Notes under the pieces: generated by a model | What the model was told of the DNA's origin: nothing | The model's database searches: none | What the model saw: the letters and a program-made list of their open reading frames with translations, nothing else | Translations under genes and position numbers: made by a program | Shown here: positions 1-64,000 of the stretch, one piece after another | Layout: each line of letters starts with the position of its first letter | Numbering within the stretch: position 1 is the stretch's first letter | Assembly (NCBI GenBank): GCA_001417715.1 | Contig: BBRT01000024.1 | Span: 1-64,000, forward strand | Length of the DNA stretch: 64,000 nucleotides | From: Candidatus Symbiothrix dinenymphae | GTDB taxonomy: Bacteria; Bacteroidota; Bacteroidia; Bacteroidales; Azobacteroidaceae | Direction: 5' to 3'

Positions 1-529
1 CGGCAGCTTCAACGCCGGAACCATAGCTAATCCTGGAATTAACCCCTACCGGAAATTCACCATCATTAACCCAACCACATTGGCAAACCTTACGCATTTT
101 GTGATATTCTTTCACTATGGGACGAATGGGCGGAAGGTCTATTTCTTGACGAACTTCCAACACGCTTGCTTCCTCTGCGGACAAATCCGCCCCACAATGA
201 GTGCAAAAATCGGAACAAAGGGCAATTATCTCATCCGGTTTTTGCATCGTCAGCGTTTTGCCTACATGGCCTTTTTGACCGCCAACCGGACGACCGGTCT
301 TTTGGCGAAGGTTCACTTTTTGGGTGCCGATAGGGTCTTTACTGGAAGGAAGATGGCTATTCTGACTGGTTTTAGGGTGCTCATAACGGGACAAGCGTGC
401 GCGTAAGTCGGCTATCTCCTTTTCTTGAATCGCAATTGCTTTTTTTTGAAGCTCATTCTCCTTTTGTAAAGTTCGAACCTCCGCAATCAATGTCTTCACT
501 AAAATCTCTATGTCCATTATATCTCCCAT
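1..529 (-). CDS. IS66 family transposase, N-terminal part (runs off the window)
   Basis: The minus strand is open from the window edge to ATG codons at 529 and 517. The protein begins with a short coiled-coil stretch (EVRTLQKENELQKKAIAIQE), followed by the IS66 signature KTSQNSHLPSSKDP and the basic GRPVGGQKGHVGK segment. A zinc-finger-like part with CTHCGADLS and VCQCG then leads into the start of the core. This is the N-terminal domain order of IS66 TnpC-type transposases; the DDE core lies outside the window. The TnpA and TnpB genes that often precede TnpC are absent: the region upstream is directly the 3' end of the GHKL ATPase gene. I cannot locate the terminal inverted repeats with confidence. 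Either start is possible; GGGAGAT sits just before the 517 ATG. Confidence 0.85.
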   Translation of the reverse strand, partial: MGDIMDIEILVKTLIAEVRTLQKENELQKKAIAIQEKEIADLRARLSRYEHPKTSQNSHLPSSKDPIGTQKVNLRQKTGRPVGGQKGHVGKTLTMQKPDEIIALCSDFCTHCGADLSAEEASVLEVRQEIDLPPIRPIVKEYHKMRKVCQCGWVNDGEFPVGVNSRISYGSGVEAA

Positions 530-569
530 ATTACTATAACGGGAAAAGTGTCGGTTTAGTATTTAAAGT

Positions 570-3140
570 TCAGGATGATTCGTTTTTTTTTAGTCCGCTG
601 TGGGGAGGTGCTGTATAGTAACCAGGATTGTATATTATTTCCCCTTTCATATTGTCTTCTATAATTCGTTTTACATGGCTCAATCCAAGTCCAGACCCTT
701 TTGTTGTAGTTACACCTTCTTCAAAAACCATTTTAGAATCAGAAATAGAACTGTCTAATATTTTTCCAACATCTCTTATAGACAAGCAAATTTTTCCATT
801 ATTCTTATAAAATTCAAATATTATTTTCGTTGCTTTTTTCTTCCTTGAATTACTCAATATGTTATCAATAGCAGTACATAACTCTATTGGTTCAAACGGT
901 TTAACAATAGATAAATTATTACTAAGAAATTTAATATCAATGTCATTATACAGAGTTTTATAAATGTCTTCTAAATAGACTTTTATGTAATTCACAATAT
1001 CTTCGTTTGTTTCGAGGAGTGCTTCCAAAAAATTGGATTTTGTAGTAAAGCGGGTTAATGTTGAAATTTTTTCATTTGCAAAACTGATACCTTTAATAAA
1101 ATTGAGCAATTCCTTGTTGGATATCAATTCTCCGTTATCCATTTTTCGTTTTAACAAAAGAATTTTCTTTGAAATATCATCAGAATACACCCCTATTATG
1201 TGATTGGAATCTCTCAAATCTTTATATTCAACAGTTTCCGCAGCTCGGCTACGCTTTATTTGTTCTTCTCTTTTTTTTGCAATATTTTCTGCTTTCATTC
1301 TCTTTTCTTCTGCATCTTTCCTTTTTTCCTCTTCCTCTTTTGCTTTTTGTTCTGCTTTAATTTTGCTTAATTCCGCCAAAACACGTTCTTTTTCTTTCTT
1401 TTCTTTTTCAAGTTCAGCTCTAATCTTGTCTTCTTCTGCTTTTTTCGCTCTTTGCTCTGCTTTTATTTGTTCTTCTTCTGCCTTTCTTGCCCGTTCTTCT
1501 GCTTCTTTTCGTTTTTTTTCTTCTTCTATTGCTCGTTTTTCAGCATCATCCTTTTCCTGTTGTAGTTTTCTAAATGTTTCTTCTGTTAACGTTATTGTTT
1601 GTTGTAATTCTGCATCGCCTGTAATTTCTGCAATTTTCTCTAAATCTTTAATGAATTTTGGCTGCACATCTTCCAAATTTTCGTTAACCAAATCAACTAA
1701 ATCTTTGTTAAATGCAATGATTTCAACGTCTTTTTCATCGGACAAACTTCTAATTAGGCGAATAAAATCAATTTTACTTCCAATATTCGATTGTGCGATT
1801 GAAACATCATCGGAATCTTTATCTTTTGCCAATAAATCTTCACGGAATTTTTGAGCCTCATCTTCTGAATTAAAATATTTGTTCCTTTTGAATGCTTCGC
1901 CCCAAAGAACACCGGAAACATACCTTTCCAAACGTCTATGTCCTTTTGAAAAAATATCTAATAACTGCTTGTAGCCACTTGTTTCAACAAGCCCACCTTC
2001 GCGATTTGATACCTCTTTAAATTGAACAATGTTATTTGTAACAATATCTACTCGACCAAATAAATCTCTTGACGAAAGAAATCTATTGTATCCTTGTTGT
2101 GACCTAAAATCAAGCCCCCAACTATCATCTCCGGTGTTTCCATATGGCTGAACTCTAAAACCATTTTTAAAGAGGAAAACAGAGCCATAATTGATGGGCT
2201 GCACTCCCATTTTAGTTGTGAAATTTACTTTGGCTGCATGGTTTAGATAATACAAATTTATTGTTAGATTATCAATAAAAGGATTGTATTTGCTTTTCTC
2301 TTTAATATGATAAATGAGAGTCCCTCTATCAAAAAGTTTTGTCTCAATTAAATTGGGTTCAACTCTTACATCTATTTGTGTGGTTTTCAAATTCAATATA
2401 TCAACAATTGAATTGTAAACTTTGCCATTGATTTTATCTCGTTCAATAGCTGTTTCTTCATCTGATTTTTTATCTTTTTCACTAACAATTTCAATACTAA
2501 AATCAGTAGTATCAGAAAATGGATTAATGAGTTTTTCAAGTGAATGTTTTAATCCTTTAATTTTATCTCTATCCCAGTTTTCTGTATATTCTATTTCTAA
2601 AATAGTTCCGGTTTCAGAATCATTTGGGAATTGCAATTGGTAAGAATCAATTGTGCTATGAGGCATTTTTATTTTTTCAAAATCTTCTTTTTGGTCTTTT
2701 TCAAACTCGCCCCAATTAATCGTTAATTGTTCAATTGGGCAGTTTACTTTACGTGTAGTCAATGTGAGTTTTTCGCCTAATCTATCACACGAAAAACGCC
2801 CAATGCCCTTAGCTCCGGCATAATATTTTCGAACTTTGATTTTATCCCTATATGATTCTCGTTTTTCTTCGTCTATATTTTTTTCAATATCTTCCGTTCC
2901 ATCGTTTTTTGCAGAATACGCAACTGCCAACCATTTTTTTAGCAAGTCATGATAAGACATTCCTTTGCCGTCATCGGCTATGATTATTTTGTTATTTTCA
3001 AAAGTTATAATAACCGAATTCGCACGGGCGTCATAAGAATTTTTTACCAACTCAAAAATGGCAATGTTGTCATCGGTAATTAAATCTTTACCTATAATAT
3101 CCTTTAATCCTGATTTAACTGAAAAATACAAATCATCCAT
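570..3140 (-). CDS. Protein with two GHKL ATPase domains joined by a coiled coil; last gene of the R-M operon
   Basis: An 856-aa protein of unusual architecture. The N-terminal GHKL fold is of the Hsp90/MutL/MORC type, with N-box ELVKNSYDA (30-38), G1 DDGKGM (56-61) and G2 GAKGIGRF (109-116). A middle region is followed by a highly charged Ala/Glu/Lys/Arg-rich coiled coil at about 520-635. A second, histidine-kinase-type ATPase then shows N-box DNILSNSRKK (759-768), a degenerate G1 RDVGK and G2 GSGLGLSHVK (815-824). A histidine at about 647 (SNHIIG) is where an H-box could lie, but no canonical H-box is seen. The start overlaps the dcm stop by 8 nt, so translation is probably coupled. MORC/MutL-like ATPases in R-M neighbourhoods are known (Iyer, Abhiman and Aravind), where a DNA-loop or clamp role is proposed. 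After NPGY the C-terminus does not look like a normal kinase end and may have been altered by the adjacent IS66. Base composition is visibly A+T rich. Confidence 0.85.
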   Translation of the reverse strand: MDDLYFSVKSGLKDIIGKDLITDDNIAIFELVKNSYDARANSVIITFENNKIIIADDGKGMSYHDLLKKWLAVAYSAKNDGTEDIEKNIDEEKRESYRDKIKVRKYYAGAKGIGRFSCDRLGEKLTLTTRKVNCPIEQLTINWGEFEKDQKEDFEKIKMPHSTIDSYQLQFPNDSETGTILEIEYTENWDRDKIKGLKHSLEKLINPFSDTTDFSIEIVSEKDKKSDEETAIERDKINGKVYNSIVDILNLKTTQIDVRVEPNLIETKLFDRGTLIYHIKEKSKYNPFIDNLTINLYYLNHAAKVNFTTKMGVQPINYGSVFLFKNGFRVQPYGNTGDDSWGLDFRSQQGYNRFLSSRDLFGRVDIVTNNIVQFKEVSNREGGLVETSGYKQLLDIFSKGHRRLERYVSGVLWGEAFKRNKYFNSEDEAQKFREDLLAKDKDSDDVSIAQSNIGSKIDFIRLIRSLSDEKDVEIIAFNKDLVDLVNENLEDVQPKFIKDLEKIAEITGDAELQQTITLTEETFRKLQQEKDDAEKRAIEEEKKRKEAEERARKAEEEQIKAEQRAKKAEEDKIRAELEKEKKEKERVLAELSKIKAEQKAKEEEEKRKDAEEKRMKAENIAKKREEQIKRSRAAETVEYKDLRDSNHIIGVYSDDISKKILLLKRKMDNGELISNKELLNFIKGISFANEKISTLTRFTTKSNFLEALLETNEDIVNYIKVYLEDIYKTLYNDIDIKFLSNNLSIVKPFEPIELCTAIDNILSNSRKKKATKIIFEFYKNNGKICLSIRDVGKILDSSISDSKMVFEEGVTTTKGSGLGLSHVKRIIEDNMKGEIIYNPGYYTAPPHSGLKKNESS

Positions 3141-4344
3141 ATCTCAATTGTTTTAATGCAATACCTGCTTGTTCGCCGAACAAGGGCGGAATCGCGTTGC
3201 CTATTTGTGTATATCGCGGCACTTCAACTTTTCGTAGTTTTCCTCCGGTAGTATATTTGCCTTTAAATTCAAAATCATCGGGAAAACTTTGCAGGCGGGC
3301 GCACTCGCGTACTGTTAAGATACGTGGCTCGCAGTAATGAATCATATCATCGGGATGCGAAGTCACGGTTGGTGCTTGCTCGTTGGGCTGCAAAGGAACT
3401 AAAACCTGTGTGTGAATATTTAATTGCCGCTTTAAGTCTTCCGAAATGTTTTTACATTCGGAGCTAACCAACTGAATATATTTCAATCGTGCAACCGTTT
3501 TGGGGTTTTGTTTTGCAAAACTGTGGCTATCAGGAACATTAAATGGTTTTGTTTTTTTTCTGGCGAATTTTTGGTAATTGGATTTTGCCACATAGTACTT
3601 TCCACTCGCAAATCCCTTTCTATCTGGAGTTTCTATCACCTCCCCCGAAAGCAAATCAGACAAAGCATCTTTAATAGTTGGTTGTACATCAAGTTGTTTT
3701 TCTTTCAAAAATGAGAATTTGTTTTGTTCCAACAGCTTAAAAAAATAGTGAACTTTTTTTTCACTTGCATTTTCTAAATCTTTTCTCATTCCTACAAGAA
3801 TAAAGCGTGTTCGTTTTTGAGGCACACCGTATTCGCCAAAATTGATTAACTTTCCATAAACATAATACCCTGTTTTATCCAATTCTGAAGTAACTATTTC
3901 TGAATAGTGTTTCCCTTTTTGAGCGTTACTTCGGAACGCCATAGTGAAACCCTTGACATTTTCAAAGAGAATCAGGTCGGGTTTTACAAGCGACACAAAT
4001 TTTATGTAGGAATCTATTAATTTATTGCGTTCGTCATTTTCATCGCGTCTGCCAGCAATAGAAAACCCTTGACAGGGTGGTCCTCCAGCTATCAATGTAA
4101 CTTTTCCCTGTAACTTTTCCAATTCGGAAGAATAGTCTTTGATAACGTTATTTATGTCATGAGCTTGTTTCGGTAACCAATCTGGCCAATCAAAATGTTT
4201 TATTTTGTCTATTAGGTTAAATTCTAATGTTTTAAAGGCATGAGGACTTTTTTCTATAGCAAAAAGTCCCTCCCATCCCGAATTATGCAATCCGAGAGAT
4301 AGTCCTCCGCATCCGGAAAATATGTCTATATATGTATGTTTCAT
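3133..4344 (-). CDS. dcm: DNA (cytosine-5) methyltransferase (Dcm type)
   Basis: A 403-aa C5-cytosine methyltransferase with all hallmark motifs in order: motif I DIFSGCGGLSLGL (7-19), the catalytic Pro-Cys motif IV GGPPCQGFS with Cys91, motif VI ENVKG, motif VIII QKRTRF, motif IX LTVRECARLQSFPDD and motif X QIGNAIPP near the end. The enzyme transfers methyl from SAM to C5 of cytosine in a specific duplex site; the site cannot be read from sequence. It starts 11 nt after hsdS and overlaps the GHKL gene by 8 nt, so it belongs to the same transcription unit. A C5 methylase downstream of type I M and S genes is not a standard type I arrangement. Chromosomal orphan Dcm enzymes exist, but the operon linkage suggests a joint island. 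Confidence 0.95.
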   Translation of the reverse strand: MKHTYIDIFSGCGGLSLGLHNSGWEGLFAIEKSPHAFKTLEFNLIDKIKHFDWPDWLPKQAHDINNVIKDYSSELEKLQGKVTLIAGGPPCQGFSIAGRRDENDERNKLIDSYIKFVSLVKPDLILFENVKGFTMAFRSNAQKGKHYSEIVTSELDKTGYYVYGKLINFGEYGVPQKRTRFILVGMRKDLENASEKKVHYFFKLLEQNKFSFLKEKQLDVQPTIKDALSDLLSGEVIETPDRKGFASGKYYVAKSNYQKFARKKTKPFNVPDSHSFAKQNPKTVARLKYIQLVSSECKNISEDLKRQLNIHTQVLVPLQPNEQAPTVTSHPDDMIHYCEPRILTVRECARLQSFPDDFEFKGKYTTGGKLRKVEVPRYTQIGNAIPPLFGEQAGIALKQLRYG

Positions 4345-4355
4345 TGTCCGTTACA

Positions 4356-5600
4356 TTATGTTTTTGCAAAATTACTAAAAATTTCTTTTATTTCAATTTT
4401 CCCACTCATCAACCGCGGCAATAAATTATTCCGAACCTGTGTAAGAGTCTGATTATGTGAATAATTCTCTATTATTCTTTCAAATAACGAATTGATAATA
4501 TTGCCAAATTGTTCTATTATTTCATTATTTGGTAATATTATCTCTACATTTTCGATTTGGCTTGCGCTGATATTCGGCTGAGCACTTCCACTTGCTGTGC
4601 TTAAAAGTACATTTTGATATTCAGGTGTTGAAAGAATTAAATATGAAAACCATTTCGAATATTTTGTCTTTTCTCTAAATGAGCCAACACGTTGATTTAG
4701 CCAAAGTTCTTTATCGGTGTTTGGAACTATCCCGACCTTACCTACTTCTGCACCTGTCATTGCAATTAGCAAATCTCCACTCTTCACTTTGAAACGTGAA
4801 TCAATATTTTCAGCAACAACATTTGGAATATATTGCATATTGATAATATCAACAACATTATTCGAGATATTTTTTATTTTCAAAATTCCATTTTCTCCTT
4901 CATTTGAAAAATCATCACTCTTAAATGCGTATCCATTTTGGATAAAAGTAATTTCTCCTAATCTTCCTTTTTTCCACCCTTTCGGCAATCCATCCACCAA
5001 CATCCCATCTGCGCCCGGAAAGTGAAAATCCACAAACCATTCCTTAAAAATAGCCTGAGCCATAGCCTCCAGCGTTATATTCATCTGCAAATTGAGTTCT
5101 ATTTTGTCGTCAAGGGAAGAGAGAATTTTGGCGATTTTGCACTGGTCTTTAATATTTACAGGGATTGTTATTTCAATATTATCAAAAAGAGGCGCATTAA
5201 ACGCAGGAAAGGTTGTCGTGTTTGCTTCGGCAACGCTATTCAAATAAAAAACAATTTCATCTGTCGTTAGATAATAAAATAGAAAATCAGGGTCAATATT
5301 TTTTGCGCTCAATACTGCAAATCCAGTTGAAGCGATTGTATTTGGTTTGGGATTTTTAACAATTCCATAATGGCGCAATATAGGTCTAACTGTTGAATAA
5401 ACAATGTCGTTATTCTTAACAATTCGCTTTGCTCTGCTTGGGGCATCTTCTATTTTTAATTTTTGAATGCCTGAAAAGCGATTTTCGGTCACTGAAGAAG
5501 TATCTAAATATTCTATTGTATCATATTCAAAATCCTTATTTATAGAGCATTGATTAATGTCTATAAAATTTCCCAATCTATATGTTTTCCAATCGCTCAT
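4356..5600 (-). CDS. hsdS: Type I restriction-modification specificity subunit
   Basis: A 414-aa HsdS with two target-recognition domains (about 1-165 and 205-370). Each is followed by a conserved helical spacer: [20 protein letters not shown] around 173-192 and [20 protein letters not shown] near the C-terminus. These spacers bind HsdM and set the gap in the bipartite recognition site. Length is normal for the family. The ATG overlaps the hsdM stop by 4 nt (ATGA). Both TRDs appear intact, with no truncation or inverted repeats that would suggest a shufflon. The function is to direct HsdM, and HsdR if one exists, to its site. Confidence 0.93.
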
Positions 5601-7126
5601 ATAATGTATCCTATCTTTAACAAGTTTACTTTTATCGCTTCATCCAATTCATTTGCCTTTTGCATCTGCTCTTTCAATGTCGCTGTCAACTGCTGCATTT
5701 TTTCGTCAAATGTCTGTCCGTCATCTTCCGCTTCTTTAAAATCAATATATCTGCCGGGCGTAAGCACATAATTGTTTTTGCGAATTTCCTGAATGTTTGC
5801 GGATTTGCAAAACCCAGCCGTATCGTTATACTTTCCCGATTCTTTGCCTCTCCAATTATGATAGGTGTCGGCAATTTGTTCAATATCCTTGTCTGTAAAT
5901 TCTTTTTGCTTGCGACTTATCATTGTGCCCATGTCGCGGGCATCAACAAACAAAATTTCATGACTGCGATTTCTGAATTTTGTGGTTTCTGTTTTATTTC
6001 GGGATAAGAACCACAAACAAGCCGGAATTTGCGTGTTGTAAAATAATTGTGCCGGCAAGGCTACCATGCAATCAACTAAATCATGTTCAATCAATTCTTT
6101 CCTAATTTGTCCTTCGGTAGATATTTCGCTGCTCATACTGCCATTGGCTAATACAATACCCGCTGTGCCATAAGGTGCTAACTTGCTGATGAAAAGCTGC
6201 AACCAAGCATAATTGGCATTCCCTTGTGGCGGCAATCCATATTTCCATTTATGGGTTTCAGCTGGATTTATTTTATAATCGCTTACATTAAAAGGCGGAT
6301 TAGCCAATATATAATCCACTTTCAATTCCGGAAATTTATCGTTCAACAGAGTATCACCCAGTTCTATTTTGGCATCAATTCCACGAATGGCCAAATTCAT
6401 TTTTGCCAAACGATAGGTGGTGGGATTACTTTCCTGCCCAAATATGGAAATTTTACCCCTGCGGTGTTCGTGCAATTCTATAAAACGTTCGCTTTGCACA
6501 AACATACCACCACTACCGCAACAGCCGTCATACACACGTTTTTCAGGCTCGGGCGCAAGCACTCCTACCAACAGTTTTACGATACTTTGAGGAGTGTAGA
6601 ATTGTCCTCCTTTTTTACCTTCGGCATCGGCAAACTGCCCCAGGAAATATTCAAATACAAAACCAAGAACGTCTTTTCCCTTTCCGTTGCCACTTTTACT
6701 CAATGTGATAGAGCCAATTAAGTCTATCAATTCCCCTATACGTTGTTTGTCTAATGCAGGTCTGGCATAGTCTTTGGGTAAAACACCTTTGAGCGAAGGA
6801 TTGTCTTTTTCAATGGCATCCATGGCATCATCAATGTCCTTGCCTATAGTAGGCAGTTTGGCACGCCCTTGTAACCATTTCCAACGAGCTTGAGGTGGAA
6901 CGTAAAAAACTCTTTCGGCGGTATATTCGTCTTTGTCTTCGGGGTCAGCACCGGTTTCGTTCTTTTCGGCATCCAATTTCTGAAACAACTCTTCAAAAGC
7001 ATCCGAGATGTATTTAAGGAATATCAATCCCAATACAACATGCTTGTACTCTGACGCATCCATATTGTTGCGCAGTTTGTCGGCTGCCTGCCAAAGCGTT
7101 TTCTCGAGCTCTAAATTTTCTGTCAT
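5597..7126 (-). CDS. hsdM: Type I restriction-modification DNA methyltransferase subunit (adenine-N6)
   Basis: A 509-aa N6-adenine methylase of the HsdM family. The N-terminal helical HsdM_N domain ([13 protein letters not shown]) is followed by the SAM-binding motif in [11 protein letters not shown] (189-199) and the catalytic NPPF motif (266-269). It is the first gene of the four-gene minus-strand operon. The next gene upstream is a divergent amidase, so hsdR is not on that side. A weak -7-like box (TATCTATG) lies about 10 nt before the start. With HsdS it should form the M2S methyltransferase. No HsdR is encoded anywhere in the window, so restriction either depends on a gene beyond the IS66 or has been lost. 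Confidence 0.95.
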
Positions 7127-7136
7127 TACTTTGTTA

Positions 7137-7144
7137 CATAGATA
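7137..7144 (-). promoter_or_regulatory. Weak -7-like element before hsdM
   Basis: TATCTATG differs from TAnnTTTG at one position and lies 10 nt before the hsdM ATG. It is the only candidate promoter for the four-gene methylase/ATPase operon. Confidence 0.3.
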
Positions 7145-7224
7145 TTTTAATTCTACGGTGCGAAATTACATGAAAATTCTGAGATTGCCAAGCGCATGAA
7201 TAAAAATAACTCATAACTATTTCG

Positions 7225-7232
7225 TACCTTTG
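7225..7232 (+). promoter_or_regulatory. -7 box of the amidase gene
   Basis: TACCTTTG with only 8 nt before the ATG. Transcription would begin a few bases from the start codon, implying an almost leaderless mRNA. Confidence 0.7.
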
Positions 7233-7240
7233 CGCCCGAT

Positions 7241-8347
7241 ATGAAGAAAAGGGTACTTTTGATATTACTGACTGCTGTGTTGGCGACTTCGGTGGCGTTT
7301 GCGAAGCCTGCTGCGGAGCCGTTTGTGGTGGTGCTTGATGCCGGTCATGGCGGGAAAGACCCCGGTTCGCTTGGCAAAAAGGGGCGGGAGAAAGACATCA
7401 CGCTTGCCGTTGCGCTCCATTTGGGCAAATACATCACGGAGCGCCATTCCGACGTCAAGGTGGTTTACACGCGCGAAAATGACACATTTGTGGAGTTGGA
7501 TGAGCGTGCCAATATCGCCAATCGCAATAAAGCCGACCTTTTTATTTCCATCCACACCAATTCGGCACGGGCAAAAGAGGTTCGCGGGTCGGAAGTGTAT
7601 TCGTTTGGGGTTGCCCGAGCCGATGAAAGTCTTGACGTGACGCAACGTGAAAATAATGTCATCCAGTTGGAAGAAAACTATAAGGAAAAATACGATGGTT
7701 TTGACCCCAATTCTGCCGAGTCGTACATCATTTTTGAATTTATGCAAAACAAATTCGTGGAACAAAGCATCCATTTTGCGACACAAGTGCAAAATATGCT
7801 CAAAACCTGCGTAGATTGGAAAGAACGCGGCGTGAAACAGGCGCAATTTTTGGTGCTCCGAAAGTCTGCCATGCCCCGCGTGCTGATTGAGTTGGACTTT
7901 ATTTCCAACACCGATGCGGAAAAAATTATGATGAGCGAAGGCGGGCGCAAAATGTATGCCAAAGCCATTTACGAGTCGTTTGCACAATACAAATACGAAT
8001 ACGACCGCAAAACCGGCGATACGCCCCGTTCGCCTGCCCCAATCATTACGTCTGATATGCCGCGCGAAGTGGAACCGGAGAGAGGCAAAACAGAGGAAAC
8101 GCGCAAATCGGTTAAAGGCGCACGCATATATAAGGTGCAACTTTTTTCATCGTCGAAAGAATTGGCGGCTGATTCGCCTTTCTTAAAGGGCTATGCTGCA
8201 GAATTTTACGTTGAAAACGGCGACTACAAATACACTTACGGCGCGAGCACCGACAAGCAAGAGATATTTCAAATTAAAGCAAAAGTAAAAAAAGATTTTC
8301 AGGATGCGTTTGTCGTCACATTTGAAGACGGAAAACGGGTCAACTAA
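7241..8347 (+). CDS. N-acetylmuramoyl-L-alanine amidase (Amidase_3) with C-terminal SPOR-like region
   Basis: A 368-aa exported amidase that cleaves the amide bond between MurNAc and the peptide stem during cell separation. The signal peptide spans about 1-21. The zinc amidase domain shows LDAGHGGKDPG (His36), GREKD (Glu50) and FISIHTNS (His105), with the catalytic glutamate in LIELDFISN. The last about 75 residues (YKVQLFSSSKEL onward) resemble the SPOR-like tail seen in Bacteroidetes amidases, which binds denuded glycan. It is followed 12 nt later by an MCE-domain gene, so the two may be cotranscribed. Confidence 0.92.
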   Translation: MKKRVLLILLTAVLATSVAFAKPAAEPFVVVLDAGHGGKDPGSLGKKGREKDITLAVALHLGKYITERHSDVKVVYTRENDTFVELDERANIANRNKADLFISIHTNSARAKEVRGSEVYSFGVARADESLDVTQRENNVIQLEENYKEKYDGFDPNSAESYIIFEFMQNKFVEQSIHFATQVQNMLKTCVDWKERGVKQAQFLVLRKSAMPRVLIELDFISNTDAEKIMMSEGGRKMYAKAIYESFAQYKYEYDRKTGDTPRSPAPIITSDMPREVEPERGKTEETRKSVKGARIYKVQLFSSSKELAADSPFLKGYAAEFYVENGDYKYTYGASTDKQEIFQIKAKVKKDFQDAFVVTFEDGKRVN

Positions 8348-8359
8348 CAAAATAACAAA

Positions 8360-9250
8360 ATGAAAAAAAGAATTAGTAAAGAATTTACAATCGGGTTAAT
8401 CACGCTCGTTAGCGTGTTTGTTCTCTATTTTGGCATCAAATATTTGAAAGGGATTAACCTTTTCAAGCCCACCAACCACTATTATGTGATGATGGCTAAT
8501 GTGTCGGAACTGCATCCGTCCAGTCCTGTTTTCATTGATGGCTACAAGGTGGGCATTGTCAACAGCATCACGCCGCACTATGGCAGCACGGAGGAAAAAA
8601 GCATTCAGGTGCAACTCAATTTGGACAAATTGGTGAAATTGCAAACAGGTTCGTATGTCGAATTGAAAGCCGGACTGACTTCGGGCGCCTATTTCAACCT
8701 GATTTTGAACAAAAAAAGCGACAAATTTTACAAAATTGGCGACACCATCGAAGGCGTTTCGGAAGTCGGGCTGATGGAAAAGGTGACTGCCGACCTGATG
8801 CCGCAAGTGGCAAACCTGTTGCCACGGTTGGACTCCATCCTGCTCGGAATACAGTTTCTGCTCACCCATCCCGCCCTGACACAGTCGCTGAACCATGTAG
8901 AAACCACAACAGCAAATCTGGAACGCTCCTCAGCGCAACTCAACATACTACTCGCGCAGCAAGTGCCGCCCATCCTGACCAACCTGAAAAAAGTGTCGGC
9001 AGACTTCGCCGTTGTCAGCGGCAATTTGAGGGACATCGACCTGCAACCCACATTGGCAAAATTGGATGCCGCCGCCGGTAATATCGACACGCTAACGACC
9101 CAGCTCAACAGCCCCAACTCATCGCTCGGACTGCTGATGCGCGACCGCACGCTGTACGACCACTTGGATTCTACTGCAGTCAACGCCTCAAATCTCATGT
9201 TTGACATCAAGGCACATCCCAAACGCTATGTGCATTTTTCGATTTTCTGA
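8360..9250 (+). CDS. MCE/MlaD family lipid-transport protein
   Basis: A 296-aa protein with one N-terminal membrane anchor (about 9-29, IGLITLVSVFVLYFGIKYL) followed by an MCE domain (about 38-115) containing the typical SPVFIDGYKVGIVNSI segment. A long helical region then extends to the C-terminus. MCE proteins form hexameric rings that move phospholipids between inner and outer membranes. The partner MlaE permease and MlaF ATPase genes are not nearby. The gene ends 8 bp before the convergent CBM9-like gene. Family assignment is firm; the exact substrate is inference. Confidence 0.88.
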   Translation: MKKRISKEFTIGLITLVSVFVLYFGIKYLKGINLFKPTNHYYVMMANVSELHPSSPVFIDGYKVGIVNSITPHYGSTEEKSIQVQLNLDKLVKLQTGSYVELKAGLTSGAYFNLILNKKSDKFYKIGDTIEGVSEVGLMEKVTADLMPQVANLLPRLDSILLGIQFLLTHPALTQSLNHVETTTANLERSSAQLNILLAQQVPPILTNLKKVSADFAVVSGNLRDIDLQPTLAKLDAAAGNIDTLTTQLNSPNSSLGLLMRDRTLYDHLDSTAVNASNLMFDIKAHPKRYVHFSIF

Positions 9251-9257
9251 TTGTTTT

Positions 9258-9917
9258 TTACTCAACCATTTCTAATGCTCCAAAAAATTCGGGGCGGTGG
9301 AAATCCGGTGCGAGTGTTTTCACGGGATTCCAACTCAGATAGTGCGGTTTAGGGGTTTCATCGCCACATTTGTAGAAATTGGCACGCAGTTTTCGCCCTG
9401 TCGGATTTTTGTTGGGCATCCCCAGCAGTGCAAAGGGAATTTCTGCCAATAATTGCCACTGACACGCCTTTGGGGTGGTGATGGGCTGTTTCGGCAACGA
9501 GGTGTGAACCACCAATTGATCCATTTCTTCGTCGGAAAACGACAGATAATCCCTCTGGCTGTGGCGAACAGATGCCAGCACGCCTCCGATGCAGTTAAAT
9601 TCAAAGTTGCGGTAGGTATTTTCTTCTCTGTCAGGCGTTTGAAGAAAAAACTCCACACACGAATCCTGCCACACGGGCGACTGATAGTCGGTATTAACCG
9701 CCTTCACAGCCTCTTCTTGCACATCATAGAGCAAATAAAGCGTGTTGTCCGCCCATGCGATATAAAATTTCACATCGGGGTTGTACGGGAATGTTTCCGG
9801 CCAGTTGACCGCGTCAATAACGCCCTGATTGGCAATTTGCATCATCAGTTCGGCTTTTGATTGCCAGTCCGGGGTGCCTGATAGGGCTGCGATTTGTTTT
9901 ACTTGTAATGTTTTCAT
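9258..9917 (-). CDS. CBM9-like carbohydrate-binding domain protein
   Basis: A 219-aa single-domain protein without a signal peptide. It matches the carbohydrate-binding family 9-like fold that is often found alone in Bacteroidetes: FYIAWADNTLYLLYDVQE, WQDSCVEFFLQ, YRNFEFNCIGGVLAS and ANFYKCGDETPKPHYLSW. The WxDSxVE-F motif and the WNPV end are characteristic. The role of these stand-alone proteins is unknown; sugar binding is presumed from the fold only. Convergent with the MCE gene. No clear -7 box was seen; a dispersed palindromic repeat begins 21 bp upstream of its start. Confidence 0.75.
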   Translation of the reverse strand: MKTLQVKQIAALSGTPDWQSKAELMMQIANQGVIDAVNWPETFPYNPDVKFYIAWADNTLYLLYDVQEEAVKAVNTDYQSPVWQDSCVEFFLQTPDREENTYRNFEFNCIGGVLASVRHSQRDYLSFSDEEMDQLVVHTSLPKQPITTPKACQWQLLAEIPFALLGMPNKNPTGRKLRANFYKCGDETPKPHYLSWNPVKTLAPDFHRPEFFGALEMVE

Positions 9918-9938
9918 ATTTTTATTTGTTGAAAGTCC

Positions 9939-10063
9939 GTCATTGCGGGCTTGACCAAAAAGTCTGTCATTGCGGGCTTGACCCGCAATCCCATGTTTTA
10001 CATTGCTCTGTCGCCCAACATTCGATTCCTTTTCAGGGGATTGCGGGTCAAGCCCGCAATGAC
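9939..10063. repeat. Composite of dispersed palindromic repeat (one half unit, two full units)
   Basis: A half unit lies at 9939-9955 (GTCATTGCGGGCTTGAC), a full unit at 9966-9992 and an inverted full unit at 10036-10063. The 43 bp between the two full units contain TTACATTGCTCTGTCGCCCA and an ATTCGATTCC block. A related spacer recurs at 29315-29357. The block is intergenic, between the CBM9-like and TPR genes. Confidence 0.9.
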
Positions 10064-10116
10064 AGACTTTTTTTCAATCACGCTGCAAATTTACGGTTTT
10101 TTTTGAATAAAATGAC

Positions 10117-10124
10117 TACCTTTG
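10117..10124 (+). promoter_or_regulatory. -7 box of the TPR gene
   Basis: TACCTTTG, 18 nt before the ATG at 10143. Confidence 0.75.
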
Positions 10125-10142
10125 CGGACTTAAAATAAGAAT

Positions 10143-11309
10143 ATGATGAATTTTGATGATTTTGATGATGATTTTGACGGCTTCGATGATGACGAAGACG
10201 ATGATTTTGAGGAGGGTTATGCGTATTCAGACGGTCGCCGCTATCCCGATTTTTTTTATGAATGGGACGAAGATATGACCGCTCTCCGTCAGCCATCGCG
10301 CTTTTTTGAAGCGGACGAATTGTGCATGATCGTCTGTTATTATGTCAATGAAAACAATGAGGCGAAACTCAAACAAACCATCCCGCTGGCTTTGAAATTT
10401 CATCCCAACGATGAAGAATTGCAGTGCGAAATTATGGATGCTCTCCAAGATTGCGGCTTGTGGAACGATTTGTTGGACATTTCCAAACCGCTCTCCTGTC
10501 ATGGTAACATCTTTGCCGACAGCAATGTACTGCTGTCACTCTTCCATCTGCGGATGGAGGAAGTGGCTTTTATGACATTCATAAAAATGAAGGCGCACTA
10601 TGCCGGTGATGAGCTGTTGCCCGAAGTTTACCTCGCGATGGGCGATGCTTTGGCGGATATAGATTTGTATCAAGCCTCGATAGACGTGTGCAATGAGGCG
10701 ATTGAGTTATTTCCCGACTCGGAGGAACTTTCTTGGCTCAACCTTGAGTCGTACTTTTTGTTGGAACAGAACGACAAAGCATTGGAAATTGCCGACAAGT
10801 TGTCGCAAAAGAATGCGTTGGATGCGCATTTTTGGGCGAGATTGGGCGAAGTTTACAACAGAATGGGCGAACCTGAACATGCTATTGAGGCGTTCCAATT
10901 CGCTGAATCACTGGGCTTTAATCACAATGCCAATTTGCTGAACTTGGTGCAGACATACAACCAAAGCGACAATTACGAAAAGGCGTTGGAGGCATTGGAA
11001 GAATTTCGCGACGAACAGATGGAAGCCACCTTTGTACCGCTGATTGCCGCCGAGATGTGTGCCAAACTGGGGCAGTGGGAAAAAGCAATTACCTATTTGG
11101 ATAAATCCATCGCGTTTTCGCCCAACTCGGAACTGTTCTATCACTCTAAGGCAGAGGCACTTATACGCCTGAAACGGGAACAGGAAGCCATCTCGGTGGT
11201 AGAAGAAGGCATCCGAATGTGTAACGACGCCGACGGCTATCTGAAACGCATGTTAGACCGCTTTAAGGCAGGCGACTTCGACATAGACCGCGAAGATTAT
11301 TTGGATTAA
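10143..11309 (+). CDS. Tetratricopeptide-repeat protein with acidic N-terminus
   Basis: A 388-aa cytoplasmic protein. The first 25 residues are extremely acidic (FDDFDDDFDGFDDDEDDDFE). From about residue 55 a chain of helical TPR-type repeats follows, clearest in AHFWARLGEVYNRMGEPEHAIEAF style units and in the last KAITYLDKSIAFSPNSELFY and QEAISVVEEGIRM units. Such proteins scaffold protein complexes; no partner can be named. Start is ATG at 10143 or 10146. A 42-nt piece of this gene (10824-10865) occurs in inverted orientation downstream at 11458-11499. Confidence 0.85.
   Translation: MMNFDDFDDDFDGFDDDEDDDFEEGYAYSDGRRYPDFFYEWDEDMTALRQPSRFFEADELCMIVCYYVNENNEAKLKQTIPLALKFHPNDEELQCEIMDALQDCGLWNDLLDISKPLSCHGNIFADSNVLLSLFHLRMEEVAFMTFIKMKAHYAGDELLPEVYLAMGDALADIDLYQASIDVCNEAIELFPDSEELSWLNLESYFLLEQNDKALEIADKLSQKNALDAHFWARLGEVYNRMGEPEHAIEAFQFAESLGFNHNANLLNLVQTYNQSDNYEKALEALEEFRDEQMEATFVPLIAAEMCAKLGQWEKAITYLDKSIAFSPNSELFYHSKAEALIRLKREQEAISVVEEGIRMCNDADGYLKRMLDRFKAGDFDIDREDYLD
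10824..10865 (+). repeat. Inverted-repeat arm A (inside the TPR gene)
   Basis: The 42 nt encode the AHFWARLGEVYNRM part of one TPR motif. They are identical at 41 of 42 positions to the reverse complement of 11458-11499. Confidence 0.9.
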
Positions 11310-11359
11310 GCGACCCGATGTAACAATTTCAAGTATTTTGTCATTTCAAAAATAATTAC

Positions 11360-11367
11360 TACCTTTG
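11360..11367 (+). promoter_or_regulatory. -7 box reading into the lipoprotein leader
   Basis: TACCTTTG, 255 nt before the ATG at 11623. The transcript would contain arm B, complementary to the TPR mRNA. Confidence 0.6.
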
Positions 11368-11457
11368 TGCCGTTCTAACAAGAGACGTATGTACACATGG
11401 TTTGCAGATATGACTTCGGTAACATCCCGCCGCGATAATAAACACGGCGTGCTGCAA

Positions 11458-11499
11458 CATTCTGCTGTAAACTTCGCCCAATCTCGCCCAAAAATGCGC
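11458..11499 (-). repeat. Inverted-repeat arm B (in lipoprotein leader)
   Basis: Reverse complement of 10824-10865 with a single mismatch (ACAGCAG instead of ACAACAG). Neither flank extends the match. Confidence 0.9.
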
Positions 11500-11549
11500 A
11501 ATGGTCTGAACGGGCGCAAAATAAACAAATACTGTTCCAAACGAATTTG

Positions 11550-11557
11550 CAAAGGTA
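11550..11557 (-). promoter_or_regulatory. Minus-strand -7-like box in the leader region
   Basis: TACCTTTG on the minus strand, pointing back toward the TPR gene. No minus-strand gene follows, so it may be non-functional or drive an antisense RNA. Confidence 0.35.
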
Positions 11558-11622
11558 TGTTTTTGCCTTCCACCTTTGCAGAGGGTCAACAACGGAGGCA
11601 AAAATTTAATTTCTAAAAAAAA

Positions 11623-12915
11623 ATGAAAAGAAGTTATGTAAAAGTCGCCCTGATGGGCGCAGTAGTTGCGGTTTCGTCCGCAATGTTCATCGCTTGTAGC
11701 GAAGATGACAGCGTCACAACGCCTGTAAGCAGCATTACGCTGAAAGAAACCACGCTGACGCTTGCCGTCGGCAAAGATTCCACGCTGACGGCAACGGTAT
11801 CGCCCGCAGACGCTACCGACAAAACCGTAACGTGGACAAGTAGCGACACCACTAAGGCTACTGTTAGCAGTAGCGGTAAGGTGGTCGCCAAAGTCGTAGG
11901 CACCGCCACGATTACCGCCAAAGCGGGTGAAAAAACGGCTACCTGCACGGTAACCATTACTGAACCAATATCATTCACCCTCAAGGGCGAGCTAAACAAC
12001 CTGAAAGTGGGGATGGGAGTTAATCCCCAAAAGGTAGTGGTATACGACAATCCCGATTTTAGAGGTACACCGCTTGGTGAAGGCACTATTGGTGCTACAC
12101 CATCTCTATCTTCCGTACGTCCCCAAACAAGAGCTCTTGGGAATACTAATGATTATGGAGGTGATGCACAGTGGGAAATTCCGCTTACCAACATTGACCC
12201 GAATGAATGTCCGCAGCTTTATTTCGCGGTAACAGGAACTAGTCCGGATGGTGACTTCATGTATACGCTTGATGATTTTGACTTGCCGCTAACCGGTATA
12301 GGGAATAACGACGATTACGATATTAATACTCGTCTTCAAACCAATAACCCTTTTAACGACGGATTTGAAATTGAGTGTGTACATTTTGAAGCCACGGTGA
12401 AAGTTACCGGTATTAATCCGGGAACCCCCGGTAGTTGGCCGGATGGGGATTGGATGACGAGCGGTGACCTTGCAAAGTTTGCGAGTACAGGATGCTTTAT
12501 GATATATGATGCCAGAGGTGCTGAAGTAGGTCGTATATTTTTAAATGAATTTCCGTTTCCTGAAGATGATTTATGGACACAAGAAGAGATAGATGACTGG
12601 GGGGGAGCTTCTTATTGGGAGAATGATGGATTAACTGCGCCAATAGCAGATGTGACTGTTCAGCGACACAAAGATGTGTTGCGTATCAGAGGATTTGTTC
12701 CGGCAAGAGAAGTCGAACTTAGTTTTGATTTAGCATTTGGTAGTGATGACACGGGTTGGACACATGCTGGGGTTACAACATTCGGTAAACTCGATCTTAC
12801 GGGCAGACTGATAGATTCAGGAACCGGCGAGCTAACCAATCTGATAGACGGTATTGACCTTGGAACAGGTGATATTACCGGTGTTACTATTCCAAATATT
12901 TTCGGCGGCCAGTAA
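11623..12915 (+). CDS. Lipoprotein with Big2 immunoglobulin-like domain
   Basis: A 430-aa surface or outer-membrane lipoprotein. The signal peptide ends in a lipobox (SAMFIAC, Cys26), then SEDD, an acidic stretch that in Bacteroidetes can act as an export signal to the cell surface. Residues about 35-113 form a bacterial Ig-like Big2 domain (LTLAVGKDSTLTATVSP, VTWTSSDTTKATVSSSG, GTATITAKAGEKTATCTV). The remaining 310 residues, rich in Asp, Gly and Thr, are not recognised. A strong stem-loop follows the gene. Function is unknown; adhesion or glycan contact would be speculation. Confidence 0.85.
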   Translation: MKRSYVKVALMGAVVAVSSAMFIACSEDDSVTTPVSSITLKETTLTLAVGKDSTLTATVSPADATDKTVTWTSSDTTKATVSSSGKVVAKVVGTATITAKAGEKTATCTVTITEPISFTLKGELNNLKVGMGVNPQKVVVYDNPDFRGTPLGEGTIGATPSLSSVRPQTRALGNTNDYGGDAQWEIPLTNIDPNECPQLYFAVTGTSPDGDFMYTLDDFDLPLTGIGNNDDYDINTRLQTNNPFNDGFEIECVHFEATVKVTGINPGTPGSWPDGDWMTSGDLAKFASTGCFMIYDARGAEVGRIFLNEFPFPEDDLWTQEEIDDWGGASYWENDGLTAPIADVTVQRHKDVLRIRGFVPAREVELSFDLAFGSDDTGWTHAGVTTFGKLDLTGRLIDSGTGELTNLIDGIDLGTGDITGVTIPNIFGGQ

Positions 12916-12934
12916 TCGGCTCCTGATACAATCA

Positions 12935-12962
12935 GCGCCCCCGCCGTCCTTGGCGGGGGCGC
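12935..12962 (+). terminator. GC-rich stem-loop terminator after the Big2 lipoprotein
   Basis: Perfect 11-bp stem GCGCCCCCGCC / GGCGGGGGCGC with a 6-nt loop, 19 nt after the stop codon. It is followed by GTTGTTTG rather than a clean T-run. Confidence 0.75.
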
Positions 12963-13001
12963 GTTGTTTGCGAAAAAACGGCACATTCAAATAAAAATGC
13001 C

Positions 13002-13009
13002 TATCTTTG
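13002..13009 (+). promoter_or_regulatory. -7 box of the SGNH hydrolase gene
   Basis: TATCTTTG, 24 nt before the ATG. Confidence 0.7.
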
Positions 13010-13033
13010 CGCCTTAAAAAATAAAAAAAAAAG

Positions 13034-14449
13034 ATGAAACCCTCTAAAACCCTTTTGTTTTTGGTCGCAGTATTAGTGGCGTTAGGACTTTTGAGTACCA
13101 TTTTTCCGGAGAAAGGAGTTGCTTTGGGAACGTTGCAGTTGTATTTTCCAACGCTGGAGGATGCTTTTGCGTCGCCACCTGCAATTCAATCTACTGCGGC
13201 TTTGGAGCAGATTGAGGCGATGGAAGAGAGTTTGCAGATTCCGCCGGATTCGTTGGTGTTCTACAATGATTTTTTCACCACTCACCCCTCGCGGATGCAC
13301 TTGCCTGATGATAATTGGAGCTATTTTGATGTTCTTTTTGAGGCGTTTGAGCATTGTCACGGTGACAAAAAAATTGTTCGCGTACTTCATTATGGCGATT
13401 CGCAAATTGAGGGTGACCGCATTTCAGGATACCTCCGACAGCGATTGCAGGAAAAATTTGGCGGCATTGGACCCGGTCTTTTGCCTGCTGTGCAGGTAGT
13501 TCCGACAACATCTGTGGAGCAGACGGCTTCCAATATCTCGCGTTACATCATTTCCGGCAATTTTGCGAGCCGCGCCGGGCATCAACGCTACGGCGTTTTG
13601 GGTCAGGTAGGCATGTTCAAAAGTGATGTGAGTCGTATCACCGTCAAAACGCGCAATGCAACGGGCAAGCAGAAGTTTGAAAGTTGGAAAACATTTCAGA
13701 AAATCCGCCTTTTTGCAGGGAAAACCGCACCAAATTTTCGGGCAATTTTGAGTGTGCCGGAACAGCCGAATTTGGAGAAAAATGCAGAGGCAGATTTGCC
13801 CGTCAGTGTGTTGGAATGGAATCTGCCGGATGCTGTTTCGCAGTTCACGCTCAATTTGCAAGGGCATGGCGAAATCTACGGGCTTGCAGCCGATGGTATG
13901 AGTGGCGTGGCTGTTGATAATATCCCGTTCAGAGGTAGCTCCGGCACGTTTTTCACACAAATAGATACCATTCTGTTGGCAGCCATGTTTAAAGAACTCA
14001 ATGCGCGACTGATTTTGCTCGAATTTGGCGGCAATATGACCCCCGCAATCAAGGGTCCCAAGTCGGTAACAGCCTATCAGGAAACGATGTCCAAGCAAAT
14101 TGCGTGCATCAAATCAATGTGTCCGCAGGCGAAAATTATTTTGATTGGTCCTGCCGATATGTCCACAAAAATCAACGGTAATTTGCAAACTTATCCCTAT
14201 TTAGAGCAAACCATTGCCGCATTGCGTGAGGCAGCTTTGCAAAATGGGGTGGCGTTTTGGAATATGTATGAAGTGATGGGCGGGCGCAATTCGATGATAA
14301 AATGGGTGCAGAATGCCCCCTCGCTGGCATCCACCGACTACATCCACTTCAATGCCAAGGGTGCCGACCGCATTGCAGAGCTGTTTTATCAATCTCTTTC
14401 CATCTACTACGATTATCATCGGTTGATTGCAAACAGCAAGGCAAATTAA
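13034..14449 (+). CDS. SGNH/GDSL-type hydrolase, membrane anchored or exported
   Basis: A 471-aa protein with an N-terminal hydrophobic segment (about 6-24). The SGNH blocks are visible: block I HYGDSQIEGDR with nucleophile Ser123, block III LEFGGN, and block V STDYIHFNAKGADRI carrying the catalytic Asp and His. The family includes esterases and acetyl-transferring or deacetylating enzymes acting on cell-envelope glycans. The periplasmic location fits such a role but the substrate is not known. It is followed by a short tandem repeat and lipB. Confidence 0.82.
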   Translation: MKPSKTLLFLVAVLVALGLLSTIFPEKGVALGTLQLYFPTLEDAFASPPAIQSTAALEQIEAMEESLQIPPDSLVFYNDFFTTHPSRMHLPDDNWSYFDVLFEAFEHCHGDKKIVRVLHYGDSQIEGDRISGYLRQRLQEKFGGIGPGLLPAVQVVPTTSVEQTASNISRYIISGNFASRAGHQRYGVLGQVGMFKSDVSRITVKTRNATGKQKFESWKTFQKIRLFAGKTAPNFRAILSVPEQPNLEKNAEADLPVSVLEWNLPDAVSQFTLNLQGHGEIYGLAADGMSGVAVDNIPFRGSSGTFFTQIDTILLAAMFKELNARLILLEFGGNMTPAIKGPKSVTAYQETMSKQIACIKSMCPQAKIILIGPADMSTKINGNLQTYPYLEQTIAALREAALQNGVAFWNMYEVMGGRNSMIKWVQNAPSLASTDYIHFNAKGADRIAELFYQSLSIYYDYHRLIANSKAN

Positions 14450-14450
14450 A

Positions 14451-14478
14451 AATTACGAATTACGAATTACGAATTACG
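14451..14478. repeat. Heptamer tandem repeat (AATTACG x4)
   Basis: Four perfect copies of AATTACG fill the gap between the SGNH hydrolase stop and the lipB start. Confidence 0.9.
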
Positions 14479-14488
14479 GGTGGGGGGT

Positions 14489-15148
14489 ATGAATTTTACG
14501 GATTGGGGGGTTATTCCTTACGCACAGGCACTTGAACGGCAGCAGGTGCTTTTTGATGCGGTTTTGCAAGCCAAAGAAAAGCACGAACCGAGTGTCAATC
14601 ACGTCATTTTATGTGAACATCCGCCCGTTTTTACGCTGGGAAAGCACGGGCAGCAGTCGAATATGCTCGTTTCGGAGGTGACACTCAAGGCACGCGGCAT
14701 CGACGTGTTTCCGATTGACAGGGGTGGAGACATCACCTATCATGGTCACGGACAGTTGGTTGTGTATCCTATTATTGACTTGGAAGCCTTTCATATCGGA
14801 CTGAAAGCCTACATCCACCGTTTGGAAGAGGTAATTATTTGTGTCATAGCCGAATACGCTATTCGCGGCGAACGATTGGAAGGCGCAACGGGGGTGTGGC
14901 TCGACAATGACGACCCACACAAAGCGCGAAAAATCGCGGCGATAGGTGTCCGAAGCAGTCGTTACGTCACCATGCACGGTTTGGCACTGAATGTAAACAC
15001 CGATTTAAGCTATTTCAACATGATTAACCCATGCGGCTTTGTGGACAAAGGCGTTACATCAATGCAACAGGAATTGCGGCGTGAAGTGGATATGGAGGCG
15101 TTGAAACGGCGTTTTCAAGCCATTTTTGAGGCTGCATTCAGTCAATGA
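14489..15148 (+). CDS. lipB: Lipoyl(octanoyl) transferase
   Basis: A 219-aa LipB that moves octanoyl from acyl-ACP to lipoyl domains. Family motifs are present: FTLGKHG, RGGDITYHGHGQLVVYP, the catalytic lysine in KIAAIGV and the catalytic cysteine in INPCGF. The ATG at 14489 follows a GGGGGG stretch; a GTG at 14480 in the same frame is a less likely start. No -7 box is seen, so it may be read from the SGNH gene upstream. Its end overlaps the convergent DUF3109 gene by 7 bp. Confidence 0.95.
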   Translation: MNFTDWGVIPYAQALERQQVLFDAVLQAKEKHEPSVNHVILCEHPPVFTLGKHGQQSNMLVSEVTLKARGIDVFPIDRGGDITYHGHGQLVVYPIIDLEAFHIGLKAYIHRLEEVIICVIAEYAIRGERLEGATGVWLDNDDPHKARKIAAIGVRSSRYVTMHGLALNVNTDLSYFNMINPCGFVDKGVTSMQQELRREVDMEALKRRFQAIFEAAFSQ

Positions 15149-15720
15149 GCGAAATTGTTCCATTCTTCGGCAACCACGCACAAATTGTTGTACCACTCCT
15201 GCCCAAATGCGCGTATAAGTGGCTCTTTTAGAAACTGATAGACTTTGATGCCGCGCTGTGTGCCGCAAGGAACGGCGGCTTCGCAAAGTGACCATTTATG
15301 GTAATTGACAGCCGTGAAAGTATCATACTTTCGGAGGCGAACAGGATATAAATGGCATGAAATGGGCTTGGAAAAATCCGTTTCACCGGCGCGAAAAGCT
15401 TGCTCAATGGCGCACAAACAAGTCCCTTTGTCATCGTAGCAAGTAAACACACAATCCTCGCCGTCCACAATGGACGTAACAAACTCGCCATCCAAATCCA
15501 CATACACGGGACCAAATTCATTAATGACTTTCTTCGCTTTGTCCGAAAGCCTGTCCCAAACAACAGGCACGACGGCTTCCAACTGCGGTATTTCGTCTAT
15601 TGCAACGGGTGCCCCCACATCGCCCTCAACGCAGCAACAGCCTCTGCAAACGGCGAGGTCGCAGCAAAAAAACTGTTCGAGAACATCTAAACTAACAACT
15701 TTGTCATCTATTTGTATCAT
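15142..15720 (-). CDS. DUF3109 family cysteine-rich protein
   Basis: A 192-aa protein beginning MIQIDDKVVSLDVLEQFFCC. The many cysteines (FCCDLAVCRGCCCVEG, CVFTCYDDKGTCLCA, CHLYPVR, LCEAAVPCG) match the DUF3109 family, presumed to bind a metal or iron-sulfur cluster. Function is unknown. An upstream in-frame ATG at 15735 is possible but lies beside a palindromic repeat, and homologs start at MIQID. The pyrC 3' end overlaps this start in another frame because a repeat insertion extended pyrC. Confidence 0.85.
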   Translation of the reverse strand: MIQIDDKVVSLDVLEQFFCCDLAVCRGCCCVEGDVGAPVAIDEIPQLEAVVPVVWDRLSDKAKKVINEFGPVYVDLDGEFVTSIVDGEDCVFTCYDDKGTCLCAIEQAFRAGETDFSKPISCHLYPVRLRKYDTFTAVNYHKWSLCEAAVPCGTQRGIKVYQFLKEPLIRAFGQEWYNNLCVVAEEWNNFAH

Positions 15721-17167
15721 TTTTCCATCTTTCATCCGTCATTGCGGGCTTGACCCGCAATCCCCCGTGTTTTAATTCTCTTCCGCGAAAACTCTCATCA
15801 AATGTGCCGTTATCATATACTAATGTGCCGTTTACGAATGTTTTTACTACTTTGTGGGAGAAGGTAGTGCCTTCGAGGGGCGACCAGCCGCATTTGTAGA
15901 GTAGATTGTCCGGCGTTACTGTCCACGATTGATTGGGGTCAACCAGCACTAAATCAGCGTAATAGCCTTCGCGGATGTAGCCCCGGTCTTGCAATCCAAA
16001 CAGCAGCGCAGGGTTGTGGCACATCTTTTCGACGACCAATTCGCGGGTGAATACACCTTGTCGGCAGAGTTCGAGCATCGCGGTGAGCGCATGTTGCACC
16101 ATTGGACCGCCGGAGGCGGCTGTGAGGCATGTGCCTTGTTTTTCGTCCCATGTGTGGGGCGCGTGGTCGGTGGCGACAACGTCAATTTTGCCGTCAATCA
16201 GTGCTTGGCGGAGCGCATCGCGGTCGGCAGCTGTTTTCACAGCGGGATTCCACTTGATGCGATTGCCCAAGCGGGCATAATCTTCGTCTGTGAACCAGAG
16301 GTGGTGGACAGAGACTTCGCCGGTTATTCGCTTGTTAAACAGGGGATTGCGGGTCAAGCCCGCAATGACGTTTGTGCCATTGTGGGCTTGACCCGCAATC
16401 CCCTCCAACAACGCCATCTCTTGCGCAGTCGAAAGATGAAAAAGATGCAACCGCGCATGATGCTTTTTAGCCAACTCAACTGCCTGACCGGCAGAGGCAT
16501 AACACGCTTCACTGCTACGGATTTTTGAATGAAACGAAATATCCAAATTTTCGCCCAATTGGTTGATATAGTGCGCTTTGTTGGTACGGATAATGTCCTC
16601 ACTTTCGCAATGCGCGGCGATAATCATGTCCGTCTCCGCAAAAAGGCGATTCAAACTGCCGGGATTATCCACCAGCATATTGCCCGTAGAAGACCCCATG
16701 AAGACTTTGATGGCGGTTGCACGCTTCGCCTCCACGCGTTTCAACTCGTCCAAATTCTCGTTGGTGGCACCGATAAAAAAGGAGTAATTTGCCATCGACT
16801 CTTGCGATGCGCGATTGAATTTGTCGTTAAGTGCCTCAACCGTAGTGGTTTGTGGCACCGTATTCGGCATATCCATGTAGGAAGTGATGCCACCGGCAAC
16901 AGCTGCGCGGGATTCGCTGTGAATATCGCCCTTGTGTGTCAATCCCGGTTCGCGAAAATGCACCTGGTCGTCAATCACGCCAGGCAATAGCAGCAGCCCT
17001 TCGGCATTTATTTGGGTGTAAGGTGCAGGGTGCGAGGTAGAGGGTGGAGAGTCTTTTACCTTGCACCCTTGACCCTGTACCCGCACAATGCGTTCCTCCT
17101 CAATCCACACCGAAGCTTTGCCGGTTTTGCCTTCGTTGATGATTGTAGCATTTTGGATGTGTATCAT
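15704..17167 (-). CDS. pyrC: Dihydroorotase carrying three repeat-derived insertions
   Basis: A 487-aa type I dihydroorotase (carbamoyl-aspartate to dihydroorotate, pyrimidine synthesis). Zinc and substrate motifs are intact: GVIDDQVHFREPG, MDMPNTVPQT, KVFMGSSTG, HCESE and the late DHAPHT. Three stretches are foreign to the family. Residues 31-52 (QGQGCKVKDS and following) come from a GGTGCAGG-type simple repeat at 17012-17077. Residues 256-276 ([18 protein letters not shown]) come from two palindromic units at 16342-16403. The C-terminal [19 protein letters not shown] comes from a unit at 15738-15765 that replaced the native stop. All are in frame. The start at 17167 is chosen because homologs begin MIxIxNAxIxNEG; the longer frame upstream lies over the neighbouring gene. 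Confidence 0.92.
   Translation of the reverse strand: MIHIQNATIINEGKTGKASVWIEEERIVRVQGQGCKVKDSPPSTSHPAPYTQINAEGLLLLPGVIDDQVHFREPGLTHKGDIHSESRAAVAGGITSYMDMPNTVPQTTTVEALNDKFNRASQESMANYSFFIGATNENLDELKRVEAKRATAIKVFMGSSTGNMLVDNPGSLNRLFAETDMIIAAHCESEDIIRTNKAHYINQLGENLDISFHSKIRSSEACYASAGQAVELAKKHHARLHLFHLSTAQEMALLEGIAGQAHNGTNVIAGLTRNPLFNKRITGEVSVHHLWFTDEDYARLGNRIKWNPAVKTAADRDALRQALIDGKIDVVATDHAPHTWDEKQGTCLTAASGGPMVQHALTAMLELCRQGVFTRELVVEKMCHNPALLFGLQDRGYIREGYYADLVLVDPNQSWTVTPDNLLYKCGWSPLEGTTFSHKVVKTFVNGTLVYDNGTFDESFRGRELKHGGLRVKPAMTDERWKNDTNR
15738..15765 (+). repeat. Palindromic repeat unit at the pyrC 3' end
   Basis: Full 28-bp unit (GTCATTGCGGGCTTGAC plus CCGCAATCCCC). Read on the minus strand in the pyrC frame it gives GLRVKPAMT and extends the protein. 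Confidence 0.95.
16342..16403. repeat. Two opposed palindromic repeat units inside pyrC
   Basis: An inverted unit at 16342-16369 and a variant direct unit at 16376-16403 (GCCATTGTGGG), 6 bp apart. Together they add 21 codons without breaking the frame. Confidence 0.95.
17012..17077. repeat. Simple-sequence insertion in pyrC (GGTGCAGGGTG type)
   Basis: Degenerate short repeats related to AAGGTGCAGGGTGCGAGGT, with the complementary form CCTTGCACCCTTGACCCTG nearby. The stretch sits where other dihydroorotases have a short loop after the N-terminal strand. Confidence 0.65.
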
Positions 17168-17184
17168 ACTTGTTAATTTGTGCG

Positions 17185-17212
17185 GGGGATTGCGGGTCAA
17201 GCCCGCAATGAC
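17185..17212 (-). repeat. Palindromic repeat unit at the glycosyltransferase 3' end
   Basis: Full unit between pyrC and the glycosyltransferase. It supplies the last codons (SLRA) and the TGA stop of the latter. Confidence 0.95.
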
Positions 17213-17943
17213 GCTTGGGGGTATTTGTGGAAGATGCTGTGCAATTTTAGTTGGATGACACCCAGAAAGGCTTCTCCGAAGATGCCGCCGCTCATTTTGG
17301 ATACGCCTTCCATGCGATTGACGAAGATGATTGGCACTTCTTTCAATGTGAATCCGCATTTGTAGGCGGTGTATTTCATCTCGATTTGGAAGGCATAACC
17401 CTTGAATTTGATTTTGTCTAAATCAATGGTTTCCAAAACTTTACGTCTATAGCATTTGAAGCCGGCTGTCGTATCGCAGATTTTCATTCCGGAAATAATA
17501 CGCACATATTTGGATGCAAAATAGGACATCAGCACACGCGAAATAGGCCAATTAACCACATTCACACCGGAAACATAACGCGAACCAATTGCAACATTCG
17601 CACCATCATCTTTGCACGCCTGATAGAGCCGAAGCAAATCATCGGGATTGTGCGAAAAATCGGCATCCATCTCAAAAATGTACTCGTAATCGTACTGCAA
17701 CGCCCATTTGAAGCCCGCAATATAAGCCGTTCCCAAGCCCAATTTGCCTGCCCGCTCCACAATATGCAGCCGTCCGGAAAATTCCGGTTGCAAACTTTTG
17801 ACGATTTGCGCCGTCCCATCCGGCGAATTGTCGTCAATAATCAACACATCGAAAGGGTGGGGGAGCGGCATCACCTTGCGGATGAGCTTTTCGATGTTCT
17901 CCCTCTCGTTGTAAGTGGGTATAATGACTATACTGTCTTTCAT
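17197..17943 (-). CDS. Polyprenol-phosphate mannosyltransferase-like GT2 glycosyltransferase
   Basis: A 248-aa family 2 glycosyltransferase of the dolichyl/polyprenol-monophosphate mannose synthase type: IPTYNERENI at 8-17, IIDDNSPDGT, EMDADFSHNP (the DxD metal site) and DTTAGFKCYRR. It lacks the C-terminal membrane domain of DPM1 fusions. It would transfer a sugar from a nucleotide donor to a lipid carrier at the inner membrane, for envelope glycans. The start ATG lies only 4 nt after a -7 box (TAATTTTG), so the mRNA appears leaderless. The C-terminus SLRA-stop is contributed by a palindromic repeat. Confidence 0.88.
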   Translation of the reverse strand: MKDSIVIIPTYNERENIEKLIRKVMPLPHPFDVLIIDDNSPDGTAQIVKSLQPEFSGRLHIVERAGKLGLGTAYIAGFKWALQYDYEYIFEMDADFSHNPDDLLRLYQACKDDGANVAIGSRYVSGVNVVNWPISRVLMSYFASKYVRIISGMKICDTTAGFKCYRRKVLETIDLDKIKFKGYAFQIEMKYTAYKCGFTLKEVPIIFVNRMEGVSKMSGGIFGEAFLGVIQLKLHSIFHKYPQASLRA

Positions 17944-17947
17944 GCCG

Positions 17948-17955
17948 CAAAATTA
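17948..17955 (-). promoter_or_regulatory. -7 box immediately before the GT2 start
   Basis: TAATTTTG followed by CGGC and then the ATG, leaving no room for an untranslated leader. Confidence 0.6.
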
Positions 17956-17961
17956 CAAAAA

Positions 17962-19284
17962 TTATTGGAGATATGCCGTCACTTGCCCGCTGATTTGCAT
18001 CAGGGAAATTTCGCACAGTTTGGTGCTGTATTGCGCTTGCAGGAGGCGTTCTTCGGCTTCCAAGAGGCTGTTTTGGGCTTCGCGGAGTTCTATGCCCGAC
18101 AGGTTGCCGAGTTTGTAGCGTTCCATCGCGATTTCGTAGTTTTCGCGTGCGGCAATCAGGTTTTCTTTCTCCAAATTGGTCAAGCCGATGTTGTTTTGAT
18201 ATGCCATCCACATCGTTGCTAAATCGGCTTTCAGTGCCACTTCCAATTGCGCGATTTCTAATTCGCGGTTCTGAAGCGTTATTTTTGCGTTTTTTTGCTC
18301 CCTTCGGCGATTCATCCCATCGAAAATCGGGAAATTAAGCGAAAGACCGTAATTCAGCCCCAACGTGCTTTGTTGACTGAGGTTGGGGGAGGCAGCGGCA
18401 TCGTAAAAATTGCTTGTGTAGCCATAACCCGCATTCACTTTCAGGTAAGGATAATAGCGACTTTGGATGGCTTTCAAATCCAACGCACTCAGGGTTTTAT
18501 TTTTCTGCGCCAACAAGAGGCGCGAATTGGTTTCCAACGTGTTTTGCCACAAAGTCTGTTCGTTCAGCAGCAGGTTTGGCTCAATCACAGAATCGGGTGC
18601 CACAACCTTTTGAGCCACATTTTCGACCGCCATCAACTGGTTCAGGATGATAGCTGACGTGTTTACGACTTCCACTTGGCGAATCAACCGCGAACTGTCG
18701 GCATTAAAATCCACCCGTGCCTGTTGCAGCTCCAACCGCGACCCCGACCCGATGCCGTAACGCGCATCCACCACCCGAAGCCGCTCTTTGGACAATTCGA
18801 GCGCATATTTCAGGTTCGCTAACAGCAACTGCTGATGGATATAATTGTAATATTCAGCCGTCAGGTTGGCAATCAAATTTTCAATCGCAACGCGGGTCGC
18901 AATTTCGCCCTTCTGCTTAAATTCCTTGAGCCGCTCGTACTCCGTTTGCATCCGAAAGCCGTCAAAAGCTGTCCAATTGAGGCTCAAACCCACATTTGTG
19001 CCCTGATTGGAAATGCCGTTGATTTGCGAAGTTGCGCCATTCGTAACGTCTTCCCGGTCGTTCAGCGACCCCGAAAAACCGGCATTCAGGTCGAGCGTAG
19101 GCAAAATGCCCGCATTGCCGATGGTGGCATTGTTCTCGCTGATTTTCTGCTCGTTACGAATAATGCGGATGTCATAGTTCCGCTCCAGTCCGGTTTCCAG
19201 GCACCGCTTCAAGTCGTAAATTTCCTGCGTATGCCCCATCGCCGGAAGTAGGGCAAAGATGCCTATTGCTGTTATTTTTTTCAT
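17962..19284 (-). CDS. TolC family outer-membrane protein
   Basis: A 440-aa outer-membrane efflux channel subunit with a signal peptide (MKKITAIGIFALLPAMGHTQ). Two TolC-type helical-hairpin repeats follow, typified by YDLKRCLETGLERNYDI at the start, GSGSRLELQQARVDFNADS mid-protein and LGNLSGIELREAQNSLLEAE in the second half. TolC trimers form the exit duct of RND, ABC or MFS pumps; no pump gene is adjacent. ATG at 19284 is chosen because it lies 21 nt after a perfect -7 box and begins a clean signal peptide. Confidence 0.9.
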   Translation of the reverse strand: MKKITAIGIFALLPAMGHTQEIYDLKRCLETGLERNYDIRIIRNEQKISENNATIGNAGILPTLDLNAGFSGSLNDREDVTNGATSQINGISNQGTNVGLSLNWTAFDGFRMQTEYERLKEFKQKGEIATRVAIENLIANLTAEYYNYIHQQLLLANLKYALELSKERLRVVDARYGIGSGSRLELQQARVDFNADSSRLIRQVEVVNTSAIILNQLMAVENVAQKVVAPDSVIEPNLLLNEQTLWQNTLETNSRLLLAQKNKTLSALDLKAIQSRYYPYLKVNAGYGYTSNFYDAAASPNLSQQSTLGLNYGLSLNFPIFDGMNRRREQKNAKITLQNRELEIAQLEVALKADLATMWMAYQNNIGLTNLEKENLIAARENYEIAMERYKLGNLSGIELREAQNSLLEAEERLLQAQYSTKLCEISLMQISGQVTAYLQ

Positions 19285-19305
19285 TTTAATTGCTGAAATG
19301 CAGGG

Positions 19306-19313
19306 CAAAGGTA
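19306..19313 (-). promoter_or_regulatory. -7 box of the TolC gene at 17962-19284
   Basis: TACCTTTG on the minus strand, 21 nt before the ATG. It overlaps the 3' end region of the next gene upstream. Confidence 0.7.
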
Positions 19314-19321
19314 GTGAAAAA

Positions 19322-20644
19322 TTAACTGTTAATAAAATTGGAAATTGCATACAGCGGATAAACTTTGATTTTGTCGTATTGAGAAAAATTCTCCAAAGTG
19401 GTGCGAATACCGTATTCCGACTGTTTTTCGCGCATAAAAAAGTGCAAACTTTGCATTTTTCCCGTTGTTCCCGATTTCACTTCAATCGGAATAATCGCAT
19501 TCCCCTTTTGAAACAAATAATCGACCTGTGCATGAGTGCCGTTTTTCTCTCTTTGCCAATAATACAATTGCGAATGGCGATTGGGAGGCATTGCCTTTAA
19601 CATTTCCAAACCTGCGAATAATTCGGCAATATCGCCTTTGTTGATTTGTTCAAGGGTTTGCCCGATAAGAATTTCGCCGATATTCAATCCTAAAAATCGT
19701 TGAAAAATTCCGGTATCAAACGGAATATATTTGGTGAATTTCCGGCTGATTTGTGCGCCAAGAGGGATTCCGTTGGCTGAAGAGTGAAGAATAGGATGTA
19801 TCAATCCTGCCATTCCCAAGAGCATCAGCGAATCTTTCACCTGGTCGATATTTGCCCCTTTGGAGGCATTGGAATAGGTGAATTTTTGACAGCACTGCTC
19901 CATTACCGACGAAAAAACATCTCTAAGTCGCATTGGAAGCACACGTTTTTTATATTTTGAAAAATCGTCGTAGTATGTATCCATTAAATCGTCCAAAACT
20001 TGCTGACATTGAAGCAAATCATTATGTTCAACGTATGTTTTGACCACTTCCGGCATTCCTCCGATAGAGATAAATCGCACTAATTGATTGATTATATTTG
20101 GATGAATCGCCTCCGACAGAGGGCGGTCGGGAGCTGCTGCCGCAATTTTATTTGCCATCGCATCAAAACCCATAGCACGCAGATATTCGCTAAAACAGAG
20201 CGGATACATAAACATGGACGTAATGCGCCCCACAGCAAAAGAAGGAATCTCCTGCAAAGCAAATTCCAACAGTGAACCTGCTGCGATAACGTGCAATTCG
20301 GGCATTTCTTCATAAAAATAGCGAAGCGACTCAATAGCAGGCGTACAAGCCTGAATTTCATCGAGAAATAACAATGTTTTTCCTGCTTTAATGGGCTCTC
20401 CGTGCATAGCTTCGAGTTCCTCAACGATTTTTTGAGGAGAAGAAGAGAGTTCGAACACCGTTTTTGTCTGCAAATGTTCTTTCTTTTCAAAATTTATTTC
20501 AACCAAATTATCGAAATGTTTGCCAAATTCTCTGACCGAAGAAGACTTGCCAATTTGCCTCGCGCCGCGCAACAAAATAGGCTTGTGAATTTTTGCCTTC
20601 TTCCAATCCAATAATTTACTGTCTATCAAACGTTTAATGTACAT
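19322..20644 (-). CDS. AAA ATPase with DUF4143 domain
   Basis: A 440-aa ATP-binding protein. The Walker A motif is GARQIGKS (27-34) and Walker B LLFLDEIQ (91-98). The DUF4143 C-terminal half ends with a PD-(D/E)XK-like segment, AQVDYLFQKGNAIIPIEVKSG. These proteins are common and variable in Bacteroidetes and archaea; their function is not established, though the fold suggests an ATPase tied to a nuclease-like domain. The promoter (TATCTTTG at 20675-20682) is immediately preceded by a 33-bp tandem repeat array. Confidence 0.85.
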   Translation of the reverse strand: MYIKRLIDSKLLDWKKAKIHKPILLRGARQIGKSSSVREFGKHFDNLVEINFEKKEHLQTKTVFELSSSPQKIVEELEAMHGEPIKAGKTLLFLDEIQACTPAIESLRYFYEEMPELHVIAAGSLLEFALQEIPSFAVGRITSMFMYPLCFSEYLRAMGFDAMANKIAAAAPDRPLSEAIHPNIINQLVRFISIGGMPEVVKTYVEHNDLLQCQQVLDDLMDTYYDDFSKYKKRVLPMRLRDVFSSVMEQCCQKFTYSNASKGANIDQVKDSLMLLGMAGLIHPILHSSANGIPLGAQISRKFTKYIPFDTGIFQRFLGLNIGEILIGQTLEQINKGDIAELFAGLEMLKAMPPNRHSQLYYWQREKNGTHAQVDYLFQKGNAIIPIEVKSGTTGKMQSLHFFMREKQSEYGIRTTLENFSQYDKIKVYPLYAISNFINS

Positions 20645-20674
20645 TTTATATTATATATTTACAAATTCAGGCTG

Positions 20675-20682
20675 CAAAGATA
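20675..20682 (-). promoter_or_regulatory. -7 box of the AAA/DUF4143 gene
   Basis: TATCTTTG on the minus strand, 30 nt before the ATG. The tandem array begins 16 bp further upstream. Confidence 0.65.
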
Positions 20683-20697
20683 CGAAAAAAAAAACAC

Positions 20698-20812
20698 TTT
20701 TTGGAAAAAATGGCACCGAGATTTGGTCATTTTTTGGAAAAAATGGCACCGAGATTTGGTCATTTTTTGGAAAAAATGGCACCGAGATTTGGTCGTTTTT
20801 TGGAAAAAATGG
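20698..20812. repeat. 33-bp tandem repeat, about 3.5 copies
   Basis: Units start at 20698, 20731, 20764 and 20797 (partial). Each consists of TTTTTGGAAAAAATGG followed by CACCGAGATTTGGTCAT. The first two are identical and the third has one change (CGT for CAT). The array is intergenic, upstream of the ATPase promoter. An open frame across it (FGKNGTEIWSF repeated) is a by-product of the 33-nt period. Confidence 0.95.
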
Positions 20813-20862
20813 GGGCAAGAGGAAAATTTCAGTAAAAATGCTACCTACTTATGATGTCAATT

Positions 20863-22617
20863 TCACTCTTTTACAATTACTATCACCACGCGTCTGTTTT
20901 TTCGCCTGTTTTCTACGCTGTTGTTCGGCACGAGAGGCTCTGTGGCTGCTTTGCTGACTGTTTCTGTAATTATTTCTGCCGGAATACCTTGTTCTATCAT
21001 ATAGGCTTTGACGGTTTCGGCGCGGTCTTGTCCCAAAATCTCATTTCGTGCCTGTGAACCCGTGTCGTCGGTATGCCCTTCAATGCGGATATGCCAATTG
21101 GGGTATTTCTTTAGCAAGGTTATTTTTTCGTCCAACTGACTTTTGAGGTCGCGTATTTCTACGTCCAGGGCAGCCCTGCTCGCGAGTAACAGGTCGCTTT
21201 TGGCAACTTCAAAATTTATGGGCTTCTGCACCCGTGCCTTATCTACAATCCTTTGCTGACGCTGCTGCCTTGTTTCTTTGGCAGGCGTCTTCCGCACAAC
21301 TTTGACCGTGTCAACCGGCGAAGGTGGTAGCGGGGTGGCAACAGGCAGCGGGGCGGCAATGGGCGGCGGGCTGGCAACGGGCGGCGGGCTGGCAACGGAC
21401 AGCGGAGTGGCAACGGGTGGCGGGGCGGCAACGGGAGGCAGCGGCGGCGGACTTGCAACTTTTTTCACCGGAATTTTCCCAAACGCCAATGCAACTCTCA
21501 CGCCCGCTGAAACCGGTGACACTTTGTCAACAAACGGTTTGCCTTCGGCTGATGAGGCGGACAACATACCGGAGAGGCTGTATTTGGCTGACGTATTAGT
21601 GACGAATTCGGCGGCATTGTAACCAACAAGGTCGTTACCGCCGGTTTCAATGATATTTTTGAAGCCATAATCCATATAAATACCGGTATAGAGCGACCAT
21701 TCGTTTGTCAACGCCCATTTCATACCCGTTTCGACGGAAACAAAATAGGCTGTTTGGAGATTATCTATGCTCCCCCCACTAAGGTCTATTCTGTTACGGT
21801 TAACGTTGCCAAGTCCCATAGATTCAGGATCGATAATTTCCCTGCCTCGAATAGTGCCTGATGCGTGTAGCTCTTGCACATTATTTGTATAGTTGATGGT
21901 GCCGCGCGGAAGCCCGAATTTAACGCCAAGTGCGGCGTAAAACTTGCCTGTTTCTGTCATTTCTTTTTCAAAATGCAGCATGAGTGGGATGGTGAGCATG
22001 CTGAGGTGCTGCGATTCAGTGTAACCGCTGATGGTGGCGTCGAAATAGTCAAAATCGCCTCCCTCGCCATCAGAAATTTTACCTTTAGCATCTGTGAACG
22101 TTGGCAATTCGTAGTTGCTATTGAAGGATGCGATGCTTATGCCGGTTGAAACTGCCCATGTCTTGTTTTTTGAAAAGAAGAGAGTGTAGCCTATACCAAA
22201 ATCGTAGCCGACAGAGAACTTATAATTCCCCACATTGGGCGAATAATTCCACAGCGAAGATGCTCCGACTCCGGCGTGAACGGAAAATTCATTTCGGCTA
22301 AATGCCTTGCGCAGGATGAGCCGCATTTGAGGTGCAATATTAACTGTTTCGTTTCGCATGCCGACGCATGTTGCCACCAATTGTTTTGCCGAACGGGGTA
22401 CATACAACGTAAATGTGCCTTTTGCATCGGTTGTGTCGGTTATGGAAGGCTCCCCGTCCACTGATACAGCAACTCCGGGCAGTGGTCTCTGTTTTTCATT
22501 CACGACTACCCCCCGTACCAATATATCTTGTGCGACCGCCTCGACCACCTCGTCCTGCGCTAAAGCAGGAATCCCCACTCCGATGCACAACATTATGATG
22601 CACAACTTAACCTTCAT
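20863..22617 (-). CDS. OmpA family outer-membrane protein with carboxypeptidase-regulatory-like N-terminal domain
   Basis: A 584-aa protein. The signal peptide (MKVKLCIIMLCIGVGIPALAQ) is followed by a small beta-sandwich of the CarboxypepD_reg type (GVVVNEKQRPLPGVAVSVDG). An outer-membrane beta-barrel spans about 105-375. A proline-rich linker at about 385-440 (repeats of PPPVA and PLPVA) leads to an OmpA C-terminal peptidoglycan-binding domain (IRIEGHTDDTGSQARNEILGQ). It anchors the outer membrane to the wall. Its ATG overlaps the upstream T9SS cargo gene by 4 nt, so the two are coexpressed. Confidence 0.9.
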   Translation of the reverse strand: MKVKLCIIMLCIGVGIPALAQDEVVEAVAQDILVRGVVVNEKQRPLPGVAVSVDGEPSITDTTDAKGTFTLYVPRSAKQLVATCVGMRNETVNIAPQMRLILRKAFSRNEFSVHAGVGASSLWNYSPNVGNYKFSVGYDFGIGYTLFFSKNKTWAVSTGISIASFNSNYELPTFTDAKGKISDGEGGDFDYFDATISGYTESQHLSMLTIPLMLHFEKEMTETGKFYAALGVKFGLPRGTINYTNNVQELHASGTIRGREIIDPESMGLGNVNRNRIDLSGGSIDNLQTAYFVSVETGMKWALTNEWSLYTGIYMDYGFKNIIETGGNDLVGYNAAEFVTNTSAKYSLSGMLSASSAEGKPFVDKVSPVSAGVRVALAFGKIPVKKVASPPPLPPVAAPPPVATPLSVASPPPVASPPPIAAPLPVATPLPPSPVDTVKVVRKTPAKETRQQRQQRIVDKARVQKPINFEVAKSDLLLASRAALDVEIRDLKSQLDEKITLLKKYPNWHIRIEGHTDDTGSQARNEILGQDRAETVKAYMIEQGIPAEIITETVSKAATEPLVPNNSVENRRKNRRVVIVIVKE

Positions 22618-25262
22618 TCTACCACCACTTTAAGTGTTTCCTTCCCTACTCTCACAAAATAGATTCCCTTTATGGATGGCATTGGTATTTGCGTTTGTAT
22701 GGGATGTGTATCAACACCGCGACCGTTGAAATCGTATATTTTCAGGCTTTTTACCTCTTCGGGGATGCCTTCGATGGTGATGGTATTGCCGCCGGACACC
22801 GGATTGGGATATACATGCAAGGGGGGAGCGGATGCGGCGGTTGTTGGACGCAACGATATGCTCGTGAACGGGGTACATACGGTATCTTCTTCGGCAGTGA
22901 TGAGAACGACTTTGTATTCAAAGGATGTATCCAATGTGTCGGTAAAATGATTGGGACCCGCCGAATAGACAAATTCGGTAGAAAACAAACTATCCGTTTC
23001 AGTGGTACCTTTAACCCTTTTGAACCATTCGCAGGACACAAAATCGTAACCGAGGTCGCCATTTACAATTAGCAAGTTGTTATATTTCATGGACACGATG
23101 ATGTCAAAGGGAACTGTATCCGATGAATGAAGCGGCAGTTCAGGAGTAGGAGGCGGTGGTGGTGGCGGTATCGCCTTGAACGTTACACGGATATAATGAG
23201 TAGTATTGTTACTGCTTTGCAAATTTCTGAATGTGTAACTGCCTGTTACACTGTCGGTTGAAATGTAGTTGATGGATGTATTCACGTTATCAATAAAAAG
23301 GTTTTCAATGAGGGAATCCTCATTCGCAGTAAACGTAAATAATAGGCTCTCGTTCCCGTATTGCACAATGTCGCTCTCCGGCGAAATACTGCCTCCATAT
23401 CCTGCCGAAGCGGAGATGTAGTAGGTATTAATTTCCCAAATAGCATACAATTCTGAGTGACTATCAATTACGAAGTCTGGCTTATCTGCTTCATAATGCG
23501 TACCTGAGCCATCGGCGTTTGTATTCCAATGGTCAAGATGATAACCTGTCGGGCTGGAGAATATATTGGAAGGAGGCAGTTGTAATGCAATACCGTGAGT
23601 TTTTATCCGTACCGAGTCTGTGCCACTACCGTCATTGGAATGAAAGATAATATTGTAGGGGTTTCCCTCAAAATATATTTTCAATTCGGTGTCACCTGTT
23701 ACCATAAGTGCTGTATTATCAATCTCAATCTCATCCTCGCTATCTTCTAAAACTAAAGTCCATTTCAAAAAATGATAGCCCGGGAGCGGGATTGTATCAA
23801 AATAGTCTGAAATCGTATAAGGACCTCCATATCCAAATTTTCGGGTGCGTGGAAACACTGTTCCCATACCGCTCGCGGCGAGTCCTACACGAACATTGAA
23901 TGAATCAACTGCAAAATGCGCCACTATTTTCAGTACGGTGTCCGCCGCCGGCATCGTAAATTCCGTAATTGTTGAATCGCTCCCCTCAAATGTCCATTTA
24001 TCAAAATGATGATTTGTTGCAGGGATTGTATCAAAATACACCGAAATTGGATAAGTATACCCCGCATTCGGTATAAATCGCTCAAAGTTTGGAGTTACAG
24101 TTCCCATACTCGAATCGTTGCTTGCGGCTCGAACAATGGTTTTCTTAAATTCAGGAAATCCATCATTGATAGAACCCGCTTCAGACAATCTCCAAACATG
24201 CTCAAAGTCCCAACTGAACAATTTTCCGACTGGAGATATCTTATTCTGATACGTTGATGAAGCTTTGAAAAATGTAATTGACTTATCTGCACCTTCGTTA
24301 CTATCCTCACATTCAGCGCAACTTTTAGAGCTTCCATTAACCAATATGGAACTTAACGCATAAGAACCCTGCACTATGCCTGACACTTCTGTATATCCAA
24401 TTCGGTGTGCCGTCTTTTTAACACCGGTCGCTGTGACGGTTTCATTGGCGGCAAAACACAAGGATATACCGGCATCCGTGCGACCGCAAATGCCACCGGC
24501 ATAAGATTCAAAACCGGGCTCCGTTGAAAGACCAAAATAAATCTCCGAAGAAGAAACAATGTTGCCTGTATTATAGCAATTAGAAATAAGACCATCATCC
24601 AGCATCAGACCACAAATTCCGCCGGAAAAAGAGCGATAAATCTTATTTCCTTCAACAGAAGATGATGAAAAAATGCTATCGGTATTATAGCAATCAAGGA
24701 TGTACGTCCCGTTTTCGGCTAAGCCACAAATTCCGCCGACACAAGAACTACCGTCAGACTCAGAGAAAACGCTACTCTTATTATAGCAATTAAATATACT
24801 ATCCCGCTCTGCTCTGCCGCAAATGCCGCCGGATGACAAATTATACGTAGCCTCCAAAGAAGCCTGCACTCTGCCACTTACGCCTAAATTTTTGATGATG
24901 GCACCACGAGCAAAGCCAAACACCCCGACATACATATCCGATGTGGCAGAGGTGTAACTTGCATCAATGTTGACTGCCACCTCATAGCCCCCACCATCAA
25001 ATGTACCCTGAAAAGGATTTGCGAAATTACCGATTACAGTCCGAATAGTGTCTTCTTCGCCTGTTAAATCCCGCGTTAACAGGAAATATGTGCCGGCATA
25101 ACCGGTTCCGCTGTTCACCGTTGCCGCCAAAGCCTCCATATCGGCTCGGGATGATATGCGATAAGGGTCGCCCGCTCTGCCGGAGCCACCGCTATATGCC
25201 TGCACCACAGCCGTGTTGCAGACAAACAATGCTATTGCGATTGATGTGAAGAATCTGTTCAT
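22614..25262 (-). CDS. Large T9SS-exported protein with GLUG and InlB-type repeats
   Basis: An 882-aa surface or secreted protein. After the signal peptide (1-22) comes a beta-helix-like region with GLUG-type repeats (GGICGRAERDSIFNCYN, GGICGLAENGTYILDCYN, GGICGLMLDDGLISNCYN). Two divergent beta repeats share FDTIPxxxxHFxKW, and an InlB B-repeat-like (Listeria-Bacteroides) module spans about 535-615. A PPPPPP linker precedes the C-terminal type IX sorting domain (VYPNPVSGGNTITIEG to GIYFVRVGKETLKVVVE). It should be exported by the T9SS and processed at the cell surface. First gene of a two-gene operon with the OmpA protein. Confidence 0.9.
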   Translation of the reverse strand: MNRFFTSIAIALFVCNTAVVQAYSGGSGRAGDPYRISSRADMEALAATVNSGTGYAGTYFLLTRDLTGEEDTIRTVIGNFANPFQGTFDGGGYEVAVNIDASYTSATSDMYVGVFGFARGAIIKNLGVSGRVQASLEATYNLSSGGICGRAERDSIFNCYNKSSVFSESDGSSCVGGICGLAENGTYILDCYNTDSIFSSSSVEGNKIYRSFSGGICGLMLDDGLISNCYNTGNIVSSSEIYFGLSTEPGFESYAGGICGRTDAGISLCFAANETVTATGVKKTAHRIGYTEVSGIVQGSYALSSILVNGSSKSCAECEDSNEGADKSITFFKASSTYQNKISPVGKLFSWDFEHVWRLSEAGSINDGFPEFKKTIVRAASNDSSMGTVTPNFERFIPNAGYTYPISVYFDTIPATNHHFDKWTFEGSDSTITEFTMPAADTVLKIVAHFAVDSFNVRVGLAASGMGTVFPRTRKFGYGGPYTISDYFDTIPLPGYHFLKWTLVLEDSEDEIEIDNTALMVTGDTELKIYFEGNPYNIIFHSNDGSGTDSVRIKTHGIALQLPPSNIFSSPTGYHLDHWNTNADGSGTHYEADKPDFVIDSHSELYAIWEINTYYISASAGYGGSISPESDIVQYGNESLLFTFTANEDSLIENLFIDNVNTSINYISTDSVTGSYTFRNLQSSNNTTHYIRVTFKAIPPPPPPPTPELPLHSSDTVPFDIIVSMKYNNLLIVNGDLGYDFVSCEWFKRVKGTTETDSLFSTEFVYSAGPNHFTDTLDTSFEYKVVLITAEEDTVCTPFTSISLRPTTAASAPPLHVYPNPVSGGNTITIEGIPEEVKSLKIYDFNGRGVDTHPIQTQIPMPSIKGIYFVRVGKETLKVVVE

Positions 25263-25296
25263 ATATTGCTCATAACTTGTTCATAACTTTTTCGGG

Positions 25297-25304
25297 TGCA
25301 AAGG
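25297..25304 (-). promoter_or_regulatory. -7 box of the T9SS cargo-ompA operon
   Basis: TACCTTTG on the minus strand, 34 nt before the ATG. Confidence 0.7.
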
Positions 25305-25350
25305 TACAACAATTTTTTGATATAAACAATACAGTTGGAAAAAAAATACT

Positions 25351-25358
25351 TACCTTTG
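25351..25358 (+). promoter_or_regulatory. -7 box of the C26-M19 fusion gene
   Basis: TACCTTTG, 18 nt before the ATG at 25377. The box lies downstream of an earlier in-frame ATG (25335), ruling that start out. Confidence 0.75.
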
Positions 25359-25376
25359 CACTTTGCAAAAAAACGG

Positions 25377-27176
25377 ATGTTTATTATTAGAAATTTTATT
25401 TTTCTGATTATGCTTATCGGATTGTCTGTCAACCATAAAGAGAATATGTCATGTGTGGCTGATGCGTATGTGAACGCTGTTGTGCAGGCGGGTGGAACGC
25501 CGGTGTTGATTCCGCTGACGGCGAATACGGCTCTGCTGGACGAGCTGTTGTCGCACCTCAGCGGCTTGATTATGACCGGTGGCGGCGATATTTTTTCGCC
25601 GATTTTTGGTGAAGCACTGCACCCGACTGTTACCGATTACGACCGCGCACGCGACAGTTACGACATTTATTTGGTGCAAAAGGCGATGGCTCTCAACCTG
25701 CCGCTACTGGGCATTTGTCGCGGGATGCAGGTGCTGAATGTTGCCCTTGGAGGCACGCTCATCCAGGATATTCCATCGCAAGTGCCGAAGTCAAAAATCC
25801 ACCACAGCCAAGAGGAGGAGCGAAAAGTGGGCACACATACAGTGCGTGTCGCGCCCGATTCACGGCTGTATGACATCGTCTGTCATTGCGGGCTTGACCC
25901 GCAATCCCCTGACAAGAGCACTCTGTCCGTCAATTCCTTCCATCATCAGGCAGTCGACAAAATTGCTGAAGGTATGAAAGCGGTGGCTTGGGCAGAGGAT
26001 GGCATTGTGGAGGCGATTGAGCCGGAAGTCGGCAAACAGTTTCTGCTCGCCGTGCAATGGCATCCCGAACATCGCGCGTTGGCAGAGTACGAACCCGACA
26101 AAAAACTCGTCCGAGAACTCACCACCGAAGCGGCTTTGTTTCAAAAGGTGAAAGAAATTCATTCGCGCATCTATACTATTGATTCACATTGCGATACGCC
26201 GATGTTTTTTCCCTACAAAATTGACATTGGACAGGGCAACAAGACATTTCAGGTGAATCCCGTTTTGCTCAACAAATCGGCGGAAGACCCGATACAAGAT
26301 TATCAACTGAAAGTGACCATCCCCAAGATGCAGGAGGGGATGCTGGATGCGGCATTTATGGTGGCATACCTGCATCAGGGCGCCCGCAATGCCAAAGCAT
26401 CGCAACAAGCAGTGGAAAAGACCGAAAACATTCTCAAAGAACTCATCCGACAAATCGAAAAAAACAACGCCACAGCAGGTTTAGCAAAGACTTCGGCAGA
26501 CCTGAAACGGCTAAAAAGCGAAGGCAAAAAAGCCATTTTTATGGGCATCGAAAACGGCTACGGTCTGGGCAAAGACATCCGCAACGTGCAAAAATTCGCC
26601 GACATGGGCGTGCGCTACATCACGCTGTCGCACAATGGCGACAATGACATTTGCGATGCCGCCAACAAGAGCAAAACCACCCACAACGGCTTGAGCGACT
26701 ATGGCAAAACCGTTGTCCGCGAGATGAATCGCTGCGGCATCATGGTCGATATTTCGCACACCTCCGAAAAAACTTCGTTTGATGTGCTGGCAGTCAGCAC
26801 CAAGCCCATCATCGCCTCCCATTCGTCCGCCAAAGCGGTGTACGACCATCCGCGCAATGTGTCCGACAAGTTGCTGCGCGCCATCGCCGCCAAAGGCGGC
26901 GTCATTCAGGTGTGCCTGTACAGCGGTTTTTTGAAGGAAAAAGGCAAGGCAACCATCAGCGACGCCGTTGACCACATCGACCACATAGTGAAAACAGTGG
27001 GCATCAACCACGTGGGCATAGGCTCCGACTTCGACGGCGGCAGCGAACTCGCCGACGCCAAAGGCACCAACGACCTGCCCAAAATCACAATGGAACTGCT
27101 CCGGCGAGGCTATTCAGAGAGCGACATAGCCAAGATTTGGGGCGGGAATCTGATGCGAGTGCTGGATGAGTTATGA
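25377..27176 (+). CDS. Fusion of peptidase C26 (class I amidotransferase-like) and membrane dipeptidase (M19)
   Basis: A 599-aa two-domain hydrolase. The N-terminal half is a gamma-glutamyl hydrolase/class I glutamine amidotransferase fold with triad Cys114 (GICRGMQ), His229 and Glu231 (QWHPEH). The C-terminal half (from about 270) is a renal-dipeptidase-like M19 domain: TIDSHCDTPM, MGIENGYGL, SHTS, ASHSSAKAVYDHPRN and GSDFDGG supply zinc ligands. The combination suggests successive attack on gamma-glutamyl and dipeptide bonds, as in glutathione or peptidoglycan-fragment turnover (inference). A palindromic repeat adds HCGLDPQSP around residues 170-178, between the amidotransferase Cys and His. 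The N-terminus has a hydrophobic stretch that may anchor or export it. Confidence 0.88.
   Translation: MFIIRNFIFLIMLIGLSVNHKENMSCVADAYVNAVVQAGGTPVLIPLTANTALLDELLSHLSGLIMTGGGDIFSPIFGEALHPTVTDYDRARDSYDIYLVQKAMALNLPLLGICRGMQVLNVALGGTLIQDIPSQVPKSKIHHSQEEERKVGTHTVRVAPDSRLYDIVCHCGLDPQSPDKSTLSVNSFHHQAVDKIAEGMKAVAWAEDGIVEAIEPEVGKQFLLAVQWHPEHRALAEYEPDKKLVRELTTEAALFQKVKEIHSRIYTIDSHCDTPMFFPYKIDIGQGNKTFQVNPVLLNKSAEDPIQDYQLKVTIPKMQEGMLDAAFMVAYLHQGARNAKASQQAVEKTENILKELIRQIEKNNATAGLAKTSADLKRLKSEGKKAIFMGIENGYGLGKDIRNVQKFADMGVRYITLSHNGDNDICDAANKSKTTHNGLSDYGKTVVREMNRCGIMVDISHTSEKTSFDVLAVSTKPIIASHSSAKAVYDHPRNVSDKLLRAIAAKGGVIQVCLYSGFLKEKGKATISDAVDHIDHIVKTVGINHVGIGSDFDGGSELADAKGTNDLPKITMELLRRGYSESDIAKIWGGNLMRVLDEL
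25882..25909 (+). repeat. Palindromic repeat unit inside the C26 domain
   Basis: Full direct unit, in frame, read as [10 protein letters not shown]. Confidence 0.95.
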
Positions 27177-27212
27177 TTGTTTCGATGATTTGTTGCCAAT
27201 CCACGCAACCAA

Positions 27213-29177
27213 CTACAAATTCTTCTCTATCTCTGCCTTCATTTTCGCCGCACCGGGGAAGCCCGTTTGCTTGTAGGTTTGCTTACCGTTTTTGTCGTAG
27301 ATAAGGTAGGTGGGGACGCCCGACACCGGAATAGTTTTGCTCCAATAACTCCACTGTGCATCGCTTACGCGGTAATGGTTGCCCGCGATGTCGGGGAGCA
27401 TTTTGCGCCACAAGCTAAGCGGCGAGGTTTCACCCGTGAGGTAGATATAGACTACGTCTTTGCCCGACAATTCCTCCTTGAGCGGCTTTATTTCTTTGTT
27501 GGCTTGCAAGCACGGACCGCACCACGTTGCCCAAAAATCCACCACCGCCACCTTGCCCTTGTAATTGGCGAGGATGGTGCCGAGTAGTTTTTCGTTGCTC
27601 GCTTGAGGCGTTTCGTGCATAATGCTGCCATTGGTGCCGGTGGATTGCGCCAATATCTTTTGCAATTGGTCGCTTGTGGTTATCAGGAGTTCGGCAACCT
27701 CCTTGTGGCTCACAGCAGCGGTTATCTCCTGTTTTTCGGCATCTGTCAACACTTCTGCCGTTTTCTCAAAACGCTCGGAATACATAGTTGCATACGCAAT
27801 GTCCATCAAGAGCGTATGCCCATCGCCGAGTAGCGGAGTAATTTTTTCCTTAAAGTACGCAAACCGCTCGCCGACAGAGGGATTGCCCTGCAGCAAAAAT
27901 ACATCAATATTGATTAAAGCCTTTACAAAGTGCTTGTAGTAGTCGGTAAACACCAAATCGTCCGTTAGCAAATCCTTCAAAAACGAATAGTATTCCAACG
28001 AGGGTTTAGGCGCCTTGTATCCTGCTTTTTTGGGGGCTGTGCTTTCGGTTGCCCAATAATATGCAGCTTCTTGGATACTGCCATAAAACACAAGGCGAAC
28101 AAACCCTTCACCACGAATAATGACTTCGGCAAAGCGTTTTACGGTTGGCGAGATGTCATCAGGGATTTTTTCTAATTCGCGCTTCATATCGTCAAGCACA
28201 TATTGCTTGTACGTTTGCGGCGACATATTTGCTGTTGCCTTTAAAAACGCCGTATAATCGTTGTCATTCTTCGTATCGGCAAAAATCGTTTTTATATCGG
28301 AAGGGGAAAATCTGCCCGAAGTGTAAATAAATTCGGAGTCGTTCGGTTCTTTGTCGGCGCGGTGGCGGGCATGTCGGCGCGATTTTTTGCGCAGGTCAAC
28401 GTATATTTCCTGCTCCTCGCCCGGCACCACAAAGGTATAAAGTTCCGAACCGGCAGCCAAAATGAGCATTATTTGCGGTTTATTGATGGGCAACTCGCCT
28501 TCAAAAGAGCCGTCGTCAGCCACTTTCAGTGTTATGGGAGTGTTGTCGGGGTCAAAAAGTTCGTTGGCAACCACCTCCACCGAAAGCCCCATATCCTTGT
28601 GGTATCCCAGCAATTGTCCGCGCAGGATGGTTTTCTTGGTGGTGACAAACGGCTCGGGTAGAGGTTTTGTGTTGTCATTCTTGGGCAGAGGGATGGTCTG
28701 CAATTTGGCACCGGGCAAGAGATAAATTCCCCATGTCTTGAAACATCCTTCGCAATCGCTTTCGATGAAGTCAATTTTGGTAACATTGGGCGGCAATGGC
28801 GGGAAATAGAGCGCAAATGAATGCTCGCCCGACTCGGGCATATTAAACTCCTCGTCCAGCCCGATGCCCTCGGCGCGAGTAACGATGAGTTTTTGGCTGT
28901 CGTCACTTTTGCCGCTCTCGCGGATGTAGGTTTTGCTGTCGATGCGTATCCACTGCTTGGGAGTGAAATAAGCATCGATGTGCAGCACGGTAGCCGTATC
29001 GCTCATCTCAATTTTGCGGACTTGGAGCGTACCCATATTCCACACGTCAAACACAGGATTTTCAACCACAGCGGGGCGTTTCTCGCTGCAAGCCGTCAGC
29101 ATCGCGCAGGTGCAGGCGGTCAGAAGGGTAGTCTTCTTCATAGTACTGATAATCTCGTTTACTTTCAAATTTTTCAT
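27213..29177 (-). CDS. TlpA-type thioredoxin-fold lipoprotein
   Basis: A 654-aa periplasmic-side lipoprotein. The lipobox lies in TACTCAMLTAC (Cys30 from this start), a long region without recognised catalytic motifs follows, and a C-terminal TlpA/ResA-like thioredoxin domain has active site WCGPC (552-556) and cis-proline motif SGVPTYLIYD. It would reduce or isomerise disulfides or support cytochrome maturation; no specific partner is nearby. The ATG at 29177 fits the promoter spacing. A start at 29141 (MKKTTLLTACTCAM) gives a tidier lipoprotein signal and is a real alternative. Confidence 0.85.
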   Translation of the reverse strand: MKNLKVNEIISTMKKTTLLTACTCAMLTACSEKRPAVVENPVFDVWNMGTLQVRKIEMSDTATVLHIDAYFTPKQWIRIDSKTYIRESGKSDDSQKLIVTRAEGIGLDEEFNMPESGEHSFALYFPPLPPNVTKIDFIESDCEGCFKTWGIYLLPGAKLQTIPLPKNDNTKPLPEPFVTTKKTILRGQLLGYHKDMGLSVEVVANELFDPDNTPITLKVADDGSFEGELPINKPQIMLILAAGSELYTFVVPGEEQEIYVDLRKKSRRHARHRADKEPNDSEFIYTSGRFSPSDIKTIFADTKNDNDYTAFLKATANMSPQTYKQYVLDDMKRELEKIPDDISPTVKRFAEVIIRGEGFVRLVFYGSIQEAAYYWATESTAPKKAGYKAPKPSLEYYSFLKDLLTDDLVFTDYYKHFVKALINIDVFLLQGNPSVGERFAYFKEKITPLLGDGHTLLMDIAYATMYSERFEKTAEVLTDAEKQEITAAVSHKEVAELLITTSDQLQKILAQSTGTNGSIMHETPQASNEKLLGTILANYKGKVAVVDFWATWCGPCLQANKEIKPLKEELSGKDVVYIYLTGETSPLSLWRKMLPDIAGNHYRVSDAQWSYWSKTIPVSGVPTYLIYDKNGKQTYKQTGFPGAAKMKAEIEKNL

Positions 29178-29203
29178 AAAATCATTTTTTTTAATTGACG
29201 CTA

Positions 29204-29211
29204 CAAAGATA
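29204..29211 (-). promoter_or_regulatory. -7 box of the TlpA-like lipoprotein gene
   Basis: TATCTTTG on the minus strand, 26 nt before the ATG at 29177. Confidence 0.7.
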
Positions 29212-29286
29212 TGAAAAATTTATGAATTAGCAACTACATTTCAAATATTCGTCAGGCTGGGATATGCCGGGCTTTCTGCCCGTTCT

Positions 29287-29383
29287 GTCATTGCGGGCTT
29301 GACCCGCAATCCCCTGGAAAAGAGCCGAATGCTGAACTACAAGGCGATGTAGAACATGGGATTGCGGTCAAGCCCGCAATGAC
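29287..29383. repeat. Composite of two opposed palindromic units with conserved spacer
   Basis: Direct unit at 29287-29314, inverted unit (one G shorter) at 29358-29383. The 43-bp spacer (TGGAAAAGAGCCGAATG and following, ending AGAACAT) resembles, in opposite orientation, the spacer at 9993-10035. The inverted unit supplies the 3' end of the acyltransferase gene. Confidence 0.92.
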
Positions 29384-30201
29384 GAATACACTTGTTTTTC
29401 CACCTCTTTCGCCCACTGTTGGGCTGTTTTTGAGGCATCGAATGTTTGCCAGGGGATTGCTTTTCCGAAGTGGATGGAGAATGTTGAGCCTCGTGATTTG
29501 AACATTTCGCCGGGCAGGAGTAGCATCTCTAAATTGACCTTCAGTCCCAACTTTTGCCTAAGTTGTGCGAAGGTGTAAAAAAAGTTTGAGTTGTGCGCGT
29601 CGAAATAGACGGGGATGATGTCGCGCCGGTATTCGACCGCTTTTGTGATGAACATTTTTTTCCACTCCAAATCGTGAATTTGCCCGTGGTTTTTGCGCGA
29701 ACACAATCCTGCCGGAAATGTAATGATTTGATTTTCAGATGCAAACGCCTCATTCAGCAGACTGACGGCACCCAAACCCTGCGCCCCATGCTTGTTGATG
29801 GGGATAAAAATGTCCTGCAGCGGTTTTAAGAAATAGAGAATGTCGTTGACCAAATAGCGAATTTTCTCATCGTAGCGTTCGCCCAGCACAGCCGACAGAC
29901 AGATGCCGTCTAAGCCTCCCAACGGGTGATTGGAGGCGAAAATGCAGCGATGCGTGGCTTCCGGGAGGTTTTCGGTGCCGCGCAATTCGAGGGTCAGGTT
30001 GAAATCCTCCGCCACTTTTTGCTGCATAAATTGCACGCCTGTCAGCCCGTGACCTCTGCGCAGACACTCGTTCAACTGCTCCTGACACAGCAACCGGCTC
30101 AACCAACCGACCACGAAGCGCGGAATTTTGCGTGCCAATTGGGGTGCTTTTGCCCGCAATATCGCCTGCAAGTCTATCTGAAATAGTTCTTTCGTTTCCA
30201 T
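29368..30201 (-). CDS. 1-acyl-glycerol-3-phosphate acyltransferase-like protein
   Basis: A 277-aa PlsC-superfamily acyltransferase with the HX4D motif NHPLGGLD (His92, Asp98) and block III-like FPAGLCSRK. It would acylate a lysophospholipid or the related ornithine/aminolipid precursors found in Bacteroidetes; the substrate is uncertain. The start at 30201 (METKELF) is taken because the upstream -7 box lies just before it; an in-frame ATG at 30222 precedes the promoter. The last residues SSLRA and the TGA stop come from a palindromic repeat. Confidence 0.85.
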   Translation of the reverse strand: METKELFQIDLQAILRAKAPQLARKIPRFVVGWLSRLLCQEQLNECLRRGHGLTGVQFMQQKVAEDFNLTLELRGTENLPEATHRCIFASNHPLGGLDGICLSAVLGERYDEKIRYLVNDILYFLKPLQDIFIPINKHGAQGLGAVSLLNEAFASENQIITFPAGLCSRKNHGQIHDLEWKKMFITKAVEYRRDIIPVYFDAHNSNFFYTFAQLRQKLGLKVNLEMLLLPGEMFKSRGSTFSIHFGKAIPWQTFDASKTAQQWAKEVEKQVYSSLRA

Positions 30202-30211
30202 AATTTGCCCG

Positions 30212-30219
30212 CAAAAATA
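30212..30219 (-). promoter_or_regulatory. -7 box of the acyltransferase gene
   Basis: TATTTTTG on the minus strand, 10 nt before the ATG, divergent from the pyrF promoter. Confidence 0.5.
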
Positions 30220-30251
30220 CAAAATAGTTATGAGTTATGAGTTATTTTTTG

Positions 30252-30259
30252 TACTTTTG
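30252..30259 (+). promoter_or_regulatory. -7 box of pyrF
   Basis: TACTTTTG, 19 nt before the ATG at 30279. Confidence 0.7.
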
Positions 30260-30278
30260 CACAAAATTATTATACAAA

Positions 30279-31115
30279 ATGACAAAACAAGATTTATTTG
30301 AAAACATCACACGCAAACAATCATTTCTTTGCGTGGGTTTGGACGCGGATTTGCAGAAAATCCCGCGACATTTGATGCGGGAGAAAGACCCGATTTTTTC
30401 TTTCAACAAGGCTATTGTGGATGCCACATCGCTCTTTTGTGTGGCTTACAAGCCCAATTTGGCTTTTTATGAAAGTCACGGTGTGCAGGGGCAGGACTCG
30501 CTGGATAGGACGGTGAGTTACATCAAGGAAAACTACCCCGACCAGTTTCTCATCGGCGATGCCAAGCGCGGCGACATCGGCAACACATCCGAAATGTATG
30601 CCCGTGCTTTTTTTGAAGTCTCGTGTTACGATGCCGTCACAGTATCTCCTTACATGGGTGAAGACAGCGTGAAGCCGTTTTTGAATCGTCCCAAAAAGTG
30701 GGCGATTGTGTTGGCTTTGACCTCCAACGCAGGTGCCAACGACTTTCAAATGACCGCAGACGCGAACGGCGAACGGCTCTTTGAAAAAGTCCTCCGCAAG
30801 TCCAAAGAATGGGGAACGGACGAAGAAATGATGTACGTGGTGGGTGCCACACAGGGCAAAATGCTGGAAGACATCCGGCGAATTGTCCCCAACCACTTCC
30901 TGCTCGTGCCCGGCATAGGCGCACAAGGGGGAAGCCTCGAAGAAGTTGCCCGATACGGGATGAACAGCCAATGCGGGTTGCTCGTAAACTCCTCGCGACA
31001 AATCATTTACGCCGACGATACCCGCCAATTCGACGAAACTGCTTACAAGGAAGCCCGAAAATTGCAGGAAGAAATGGAGGTCTATTTACGTAAATTCCCC
31101 AAAAATCATGCGTAA
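30279..31115 (+). CDS. pyrF: Orotidine 5'-phosphate decarboxylase
   Basis: A 278-aa OMP decarboxylase of the longer subfamily (final step of UMP synthesis). Diagnostic segments are [27 protein letters not shown], the catalytic [18 protein letters not shown] and VPGIGAQGG near the phosphate site. The start is at 30279 because the promoter box falls after the earlier in-frame ATG at 30237. The 3' end overlaps the HD-domain gene by 8 nt, so the two are translationally linked. Confidence 0.95.
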
Positions 31116-32328
31116 AATAATCAACGACCCCGTTTTTGGGTTTATCAACATCCCTAACGACTTTGTTTACAGCATCATTCAGCACCCCTATTTTCAGCGA
31201 CTGACACGCATTAAACAGTTGGGAGTCATCCACTTAGTCTATCCGGGCGCGCAACACACGCGCATGTCGCATTCCCTTGGCGCGATGCACCTGATGAGCG
31301 AAGCCATCTCGCAACTGCGCTCCAAAGACCACGTCATCACGCCCGAAGAGGAAGATGCTGCGTTGGCGTGTATCCTGATGCACGATTTGGGGCACGGACC
31401 GTTCTCTCACGTGCTGGAAGACACTTTGGTGACGGAGATTTCGCACGAAGAAATTTCGCTGATGCTGATGGAAAAGATGAATGACACATTGGGCGGACAA
31501 CTCTCCACCGCCATCGCGATTTTCAAAAATGAATATCCCAAACGCTTTTTGCACCAGTTGGTTAGCGGGCAGTTGGATGTTGACCGGCTCGATTATCTGC
31601 GCCGCGACAGTTTTTTCACCGGCGTTACCGAAGGCAATATCGGCTCGGCACGCATCATTAAGATGCTCAATATCCACGACGACCGCCTCGTGGTGGAAGT
31701 TAAGGGCATTTATTCCATCGAAAATTTCCTTATGGCACGCCGCCTGATGTATTGGCAGGTCTATTTGCACAAAACTGCCCTCGCAGCAGAACGAATGTTG
31801 ATAAACGTGCTGAAGCGCGCCCAAGAATTGACATGTCATTGCGGGCTTGACAACCTATTTGCATCCCCTGCCTTGCAATATTTTTTGCACAATAAGGTGG
31901 ACAAGCACACCTTTTTGACCGACCCTGAGGCATTGGAACATTTTGCCAATTTGGACGACAACGATATTTGGTCGGCTCTGAAAGTGTGGTCGCAACACGA
32001 GGATAAGGTGCTGTCGCTGTTGAGTTTAGGACTGCTTAACCGCCGCTTGTTCAAGATTGAAGTGGAGTTGCAACCATTTTCGCCCGAATACATCGCCGAA
32101 AAACGCCAACAATTGGCAGAGAAACATAACCTGTCGCCCGAAGAACTCGATTACTTGGTAGCCTCCAACGAAATCACATCCAATATGTACAACGAAGCAG
32201 ACGACAGCATTGACATTCTGTACAAAAACGGCACCACCAAAAACATTGCCGAAGCCTCCGATATGCTCAACATCCAACTGCTCTCCAAAAAAGTCAAAAA
32301 ATACTATTTGTGCTTTTTACGGAGTTAG
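31108..32328 (+). CDS. HD-domain phosphohydrolase
   Basis: A 406-aa metal-dependent HD hydrolase of the dNTPase-like family: NPVFG-type N-terminus ([11 protein letters not shown]), first His in [16 protein letters not shown] pair in [15 protein letters not shown], and a later aspartate in [13 protein letters not shown]. Related proteins act on (d)NTPs or nucleotide second messengers. Being coupled to pyrF suggests nucleotide metabolism, though this pairing may be only positional. Codons at 31835-31870 contain a decayed copy of the palindromic repeat ([12 protein letters not shown]), placed just before the conserved [10 protein letters not shown]. Confidence 0.88.
31835..31870 (+). repeat. Degenerate palindromic repeat inside the HD gene
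   Basis: The first 17 bases match the left half exactly (GTCATTGCGGGCTTGAC). The right half is eroded, leaving CATCCCCTG. It gives HCGLD in frame. Confidence 0.8.
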
Positions 32329-32354
32329 GCAGAATTGGAGGTTGATACATCACA

Positions 32355-33173
32355 TCATCGAGCCACAATGTTTCCGAAATCTTTCCATACTTCGGCAGCA
32401 CGGTAAGCTTCTACCGCTTCAGCAGGCACATAGAGGGTGAGTTTGCCTATGGATACCCCACTGAATACATTACCTGCGATGGTCTGCGGCACAGGATTCC
32501 GGTTGGCTACGCTTGTTAGCCCGCGGCACATAAAAAACGCCCGCTCGCCAATGTCGGTAACACTACCGGGAATGGTAACAGAGCGAAGCCCGCTGCAATC
32601 GGAAAAAGTGGCAGACCCAATGCCAATAACCCCGTCAGGAATGGTCACAGAGACCAATTTGCTGCCGACAAAAGCATCATTCGCGATGTGGACAACGCCG
32701 GCGGGAATGGAAAACAGCGAGTCTTGTTTTCCCACAGGATAGAGCAGCAACGCATCCTGAAAGTAGTTGTAAAGCACCCCATCAACCGAGCGATATTGCA
32801 GATTTGCAACAGCTACATTGATAGCAGTCAGCGCATTACATCCCGAAAACGCCCAACTCCCAACGTTGGTAACACTACCGGGAATAGTGACGGAGGTGAG
32901 CGCACTGAAATCGTTAAAAGCACCCCACCCGATGCTGATAACACCCTCCTTGACGACCACCTTCTTAATAGCAGCACTCGAAGCAGACCATGGTGGGGTT
33001 TTGTCGCCCACATAATCGTCCATTGCCGCAGACCCACTAATAGTGAGGGTGCCGCCACTCAGTTTTGCGGTAACATCGGCTGGCGTTTCGCTGCCAACGT
33101 TCCACGTCTCTGCAAACGCTGTGCTGAAAGCGAACAGCGCAATTGCCGACAAATAAATCTTTTTTGTTTTCAT
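32355..33173 (-). CDS. Secreted BspA-type leucine-rich-repeat protein
   Basis: A 272-aa protein with signal peptide (MKTKKIYLSAIALFAFSTAFA) and BspA-like LRR_5 repeats (ALTSVTIPGSVTNVGSWAFSGC, LVSVTIPDGVIGIGSATFSDC, LRSVTIPGSVTDIGERAFFMC). The C-terminus (LTLYVPAEAVEAYRAAEVW) is the usual end of this family. There is no T9SS domain or lipobox. Such proteins are often surface or secreted adhesins; the target is unknown. Confidence 0.88.
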   Translation of the reverse strand: MKTKKIYLSAIALFAFSTAFAETWNVGSETPADVTAKLSGGTLTISGSAAMDDYVGDKTPPWSASSAAIKKVVVKEGVISIGWGAFNDFSALTSVTIPGSVTNVGSWAFSGCNALTAINVAVANLQYRSVDGVLYNYFQDALLLYPVGKQDSLFSIPAGVVHIANDAFVGSKLVSVTIPDGVIGIGSATFSDCSGLRSVTIPGSVTDIGERAFFMCRGLTSVANRNPVPQTIAGNVFSGVSIGKLTLYVPAEAVEAYRAAEVWKDFGNIVAR

Positions 33174-33222
33174 ACCTGTACTTTTTTTTTATAACAAAAT
33201 ATTTTATAGTAAATTTCGGCTG

Positions 33223-33230
33223 CAAAGATA
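33223..33230 (-). promoter_or_regulatory. -7 box of the LRR gene
   Basis: TATCTTTG on the minus strand, 49 nt before the ATG. Confidence 0.6.
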
Positions 33231-33392
33231 TGAAATAATTATGAAATATCAATTATCATTTATCAGCTATTTCAGGGCAAACGCATCTTAATTTATGTTA
33301 AATAAAACAGAAGTCGCGCTACAACTACTCCAAACGGGGTTAAATTTGAAAGGAACCGGCTCAAGAGTACTTTGTCATGGCGGGAGTACTTT

Positions 33393-33420
33393 GTCATGGT
33401 GGGCTTGACCCGCCATCCCC
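33393..33420 (+). repeat. Variant palindromic repeat unit
   Basis: GTCATGGTGGGCTTGAC followed by CCGCCATCCCC. The TGG/CCA changes are compensatory, one in each arm, so the palindrome is conserved. Confidence 0.85.
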
Positions 33421-33493
33421 TGAGAAGGAACCTAATGTTGCGCAACCTCGCAGTCGCTATGGTACCGAGCACGCACGCTGTGTGTTGCCTCTG

Positions 33494-34840
33494 CTACAAT
33501 CCCAAAGTCTTATCCAAATCAGCCTTCGCCGTCAAATAGTCGGATATGGCTTGCTGATATGACAGGTTTGATTGTGTCATTGCCACCGCGGCATTTTGCA
33601 ATTCGAGCATAGTACCCATACCTGTTTCGTAGCGTTTTGCAGAAATTTCATACGCCTTTTGCGAGAGCGTAACGGCTTTTTTTGCTGCGTCCATTTGCTT
33701 TGTTGCTTTGTTCATGTTGTCGCGCGAAGTGAGAGCCGCCACAGTTAGTTGATTTTCAGCATAATCGCGCTGTATTTGCAACTCCTGAGCCTGTATTTTT
33801 AGTTGTCTGTCTTTGTGATAATTGGTAACGTGCAAAATGGGTACGCTCAATTGCAATCCAACTATAAAGCCCTGTCCGAACCATTCTGTGTGTGCCGGCT
33901 GAACTCCCGCCTGAGGATTGAACAAGCTGGCTGCTGCTTTATCCGATTGACCGGCATAAGTGTATTGACCAAAAGCCGCCAATGTGGGCATCCATTGTGT
34001 TTGCTGTATTCCCAATGCCTTTTTCGTTTGCAGATATTGAATATCCAACTGTTTCAAATCGGTGTTGTTGCTCAATTCAATGTCGCGGTTGGCGTTCAGT
34101 CCGAAAACATCGTTTTCAAAATCGGCAAGACTGCCTTGTACGAGCAATTCTACTGACATTTCCACGCCCATCAACACTTTTAAATATAACTTTGCCTGTT
34201 CAATGCCATTTTCAACCTGCAACAAATTAGGCTGCAAATTGGTCATCTGCACCTCTGCCGAAACGCAATCATACTCGGCGACTACTCCTGCCTCAAAGCG
34301 TTTTTTGGCTTGCTTGTAATTTTCCTCGGCAAGCGCATAGCCGTCTTGCAGCACTTTGTAGGAATCTTGCGCCAGCAGAATGCCGTAATAAGCCTTCGTT
34401 ACATCGTTGCGCAACGTGATTTTCGAGGCACGCGCCTTTTCTACGGCTAATTGCATGTCCAAATTGCTCATCTGAATTGATTTCCACAACGCCGGCACCA
34501 CAAGAGGCAATGACAACTGCAATCCAACCGAAGCAGTCCAGTCGGTTGGCAAGTCGATTACCATTCCGGCTAAAGCCATCGTTGCCGGCGATAAATATTT
34601 ACCATATTGCGCCGTACCGTCCACCGTAGGCAACAATCCATACCAGGCCGCCTTTTTGGAATAATCCACCCGCACCAATTCATGGTCGGCAATCTTAATC
34701 GTAGGGCTTTCGCTGAGCGCAATTTCGAGGGCTTTGTCTAAGTTCACCTCTAACTTTTGATTTTGTGCCTCCATCGTAGGAAGCCCCAGCGTCATTACTA
34801 ACGCCATCACAATCATCTTTTTTTCTAAAACTAATTTCAT
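33494..34840 (-). CDS. TolC family outer-membrane protein
   Basis: A 448-aa outer-membrane channel protein. The signal peptide ends near METEAQ-like MEAQ (about residue 25), with paired TolC motifs (LDKALEIALSESPTIKI at the start; YETGMGTMLELQNAAVAMTQSN in the second half). It lies 34 nt downstream of a TetR gene on the same strand, a typical regulated efflux arrangement. The adaptor and RND transporter genes that normally follow are missing; a repeat-rich spacer occurs instead. Confidence 0.9.
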   Translation of the reverse strand: MKLVLEKKMIVMALVMTLGLPTMEAQNQKLEVNLDKALEIALSESPTIKIADHELVRVDYSKKAAWYGLLPTVDGTAQYGKYLSPATMALAGMVIDLPTDWTASVGLQLSLPLVVPALWKSIQMSNLDMQLAVEKARASKITLRNDVTKAYYGILLAQDSYKVLQDGYALAEENYKQAKKRFEAGVVAEYDCVSAEVQMTNLQPNLLQVENGIEQAKLYLKVLMGVEMSVELLVQGSLADFENDVFGLNANRDIELSNNTDLKQLDIQYLQTKKALGIQQTQWMPTLAAFGQYTYAGQSDKAAASLFNPQAGVQPAHTEWFGQGFIVGLQLSVPILHVTNYHKDRQLKIQAQELQIQRDYAENQLTVAALTSRDNMNKATKQMDAAKKAVTLSQKAYEISAKRYETGMGTMLELQNAAVAMTQSNLSYQQAISDYLTAKADLDKTLGL

Positions 34841-34874
34841 TTTATTTTATAATTATTGTTATTTGTATTTCTTG

Positions 34875-35492
34875 TTACATTGCTTTTTCTTTCAATTGCT
34901 CCATTGTTTCGTCAATCAGTTGATAGCCTTGCGGCGTAGCCATGCCGCGCAGAAAATTGAGAATACTCATACGGGCAAATTCATTGTGCGCAAAGCGGTC
35001 GGTTGGCAAAAAATCATCAATCATCAAACTCCGAAACTGACATTTTACAAGCCACAAACACACTTCCATATTGATGTCGTCGCGAATAAACCCTTCATCA
35101 ATGCCTCGTTGAACCAATGGGATGAAAATGTCCACGCGATTGTAATGCTGTTGCTCCGCCGCCAAATAAATATGGTGGTAATGCTTTTTCAAATCGTAGA
35201 CAAATGCCTTACAGACCTGATTGGAGTCGCTCAAAAGTTTGGCGTACATCTTCATCATAATGGTAATTATATTTTCCGAACTACTAATGATACGCTGTAA
35301 TTCATCTTCGGCGTGCATACTGTGCATCTCCATACATGCCGCCAGAAGGTCTTCCTTGTTCTTGAATTGTTCATAAAGCGTCCGCTTCGATATGCCCAAG
35401 TGATTGGCTATATCGTCCATCGTCATGCTCTTAATCCCGTGTCTCAAAAACAAATGACGCGCTTCATCAATAATTCTATACCGTAATTCCAT
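34875..35492 (-). CDS. TetR/AcrR family transcriptional regulator
   Basis: A 205-aa repressor with the TetR helix-turn-helix at 1-50 (IIDEARHLFLRHGIKSMTMDD, ISKRTLYEQFKNKEDLL) and a divergent ligand-binding domain. First gene of a tetR-tolC operon, so it probably controls its own transcription and that of the efflux channel. A short inverted repeat CCAAA-N4-TTTGG at 35529-35542, just upstream of the promoter, is a possible operator. Only 8 nt separate the -7 box from the ATG. Confidence 0.92.
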   Translation of the reverse strand: MELRYRIIDEARHLFLRHGIKSMTMDDIANHLGISKRTLYEQFKNKEDLLAACMEMHSMHAEDELQRIISSSENIITIMMKMYAKLLSDSNQVCKAFVYDLKKHYHHIYLAAEQQHYNRVDIFIPLVQRGIDEGFIRDDINMEVCLWLVKCQFRSLMIDDFLPTDRFAHNEFARMSILNFLRGMATPQGYQLIDETMEQLKEKAM

Positions 35493-35500
35493 TTCGGCGA

Positions 35501-35508
35501 CAAAGGTA
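35501..35508 (-). promoter_or_regulatory. -7 box of the tetR-tolC operon
   Basis: TACCTTTG on the minus strand with 8 nt to the ATG, predicting a very short or absent leader. Confidence 0.7.
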
Positions 35509-35570
35509 CAATAAAACTTTTGAAACTACCAAAGTTTTTTGGTTTTTACTATGTTAAAAAAGCGTAAAAG

Positions 35571-35610
35571 AGTTATGAGTTATGAATTATGAGTTATGAG
35601 TTATGAATTA
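35571..35610. repeat. Heptamer tandem repeats (GAGTTAT / GAATTAT)
   Basis: About five and a half copies of AGTTATG or AATTATG directly upstream of the -7 box of the YhcG-like gene. Confidence 0.9.
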
Positions 35611-35615
35611 AATAC

Positions 35616-35623
35616 TACCTTTG
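35616..35623 (+). promoter_or_regulatory. -7 box of the YhcG-like gene
   Basis: TACCTTTG, 34 nt before the ATG. The upstream -33 region is occupied by heptamer repeats. Confidence 0.7.
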
Positions 35624-35657
35624 CGGGTGGATTAAATAACAAAATGATATATATAAT

Positions 35658-36791
35658 ATGGAAGGGATAATCAAAAACAGTGATTACAGGCAGTGGTTGG
35701 GCGAATTAAAAATGCGCATCCGCCAAAGCCAAATTAAGGCTGCCATTCGAGTAAATACCGAATTGTTGCAACTTTATTGGGATTTAGGATGCGATATAGT
35801 TGTGCGACAACTGGATGCGGTGTGGGGAAGTGGAGTTATCAAGCAACTAAGTGCTGATTTGCGGTCAGAATTTCCGGATATGCACGGCTTTTCGGAAACG
35901 AATTTAGGGTATGCCAAGAAGTTTTATCTGTTTTATAGTCAGGACAATCTAATTTTCCCACAACTTGTGGAAAAATTAGATGATGCAAAATTGACCCAAG
36001 TTGGTGTGCAATGTGCTGAACAACAAGAAATTATAATTTCCCAGCAAGTTGCTGGGAAATTAGAAACTCACCCAATTTTCCAAATTCCATGGGGGCATCA
36101 CATGGTAATTATCACCAAATGCAATTCTGTCAAAGAAGCCCTCTTTTATGTGCGGAAAACTTTGGAAAACGGTTGGAGCCGTGCTATGTTGATGAATTTT
36201 ATGGAGACCGGATTGTATAAATCGCAGGGGAAGGCTCTTAATAATTTTTCGCGGTGCTTGCCTGCGGTACAGAGCGATTTGGCTGCGGAAATTCTGAAAA
36301 ACCCACACAATCTTGATTTTTTGGCTCTGACTGAAGGCTATAAAGAGCGGGAATTGGAGAATGCTTTGACTGCCAACATCATCAAATTTTTGTTGGAACT
36401 GGGGCAAGGATTTTCATTTGTGGGCAGGCAAGTTTTGCTCAAGGCGGGCACGAAAGACCTGTTTATTGATATGCTGTTTTATCATCTCAAATTGCGGTGC
36501 TATGTGGTGGTAGAATTGAAAGCCTGCGAATTTGAGTCCGCGTTTATTGGGCAATTGGGCACCTATGTGGCGGCGGTCAATCATCAAATGCGCGATGCTG
36601 CTGATAACGACACCATTGGATTGTTGATTTGCAAAAACAAGGACGATGTCTTGGCGCAATATGCGTTGGAGGGTAGCAGCCAGCCCATCGGCGTTTCCGA
36701 ATACGAATTGTCGAAACTATTGTCGGAAAAATTTAAATCGACATTGCCCAGCATTAAAGAAATAGAAACTCAATTACAAACGACTAATTAA
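35658..36791 (+). CDS. YhcG-like PD-(D/E)XK nuclease domain protein (DUF1016)
   Basis: A 377-aa protein with the DUF1016 N-terminal helical domain ([38 protein letters not shown]). Its C-terminal PD-(D/E)XK nuclease-like domain has active-site elements [26 protein letters not shown] (Asp, then E-x-K) and LICKNKDD. Members are frequently horizontally mobile and linked to R-M or DNA repair; biochemical function is unclear. Residues about 95-135 are a low-similarity insert whose DNA contains two short palindromes (CCACAACTTGTGG and CCCAGCAAGTTGCTGGG). It ends 7 nt before thyA. Confidence 0.85.
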
Positions 36792-36798
36792 AAAAACA

Positions 36799-37593
36799 AT
36801 GAAAGCATATTTAGATTTATTGCAACGGGTTATCAATGAGGGTGTTTCTAAGGACGACCGCACGGGGACGGGTACGCTGAGCGTGTTTGGGCATCAGATG
36901 CGGTTCAATCTGGCGGACGGGTTTCCGCTGATGACTACCAAAAAGTTGCATCTGAAATCCATCATCTACGAATTGCTGTGGTTTTTGAAGGGCGACACCA
37001 ATATTCAATATCTGAACGACCATGGCGTGCGGATTTGGAACGAGTGGGCGGATGCGACCGGCGATTTGGGACCCATCTACGGCTATCAATGGCGGTCGTG
37101 GCCCGATTATGCGGGCGGACACATCGACCAGATTTCTGAAATTATCGACACCCTCAAAAGCAATCCCGATTCGCGCCGCATGATTGTCAGCGCGTGGAAT
37201 GTGGGTGCCATTCCACAGATGAAACTGCCGCCCTGCCACTGTTTTTTTCAATTTTATGTGGCGGAAGGCAGGCTTTCGCTGCAACTCTATCAGCGGAGTG
37301 CCGATATTTTTCTCGGCGTACCATTTAATATAGCATCTTACGCATTGCTTTTGCAGATGGTGGCGCAGGTTACAGGATTGCAGGCGGGCGATTTCATTCA
37401 CACGCTGGGCGATGCGCATATCTACAAAAACCACCTCGAACAAGTCAATCTGCAACTCTCCCGCGAGCCACGCCCCTTGCCAACGATGCGTATCAACCCC
37501 GCTGTGAAAAGCATTTTTGATTTTCAATTTGAAGACTTTGAATTGCTGAATTACGACCCGCACCCGCATATTAAAGGTGAGGTGGCGGTGTAA
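36799..37593 (+). CDS. thyA: Thymidylate synthase
   Basis: A 264-aa ThyA, the usual short length, converting dUMP to dTMP with methylene-tetrahydrofolate. It contains [12 protein letters not shown], the nucleophile Cys146 in [25 protein letters not shown] and the C-terminal KGEVAV. No promoter was found; it is probably read through from the YhcG-like gene. No dihydrofolate reductase gene adjoins it here. Confidence 0.97.
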
Positions 37594-37605
37594 TGAAAAT
37601 ATTGC

Positions 37606-37613
37606 TAACTTTG
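37606..37613 (+). promoter_or_regulatory. -7 box of the thioredoxin-fold lipoprotein gene
   Basis: TAACTTTG, 23 nt before the ATG, placed just after the thyA stop. Confidence 0.6.
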
Positions 37614-37636
37614 CACACAAAATAACACAATATAAT

Positions 37637-38788
37637 ATGGTACGAAAATTTGGTTCAGGTTTGCTTTGGGTGTCGCTTTCTTTGGGTGTTTTTTCTTGTG
37701 GCGAAGAGCCGCAGTTTACGATTAGCGGCACAATCGGCGGCACGAGTGGCGGGATGGTCTATTTGGAGAATGTGGGGGTGTCGCGTGTCACGCTTTTGGA
37801 CTCGGCGCAGTTGAAAAAAGGCACTTTCTCGCTGAGGCATCATCGCCCCGATGCGCCGGATTTTTATCGCTTGCGGTTTGGAAAACAGCTGATTAACTTG
37901 GCAATCGACAGCACGGAAACTATCGTTGTGACGGCTGATTCTGCCCGTTTTGCGCGGGATTACACGCTCGCCGGTGATGCCGCCGAGAACTTGAAAATCA
38001 AGGAATTAACGCTCTTGCAGTTGGAAGCGGCGCAGCGTTATCACGCGTTGCAGAAGCAATACGATGGCGGTGCCGTTTCGTTGGACGATTATTATGCGGG
38101 TGTGAATGCTTTGTCGAAGGACTACAAAACGCGGGCGCAGGGCTATATAGTGGCAAATTTCGGCTCAACGGCGGCTTATTTTGCTCTGTTTCAACAAATT
38201 GACGGACAAATGATTTTTGATATTTACAACCCGCACGACAGCAAACTGTTTGGTGCCGTTGCCAATACATGGAACACGACCTGCCCCGATGCGCCGCGCA
38301 CCACCCAATTGAAGACCTGGTATGCACAATCGCGGGCTGCATTGCGACCCAACAAAACGCCCGTAGAGGTAGCTGAAACGGACACAAAAACCTATTTCGA
38401 CATCACGCTGCCCGGAACAGCCGGACAAGCAATCACCCTCTCGCAAACAGCGCAAGGGCAAGTCAAACTGATTGACTTCACAGCCTATTCAATGGACGGC
38501 TCCCCCGCGCACAACCGCCAATTAGCCGATTTGTACAGCAAACATCGCACCAAAGGATTGGAAATTTATCAAATTTCGCTCGATTCCGACACCCACTTCT
38601 GGCACAATGCAGCCGCCAACCTGCCCTGGATTTGTGTACACGACGAGCAATCCATCTATTCGCCCACCGCCAAAAAATACAATGTAACGCAAATCCCAAC
38701 CATGTTCCTAATCAACAGGCAAGGCGAAATAGCAGAGCGCATTGATGATGTGCAACAGCTGGCAGGGTTGCTGGCGAAGTATCTTTGA
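37637..38788 (+). CDS. Thioredoxin-fold lipoprotein lacking the CXXC site
   Basis: A 383-aa lipoprotein: lipobox LGVFSC (Cys20), an N-terminal DUF4369-like domain (FTISGTIGGTSGGMVYLEN, LDSAQLKKGTFSLRH) and a C-terminal TlpA/AhpC-like thioredoxin fold (VKLIDFTAYSMDGSPAHNRQ, LEIYQISLDSDTHFWH, VTQIPTMFLINRQGEI). The position that normally holds WCxPC reads YSMDGSPAHN, so no redox cysteines remain while the cis-proline motif is kept. It is therefore unlikely to be a disulfide reductase and may serve as a binding protein. The start at 37637 fits promoter and signal peptide. Confidence 0.85.
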   Translation: MVRKFGSGLLWVSLSLGVFSCGEEPQFTISGTIGGTSGGMVYLENVGVSRVTLLDSAQLKKGTFSLRHHRPDAPDFYRLRFGKQLINLAIDSTETIVVTADSARFARDYTLAGDAAENLKIKELTLLQLEAAQRYHALQKQYDGGAVSLDDYYAGVNALSKDYKTRAQGYIVANFGSTAAYFALFQQIDGQMIFDIYNPHDSKLFGAVANTWNTTCPDAPRTTQLKTWYAQSRAALRPNKTPVEVAETDTKTYFDITLPGTAGQAITLSQTAQGQVKLIDFTAYSMDGSPAHNRQLADLYSKHRTKGLEIYQISLDSDTHFWHNAAANLPWICVHDEQSIYSPTAKKYNVTQIPTMFLINRQGEIAERIDDVQQLAGLLAKYL

Positions 38789-38817
38789 AAAATTTGTGGA
38801 GGCATGTTGCCTTGTTA

Positions 38818-39438
38818 TCATAATTTTGATGCGGTTGCCCTGACCTCTACCTGCTTGATAATGATGCCAATAACATCCTCTTCGCTGAACACGGAGGAGT
38901 TGATGCAGAGGTCGTAGGAGGCTGCCATCCCCCATGTTTTGTTGCTGAAATAGTTGTAGTAGGCGGCGCGTTTCCGGTCGATTTCTTCGATGAGAGCCTC
39001 CGCTTTTTCTTTGGATATGCCTTGGTCGTGGCTGATGCGGTTGATGCGGTCTTCGGTGTTGGCGGTGATGAAAATTTTGAGGCACTGCGGGTGGTCTCGC
39101 AGGATATAGTCGGCACAGCGACCGACGAAGATGCCTGATTTTTCGGCTAATTTGCGGATGACATCGCTTTGTATCTTAAACAGCATTTCGTTGGACAGGT
39201 AATTGCCCGAATTGTCACCCATAAAGCCGGAACGGAAGCCAAAGAGGTTGCCCAGAAAACTGTGGCTGCCCTTTTCGTCGATTTTCTCGAAAAATTCCTT
39301 GCCCAAGCCGCTCTCCGCAGCCGCGAGTTCGATTAACTCCTTCTCGTAGCAGGGGATGCCCAAGCGTTCCGAGAGCAGTCCGCCAATCATTTTGCCGCCA
39401 CTCCCCAACTGTCGCCCGATAGTAATTATATAGCTCAT
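38818..39438 (-). CDS. Cytidylate kinase-like protein
   Basis: A 206-aa P-loop protein of the cytidylate-kinase-like family: ITIGRQLGSGGKMIGGLLSERLG carries the P-loop variant GRQLGSGGK, followed by FVGRCADYILRDHP and a conserved tail with YDLCINSS. It is distinct from housekeeping Cmk and its substrate is not established. It starts 18 nt after the MATE gene stop and is probably cotranscribed. Confidence 0.85.
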   Translation of the reverse strand: MSYIITIGRQLGSGGKMIGGLLSERLGIPCYEKELIELAAAESGLGKEFFEKIDEKGSHSFLGNLFGFRSGFMGDNSGNYLSNEMLFKIQSDVIRKLAEKSGIFVGRCADYILRDHPQCLKIFITANTEDRINRISHDQGISKEKAEALIEEIDRKRAAYYNYFSNKTWGMAASYDLCINSSVFSEEDVIGIIIKQVEVRATASKL

Positions 39439-39456
39439 AATAGATATTTTTAATTT

Positions 39457-40803
39457 TTAATTCGTATGACTTCTAAATTCCGTCCAAAGCAACACGCCTG
39501 CCAGCACCACCGAGAAGGCATCGGAGATGAACATACTTTCCCATACTCCCGTTACTCCCAGATAGTTAGGCAGTATCAAAAGTATTGGTATGAGGATGAG
39601 CACTTGGCGCGACATTGCCAGGATGATTGACTTTTTCGGCTTGCCAATGCTCTGGAAAAATGCCGAGCAGACCATCTGAAAGCCGATAAGCGGGTAAATC
39701 GCGAACACCCAGCGCAAACCTGTCACGGCGATGTTCACAAGGTTTTCTTCGGTCGTGAAAATGGAGGCGACGGCGTGCGGAAAGAGTTCTACAAGGACTG
39801 TGCCGGCGGTCATAATCAGCGTGGCGTAGAAAATAGACTTTTTCAACACCTCCGTCACGCGGTCGTAGAGCTTGGCACCATAGTTGTAGCCCGCGATGGG
39901 TTGCATCCCCTGATTCAGCCCCATCACAATCATAATGAACAGAAACGCCACCCGATTGACGATGCCGTATGCACCCACCGCCAAGTCGCCACCGTGCCTG
40001 AGCAACTGCTGATTGATGATAATGATAATCAGGCAACTCGCGGCATTCATCAAAAAAGGAGCCATCCCGATAGAAAACGAGTCGGAAACAATCTGCCGTT
40101 TCAGTTTGTAAATACCTCGTTTCCAATGGATAAAGTAGTTTTTATCATTGAACGTATGAACCAACCATCCGAGCACAATCACCTGCGAAATGATAGTAGC
40201 AATGGCAGCCCCCCGAATGCCCCACCCGAAGCCGAAAATGAACAGCGGATTGAGCACAATATTGATGAGCACGGTATAAATTGTCGCCATCATCGCCCGT
40301 TGCGGATTGCCCGCCGAACGCAGTAAAGAGTTGAGTCCGAAGTACATGTGTGTAAATACATTCCCAAGCAAGATGACGAGCATAAAGTCGTAGGAATAAT
40401 GCAGCGTTTCGTGGCTGGCACCGAAAAAGAGCAAAATCGGCTCAAGAAAAGGGATGGTGGTAAGCGAAATGAGCACCCCCATAATGAGATTGAGCGAGAA
40501 GACATTGCCCAAAATGTGGTTGGCAGTCTCATAGTCCTTCTGCCCCATCCGAATAGAGAGCAACGTGGAGGCACCCACGCCCACCAGAGAGCCAAAAGCG
40601 GCAGCCAGATTCATCAGCGGAAAGGTAATCGCCAAGCCCGACAGTGCAAGCGGACCAACGCCGTGACCGATAAAAATACTGTCGGTGATATTGTAAAGCG
40701 AAGAAGCAGTCATCGCAATAATCGCCGGTATGGCATACTGCTTCAAGAGTTTCCCGATACTTTCCGTCCCCAAAGAGATGGGGGCACTTTCAATTTTTTT
40801 CAT
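39457..40803 (-). CDS. MATE family efflux transporter
   Basis: A 448-aa inner-membrane drug/cation antiporter with about twelve transmembrane helices in two repeats. The N-terminal part (IGKLLKQYAIPAIIAMTASSLYN) is typical, and LNQGMQPIAGYNYGAK is the conserved MATE segment in the second half. It would use Na+ or H+ to expel organic cations. The ATG at 40803 lies just 4 nt after a perfect -7 box; the upstream in-frame ATG at 40854 lies outside the transcript, so this mRNA seems leaderless. Confidence 0.93.
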   Translation of the reverse strand: MKKIESAPISLGTESIGKLLKQYAIPAIIAMTASSLYNITDSIFIGHGVGPLALSGLAITFPLMNLAAAFGSLVGVGASTLLSIRMGQKDYETANHILGNVFSLNLIMGVLISLTTIPFLEPILLFFGASHETLHYSYDFMLVILLGNVFTHMYFGLNSLLRSAGNPQRAMMATIYTVLINIVLNPLFIFGFGWGIRGAAIATIISQVIVLGWLVHTFNDKNYFIHWKRGIYKLKRQIVSDSFSIGMAPFLMNAASCLIIIIINQQLLRHGGDLAVGAYGIVNRVAFLFIMIVMGLNQGMQPIAGYNYGAKLYDRVTEVLKKSIFYATLIMTAGTVLVELFPHAVASIFTTEENLVNIAVTGLRWVFAIYPLIGFQMVCSAFFQSIGKPKKSIILAMSRQVLILIPILLILPNYLGVTGVWESMFISDAFSVVLAGVLLWTEFRSHTN

Positions 40804-40807
40804 CGTG

Positions 40808-40815
40808 CAAAGGTA
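40808..40815 (-). promoter_or_regulatory. -7 box immediately before the MATE start
   Basis: TACCTTTG, then CACG, then the ATG. Confidence 0.7.
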
Positions 40816-40878
40816 CGGATTTTTTTGCAATTTTATTTTTTCGGCTTTTGCCAAAAACGTTAATTGCGGGATTTTTTG

Positions 40879-40886
40879 TACTTTTG
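40879..40886 (+). promoter_or_regulatory. -7 box of the nitroreductase pseudogene
   Basis: TACTTTTG, 44 nt before the ATG at 40931; divergent from the MATE promoter. Confidence 0.6.
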
Positions 40887-40930
40887 CAGCAAAAAATCAA
40901 CCGCCCGAAAGGGCAAAAAGAGTAAAAAAC

Positions 40931-41553
40931 ATGAACATTCAAACAAGCATTCAACACCGCCGTTCTGTGCGGACTTACACGGGCGAACCGTTAAAAACAG
41001 AGCATATCTCTGCAATTAAGCATTTTATTGCAGCACTCCGACCGCTTTATGATACAAAGGTGCGAATAGAAATGTTGGGCGTTTTAGACAGCAACAGCCC
41101 TGTAAAACTTGGCACTTATGGGAAAATAGCGGGTGCAAAACACTTTCTTGCGTATCGCCTGTGGGCTATGCGGCTGAAAAACAGCGATTTTTGGAGCGGC
41201 TTGTCAATGTTGATAAATTTCACGACACGCGAAAGCCATTCGGCGAATTGTTTTTTAATCAAACGTTCGACACCCCATTAACAGAAGCAACAGCCGACAT
41301 TTATGCAGTTCCGCTGGCAATGGTGCGTTTAGCACCTTCGGGACACAATCGTCAAGAGTGGCGCGTAGTAAAAGAAAATGACGTTTTGCATTTCTACAAA
41401 ACACCTTCTCCAACTGCCTCTATCGACACAGGCATTGCGCTCTGCCATTTTGTAGAGACGTGTAAAGAATTGAATATAAACGGCAAATTAGATTTTTTAT
41501 CAAAAATTTCTGAAAATGATTTACAATATGTGGTTTCGTGGGTGAATGGCTGA
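40931..41553 (+). pseudogene. TM1586-type nitroreductase, internal deletion and frameshift
   Basis: The first frame (from ATG 40931) reads HRRSVRTYTGEPLKTEHI and continues to YGKIAGAKHFLAYRL, the start of a TM nitroreductase (PF14512-like) domain. At about 41150-41165 the homology jumps to another frame: VGYAAEKQRFLERLV, RKPFGELFFNQTFDTPL, MVRLAPSGHNRQEWRVVKE. The segment normally between these parts (the flavin-binding stretch ending in LGTCWLGG) is missing. The first frame ends at 41281 with unrelated residues. Both a deletion of roughly 50-60 codons and a frame change are therefore inferred; the product cannot be functional. Confidence 0.8.
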
Positions 41554-41757
41554 ATAGCTGAATAGCTGAATAGCAATAAAATCATAGCAAGGGGCAAGCA
41601 TTCGTCGTGCTCAAAAGCACGGAGGTGGCGGGCGCAAACAAGGTACTGTGAAAGTAAGATTTGCAGGGGCATATTGTTGGTACAAATAGTTGATTGTTAA
41701 TTCCGATAAAAGTTGTACCTTTGCCAAAAATTTGCACGACATAAAAAACAAAATTAT
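41554..41757. other. Short spacer with tandem repeat and possible gene remnant
   Basis: Begins with GCTGAATA-type tandem repeats continuing from 41547. It then holds a stretch that can be read as KGQAFVVLKSTEVAGANKVL before a stop at about 41650, reminiscent of the end of a glycoside-hydrolase beta domain, but too short to assign. The promoter of the AlbA-type gene closes the region. Confidence 0.3.
41716..41723 (+). promoter_or_regulatory. -7 box of the AlbA_2 gene
   Basis: TACCTTTG, 34 nt before the ATG at 41758. Confidence 0.7.
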
Positions 41758-43080
41758 ATGCCCGAACAACAAAACATAGAATATAAGTCCTCATGGCACG
41801 ACGACTACCTCAAATGGGTCTGCGGCTTTGCCAATGCACAAGGTGGACGGATTTATATCGGCAAGGATGATGACGGGAATGTCATTGGCGTGGAAGATTC
41901 CAAACGCTTGATGGACGACATTCCCAACAAAATCAAAAACCTGATGGGAATTACCGCCGAAGTCAATCTTTTGCAGGAAGATGAAAAGCAGTTTATTGAA
42001 GTTATCGTACAGCCCTATTCTGTACCGATTTCTTTGCGCGGCAGGTACTACTACCGTAGCGGAAGCGTGAAACAGGAATTGACAGGAGCAGCCCTGAACG
42101 AGTTTCTACTCAAACGCGCCGGTTATACTTGGGATGATGTGATTGAAACCCGTGCCTCGTTTGCTGATATTGACGAAGCAACAATAAGAAAGTATTTGCG
42201 GAAAGCCGAAGAAGCAGGTCGTTTGCCTGATATTGACGGACTTTCTACGCCCGAATTGTTGGAAAAACTTCGTTTGGCGGAAAACGGACAACTCAAACGT
42301 GCTGCAATCGTTTTGTTCGGCAAAGACCCCGGACGGTTTTACCCGAACACTTTTGTGAAAATCGGCAAATTTGAAGACGATGATTTTACTATTCGGTTTC
42401 AGGAAACAGAAGAAGGCAATATCATTCAAGTGTTGGATAAAGTGTTACGCACACTTGATTACAAGTTTTTGATACGCAATATTTCGTTTGAAGGAATGAA
42501 TCGCATTGAAACGCTTGAATATCCTGTGCCTGCGCTTCGTGAAATGCTGTTAAACGCTCTTATCCACCGTAATTATATGGGTGCGCCTACGCAAATCAGA
42601 GTGTATGACAAGAAACTTACGGCTTGGAATCACGGCACGCTGCCCGAAGGCATAACGCTTGACAGACTGACAAAATCCCATTCTTCCTATCCCCGAAACC
42701 CGATACTTGCAGGAGCGTGTTTTCTTGGCGGTTACATTGATTCGTGGGGTAGTGGCATAATGAAAATAGTCAATTCCTGCAAAGCGGTCGGACTGCCTGC
42801 GCCGATAATGGAAGAAGACGGTGGTGGTTTTATTGTCAAACTTTTCAAAGACCGCTTTTCAGAAGAAGAATTGCAGACATTGGGCTTGAATGAGAGGCAA
42901 ATAAAAGCGGTTTTATATGTTAAAGAGAAAAGAAAAATAACGAATAGCGAGTATCAAGAGTTAAATGAGGTTTCAAAACGTACTGCAACAAATGAATTAA
43001 CAGAATTGTCAGATAGTCACCAAATTTTACGAAATATAGGACATGGTGCCGGCAGTTATTTTGAAATAATTGGGCAATAA
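41758..43080 (+). CDS. AlbA_2/Schlafen-type ATP-binding protein, putative transcriptional regulator
   Basis: A 440-aa protein. The N-terminal AlbA_2 (divergent AAA_4/Schlafen-like) domain has IEYKSSWHDDYLKWVCGFANAQGGRIYIGKDD split over 6-37, followed by RYYYRSGSVKQEL. A GHKL-like helper domain contains ALREMLLNALIHRNY and a G-rich DSWGSGIMKI. The C-terminal winged helix spans about 375-430 (NERQIKAVLYVKEKRKITNSEYQEL, SKRTATNEL). Proteins of this kind are widespread DNA-binding regulators often near mobile or defence genes. From 42814 onward the gene is repeated downstream in the tandem duplication. Confidence 0.88.
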   Translation: MPEQQNIEYKSSWHDDYLKWVCGFANAQGGRIYIGKDDDGNVIGVEDSKRLMDDIPNKIKNLMGITAEVNLLQEDEKQFIEVIVQPYSVPISLRGRYYYRSGSVKQELTGAALNEFLLKRAGYTWDDVIETRASFADIDEATIRKYLRKAEEAGRLPDIDGLSTPELLEKLRLAENGQLKRAAIVLFGKDPGRFYPNTFVKIGKFEDDDFTIRFQETEEGNIIQVLDKVLRTLDYKFLIRNISFEGMNRIETLEYPVPALREMLLNALIHRNYMGAPTQIRVYDKKLTAWNHGTLPEGITLDRLTKSHSSYPRNPILAGACFLGGYIDSWGSGIMKIVNSCKAVGLPAPIMEEDGGGFIVKLFKDRFSEEELQTLGLNERQIKAVLYVKEKRKITNSEYQELNEVSKRTATNELTELSDSHQILRNIGHGAGSYFEIIGQ

Positions 43081-43123
43081 TTGGGCAATTACAAGTTCGG
43101 AATATGCAGAGAAATCATAAAAA

Positions 43124-43151
43124 TAACTCCTAACTCCTAACTCCTAACTCC
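43124..43151. repeat. Heptamer tandem repeat (TAACTCC x4)
   Basis: Four perfect units immediately upstream of a T-run and the S9 -7 box. The same array occurs in copy 2 at 44158-44185. Confidence 0.95.
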
Positions 43152-43165
43152 TAACTTTTTTTTCG

Positions 43166-43173
43166 TACCTTTG
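43166..43173 (+). promoter_or_regulatory. -7 box, S9 copy 1
   Basis: TACCTTTG, 24 nt before the ATG at 43198. Confidence 0.65.
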
Positions 43174-43197
43174 CACCCACAAAGCAATCTCAAAAAG

Positions 43198-43719
43198 ATG
43201 AAACAAATATCTTTTTTCTTGGCGTATGTATGCGTAGGGTTGAGCTTCAGCCTTAATATGGCGGCTCAGACGGCTGTTCCTGTGTTGCAGTTTAAGGCTT
43301 CGCCTGCTATTGCGGTGTTTAAGCCTGTTTTGCTGGACACTACGGATGTGAATCGGAAGGCGTTTGAGGACAAAAACCTGCTTCAGACGTCTGTTGATGC
43401 CGATGTGGTGCGTAAAAGTCAAAGCATTTTGACGGCGGCGGCGGATAGCGTTTTGACATTGCCGACTGTTGCACACTACACTGCGCAGTTGCTGGCGTTT
43501 AATGTGGATGCCGACCGCTATTGCAAGGCGGAACTCATTGTTACGGCGACAGATATGCTGGAGGTGTATGTCAATGGCACTCATGAAAAAGCGTTGCTGA
43601 TGCAGTATGAGGCGGATTATACCAAACGTCCCTTTTTCGTGAACACGCTTTACGAACTGGATTTGAAGACATTGCAACTCGACACCCTCCTGACTTTGAC
43701 AATGCGTCACCCAAATTGA
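43198..43719 (+). pseudogene. S9 peptidase N-terminal fragment, copy 1
   Basis: 173 codons: signal peptide (MKQISFFLAYVCVGLSFSLN) and the start of the beta-propeller of a secreted prolyl-oligopeptidase-like protein. The homologous reading ends at LDTLL where the 138-bp junction element begins. The element contributes the last residues TLTMRHPN and a stop. No catalytic domain is present. Confidence 0.85.
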
Positions 43720-43827
43720 AGTTAAGCGTACGAGAACCCCATATTTGAATCAAAAAATAATTTTTAGGGCATTTATGCGATTCTCAGACGCTCAAAATGC
43801 CTTGCGTCACCCAAGTGTTAAAGTCAG
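43690..43827. mobile_element. 138-bp MITE-like element at the duplication junction
   Basis: Bounded by 12-bp imperfect terminal inverted repeats, CTGACTTTGACA and TGTTAAAGTCAG, one mismatch. Inside each end an 11-bp direct motif GCGTCACCCAA occurs (43704-43714 and 43804-43814). No open frame of note. It exactly fills the joint between copy 1 and copy 2. The first 18 bases recur at 53173-53190. Confidence 0.75.
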
Positions 43828-44094
43828 GAAGACGGTGGTGGTTTTATTGTCAAACTTTTCAAAGACCGCTTTTCAGAAGAAGAATTGCAGACATTGGGCT
43901 TGAATGAGAGGCAAATAAAAGCGGTTTTATATGTTAAAGAGAAAAGAAAAATAACGAATAGCGAGTATCAAGAGTTAAATGAGGTTTCAAAACGTACTGC
44001 AACAAATGAATTAACAGAATTGTCAGATAGTCACCAAATTTTACGAAATATAGGACATGGTGCCGGCAGTTATTTTGAAATAATTGGGCAATAA
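43828..44094 (+). pseudogene. AlbA_2 gene 3' fragment, copy 2
   Basis: The last 88 codons of the AlbA_2 gene, including the winged-helix part, reproduced without a substitution relative to copy 1 but without the N-terminal domains. An internal ATG at 43885 leaves a 69-codon frame, probably not expressed. Confidence 0.9.
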
Positions 44095-44199
44095 TTGGGC
44101 AAATTGGGCAATAATTGGGCAATTACAAGTTCGGAATATGCAGAGAAATCATAAAAATAACTCCTAACTCCTAACTCCTAACTCCTAACTTTTTTTTCG

Positions 44200-44207
44200 T
44201 ACCTTTG
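44200..44207 (+). promoter_or_regulatory. -7 box, S9 copy 2
   Basis: TACCTTTG, 24 nt before the ATG at 44232. Confidence 0.65.
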
Positions 44208-44231
44208 CACCCACAAAGCAATCTCAAAAAG

Positions 44232-45320
44232 ATGAAACAAATATCTTTTTTCTTGGCGTATGTATGCGTAGGGTTGAGCTTCAGCCTTAATATGGCGGCT
44301 CAGACGGCTGTTCCTGTGTTGCAGTTTAAGGCTTCGCCTGCTATTGCGGTGTTTAAGCCTGTTTTGCTGGACACTACGGATGTGAATCGGAAGGCGTTTG
44401 AGGACAAAAACCTGCTTCAGACGTCTGTCGATGCCGATGTGGTGCGCAAAAGTCAAAGCATTTTGACTGCGGCGGCGGATAGCGTTTTGACATTGCCGAC
44501 TGTTGCACACTACACTGCGCAGTTGCTGGCGTTTAATGTGGATGCCGACCGCTATTGCAAGGCGGAACTCACTGTTACGGCGACAGATATGCTGGAGGTG
44601 TATGTCAATGGCACTCATGAAAAAGCGTTGCTGATGCAGTATGAGGAGGATTATACCAAACGTCCCTTTTCCGTGAACACGCTTTACGAACTGGATTTGA
44701 AGACATTGCAACTCGACACCCTCTTGCGTGATGCTTTTATGAGTGGTGCCGATTATTCGCCCGACCGGAAAGAAATTTTGCTCACGGGTGCGGCAGCGGC
44801 ATTTAATAAACTTGGCGAAAACCTGCAAACAGAGCCAATTTCCAACGATTACGACACGCAGGCGTATATATACAACTTGCAAACCAAACAGAAAACGAAG
44901 ATTTACACGCAGCCGGACTTGCCGGAAGATGTGATTTTATCGTTCCAAGTATCTGAAACACAGCCGATTGCATTGTTCAGAGGCGAAAAAGCCACCAATG
45001 CCTATCGCCTTTACAGCTACGATTTGAAAAGCAAAAAATCCTCCTTGCTGGAAGACCCATTTGCTGAACAATTGAACGAATTAACATTGTCGCCCGTCAC
45101 CGCTTGGAATTTCACCGCGCAGGACGGCACCACGATTGAGGGACGCTACCTATTGCCGCCCAATTTCGACCCCGCCCAAAAATACCCGCTGATTGTCAAT
45201 TATTATGGTGGCACATCGCCCACGTCCCGCAACTTTGAATCATCCTATCCGTTGCAGTGCTACGCCCGCCGGCTAAAAGCCCAGCCCCAATGGTGGGAAG
45301 CACTATACCCTGAGCGTTAA
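44232..45320 (+). pseudogene. S9 peptidase, copy 2, lacking its catalytic domain
   Basis: A 362-codon frame with the same signal peptide as copy 1, continuing through propeller-type sequence (DAFMSGADYSPDRKEILLTG) to the start of the hydrolase domain (WNFTAQDGTTIEGRYLLPP, YPLIVNYYGGTSPTSRNFE). Family members then continue for about 250 residues with GASYGG-type nucleophile, Asp and His. Here the frame diverges after PLQCYA and stops at LYPER. The catalytic triad is therefore absent and the product, if made, is not a peptidase. The propeller also appears shorter than usual. Confidence 0.8.
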
Positions 45321-45340
45321 TTTTTCAAGGTAATGTCCCA

Positions 45341-46021
45341 ATGAAGAAAAGCAAAATCACAACAATCCTCACAATCCTCATCTTACTGGTAACCGGTAAC
45401 TGGTCACCGGTAACTGCCCAGGACTTTCAACCGGAGTGGAACTTTGGCGTGAACGGCGGCGTGACGTTCACCGAGATGCGCTTCCACCCCACCGTGCCGC
45501 AAACTTATTTGCAACAATACGAGGGCGGAGTCACGTTTCGCTACATTTCAGAGCCAAGGTTTGGCCTTCAAGCCGAGCTCAACTATTCCATGCGCGGCTG
45601 GAAAGAAAAAGTGGACACGGCAGCCTATTTTTTCAATAACTATTCCCGCTCGTTAGCGTATCTCGAATTTCCGCTGCTGACACATATCTATTTTAAAACG
45701 AGCAAAAACACGCGAATTATCATCCACATCGGTCCGCAGTTGAGCTATTTTTTGTCAGAAAAAGTCTTGGAAAACATCCCAGACCCCAATTCGCGCGGCG
45801 ATTATGAATATTACGACCTGAAAGTGGAAAACAAGTGGGACTACGGCATAGCAGGCGGCGCGGGGTTTGAACTGCGCACAGGTATAGGCAAATTTGTGCT
45901 CGAAGGTCGCTATTATTTCGGCTTGTCCGACACATTTGGCAACGTACGGACGGAAGGCGACTACTTTGAAAGTTCAGGCAATCAGGTGATTGGAGTGAAA
46001 ATGACGTATTTTATGAAATAG
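45341..46021 (+). CDS. PorT-family outer-membrane beta-barrel protein
   Basis: A 226-aa outer-membrane barrel of the PF13568 (porin/PorT-like) type: WNFGVNGGVTFTEM, FGLQAELNYSMRGWKEK, YLEFPLLTHIYF, IIIHIGPQLSYFLSEK and a final VIGVKMTYFMK. The signal peptide is about 1-27. Its C-region VTGNWSPVTAQ (17-27) is encoded by a 33-bp GTAACCGGTAACTGG-type repeat that recurs in the signal peptide of the TolC protein at 50892-52316. Function is unknown. Confidence 0.85.
   Translation: MKKSKITTILTILILLVTGNWSPVTAQDFQPEWNFGVNGGVTFTEMRFHPTVPQTYLQQYEGGVTFRYISEPRFGLQAELNYSMRGWKEKVDTAAYFFNNYSRSLAYLEFPLLTHIYFKTSKNTRIIIHIGPQLSYFLSEKVLENIPDPNSRGDYEYYDLKVENKWDYGIAGGAGFELRTGIGKFVLEGRYYFGLSDTFGNVRTEGDYFESSGNQVIGVKMTYFMK
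45388..45420. repeat. GGTAACCGGTAACTGG-type repeat in a signal peptide
   Basis: 33 nt, identical at 32 positions to 51023-51055. It encodes VTGNWSPVTAQ. Confidence 0.9.
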
Positions 46022-46074
46022 CGAACCGATATTGCCTATTGCTGTCCGGTAGGGACAAAATGAAATAATTTTTG

Positions 46075-46082
46075 TACCTTTG
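46075..46082 (+). promoter_or_regulatory. -7 box of the AAA/PD-(D/E)XK pseudogene
   Basis: TACCTTTG, 23 nt before the ATG at 46106. Confidence 0.6.
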
Positions 46083-46105
46083 TCGGCATACAACATCAAA
46101 AAAAA

Positions 46106-47425
46106 ATGAACAATAACACGAATATTCGCCGCCGTAAGATGCCGATTGGCATCCAGGCTTTTGATAAGATGGTGCTGGAGGATTGGGTCTATGTTGATAA
46201 AACGGCACTGGTTTATGAATTGGCACATGATGCTACCCACAATTTTCTCTCCCGCCCGCGCCGGTTTGGGAAGAGTTTGCTCGTTTCCACGCTTGCTGCC
46301 TATTTTCGCGGAGATAAAAAGCTGTTCAAAGGGTTGGCGATGGAAAAATTGGAGTCGGAATGGGTGAAATATCCGGTGTTTATTTTTGATTTTGTGATTG
46401 ATACTTACAGCGATAATGTGGCGCAGGTGGAGTCTTTTCTGAATAGCAAACTCTCTAATTTAGAGGCAATATGGGGCAAAGGAGAAAATGAAGAATCGTT
46501 TGGACAACGATTTGAAGGACTAATAAAACGAGCGTCCAAGCAAAACGGCAAAAATGTTGTTATTCTGATTGATGAATATGACCGAGCGTTGACACAAACG
46601 ATGGACAAACCCGAACTAAATCAGCAAGTAAGAGATGTTCTCAAAGGTTTTTTCTCTGTGTTGAAAGGTGCCGACCAATATATCCGCTTCGCTCTGTTAA
46701 CGGGTGTAACCAAATTTTCCAAGGTTCAGACCTTAATCAGCTGAGTGACATCTCGTTGCAGGAAAAATATGATGCCATTTGCGGCATTACTCAAGAAGAA
46801 TTGGAAACTAATTTTGAGCCGGAAATTCAAAACTTAGCACGGGCAACGGGACTTTCATACGAGAAAACGCTCGAAAAGATGAAGGATGAATATAATGGCT
46901 ACCACTTTCATCGAAGTGGAACAAGTGTATATAATCCATTCAGTACTGTAAATGTTTTAGCAAAAGGAGAATTTGGCGGTTATTGGTACGAAACCGGCAC
47001 GCCCACATTTCTTGTCAACGAATTGGTGCAAAACAAGTTCGACATTTTGGACTTTGAAAAAGGGATTGCAATTTCAGCCGCCGCCATCAATGATTATCGA
47101 CGAGAAAGTGGAAATCTAACGCCGATGCTCTTTCAAACAGGCTATCTTACGATTAAGAGTTATAGCGAAAGTGCTCATTTTTATATATTGGGTTTTCCAA
47201 ATGGTGAGGCTCGCCGTGAATTTTTGAAATTACCAATAAATCTACATCTTTGAATTTAAAGTCACCTCAGGGGGCACTGTTGATGAGGCTCTCGCCCAAA
47301 TCGAAGAAAAGGGCTATGCAAAGCCCTTTGAAACTAATCCCGATGAAAAACGCGAGATTGTGAAGGTGGGGGTGGTGTTTGACACTGCGGCTCGTAATGT
47401 CAAGGAGTGGAAGGTGGCTGAGTAG
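46106..47425 (+). pseudogene. AAA-ATPase-like protein with PD-(D/E)XK (DUF1703), broken in three pieces
   Basis: Piece 1 (46106-46744) has MPIGIQAFDKMVLEDWVYVDKT-type N-terminus, Walker A RPRRFGKSLL and Walker B VVILIDEYDRAL. It goes out of frame at about 46728 (FSKV then QTLIS-stop). Piece 2 resumes with SDLNQLSDISLQEKYDA and runs through YNGYHFHRSGTSVYNPFS to a stop at 47253. Piece 3 (about 47256-47425) is the nuclease-like C-terminus FEFKVTSGGTVDEALAQIEEK to WKVAE. Part of the middle between pieces 2 and 3 is missing. These genes are multi-copy in Bacteroidetes; this copy is decayed. Confidence 0.85.
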
Positions 47426-47443
47426 CAGCAAAAAGGCAATAAA

Positions 47444-48823
47444 TTAGCATCTCAACAGCAGCGAGCTATCCCCATAACTGAGAAATCGAAAATCATTGGC
47501 GAGCGCATAGTCATAAATCTCGCGCCAATGGTTGCCGCCCGTGAATGCTGCAATCAGCAGCAGTAGCGTGCTTTTTGGCTGGTGAAAATTGGTGATGATG
47601 CCGTTGACGATTTTAAATTTGTAGCCGGGTGCAATTAGGATGCGGGTGTGGGTGGTGAGGATGTTGATTTTTTGCAGGGTCATATAATCCAGCACATTTT
47701 GTAATGCCTTGCAAGTGGGCAATTGGTCAGGGGATTGCGGGTCAAGCCCGCAATGACGATTGCGGGCAGGGGATTGCGGGTCAAGCCCGCAATGACGGTG
47801 GTCAGGGGATTTGGCGTAGGGAGTCCACTGCGTGACAGCCAATTCGTTGGGTGTGGCGTTTGGATTTTTTTCGAGGGTGGCACCTATGTAATAGAGGCTT
47901 TCGAGGGTGCGGACGGAGGTGGTGCCTACGGCTATGACTTGTCCGGCGTGTTTCAGCAGTTTTTCGATGGTTGTTTTTTTTACTGTGATGCACTCGGCGT
48001 GCATTTCGTGGTCGGCTAAACGGTTGGTTTTGACGGGTTTGAATGTGCCTGCGCCCACGTGCAAGGTTAATTCTTCCAAGTTGATTTGCTTCTTTTTTAG
48101 TGATTCCAGCACTGCGGCGGTGAAATGCAAACCGGCGGTGGGGGCTGCTACGGAGCCTTTTATTTTTGAATAAATTGTTTGGTATGTCACCTTGTCGCGC
48201 TCCTCCGTGGGGCGATTGAGGTAGGGTGGGATGGGCAGTTCGCCAAATTTTTCCAGAATGTCGGCAAAACTCCAATCGGAACGGGCGGCAGGGGTGTTCC
48301 AATCGGAATAGTACCATTCAAAACGGACGAGGTGTGTATCGCCATAGTTGGCGATGCGTTCGGCAGTAAATGTCAGATTATCAATTTGTTGTGTCAATTT
48401 TTCATCTTTCCAGCGTTTGGAATTTCCCACCATGCAGAGCCACGTACACGAGCGCGTTTGCACAAAAGCCTGTGCATAATCCGAAGGCTCCTCAGGCTCC
48501 AAGCAAAAAATCTCAATCGCCGCACCGGTAGCCTTCCGAAACACCATCCGAGCCTGAATCACCTTAGTATTATTGAACACCAACAGCGCACCCGCAGGCA
48601 AAAAATCCCCAACACAAGCAAAAGTACTCTCCGAAATAACCGGCAACCGGTAATTGGTAACTGCTAACTGGTAACTGCTAACTGGTAACTGGTAACTGCT
48701 AACCGGTAACTGAAAAACGAGCAACTTACTCCGGTCGCGCTGCGACAGCGGAAATTTAGCAATCCGCTCATCAGGCAAATCATAGTTAAATTCCTCAATA
48801 TCAATATCTTGTGCGTTCACCAT
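47444..48823 (-). CDS. queA: S-adenosylmethionine:tRNA ribosyltransferase-isomerase with two repeat insertions
   Basis: A 459-aa QueA (queuosine synthesis: transfers and isomerises the ribosyl part of SAM to preQ1-tRNA). Conserved parts: [97 protein letters not shown] and [10 protein letters not shown]. Residues 38-62 are a GGTAACTG-type repeat (SSYQLPV repeated) in place of a short loop. Residues 344-365 carry two HCGLDPQSP peptides from palindromic units. Both insertions lie in loops between conserved blocks, so activity is plausible. Start overlaps dapF by 7 nt. Confidence 0.92.
47730..47796 (-). repeat. Two palindromic repeat units in tandem inside queA
   Basis: Units at 47730-47757 and 47769-47796, same orientation, 39-bp period. 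Each gives HCGLDPQSP in the queA frame. Confidence 0.95.
48638..48712. repeat. GGTAACTG-type simple repeat inside queA
   Basis: About nine copies of an 8-9-bp theme (GGTAACTGCTAACT) in frame, read on the minus strand as [18 protein letters not shown] and similar. Confidence 0.9.
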
Positions 48824-49653
48824 TCAATTTCTCCGGAAAAGACCTCCACAGCGGGACCTGTCATAAACACGTGATTGTTTTCGGCGTTCCATTCCAATTC
48901 CAAATCGCCCCCCAGCAGCGCGATGGTGGCTTTGCGCTCTAAGCGACCTGTCAGCACGGCGGCTACCAATGTGGCGCAGGCTCCGGTGCCACAGGCTTGT
49001 GTTTCGCCGCTACCGCGTTCCCACACGCGCATTTTTGCGAGGGTAGGGGAGATGATTTCGACAAATTCCGTGTTGGTTTTTTCGGGAAACATGGGGTGAT
49101 TTTCGATTTTGCGCCCGATTCGCTCAATGTCCAACGTGCTGAATTTGCTTTTCGTGAAAATCACCGCGTGAGGATTGCCCATAGAAACGGCTGTGACGGA
49201 GAATTTTTCCGGCTGAAAATCAATTATCCGGTTGATGAGTTGTGCCTCCGACCATGTGACGGGCACTTTTTCTGCCTCCAAGATTGGTTCGCCCATATCG
49301 ACCGTAACCGTATCCACTTTGCCGTTTTTGGGGTATAATTTCAGGATTTTCACGCCGCCATTGGTTTCCAGCGAGATGGTTTCTTTTGTTGTTAAACCCC
49401 TGTCATATACATACTTAGCGATGCAGCGGGTGGCATTGCCGCACATCTGGGCTTCCGAGCCGTCGGCGTTGAACATCCGCATCCGAAAATCACACGTTTC
49501 GGAGGGCAAAATCAGCACCAACCCATCCGAGCCGATGCCCTTGTGGCGGTCGCTAATGAAGATAGAAAACTCTTCGGGGCGTGCAACATCTTCCGTGAAG
49601 CCATTGACATACACATAGTCATTGCCGACTCCGTGCATTTTTGTAAATTTCAT
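48817..49653 (-). CDS. dapF: Diaminopimelate epimerase
   Basis: A 278-aa DapF interconverting LL- and meso-diaminopimelate for lysine and peptidoglycan. The two active-site cysteines are in MCGNATRC (Cys71) and [12 protein letters not shown]. The N-terminus [11 protein letters not shown] and GIGSDGLVL are typical. First gene of a dapF-queA operon, divergent from the efflux adaptor gene. Confidence 0.97.
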
Positions 49654-49679
49654 AACACTGAATAATTGAAATAAGCGGG

Positions 49680-49687
49680 CAAAATTA
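49680..49687 (-). promoter_or_regulatory. -7 box of the dapF-queA operon
   Basis: TAATTTTG on the minus strand, 26 nt before the dapF ATG. Confidence 0.55.
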
Positions 49688-49719
49688 CAAAAAAAAACTC
49701 ATAACTCATAAAAAAATCC

Positions 49720-49727
49720 TACCTTTG
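49720..49727 (+). promoter_or_regulatory. -7 box of the adaptor-TolC pair
   Basis: TACCTTTG, 24 nt before the ATG at 49752. ACTCATA repeats lie just upstream. Confidence 0.7.
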
Positions 49728-49751
49728 TACCCGCATATAAACAAAGTATAT

Positions 49752-50882
49752 ATGAAAAAAGGAAATTTTGGAAAAATTGTGCTGTTCACTGCAATCGGTT
49801 TGGTTGTGGTGTTTACTTTTTGGTTTTTGTGGGCAAAGTCGCGACCGAAAGTGCTGTTGTATGATATTGTAACGCCTGAAATGGGGAATATTGAAAACCA
49901 GACTGTGGCTACCGGCACGATTGAGCCGAGGGATGAGATTTTGATTAAACCGCAAATTTCGGGCATTATCACGGAGGTAACAAAGATAGCAGGACAGCGC
50001 GTGACGGTGGGCGAAGTGCTTGCCCGTGTGAAAGTTATCCCCGAAATGGGTTCGCTCAACTCCGCCGAATCGCGGATGCGCATTGCGAAAATCGAGCAGA
50101 CAAAAATTGAGCAGGAATTTGCCCGTCAAACGTCTTTATATGCCAACGAGGTGATTTCCAAAGAGGAGTTTGAGGCATCGGAGGCGGCTTACAACAAGGC
50201 AAAAGAGGAAACGAGCAATGCCGTGAGTGCCTTGGATATTGTGCGCGACGGGGTAACCGGTCGCTACGCCCACCTGAGCAATACGCAAATCCGCTCAACC
50301 ATTGCAGGGATGATTTTGGACGTGCCGGTCAAGGTCGGAAACTCTGTGATTCAAGCCAATACGTTCAACGATGGCACAACAATCGCCTCCGTAGCCGACA
50401 TGAACGACCTCCTTTTCGTAGGCACGATTGACGAAACGGAAGTTGGCAAAATCAAAGAAGGAATGCCCCTCCGCATCACGATTGGAGCGATTGATAACCA
50501 ACAGTTTGATGCGGTATTGGAATACATCGCGCCGAAAGGAACCTCCACCAATGGGGCGGTATTGTTTCAAATAAAGGCAGCGGTTCAGATACCTCCAACT
50601 ACCTTTGTACGTGCAGGTTACAGTGCCAACGCTCAAGTAGTACTTCAACGTATGGAGGATGTTTTGAAAGTACCCGAAAGCGCATTGGAATTTAGCGGCG
50701 ACTCCACATTTGTCTATGTTCTCACAGATAGTTTGGCACAAACCGGCAAACAAGATGACTTCGAACGCCGACAAGTAAAAATAGGAATGTCCAACGGCAT
50801 AGACGTAGAAATACAAAGCGGCATCACCCTCAACGACAAGCTGCGAGGTAACGAAATTGACCCCAAAAAAATTAAAAATTAA
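49752..50882 (+). CDS. Periplasmic adaptor (membrane-fusion) protein, HlyD/MacA type
   Basis: A 376-aa adaptor: N-terminal membrane anchor (about 8-27), then the split lipoyl domain (GTIEPRDEILIKPQISGIITE), a coiled-coil hairpin (about 105-175) and beta-barrel domains (LFVGTIDETEVGKIKEGMPL). It bridges an inner-membrane transporter to TolC. The next gene encodes a TolC protein 9 nt downstream, but no MacB-type ABC or RND transporter is adjacent. The start at 49752 follows the promoter; an earlier in-frame ATG overlaps it. Confidence 0.9.
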   Translation: MKKGNFGKIVLFTAIGLVVVFTFWFLWAKSRPKVLLYDIVTPEMGNIENQTVATGTIEPRDEILIKPQISGIITEVTKIAGQRVTVGEVLARVKVIPEMGSLNSAESRMRIAKIEQTKIEQEFARQTSLYANEVISKEEFEASEAAYNKAKEETSNAVSALDIVRDGVTGRYAHLSNTQIRSTIAGMILDVPVKVGNSVIQANTFNDGTTIASVADMNDLLFVGTIDETEVGKIKEGMPLRITIGAIDNQQFDAVLEYIAPKGTSTNGAVLFQIKAAVQIPPTTFVRAGYSANAQVVLQRMEDVLKVPESALEFSGDSTFVYVLTDSLAQTGKQDDFERRQVKIGMSNGIDVEIQSGITLNDKLRGNEIDPKKIKN

Positions 50883-50891
50883 GAATTAAGA

Positions 50892-52316
50892 ATGATGAAA
50901 GAAACCTACCGCATATTGCTTTCCCTATTGATGGGTTGTGAAAAACTTTACATTTGGCTCTTTTTCAGGGGATTGCGGGTCAAGCCCGCAATGACGCTAA
51001 GGCTGTTTGTTTTGTGCATTGTGGTAACCGGTAACTGGTCACTGGTAACTGCCCAAAGGGCTTGGACTTTGGAGCAATGCGTGGAATATGCTCAGAAGAA
51101 TAATATTGATATTAAGCAGCGCAGTTTGCAGGTGCAGGCTGCTAAGGAAGATTTGAATACGGCGAAAAATAGCCGGTTGCCAAACCTGGCTGGGGGCGTG
51201 GATGAAACGGTGAGTTTTGGGCGTGCGCAAACTGCTCTGGGCACTTATGATGACATTCAACAATCGCAGACGAATTTTGCTCTGCGCTCTTCGATGCCGC
51301 TTTTCACGGGTTTTCGCATCTCCAACGAAATTGCGCGCGGCAAATTGGATGTGGCGGCGGCAACGGAAAATTTGAAAAAAGCGAAGGAAGACCTGTCTAT
51401 CAATGTGGTTGGGCAGTTTTTGCAGGTCATTTTTTGCAAAGAAACGCTGCACGTGACAGAAGAGCAGCACCAATTAAGTCAAAAGCAAGCCGACAAAACG
51501 CGCTTTCTGGTTGAGTCGGGCAAGTTGGCACACACGCAACTGCTTGATATTCAGGCGCAAGTTGCCAAAGACAATGTGGCGGTGGTGGAAGCACGGAACA
51601 GTTTGAATTTGGCATTATTGAACTTGTCGCAATTTTTGGAACTCGATTTCACCCCCGATTTTGACGTAACCGCGCCGGACATTGAAAATCAACTCATTGC
51701 CCCGCTACAATCGCCTGTACAGCTCTATGACTACGCGGTGAACGTGAAACCCATCGTCAGAGAACAGGAATTGCGAGCAGAGGGCGCGGCAAAGGATGTA
51801 AAAATTGCCCAAGCGGGTCATTTGCCCACGCTGAGCTTGGATATGGGCATCTCCACGAACTATTATTATCTGTTTGGCGATAATGGCGGCAAAAATGAAA
51901 CTTTGGGCGAACAACTCAACAACAAGCGGGGCGAATACATCGGCATCAGCCTGCAAATCCCGATTTTCAACCGCTTCGCCACCCAAAATCAGGTCAAAAA
52001 AGCCCGCATCAATGTAGAAAACCAACAATTAGCAGTAGAAAACGCAAAAAAAACACTCTACAAAGAAATTCAAACCGCCTATCAAAACGCACTGGCAGCC
52101 GGCGAAAAATTGAAGGCAACCGAACAGGCAGTAGCAGCCGCCACCGAATCCTTCAAAGCCACCTCCGAACTCTGCGGGCTTGGCAAAGCCACCACATTCG
52201 ACTTCAACGAAGCCAAAACCAAACAAACACAAACGCAAATCGACCGCATCCAGGCAAAAAACGAATACATCTTTCGCTCCAAAATTTTGGATTTTTATGC
52301 AGAAAGTCAAAAATAA
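50892..52316 (+). CDS. TolC family outer-membrane protein with repeat-built signal peptide
   Basis: A 474-aa TolC protein (WTLEQCVEYAQKNNIDIKQ at 58-76; ESGKLAHTQLLDIQAQVAKD; LCGLGKATTFDFNEAKTKQT). The leader is unusually long: a palindromic repeat gives GLRVKPAMT at 27-35 and a GTAACCGG-type repeat gives VTGNWSLVTAQ at 45-55, after which the mature protein starts. Whether translation starts at 50892/50895 or at a later codon is open, because residues 36-55 alone (LRLFVLCIVVTGNWS) could serve as signal peptide. Cotranscribed with the adaptor gene. Confidence 0.9.
   Translation: MMKETYRILLSLLMGCEKLYIWLFFRGLRVKPAMTLRLFVLCIVVTGNWSLVTAQRAWTLEQCVEYAQKNNIDIKQRSLQVQAAKEDLNTAKNSRLPNLAGGVDETVSFGRAQTALGTYDDIQQSQTNFALRSSMPLFTGFRISNEIARGKLDVAAATENLKKAKEDLSINVVGQFLQVIFCKETLHVTEEQHQLSQKQADKTRFLVESGKLAHTQLLDIQAQVAKDNVAVVEARNSLNLALLNLSQFLELDFTPDFDVTAPDIENQLIAPLQSPVQLYDYAVNVKPIVREQELRAEGAAKDVKIAQAGHLPTLSLDMGISTNYYYLFGDNGGKNETLGEQLNNKRGEYIGISLQIPIFNRFATQNQVKKARINVENQQLAVENAKKTLYKEIQTAYQNALAAGEKLKATEQAVAAATESFKATSELCGLGKATTFDFNEAKTKQTQTQIDRIQAKNEYIFRSKILDFYAESQK
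50968..50995 (-). repeat. Palindromic repeat unit in the TolC signal region
   Basis: Full inverted unit, in frame as GLRVKPAMT. It is preceded by TTTGGCTCTTTTTCA, the conserved flank seen at other copies. Confidence 0.95.
51023..51055. repeat. GGTAACCGGTAACTGG-type repeat in the TolC signal peptide
   Basis: 33 nt with one difference from 45388-45420; encodes VTGNWSLVTAQ. Confidence 0.9.
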
Positions 52317-52608
52317 TGTGTACTTTTGCGCCGTTAAACAGCAAAAAAAATGAAAAGTTAAAAATTAAATTATAATAACAGGGCTTTTAGCTCTTATTCT
52401 CCTGCGTTCGAAATCTGGTAAATTTCTTCCGAGGATAAGTTGCGAAGGTTCACGTCTAATTGGGCGTGAACTGTTTTCGGACTTATTTGGAAGAAATGGT
52501 TTGCCAGAGCCAGAACGTAGAAATGAGCACACAACGAGCAGTATCGCGCTTTTAGTTTGCCGATGGGTTTGAGGGTTTTGGCATAAACCCCTAATTTATT
52601 ATCGGTAA
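52317..52608. other. 292-bp region with an orphan promoter and a possible decayed frame
   Basis: A TACTTTTG box (52321-52328) leads to ATGAAAAGTTAA, a three-codon frame, so a former gene may have been lost behind its promoter. On the minus strand, 52394-52600 is open without stops (VYAKTLKPIGKLKARYC, ISPKTVHAQLDVNLRNLSS) with gene-like codons but no recognisable family. It may be a remnant. Confidence 0.35.
52321..52328 (+). promoter_or_regulatory. Orphan -7 box
   Basis: TACTTTTG; the first ATG after it is followed by a stop after three codons. Confidence 0.45.
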
Positions 52609-53217
52609 ATGAAAGTGAAACAGACAGTTGCAGCATTCGATTTTGACGGAACAATTACGACCCGCGACTCACTATTGGAATTTATTAGTTTTGCGAAAGG
52701 ACCGCTGGTTTTTTTATGGGGATTTTTGTTGTTTTCACCGCTATTGATAGCCTGCAAACTTAGACTCTATCCGAATTGGAAGGCAAAGCAGCGCTTGTTT
52801 TCGTTCTTCTTTACGGGGATGAAACTGCATGATTTCAATCAACTTTGCGATACGTTTTGCCAACAATCCATGCACTTAATTCGCAGGCAGGCAATCAGTT
52901 CCATTCAAAAACATATCGAAAAGGGCGATTCTGTCCTAATAATCAGTGCAAGCATAGAAAATTGGGTACGCCCGTTTGCCGAATACCTGGGCATATCAAA
53001 CATCCTGTGCACCCAATTGGAAATCGACCAAGAGAGTTGCTTAACCGGTCGCTTTGCCGACACCAATTGCTATGGAGCAGAAAAAAAACGGCGGTTGCTT
53101 CAGCTCTACCCGCATCGGGGCGAATACCGCTTAGCCACATACGGCGATTGCAAGGGCGATAAAGCGCTATTCCTGACTTTGACAATGCGTTTCCCTAAAC
53201 AGATTCAAAAAAAATAA
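52609..53217 (+). CDS. HAD-superfamily IB hydrolase with displaced C-terminus
   Basis: A 202-aa protein of the HAD-IB phosphatase group (TIGR01490-like): motif I AFDFDGTITTRDS (Asp10, Asp12), motif II IISAS, and motif III/IV YGDCKGDKALF. Family members continue past this point. Here the frame enters CTGACTTTGACAATGCGT, a sequence also found at the end of the 138-bp element, giving LTLTMRFPKQIQKK. The native C-terminus is therefore lost, while the catalytic aspartates remain. Possible substrates are phosphoserine-like or lysophospholipid phosphates. No -7 box is evident just upstream. Confidence 0.8.
   Translation: MKVKQTVAAFDFDGTITTRDSLLEFISFAKGPLVFLWGFLLFSPLLIACKLRLYPNWKAKQRLFSFFFTGMKLHDFNQLCDTFCQQSMHLIRRQAISSIQKHIEKGDSVLIISASIENWVRPFAEYLGISNILCTQLEIDQESCLTGRFADTNCYGAEKKRRLLQLYPHRGEYRLATYGDCKGDKALFLTLTMRFPKQIQKK
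53173..53190 (+). repeat. 18-bp sequence shared with the 138-bp element end
   Basis: CTGACTTTGACAATGCGT, identical to 43690-43707, again at the point where a gene loses homology. A matching second end was not found nearby. Confidence 0.8.
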
Positions 53218-53264
53218 TCGCAAAAAATTTTTTTTTTTTGCATTGTATTTAAAAAAAATTGTTG

Positions 53265-53272
53265 TACCTTTG
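53265..53272 (+). promoter_or_regulatory. Strong promoter of the structured leader
   Basis: TACCTTTG with an ATTG 19 bp upstream in an A/T-rich context. The downstream protein start is 469 nt away. Confidence 0.7.
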
Positions 53273-53420
53273 CGCCCGAATTTGTTCCCTGCGGGTTGAG
53301 CAAATGTCAACCAGTATTGGCTCGAATGAATGGGCGAATTTGGCAAGTGATAAACCCTTTAAATAATAGGAGATTATGAAGACATAACAGCGGTAATACG
53401 CACATTTTAAGACATTTGGG

Positions 53421-53606
53421 AAAAAGCGTTATAGCTTAATATTTTGGTGTTGTGAAATCTCGAAAATTTCTGTGATGACCAAAGAAGGTAAAGCAAATAC
53501 GCTCGTGCCGTTTCGGCAAGGGCAAAAATCGTTTTATTTTGGTCATCAGGTATTCGAGAACCTCACAGCACGGAGAAAGAATTAGAATTTTGTCCGCGCT
53601 TTTTTT
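53421..53606 (+). ncRNA. Candidate structured RNA, 6S-like rod
   Basis: Nested pairings form one long hairpin. They are AAAAAGCG (53421-53428) with CGCTTTTT (53597-53604), GTGTTGTGA (53447-53455) with TCACAGCAC (53563-53571), TCTCGAA (53458-53464) with TTCGAGA (53553-53559), TGATGACCAAA (53473-53483) with TTTGGTCATCA (53538-53548), and TGCCG-TTT-CGGCA at the tip (53506-53518). The outer stem ends in a T-run. Length (about 186 nt) and the rod shape recall 6S RNA, but no family motif could be checked. It could instead be a cis-acting leader of the lipoprotein gene. Confidence 0.55.
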
Positions 53607-53741
53607 ATGCTGCGTATAGTGAGGAAGGACACAGTTGCCCAACAACTGCTTAAAAGGGGGCAAGACACCTACGAAGCCGTTTAGAGTAGGAAAAATAAAA
53701 ATAATGGTCTGTTTAAGGAACGGACGTAAAAATTTAGAATA

Positions 53742-54638
53742 ATGAAAAATTTAAGAAATGTATTTTTTGTAGCAGCTACGGCTGCGTGTGCGAGTGTTTT
53801 TGTAGGGTGTGATTCGGACGATCCGCTGAATGTAAATCAACGGGATCGTTTTTCTATCTATGTAGCTGACAATAACGGACCGCTTGCAGGTGCTACCGTA
53901 AAATCACTGAGCGATGGCACAGAAGCGACCACCGATGAAGGTGGAATTGCAGCCTTGGAAGTACCGGCCGGCAATACTCTTGTATCGGTTGGAAAAGAAG
54001 GCTATGCTACTGCGCTCGCCTCCCTACCATCCAGTAGTAATGTAACTTTGACAAAAAGTGGAGCGAAAGTATCAGGGTATGTAACTCTTTCCGATACAAT
54101 CGGAACAGGCAGCATCTCCCGCGAAAATGTAAGCCCTGCTGCAAGTGTTTCTTTTGAAATCACTCTTCAAGGTTCATATCTTACTAGAAAGTTTTCAGCA
54201 ACTACTGATGTAAATGGTAAGTATGAAATAACCGGTCTTCCTGAAAATGCCTCCTTCACCTTTGCCTCTGAAATAACGGTAAATGGGAAAAAGTATAGCA
54301 CCGGAGGATACACCCATCCAACAGGAACGGTAAACGCGCCGTCGCCAGTAAGTGTGCAGTATAACCAGGTTATTCCAGCAGTAGAGCCTTTTGAAATAAT
54401 TAGTTATCTCGCTACGGTAGGCTTAAACGCGAGCATAGTTATTAAGTTTAATCAGGCTGTCGCATCGGAATCATTGTATACGTCGCCTTCTGGTGGTACT
54501 GTAACTTATACCGGCAATACAGTGACGATTGCACCTCCGGTAGGTGGATGGATAGGAAGTCTTGAGTATGTGGACGGATTTGTTGTTTCGGCTAATGGTC
54601 AGTATAGCTATCCTCGTAAACAGATCTTAATCAAATAA
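53742..54638 (+). CDS. Lipoprotein with carboxypeptidase-regulatory-like domains
   Basis: A 298-aa lipoprotein: lipobox ASVFVGC (Cys23) followed by DSDD. A beta-sandwich domain (SIYVADNNGPLAGATVKSLSDG) and a CarboxypepD_reg-like domain (VSFEITLQGSYLTRKFSATT, DVNGKYEITGLPENASFTF) follow. The C-terminal region ends QYSYPRKQILIK. Likely surface exposed; function unknown. It lies behind a long structured leader and is closed by a terminator, so it is probably a single-gene unit. Confidence 0.82.
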   Translation: MKNLRNVFFVAATAACASVFVGCDSDDPLNVNQRDRFSIYVADNNGPLAGATVKSLSDGTEATTDEGGIAALEVPAGNTLVSVGKEGYATALASLPSSSNVTLTKSGAKVSGYVTLSDTIGTGSISRENVSPAASVSFEITLQGSYLTRKFSATTDVNGKYEITGLPENASFTFASEITVNGKKYSTGGYTHPTGTVNAPSPVSVQYNQVIPAVEPFEIISYLATVGLNASIVIKFNQAVASESLYTSPSGGTVTYTGNTVTIAPPVGGWIGSLEYVDGFVVSANGQYSYPRKQILIK

Positions 54639-54680
54639 TTGCTATCCACATTTTAAGCATTTAATTTTTTTATTTGACAG

Positions 54681-54730
54681 GAGACCCCTGACTTCCCAAT
54701 CAATGGCGGTGAGGGGTTTCTGCTTTTTTG
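54681..54730 (+). terminator. Rho-independent terminator after the lipoprotein gene
   Basis: 9-bp stem GAGACCCCT / AGGGGTTTC (one G-U pair) with a 22-nt loop, followed by TGCTTTTTTG. Confidence 0.75.
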
Positions 54731-54791
54731 TTTGCTCAGGCGGTTAGCAAAATTTAGCGGCACATTTGCGGATAATCACAAAAAATAATCG

Positions 54792-54799
54792 TACATTTG
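54792..54799 (+). promoter_or_regulatory. -7 box of mnmE
   Basis: TACATTTG, 41 nt before the ATG at 54841. Confidence 0.65.
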
Positions 54800-54840
54800 C
54801 AAATAAAAATAAAAACAATCGTACAATAAAAATAAAAAAC

Positions 54841-56220
54841 ATGAGTAATACAACAATTTGTGCCATCTCAACCCCCCAAGGAACAGGGGGCATCGCCGTC
54901 ATCCGAATTTCGGGATGTGAGGCGTTTGCTATTGCGGATAAGATTTTTGTTGCCAAGAACGGGCAGAAAGTGGCTGAAATGCAGGCGAATACAGTTTGTT
55001 TTGGCAATGTTGCTACTCTTGATGAAGTCCTCGTCGCAGTTTTCCACGCCCCCCACACCTTCACCGGCGAAGACACGGTGGAAATCTCATGCCACGGCTC
55101 AATTTTTATTCAGCAGGAAATTTTGAAATTGTTGTTGGCAAATGGCTGTACGCTGGCTCGCGCGGGTGAATTTACGCAGCGGGCGTTCCTGAATGGCAAG
55201 ATGGATTTGTCGCAGGCGGAGGCTGTGGCGGATGTCATTGCCTCGTCTTCGGCTGCTGCCCATCGGGTGGCGATGAATCAGATGCGGGGCGGGTTTAGCA
55301 AAGAGTTGCGGGCGTTGAGGGCGCAATTGCTTGATTTTGTGTCGCTTATCGAACTGGAATTGGATTTTAATGAGGAGGATGTGGAGTTTGCCGACCGGGT
55401 GCGCTTGCTGGAATTGGCGGATACGATTGGTGTTTCGCTGACTAAGCTGGTCAATTCGTTCAGTTTGGGCAATGTGCTGAAAAATGGGATTCCGGTGGTG
55501 ATTGTCGGCGAAACGAATGTGGGTAAGTCCACGCTGCTCAACCACTTACTGCACGAGGAGAAAGCCATTGTGTCGGACGTTCACGGCACCACGCGCGATG
55601 TGATTGAGGATGTGGTGAACGTTAGTGGCATCACGTTCCGCTTTATCGACACGGCAGGCATCCGCGACACCACCGACGAAGTGGAATTGCTGGGCGTGGA
55701 GCGCACGTTTCAGAAAATCGACCAAGCCTCCATCGTGATTTGGCTGGTGGACGCGACCAAATTTAACAAAGAAATCGACACATTGGCGGATAAAATTGTG
55801 CCCCGAACGGTGCATAAAAAATTGCTGCTGGTCATCAACAAAATCGACAAACTGAACATGGAGGAGCAACTGATTTTGGAAAAAGAATTTCTGCCGCAAA
55901 TAAAGGCAGACCATATCTATTTGTCCGCCAAATACCACCAAAACACAGAAAAATTGGAAGCCGCCCTCCTGCAAGCCGCCAATTTAACCCGCTACAACGA
56001 GCAGGATGTCATCGTGAGCAACGTTCGCCACCACGAAGCCCTGTGCAAAGCCCACGAAGCCATCCGCCGCGCAGAAGAAGGGCTGCGAACCAACCTCTCC
56101 GGCGATTTCGTAGCCCAAGACATCCGCGAATGTATGCACTATCTGGGCGAAATCACCGGCGAAATTTCCACCGATGAAGTGCTGGGGAATATCTTTCGCA
56201 AGTTTTGCGTGGGGAAATAA
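54841..56220 (+). CDS. mnmE: tRNA modification GTPase MnmE
   Basis: A 459-aa MnmE, partner of MnmG in 5-carboxymethylaminomethyl-uridine formation at tRNA position 34. The N-terminal folate-binding domain (CAISTPQGTGGIAVIRISG) and helical domain precede the G domain with GETNVGKS (223-230), HGTTRD (248-253), DTAG (270-273) and NKID (333-336). The chain ends in the catalytic CVGK (C-x-G-K). The start at 54841 follows the promoter and matches homologs. Confidence 0.97.
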   Translation: MSNTTICAISTPQGTGGIAVIRISGCEAFAIADKIFVAKNGQKVAEMQANTVCFGNVATLDEVLVAVFHAPHTFTGEDTVEISCHGSIFIQQEILKLLLANGCTLARAGEFTQRAFLNGKMDLSQAEAVADVIASSSAAAHRVAMNQMRGGFSKELRALRAQLLDFVSLIELELDFNEEDVEFADRVRLLELADTIGVSLTKLVNSFSLGNVLKNGIPVVIVGETNVGKSTLLNHLLHEEKAIVSDVHGTTRDVIEDVVNVSGITFRFIDTAGIRDTTDEVELLGVERTFQKIDQASIVIWLVDATKFNKEIDTLADKIVPRTVHKKLLLVINKIDKLNMEEQLILEKEFLPQIKADHIYLSAKYHQNTEKLEAALLQAANLTRYNEQDVIVSNVRHHEALCKAHEAIRRAEEGLRTNLSGDFVAQDIRECMHYLGEITGEISTDEVLGNIFRKFCVGK

Positions 56221-56245
56221 TGATGACTTGTATTTTTATTATTTG

Positions 56246-56253
56246 TACCTTTG
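56246..56253 (+). promoter_or_regulatory. -7 box of the UbiA gene
   Basis: TACCTTTG, 20 nt before the ATG. Confidence 0.7.
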
Positions 56254-56273
56254 CACCCCAAGAATAGTTACAG

Positions 56274-57263
56274 ATGAATATAATCCGTTTTTGGTTGAAA
56301 AATGCGCGTTCTACATCGCTGCCGCAGAGCCTGTTGCCGGCGGTGCTGGCTGTGTGTATGGCTTCGCAGACTGCCGGTTTTTCGCTTTGGCTGGGGCTGT
56401 GTGCCCTGTTGGGCGTGGTGTTGGCGCATTTGAGTATGAATTTGTTTGACGATTATTTCGACTATAAAGTGAAGGGGGCAGAGTTTCGCGACAATTTGGC
56501 GCGAAAAGGGATGCGGGCGCGAATTTCCAAATGCGCCTACATCACCTCCGGAGAAGCCTCTTTGAGGCAACTTTTGGCAGCCTGCCTCACGTTTGGATGT
56601 ATCGCGCTGTGCCTTGGGCTGGTGATTTTTCTCTATCGGGGCAACACCGTTTTTTGGATTGCCGCCATAGCCGCCGTGCTGGGGATTTCCTATTCGGGCG
56701 CGCCGCTTCGCTTGTCGTATCACGGTCTGGGTGAGGTGGTTATTGGCATTATGTTTGGTCCGCTGGCAATGGCGGGGGTCTATTATTCTGCGTGCGGGCA
56801 GTTGGACGGGCAGTTGCTGTTCATCTCCATTCCGGTGGGGTTGTTGGTCGCCAACATCGTGTACACGCACTCCATCATGGATTACGAGCCTGACAAAGAG
56901 GTCGGTAAGATGACATTCGCCGTTTTGCTACACAGCAAAGCCCGCATGTTGCTCGCACTGTTGCTGTTGCTGGTGGCAGCATATATATGCATCATAGTCG
57001 GTGTGATTATGGGCTATCTCTCCGGTTATTATCTGTTTACGCTGCTAACCCTGCCGATGGCGTTGGGACTGTTTTTGCTGATGTTCCAATTTGTAAGGCA
57101 CCCCGAAAAAAAGTTCGCTCCGCAATGGTGGATGGGTCCGATGGGCGATTGGCAACGCCTGCAAGCCGCCGAAATAGACTGGTTTATGATTCGATGGCTA
57201 TTGGCGCGCAATTTGCTGACGGCGTTTTGCATGATTCTCATTATTGCCGGATTTATTGATTAA
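56274..57263 (+). CDS. UbiA family prenyltransferase (MenA-like)
   Basis: A 329-aa integral membrane protein with about eight or nine helices. The first aspartate-rich motif is NLFDDYFDY and the second YTHSIMDYEPDKEVGK, as in UbiA/MenA enzymes that attach a polyprenyl chain to an aromatic ring. In Bacteroidetes menaquinone is the usual quinone, so 1,4-dihydroxy-2-naphthoate is the likely acceptor, but the other men genes are not adjacent and the substrate is unproven. Confidence 0.88.
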   Translation: MNIIRFWLKNARSTSLPQSLLPAVLAVCMASQTAGFSLWLGLCALLGVVLAHLSMNLFDDYFDYKVKGAEFRDNLARKGMRARISKCAYITSGEASLRQLLAACLTFGCIALCLGLVIFLYRGNTVFWIAAIAAVLGISYSGAPLRLSYHGLGEVVIGIMFGPLAMAGVYYSACGQLDGQLLFISIPVGLLVANIVYTHSIMDYEPDKEVGKMTFAVLLHSKARMLLALLLLLVAAYICIIVGVIMGYLSGYYLFTLLTLPMALGLFLLMFQFVRHPEKKFAPQWWMGPMGDWQRLQAAEIDWFMIRWLLARNLLTAFCMILIIAGFID

Positions 57264-57277
57264 AAAAAGCTTGTTTT

Positions 57278-57306
57278 TGTCGCAAAAATCGACTACTTTT
57301 GCGACA
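57278..57306. promoter_or_regulatory. Perfect palindromic operator over the AbiE promoter
   Basis: TGTCGCAAAA and TTTTGCGACA, perfect 10-bp arms with a 9-bp spacer. The right arm overlaps the -7 box. This fits autoregulation by the antitoxin, as known for AbiEi proteins that bind inverted repeats. Confidence 0.75.
57294..57301 (+). promoter_or_regulatory. -7 box of the AbiE operon
   Basis: TACTTTTG, 9 nt before the ATG at 57311, inside the palindrome. Confidence 0.65.
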
Positions 57307-57310
57307 AGAA

Positions 57311-57919
57311 ATGATAAAATATATGGATTATACTGTTGAAAATAAGATACTTAAGAAGATGAGGCAAAATCGACGTGGAAAAATATTTTTCGCAAATGAT
57401 TTTGCTGCTTGTGGGAACATTAAAGCTTGTAATAAGGCTTTGGAACGCTTGACAAAACAAGAAAAAATAGTTCGCGTGAGTCGGGGAATTTATGCCATTC
57501 CACAAAAAAGCAAATGGTTTGGCAAAATAAATCCGTCTTTTGACAGTATTGTTGCTGCCATCGCTAAGCGAGATAAAGCAAAAATAATCCCAACAGGATT
57601 GTCTGCCGAAAATCTTTTGGGGTTGTCCACTCAAGTTCCGATGAAAGCAGTGTATTTAACCGATGGGATGCCGAGAACGGTAAGAGTGGGCGATTTAACA
57701 TTGAAATTCAAAAAGACAGCACCCAAAAACCTCGCGGCAAAAGGCAAAATAAGCGGGCTGGCAATACAGGCATTAAAATCTATTCGGAAAGAAAGGATTA
57801 CCGATGCCGATATAGAGAAAATTGTTGCCGTTCTCAAAAAGGAAAAGCCGCAGCATTTAGCCCATGATATAACGTTGGCTCCGGAATGGATAAAAATAAT
57901 TATGCGTAAAGCATTATAA
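57311..57919 (+). CDS. AbiEi-like antitoxin (DUF6088) of a type IV toxin-antitoxin pair
   Basis: A 202-aa protein with an N-terminal winged-helix part (ILKKMRQNRRGKIFFANDFA, LERLTKQEKIVRVSRGIYAIP) and a C-terminal domain (IIPTGLSAENLLGLSTQVP) matching DUF6088/AbiEi. The first part binds DNA and the second opposes the toxin in studied relatives. It starts either at 57311 or 57323. The toxin gene follows after 11 nt. A palindrome over the promoter supports self-repression. Confidence 0.87.
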   Translation: MIKYMDYTVENKILKKMRQNRRGKIFFANDFAACGNIKACNKALERLTKQEKIVRVSRGIYAIPQKSKWFGKINPSFDSIVAAIAKRDKAKIIPTGLSAENLLGLSTQVPMKAVYLTDGMPRTVRVGDLTLKFKKTAPKNLAAKGKISGLAIQALKSIRKERITDADIEKIVAVLKKEKPQHLAHDITLAPEWIKIIMRKAL

Positions 57920-57930
57920 AACAAAATTAT

Positions 57931-58920
57931 ATGAATTGGATAGAATTAAACAAAAAAGAACGCCAAGACATTTTATTGGAAGTGTCGAAGAAAATCAAGT
58001 TGCAACCTTTCATCATCGAAAAAGATTGGTGGGTGGTGCAAACGTTGCGACTGATTACGCAAATGGATGTAGTTGAACACCTTGTATTCAAGGGTGGCAC
58101 CTCATTAAGCAAAGCATGGGGGCTGATTGACCGATTTAGCGAGGATATAGATTTGGCAATCAACAGGGAGTTTTTTGGCTTTTCGGGCGACATAAGTCGA
58201 ACGCAAGTCGGGAAATTAAAGGATGCCTCCAACGCCTATATTGAAAATGATTTTCTATATGCCCTATCAACCGCATTTGTGGATGCGGGAATTGCAAATG
58301 TTGAACTTGCCGTAGTGGACAAAAAAGATGCGGACGATGACCCTGTGAAAATTGAGGTGCGCTATCCTGTTGTAACTGAATACTCTGAATATGTATTGCC
58401 GCGTGTGTTGCTGGAAATTGGCAGTCGTTCGCTCATGGAACCGTCAACCATTCGTCCGTTCCGTTCGATGATTGGGCAGGCGTTCCCTGATTTGCCCTTT
58501 GCCGACGAAGATATTCGTTTTCGGTGTGTCAATCCCGAACGAACTTTCCTCGAAAAATTGTTTTTGCTGCACGAAGAGCACCAACGCCCAAAGGGAAAAA
58601 TGAAAATCAAGGGCAAAAGTCGTCATTTTTACGACCTTTACCGCATCGCCCAAACAGATTTTGCAGACAAAGCCATAACAGACAAGGAGTTGTACAATTC
58701 CATTGTCGCACATCGGGAACGTTTCACAAAAATTGGCGGCGTGGATTACACGTCCCACTATCCGCCCAATCTGAATCCAATGCCGCCGGCAGAATTGATG
58801 TCGGAATGGGAGCGGGATTATGCGGATATACAGGGGCAAATGATTGCAGGAGAGAGCGTTGCGTTTGCAGATGTGATGGCGGAGATACAGCGGGTTGTTG
58901 ATAGAATTAATAAGAATTAA
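57931..58920 (+). CDS. AbiEii/AbiGii family nucleotidyltransferase toxin
   Basis: A 329-aa toxin of the AbiEii nucleotidyltransferase family. Signature motifs are KGGTSLSK (54-61) and RFSEDIDL (68-75), giving the G-S and DxD residues of the polymerase-beta-type fold; the later FLEKLFLLHEE and RHFYDLYRIA are also typical. Family members modify tRNA or GTP-dependent targets and can cause abortive phage defence. All motifs are present, so the pair is likely active. Confidence 0.92.
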   Translation: MNWIELNKKERQDILLEVSKKIKLQPFIIEKDWWVVQTLRLITQMDVVEHLVFKGGTSLSKAWGLIDRFSEDIDLAINREFFGFSGDISRTQVGKLKDASNAYIENDFLYALSTAFVDAGIANVELAVVDKKDADDDPVKIEVRYPVVTEYSEYVLPRVLLEIGSRSLMEPSTIRPFRSMIGQAFPDLPFADEDIRFRCVNPERTFLEKLFLLHEEHQRPKGKMKIKGKSRHFYDLYRIAQTDFADKAITDKELYNSIVAHRERFTKIGGVDYTSHYPPNLNPMPPAELMSEWERDYADIQGQMIAGESVAFADVMAEIQRVVDRINKN

Positions 58921-58922
58921 AA

Positions 58923-58950
58923 ACTCATAACTCATAACTCATAACTCATA
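58923..58950. repeat. Heptamer tandem repeat (ACTCATA x4)
   Basis: Four perfect units between the AbiEii stop and the radical SAM start; the same word appears near 7211, 49698 and elsewhere. Confidence 0.95.
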
Positions 58951-58956
58951 ACTCAA

Positions 58957-59853
58957 ATGAAATCCCTATTCTACCTCCCCTACTGGTTTCTCAAAGCAAA
59001 GTTTTTTGGCAGCAAAAAACCGCTGCAAACGGTGCTGTTCATTTCGGACAAGTGCAATTTGGCTTGCAAGCACTGCACGGTGTATCAATCGCACAATCCG
59101 CACATCAAAACGTATGCGCAAATTCGGGAGGAATTGGAATACTCCTATCGGCTGGGGTCGCGATTCGTTGATTTTGAGGGTGGCGAGCCTACTTTGTGGC
59201 GCGAAGCCCCAATGCTTGATTTGAACAGCCTCATCGACCTCTCCAAAGAAATTGGCTTCTATTCTGCCACGATGACTACCAACGCGCAGATGCCCTTCGC
59301 AGGTTCCCACGCCGATTCTATTTGGGTGAGCCTCGACGGTTTGGGCGCGTTTCACGATGAAATTCGTGGCAAAGGAACGTTTGACCGCCTGGTGCAAAAC
59401 ATCGCCACAGCCAATCATCCGAAGTTGAGTGTCAATATGGTCATCAACGCCAAAAATTACACTTCGGTGGAGGAAACCATCGAATTTGCCAAAAATAACC
59501 CTGCCATTCAATCCATCTCGCTGAATTTTCATACGCCCTACGCGGGTACGGAAGAGCTGTTTTTGGATTGGGACAAGCGTGCTGAAGTCATTGATTTGAT
59601 TATTGCCAAGAAACGGGCGGGCTACCCGATTATGAACTCGGTTTCGGGACTTAAACTGATGAAGCACAACAACTTCAAGAAGCAATGCTGGGTGTCCAAT
59701 TTCATTCAGTCCGACGGGACTCGCTTGGAAACTTGTGCGGGGAAAAATGCCGGTGTTTGCGACCGCTGCGGCTTGTCTATGGCGGGCGAAATGAATGCCG
59801 TTTTTAACTTAAAGCCCGACACCATTTTTGCCGGAATGCGGTTGCGTATGTGA
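58957..59853 (+). CDS. Radical SAM protein
   Basis: A 298-aa radical SAM enzyme with the cluster motif CNLACKHC (CxxxCxxC) near residue 32-39, the SAM-binding FEGGEPTL, and a C-terminal cysteine-containing part (CWVSNFIQSDG, CAGKNAGVCDRCG) that could hold a second cluster. The reaction is unknown; it resembles HpnH-like and SPASM-type proteins only generally. No -7 box is visible; the ACTCATA array lies immediately upstream. It overlaps the convergent pssA gene by 45 bp. Confidence 0.85.
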   Translation: MKSLFYLPYWFLKAKFFGSKKPLQTVLFISDKCNLACKHCTVYQSHNPHIKTYAQIREELEYSYRLGSRFVDFEGGEPTLWREAPMLDLNSLIDLSKEIGFYSATMTTNAQMPFAGSHADSIWVSLDGLGAFHDEIRGKGTFDRLVQNIATANHPKLSVNMVINAKNYTSVEETIEFAKNNPAIQSISLNFHTPYAGTEELFLDWDKRAEVIDLIIAKKRAGYPIMNSVSGLKLMKHNNFKKQCWVSNFIQSDGTRLETCAGKNAGVCDRCGLSMAGEMNAVFNLKPDTIFAGMRLRM

Positions 59854-60582
59854 AGAAACGATGTTGTGGAGCAGCGACAGCAGGACATAGGCAACAATCG
59901 CGAGGCACACGCCCAACAGCGGATTTCCGCTTTGCGCACAAACACCGATGAGAATAATTGCAACAATCACCACCGAAAATGACCACTTGTTGTTTCTCCA
60001 ACTCGCATTTTTGAATTTCAACGCCAACATGGGGACTTCGGACACCATCAGAGCGCAAAAAACAAGCACGAGAGCCAACACAATAAACACCTTACAGGGC
60101 ACAGAAACGGCATTTATAGATGGGATGAATGAGGCAAAAAACAACGCACACGACGGTACGGGAAGTCCTAAAAAAGAGGTTGTCTGCCGCGTATCAAGAT
60201 TGAATTTCGCCAATCGCAAGGCTGCAAATATGGGTAGCAAAAATCCTAAAAATTCGATGCCCGGCAGGGGATTGCAGGTCAAGCCCGCAATAACATCAGT
60301 GATACCTTCCAAATAGACATAGACGATGCAGCCCGGAGCCACTCCAAAGCTGACTACGTCTGCCAGCGAATCCAATTCCGTGCCGATTTTGGAGGGTGCG
60401 TGCAGCAATCTTGCGGCAAATCCGTCCAAAAAATCGAACACCGCCGCCAACGCTATGAAGCAAAATGCCGCTAAAAATTTGGCATCGCCGCTGAAATGTA
60501 GCACCGCAACACACGCCAAACAGCCTGAAAACAGGTTCAGGCAGGTGATAAAATTGGGTACGTGTTTCATTATTTTCATCAT
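59809..60582 (-). CDS. pssA: CDP-diacylglycerol-serine O-phosphatidyltransferase with repeat-derived loop
   Basis: A 257-aa membrane enzyme forming phosphatidylserine. The CDP-alcohol motif is complete: [19 protein letters not shown] (DG-x2-AR-x8-G-x3-D, third Asp four residues on). Several hydrophobic helices follow. Residues 96-108 ([13 protein letters not shown]) derive from a degenerate palindromic repeat and sit in a loop before [18 protein letters not shown]. Its start overlaps the psd stop by 4 nt, so psd and pssA form an operon for phosphatidylethanolamine synthesis. Confidence 0.93.
60267..60294 (-). repeat. Degenerate palindromic repeat unit inside pssA
   Basis: Two changes from the consensus (GATTGCAGGTC and AATAAC). 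Read in frame as VIAGLTCNP. Confidence 0.9.
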
Positions 60583-61244
60583 GCCGAGGTGTTAAATTTT
60601 GCTACAACTGTTTGATTGCCATAGACTTTCTGGTCAAGTTCGACCTGAATATCTACGTCTAACGGCAAGAACAAATCCACCCGCGAGCCAAATTTGATAA
60701 ATCCCAACTGCTCGTTGATATGCGTTTCGTGTCCGATTTCGGCATAGGTGACGATGCGGCGCGCCATGGCACCGGCAATTTGCCTCACAAGTATTTGTGT
60801 GCCGTTTTTTCGCTCAATCACTACCGATGAACGCTCGTTTTCCAAACTGGATTTGGGCAAATACGCAGCCTTAAATCGCCCGTCTTGATGCCCGTAATGC
60901 ACAATCTTGCCGTTTACAGGCATCCAATTGATATGCACATTGGTAAGTCCCATAAAAATGGAGATTTGCAGGCAACTCCTTTTTAAATACTCGGCTTCAA
61001 ACACCTCTTCAATCACCACTACGCGACCATCAGCCGGCGCAATCACGATGTCGTCGGTGTTCTCCTCAAAAAAAGGTCGCGGGTTGCGAAAAAAATTGAC
61101 CACCGCCAAAAAACCGGCGATAGAAACAAACAAGCTGAGATAAAACAGCGTGTTTTTGTCGACATAATGCAGTGCAAAATTCACTCCAATCAGCAACACA
61201 AAAGCAGCAAAAATTATCTTATAACCCTCTTTATGTATTCTCAT
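60579..61244 (-). CDS. psd: Phosphatidylserine decarboxylase (short type)
   Basis: A 221-aa proenzyme with two N-terminal membrane helices (about 8-50) and the C-terminal self-cleavage site in [11 protein letters not shown], where Gly-Ser gives the pyruvoyl group. [34 protein letters not shown] is split by several conserved residues typical of this family. The start at 61244 (MRIHKEGYK) is chosen over an upstream ATG because the -7 box lies between them. It makes phosphatidylethanolamine from the product of pssA. Confidence 0.94.
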
Positions 61245-61280
61245 GTAACAACATTTGTTAATTGTATAAAAAAAACGGTG

Positions 61281-61288
61281 CAAAGGTA
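61281..61288 (-). promoter_or_regulatory. -7 box of the psd-pssA operon
   Basis: TACCTTTG on the minus strand, 36 nt before the ATG at 61244. Confidence 0.7.
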
Positions 61289-61332
61289 AACATAAATTTT
61301 GAATAAACTCCAATTCATGTTGTTTTTTTTTA

Positions 61333-61450
61333 GGCATTGCTAATTAAATATAGATAGCGTTCCGTTTCTATGATGCATGAGCAACAGAAAGGACAATTCA
61401 TAAGCTTTTTTGGCTGCAAAGATACAAATATATATTTAATTAGCAATGCC
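61333..61450. mobile_element. 118-bp element with perfect 20-bp terminal inverted repeats
   Basis: Arms GGCATTGCTAATTAAATATA (61333-61352) and its exact complement (61431-61450) flank 78 bp. The interior holds a minus-strand TATCTTTG-type box (61415-61422). It lies 3 bp after the nhaD stop and upstream of psd. It may be a MITE-like unit or a strong stem-loop between the genes. Confidence 0.7.
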
Positions 61451-61453
61451 CGA

Positions 61454-62737
61454 CTATATCGAATGTTCCAAAATGTACACCACGCAGCCGGATGCATAGC
61501 CCAGCAAAGCCAGCCAGGAGATTTTTTTGAGATACCAGATAAATTCGATTTTTTCCATGCCCATCACGGCTACACCGGCTGCCGACCCGATAATCAGGAG
61601 GCTGCCTCCCACGCCTGCCGTGTAGGACACAAATTCCCAGAAATAGTGGTCCATCGGGAAGTCGTACATCCCGATAGCCGCAGCCACTAACGGCACATTG
61701 TCGATAACGGACGAAAACAGCCCGATAAGTATCGTAATCACATAGTATTTGTTCGGTTCCGGCAGTGGAATTTTCTCTAAAGATTCAGATAGCATGGTCA
61801 ATTGTCCGCCATCTTTCAGCGCATTCACCGCCATCAGGATGCCCAGGAAAAACAGGATGCTCGACATATCAATGCGGCTTAACAGATTGGTAACGCTGTA
61901 ATGGTCTCTGTCGTCTGCCAAACGGCGTTTGTGCAGAAATCCCATATATATCCACAAGATACTCAAACCGCCCAACAGCCCCAAATACGGCGGCAGATGC
62001 GTGATACCTTTGAAGAAGGGCACAAACAGCAGTGAGCCGATGCCGAGGCACACTACGGTGATGGTTTGTCCGCGTGTCACATCGCTTGTTTTTTCGCTCT
62101 CTGCGATGGGAGGACGTTCCACATCGCCCTTCATAGTGCACGTCAGCACGAGTAGAGGCACCAGGATGCTCGCCAAACTGCAAATCAAATCGTTGGCGAT
62201 AACACCTTCGGCACTCACTTTGCCGCTAATCCAGAGCATCACCGTAGTAACATCACCGATAGGCGACCACGCGCCACCGGCATTCGCCGCCACAATCACC
62301 ATGCCAAGAAAAAACCAGCGGTCGTGCTTGTCGCCCACCAATTTGCGAATCAGAGCCACCATAATAATCGCCGTAGTCAGATTGCCGGACACCGAAGCCA
62401 GAATAAATGCCAAAGGGCAGGTAATCCACAGCAGTTTCACGCGATTTTTTATTTTTAAGTTGTTGGTAATCAGCCGAAAACCGCCGTGCACATCGACTAT
62501 TTCGACCACCGTCATCGCACCCATCAGGAAGAATAGAATTTCTGCCACATCGCCCAGGTTTTCAACCAAACTTGCGTGCATTTCGGGAACACCGGGGGCG
62601 ATTTGACTCAGGCAGACCCAGAGAACAGTGCTCAGCAAGAGAGCCGTAGCCGTTTTGTTGATATGTATCACGTCTTCCAGCGCAATAAACACATAGCCCA
62701 CGACAAAAATGGCAATCATAAGTGTTGTAATTGACAT
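61454..62737 (-). CDS. nhaD: Sodium/proton antiporter, NhaD family
   Basis: A 427-aa inner-membrane antiporter of the IT superfamily with about eleven or twelve helices. Family-like segments: EDVIHINKTATALLLSTVLW, SVSGNLTTAIIMVALIRKL, NAGGAWSPIGDVTTVMLWI and SSVIDNVPLVAAAIGMY. It exports Na+ in exchange for protons. It is transcribed alone from the TAATTTTG box. Confidence 0.93.
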   Translation of the reverse strand: MSITTLMIAIFVVGYVFIALEDVIHINKTATALLLSTVLWVCLSQIAPGVPEMHASLVENLGDVAEILFFLMGAMTVVEIVDVHGGFRLITNNLKIKNRVKLLWITCPLAFILASVSGNLTTAIIMVALIRKLVGDKHDRWFFLGMVIVAANAGGAWSPIGDVTTVMLWISGKVSAEGVIANDLICSLASILVPLLVLTCTMKGDVERPPIAESEKTSDVTRGQTITVVCLGIGSLLFVPFFKGITHLPPYLGLLGGLSILWIYMGFLHKRRLADDRDHYSVTNLLSRIDMSSILFFLGILMAVNALKDGGQLTMLSESLEKIPLPEPNKYYVITILIGLFSSVIDNVPLVAAAIGMYDFPMDHYFWEFVSYTAGVGGSLLIIGSAAGVAVMGMEKIEFIWYLKKISWLALLGYASGCVVYILEHSI

Positions 62738-62763
62738 ACAATAATTTTTAAATTTTTAAGGCG

Positions 62764-62771
62764 CAAAATTA
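62764..62771 (-). promoter_or_regulatory. -7 box of nhaD
   Basis: TAATTTTG on the minus strand, 26 nt before the ATG. Confidence 0.55.
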
Positions 62772-62814
62772 GATATAATTTATGAGATGTGCAAGTGCAT
62801 GAATAAAAAAACTT

Positions 62815-64000
62815 TTATTTTGGCTCCAGTGTGATGAGCGGAATCATCATTTCTTCCATTGACACGCCGCCGTGCTGAAAAGTGTCGGTGTAATAGGATA
62901 CATAGTAATTGAAATTGTTGGGGTAGGCGAAAAAGTCGGCATTTTGTGCGAAGATGTAGTGCGTGCTCACGTTGGGCGATGGCAGTCCGAATTTGGCGGG
63001 GTCTGCCATTTCAAACACCTCTTTGGGGTTGTAGGTCATGCTTTTTCCCAATTTGTAGCGCAGATTGGCGTTCACGGTTTTGTCGCCTATCACTTTGATG
63101 GCGTTGTTGACGTGGATGGTGCCGTGGTCGGTTGTCAGCACTATTTTGAAGCCTTTTTCGGCTATTTTGCGAAAAAATTCGAGAGCGGTCGAATGTTGAA
63201 ACCACGAGCGGGTGAGCGACCGGTAGGCAGCCGCGCTGGATGCCAGTTCGCGCATCATCTTGGAGTCGGTGCGGGCGTGCGACAGCATATCCACAAAATT
63301 GAACACAATCACATTGAGCTGCGAATTGTCGAACTGATTGAAGTGTTGCAACAATTTTTCGCCGAAACTCGATTCGTTGATTTTATGGTAAGAAAACGTG
63401 TATTTTTTGCGAAAACGTTCCAATTGGGTCTTAATCAAGGGGGCTTCGTTCAAGTTTTTGCCCTCTTCGGAGTCTTCGTCCACCCAAAGTTCGGGAAACA
63501 GTTTCTCAATCTGAATGGGCATCAAACCCGAAAAAATGGCGTTACGAGCATATTGCGTGGCTGTCGGCAAAATGGAATAATACAAGTCTTCTTGAAACGT
63601 AAACGCCTCAGACAGAAGCTCTTTCACCACCTGCCACTGGTCCCAGCGGAAATTGTCAATCAGGATGAAAAACACCTTGTCGCCTTGGTCTAACAGCGGG
63701 AACACGCTTTTTTTGAAAATATCCGGACTCATCACAGGGCGGTTGGGATTTTCGGGCTGTGAGAGCCAACTTTCATAATTTTTCCTGATAAATTTGCAAA
63801 ACATTTGGTTGGCTTCTGCCTTTTGGGCGTTCAGCAGGTCGGTCATGCCGGTTTGCGAAGAGGCAAGTTCTAACTCCCAATGTACCAGTTTTTTATACGA
63901 ATCTTTCCAATCGTCAGCTGTGAGCGAATCGCCTATCTGCGTTCCGATTTTCATAAACTCCTGCTGGTAACTGCTGGCTGTTGTTTCGGTCACAATCTGA
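62815..64000 (-). CDS. porX: PorX-type response regulator, PglZ domain part (N-terminus outside window)
   Basis: At least 395 aa of a PorX-like protein, open to the window edge. The visible part contains a helical linker and an alkaline-phosphatase-superfamily PglZ domain: FFILIDNFRWDQWQVVKE (first metal Asp), the Thr in ILPTATQYARNAIFSG, NVIVFNFVDMLSH and VLTTDHGTIHV (metal Asp-His). PorX proteins carry an N-terminal receiver domain, which should lie beyond 64000. PorX regulates T9SS genes together with PorY and binds or cleaves oligonucleotide signals. A T9SS cargo in this window fits. The GTG at 63993 is not the true start, since the frame continues upstream. Confidence 0.85.
   Translation of the reverse strand, partial: QIVTETTASSYQQEFMKIGTQIGDSLTADDWKDSYKKLVHWELELASSQTGMTDLLNAQKAEANQMFCKFIRKNYESWLSQPENPNRPVMSPDIFKKSVFPLLDQGDKVFFILIDNFRWDQWQVVKELLSEAFTFQEDLYYSILPTATQYARNAIFSGLMPIQIEKLFPELWVDEDSEEGKNLNEAPLIKTQLERFRKKYTFSYHKINESSFGEKLLQHFNQFDNSQLNVIVFNFVDMLSHARTDSKMMRELASSAAAYRSLTRSWFQHSTALEFFRKIAEKGFKIVLTTDHGTIHVNNAIKVIGDKTVNANLRYKLGKSMTYNPKEVFEMADPAKFGLPSPNVSTHYIFAQNADFFAYPNNFNYYVSYYTDTFQHGGVSMEEMMIPLITLEPK

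Follow-up and report, generated by a model that had tools for sequence, protein, structure and literature searches.

The 64,000-nucleotide window of Candidatus Symbiothrix dinenymphae DNA analyzed here contains, between the end of a HAD gene (53217) and the start of a lipoprotein gene (53742), a gap of 524 bp that had been predicted to be gene-free and to encode a long rod-like RNA, either 6S RNA or a long regulatory leader of the lipoprotein gene. The gap was confirmed. The 186 nucleotides at 53421–53606, where a single hairpin had been placed, gave a minimum free energy of −64.2 kcal/mol, far below the −39.3 ± 3.6 kcal/mol of dinucleotide shuffles (z = −7.0; 0 of 200 shuffles as good). The predicted perfect 11-bp stem was present (53473–53483/53538–53548). 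The predicted outer A/U-rich stem and T-run (53600–53606 in the window copy) were also present, but the stem is nearly invariant, and covariation therefore cannot prove it; it stands as a candidate helix compatible with the data. A local hairpin, AAGC-GTTATA-GCTT, competes with this outer stem.

A DNA search of the organism's own genome, a 3.5-Mb draft, yielded ∼25 diverged copies of the element, mostly 67–80% identical. The covariance model R1 returned 54 matches in the same genome, corresponding to ∼50 loci, with two matches being antisense echoes of a copy. Matches of R1 to the 57 sequences of set A1 arise by construction, those at the order and class levels being independent, and its E-values are rough. 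Judged by sequence comparison, the hairpin is one copy of a multi-copy, strongly conserved, and undescribed 5′-leader RNA family. The original drawing of five nested stems in one rod was correct in that the fold is real, but the conserved unit proved to be larger, and the middle “stem” corresponds to a predicted loop-loop contact of two hairpins. The parts of the window copy are as follows.

53387–53629, + strand: leader RNA core, the family unit (R1, 203.5 bits, E = 1e-54)
53396–53405, + strand: 5′ closing strand, ATACGCACAT, able to pair with 53607–53617 or with the upstream GCG at 53390–53392
53607–53617, + strand: 3′ closing strand, ATGCTGCGTAT, of helix 1
53421–53428/53597–53606: outer A/U-rich stem, paired in 99% of cells and hardly varying
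53447–53455, + strand: 5′ strand of the P2 stem, GTGTTGTGA, with its partner TCACAGCAC at 53563–53571 (5 of 5 counted pairs compensatory)
53454–53470, + strand: hairpin A, GAAA-loop-TTTC, whose loop bases 53458–53464 (TCTCGAA) are predicted to touch hairpin B
53548–53563, + strand: hairpin B, AGGT-loop-ACCT, loop bases 53553–53559 (TTCGAGA), three stem pairs with double changes
53473–53548, + strand: P4 arm, containing the 11-bp stem (6 of 6 counted pairs compensatory)
53501–53509/53515–53523, + strand: apical hairpin in the P4 arm (5 of 7 pairs compensatory)
53592–53606, + strand: terminator-like 3′ end, the T2 strand GTCCGCGC plus a U-run (a T-run of at least five ends 195 of 210 copies)

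RNAalifold, applied to the 57 aligned cores, returned 45 pairs, 26 of them with double changes. The named structure comprises 62 pairs, and pairing holds in 93.4% of its cells, compared with 84.0% in shuffled and 37–49% in slid controls. Double changes occurred in 36 pairs and 370 cells of this structure, against 24.0 and 108, respectively, after shuffling, and none of 500 shuffles reached the observed number of pairs. Compensatory change in homologues, the test put forward with the original prediction, was therefore found, and very strongly so; the covariation is decisive for a conserved structure. Copies from other orders had the same fold by covariation (24 double-change pairs; 0 of 500 shuffles).

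The loop-loop helix was among the best-supported helices, with 6 of 7 pairs compensatory and 99% paired, and distinct loop pairs reached 7 bp in 65% of cases within a copy versus 4.6% across copies. For P2, helices of at least 7 bp formed in 85% of cases within a copy versus 13% across copies. The stem of hairpin B covaries (AGGU/ACCU, AGCC/GGCU, and UGGC/GCCA), and double changes in the stem of hairpin A were seen in the copies from other orders. Because both hairpin stems covary, two contacting hairpins are favored over a plain straight rod; the data favor a rod middle formed of two hairpins with complementary covarying loops, which may kiss or form the equivalent nested pairing. The less favored arrangement is a nested rod that keeps this middle helix but has no kissing hairpins. 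A further long-range stem, helix 1, can close the conserved unit through pairing of 53396–53405 with 53607–53617 (91% of cells paired; five pairs with double changes), and the alternative upstream hairpin of the ATACGCACAT strand had a mean stem of 4.2 versus 3.4 in shuffled sequences. A hairpin AAAAGC-GTTA-GCTTTT is at most a candidate helix, its stems in set A1 being no longer than in shuffles and showing no excess in set A2, where it is also poorly aligned.

Size and rod shape (∼180–190 nt), and nothing else, speak for a 6S RNA, that is, a free RNA that binds RNA polymerase. 6S RNA is normally a single-copy gene, and as a free-standing gene of this kind the element was rejected, given its ∼50 genomic copies and their position before same-strand genes: in 195 of 210 non-redundant copies, a same-strand ORF followed within 400 nt downstream, at a median of 56 nt from the end of the model. 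Rfam 15 at gathering thresholds gave no match anywhere in the 64-kb window, 6S families and 6S-Flavo (RF01685) included, and no 6S family was found in the element at permissive E-values (up to 10). Such a covariance-model search had been suggested as a check, and the 6S reading is now scarcely credible. The element is more probably an RNA switch for the downstream genes: in contrast to 6S RNA and 6S-Flavo, it is multi-copy and appears to be part of mRNA leaders.

No tRNA or tmRNA was present in the window. A single weak match of the element to EGFOA-assoc-1 (20 bits versus a cut-off of 224.5) was not repeated in other copies and was taken as chance. The element was also without an Rfam match in 20 loci that carry diverged or named copies, where the only matches were two DUF805 RNAs adjoining it. 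The Bacteroidota RNA papers that were searched contained nothing on the element, and the families of the main 224-motif paper are mostly in Rfam. Flavo-1 (RF01705) and Bacteroidales-1 (RF01693), computed motifs of the same phylum with unknown function (PMC2864571), were not matched at gathering thresholds. Matches to Flavo-1 lie sense or antisense indifferently (PMC9723704), whereas the leader element is nearly always sense and before a gene. Structured leaders are known as a kind, but this family of them is new, and it is unusual in its copy number, loop-loop fold, and mini-ORF.

Inspection of the sequences flanking the core revealed a promoter box and a mini-ORF upstream of the window copy, and the same arrangement at a second, diverged copy that sits upstream of the HAD-type hydrolase gene (52609–53217; Pfam HAD).

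53265–53272, + strand: −7 box TACCTTTG of the leader's own putative promoter, start site expected at ∼53279, conserved among the own-genome copies
53376–53387, + strand: mini-ORF ATG AAG ACA TAA, with GGAG ahead of it at 53369–53372
53742–54638, + strand: lipoprotein gene, 298 amino acids, with a carboxypeptidase-regulatory-like domain (Pfam CarboxypepD_reg, 6.7e-7, below the curated cut-off)
52352–52576, + strand: second, diverged copy (R1, 35.8 bits, E = 1.5e-8; fold z = −5.5)
52321–52328 and 52350–52361, + strand: promoter box and mini-ORF (ATG AAA AGT TAA), respectively, of the second copy

The −7 box is of the Bacteroidetes type and agrees with the promoter that had been predicted ∼150 nt upstream of the hairpin. 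TAnnTTTG occurred within 130 nt upstream of 173 of 209 copies (83%) versus 8.6% in shuffles. A scan of the 524-bp gap for σ70 promoters and simple terminators gave nothing above chance, as expected in this phylum. A mini-ORF of two to four codons (ATG, one to three codons, and a stop) lay just before the core in 68% of copies versus 26% in shuffles, two-codon forms numbering 105 versus 25 expected and three-codon forms 76 versus 21; examples are ATG ATA TAA, ATG ACA TAA, and ATG GTA TAA, besides that of the window copy. Among the own-genome copies, the frame of the mini-ORF is kept while its codons and stop vary. Judged by eye, the mini-ORF appears to be absent from many copies of other orders. 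The GGAG ahead of the mini-ORF ATG in the window's species is unusual in the phylum and absent in more distant members of the genus. The own-genome copies conserve the promoter, the mini-ORF, two sequence blocks, and the end TTTTGTCCGCGCTTTTTTTATG, and the sequence of the rod differs yet stays paired.

The position of the copies supports the second half of the original prediction, namely that the RNA may be a long regulatory leader of the following gene. Typical 5′-untranslated regions in the phylum have a median length of ∼24–32 nt (PMC9723704), so that the leaders of this RNA family are exceptional. The downstream proteins were exported-like in 82% of cases (84% when only downstream ORFs that encode 150 or more amino acids are counted), compared with 35% of the other ORFs of at least 150 amino acids in the same loci, as called by a simple hydrophobicity and lipobox rule that is cruder than a signal-peptide predictor. 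No Pfam family was common to the downstream genes, which encode outer-membrane barrels, leucine-rich repeats, TonB plugs, BACON, PEGA, acyltransferases, MBOAT, and a sigma factor. Among the diverged own-genome copies, some are followed by genes that lack an export signal (HAD, acyltransferase, and small regulators). Comparison across copies establishes the conserved structure, the leader position, the association with exported genes, and the own promoter as features of the family.

Within the genus, 25 of 41 genomes were carriers, the organism's own genome included. Across the order Bacteroidales, R1 matched 52 of 149 genomes and 46 of 132 genera, with 114 matches in the Candidatus Symbiothrix MAG Hs463_bin48, 14 and 13 in MAGs of Coprobacter and Culturomica, respectively, and 5 in Alistipes muris. 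In a sample of 247 genomes from the phylum, 16 other genomes of the class had one to three R1 matches each. A scan of public genomes with a conserved 22-mer reached Candidatus Symbiothrix MAGs, termite-symbiont genomes, Prevotellaceae, Tannerella, Alistipes, Culturomica, Coprobacter, and Dysgonamonadaceae, and two hairpins with complementary loops were present at most of these sites. A Flavipsychrobacter site of the 22-base pattern (L132) was without kissing hairpins and was taken as chance. A viral origin was also rejected: an 18-base core pattern occurred in four viral stretches, none of which had hairpins with 7-bp loop pairing.

The conserved end of the element suggests how it might act. 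The T2 strand, immediately before the U-run, is complementary to T1, the 3′ strand of the apical hairpin, and the two strands change together in diverged copies (AGCATGGGTATT with GATACCCATGCT, GTACGGGCTTTTGG with TCAGAAGTCCGTAT, and GGCGTGAACTGTTT with GAACAGTTTACGCT). Among 44 diverged copies, T1:T2 pairings of at least 8 bp (up to 14 bp) formed in 61% of cases within a copy versus 31% across copies; the signal was modest in the well-conserved sets A1 and A3. Given that the pairings of T1 with its apical partner and with T2 are mutually exclusive, we infer a choice between antiterminator and terminator. The ends of the element offer a second alternative: ATACGCACAT can pair with a strand immediately before it or, beyond the U-run, with ATGTGCGTAT. 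Of the proposed steps, attenuation is the least certain for the window copy, in which T1 (GGCAAGGGC) is a poor match to T2 and the weak local alternative hairpin is no better than shuffles.

In the proposed mechanism, a short leader would be transcribed from its own σA-type promoter, mostly with a two- to four-codon mini-ORF followed by the ∼220-nt fold. In the read-through fold, the loop-loop contact would hold the rod and keep T1 from T2, allowing RNA polymerase to continue; in the stop fold, the rod would be lost, T1 would pair with T2 beside the U-run, and transcription would end. The choice could be biased by a small molecule, a protein, or ribosome occupancy of the mini-ORF, and such a signal-biased choice would set many surface genes together. 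It is fairly probable that the copies belong to a cis-acting leader RNA family that is widespread and as yet undescribed, with transcription attenuation as the inferred part. That a class-wide switch senses one global signal (a small molecule, a second messenger, or a dedicated protein) and, within a single bacterium, coordinates dozens to >100 genes whose products are exported surface proteins is a tentative proposal, whose chances we place a little short of even.

Purine-class riboswitches are transcription-attenuating and have loop-loop contacts. The element resembles them in its leader position, in a junction held by two hairpin loops, and in a strand common to rod and terminator, but differs in having a four-part junction with a long arm, no Rfam match, and tens to >100 copies per genome before genes that share export rather than a pathway; it also has no known ligand. 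The leader position, the U-run, and the presence of one RNA before many operons would also suit a leader that recruits an antitermination protein, as with NusG paralogues such as LoaP of Bacillota; the fold would serve as the protein site, and the modified polymerase would pass a terminator or pause at the U-run. LoaP provides a precedent, binding a leader hairpin and suppressing the leader terminator (PMC12691694), and its targets are similarly structured leaders followed by an intrinsic terminator (the U-run here being terminator-like) and common to several operons. The LoaP site is, however, one small hairpin, found in Bacillota and without kissing loops or a mini-ORF, whereas the present fold is much larger, and the T1:T2 covariation suggests that the RNA itself switches; we regard protein-mediated antitermination as unlikely.

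Control of translation or stability without attenuation, in which the rod would serve processing or stabilization while mRNA life or initiation would be set by ribosomes on the mini-ORF or close to the start codon, would account for the conserved mini-ORF and for a leader that usually ends ∼56 nt before the gene. In axe-txe, a two-codon leader mini-ORF acts in cis and raises expression, possibly by mRNA protection (PMC8708949). This explanation leaves the U-run with its covarying T2 and the loop-loop contact unaccounted for, and it appears quite improbable. With up to 114 copies per genome, some near contig ends in MAGs, the element might also be a selfish or mobile repeat that landed upstream of genes by chance. 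The constant orientation and spacing relative to the start codon, the own promoter, and the compensatory changes across copies and orders led us to reject this very remote reading, and they show that function has been selected at each site.

Bacteroidales are dominant in animal guts and depend on their surface proteins for their way of life. An RNA family that is conserved across the class, has no Rfam match, and reaches 114 copies per genome before surface genes would be a major unrecognized layer of surface control, and a regulon under one global signal would exceed in scale those known for leader RNAs. The proposal is directly testable, since copies occur in gut Alistipes, including the cultured strain Alistipes muris DSM 112343 (L123).

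Several individual loci showed further arrangements. A weak R1 match at 20671–20756 of the window (13.8 bits, E = 0.017) may be a remnant of the leader RNA or chance. Two own-genome copies (L009 and L010, on C281 and C70) are identical, have the same upstream gene, and are probably an assembly duplicate. In L024 (∼3408–6400), four or more related lipoprotein genes (MTKLKNVFFMAAMAASVSVFSGCGDDGDPS…), each with a similar start region, form a tandem array downstream of one leader copy. In MAG Hs463_bin48 (loci L121, L136, L147, L161, and L194), some copies lie in tandem ∼700 bp apart, and many precede genes for short exported proteins of one family (MKRLKLVLLVAALLFT…TAQVVIG). The two DUF805 RNAs (RF03081), representatives of a known Rfam cis-regulatory motif, lie directly downstream of the leader RNA (L202, 1826–1891; L210, 1411–1479), and two Bacteroidales genomes thus carry two structured RNAs, leader RNA and DUF805 RNA, in tandem.
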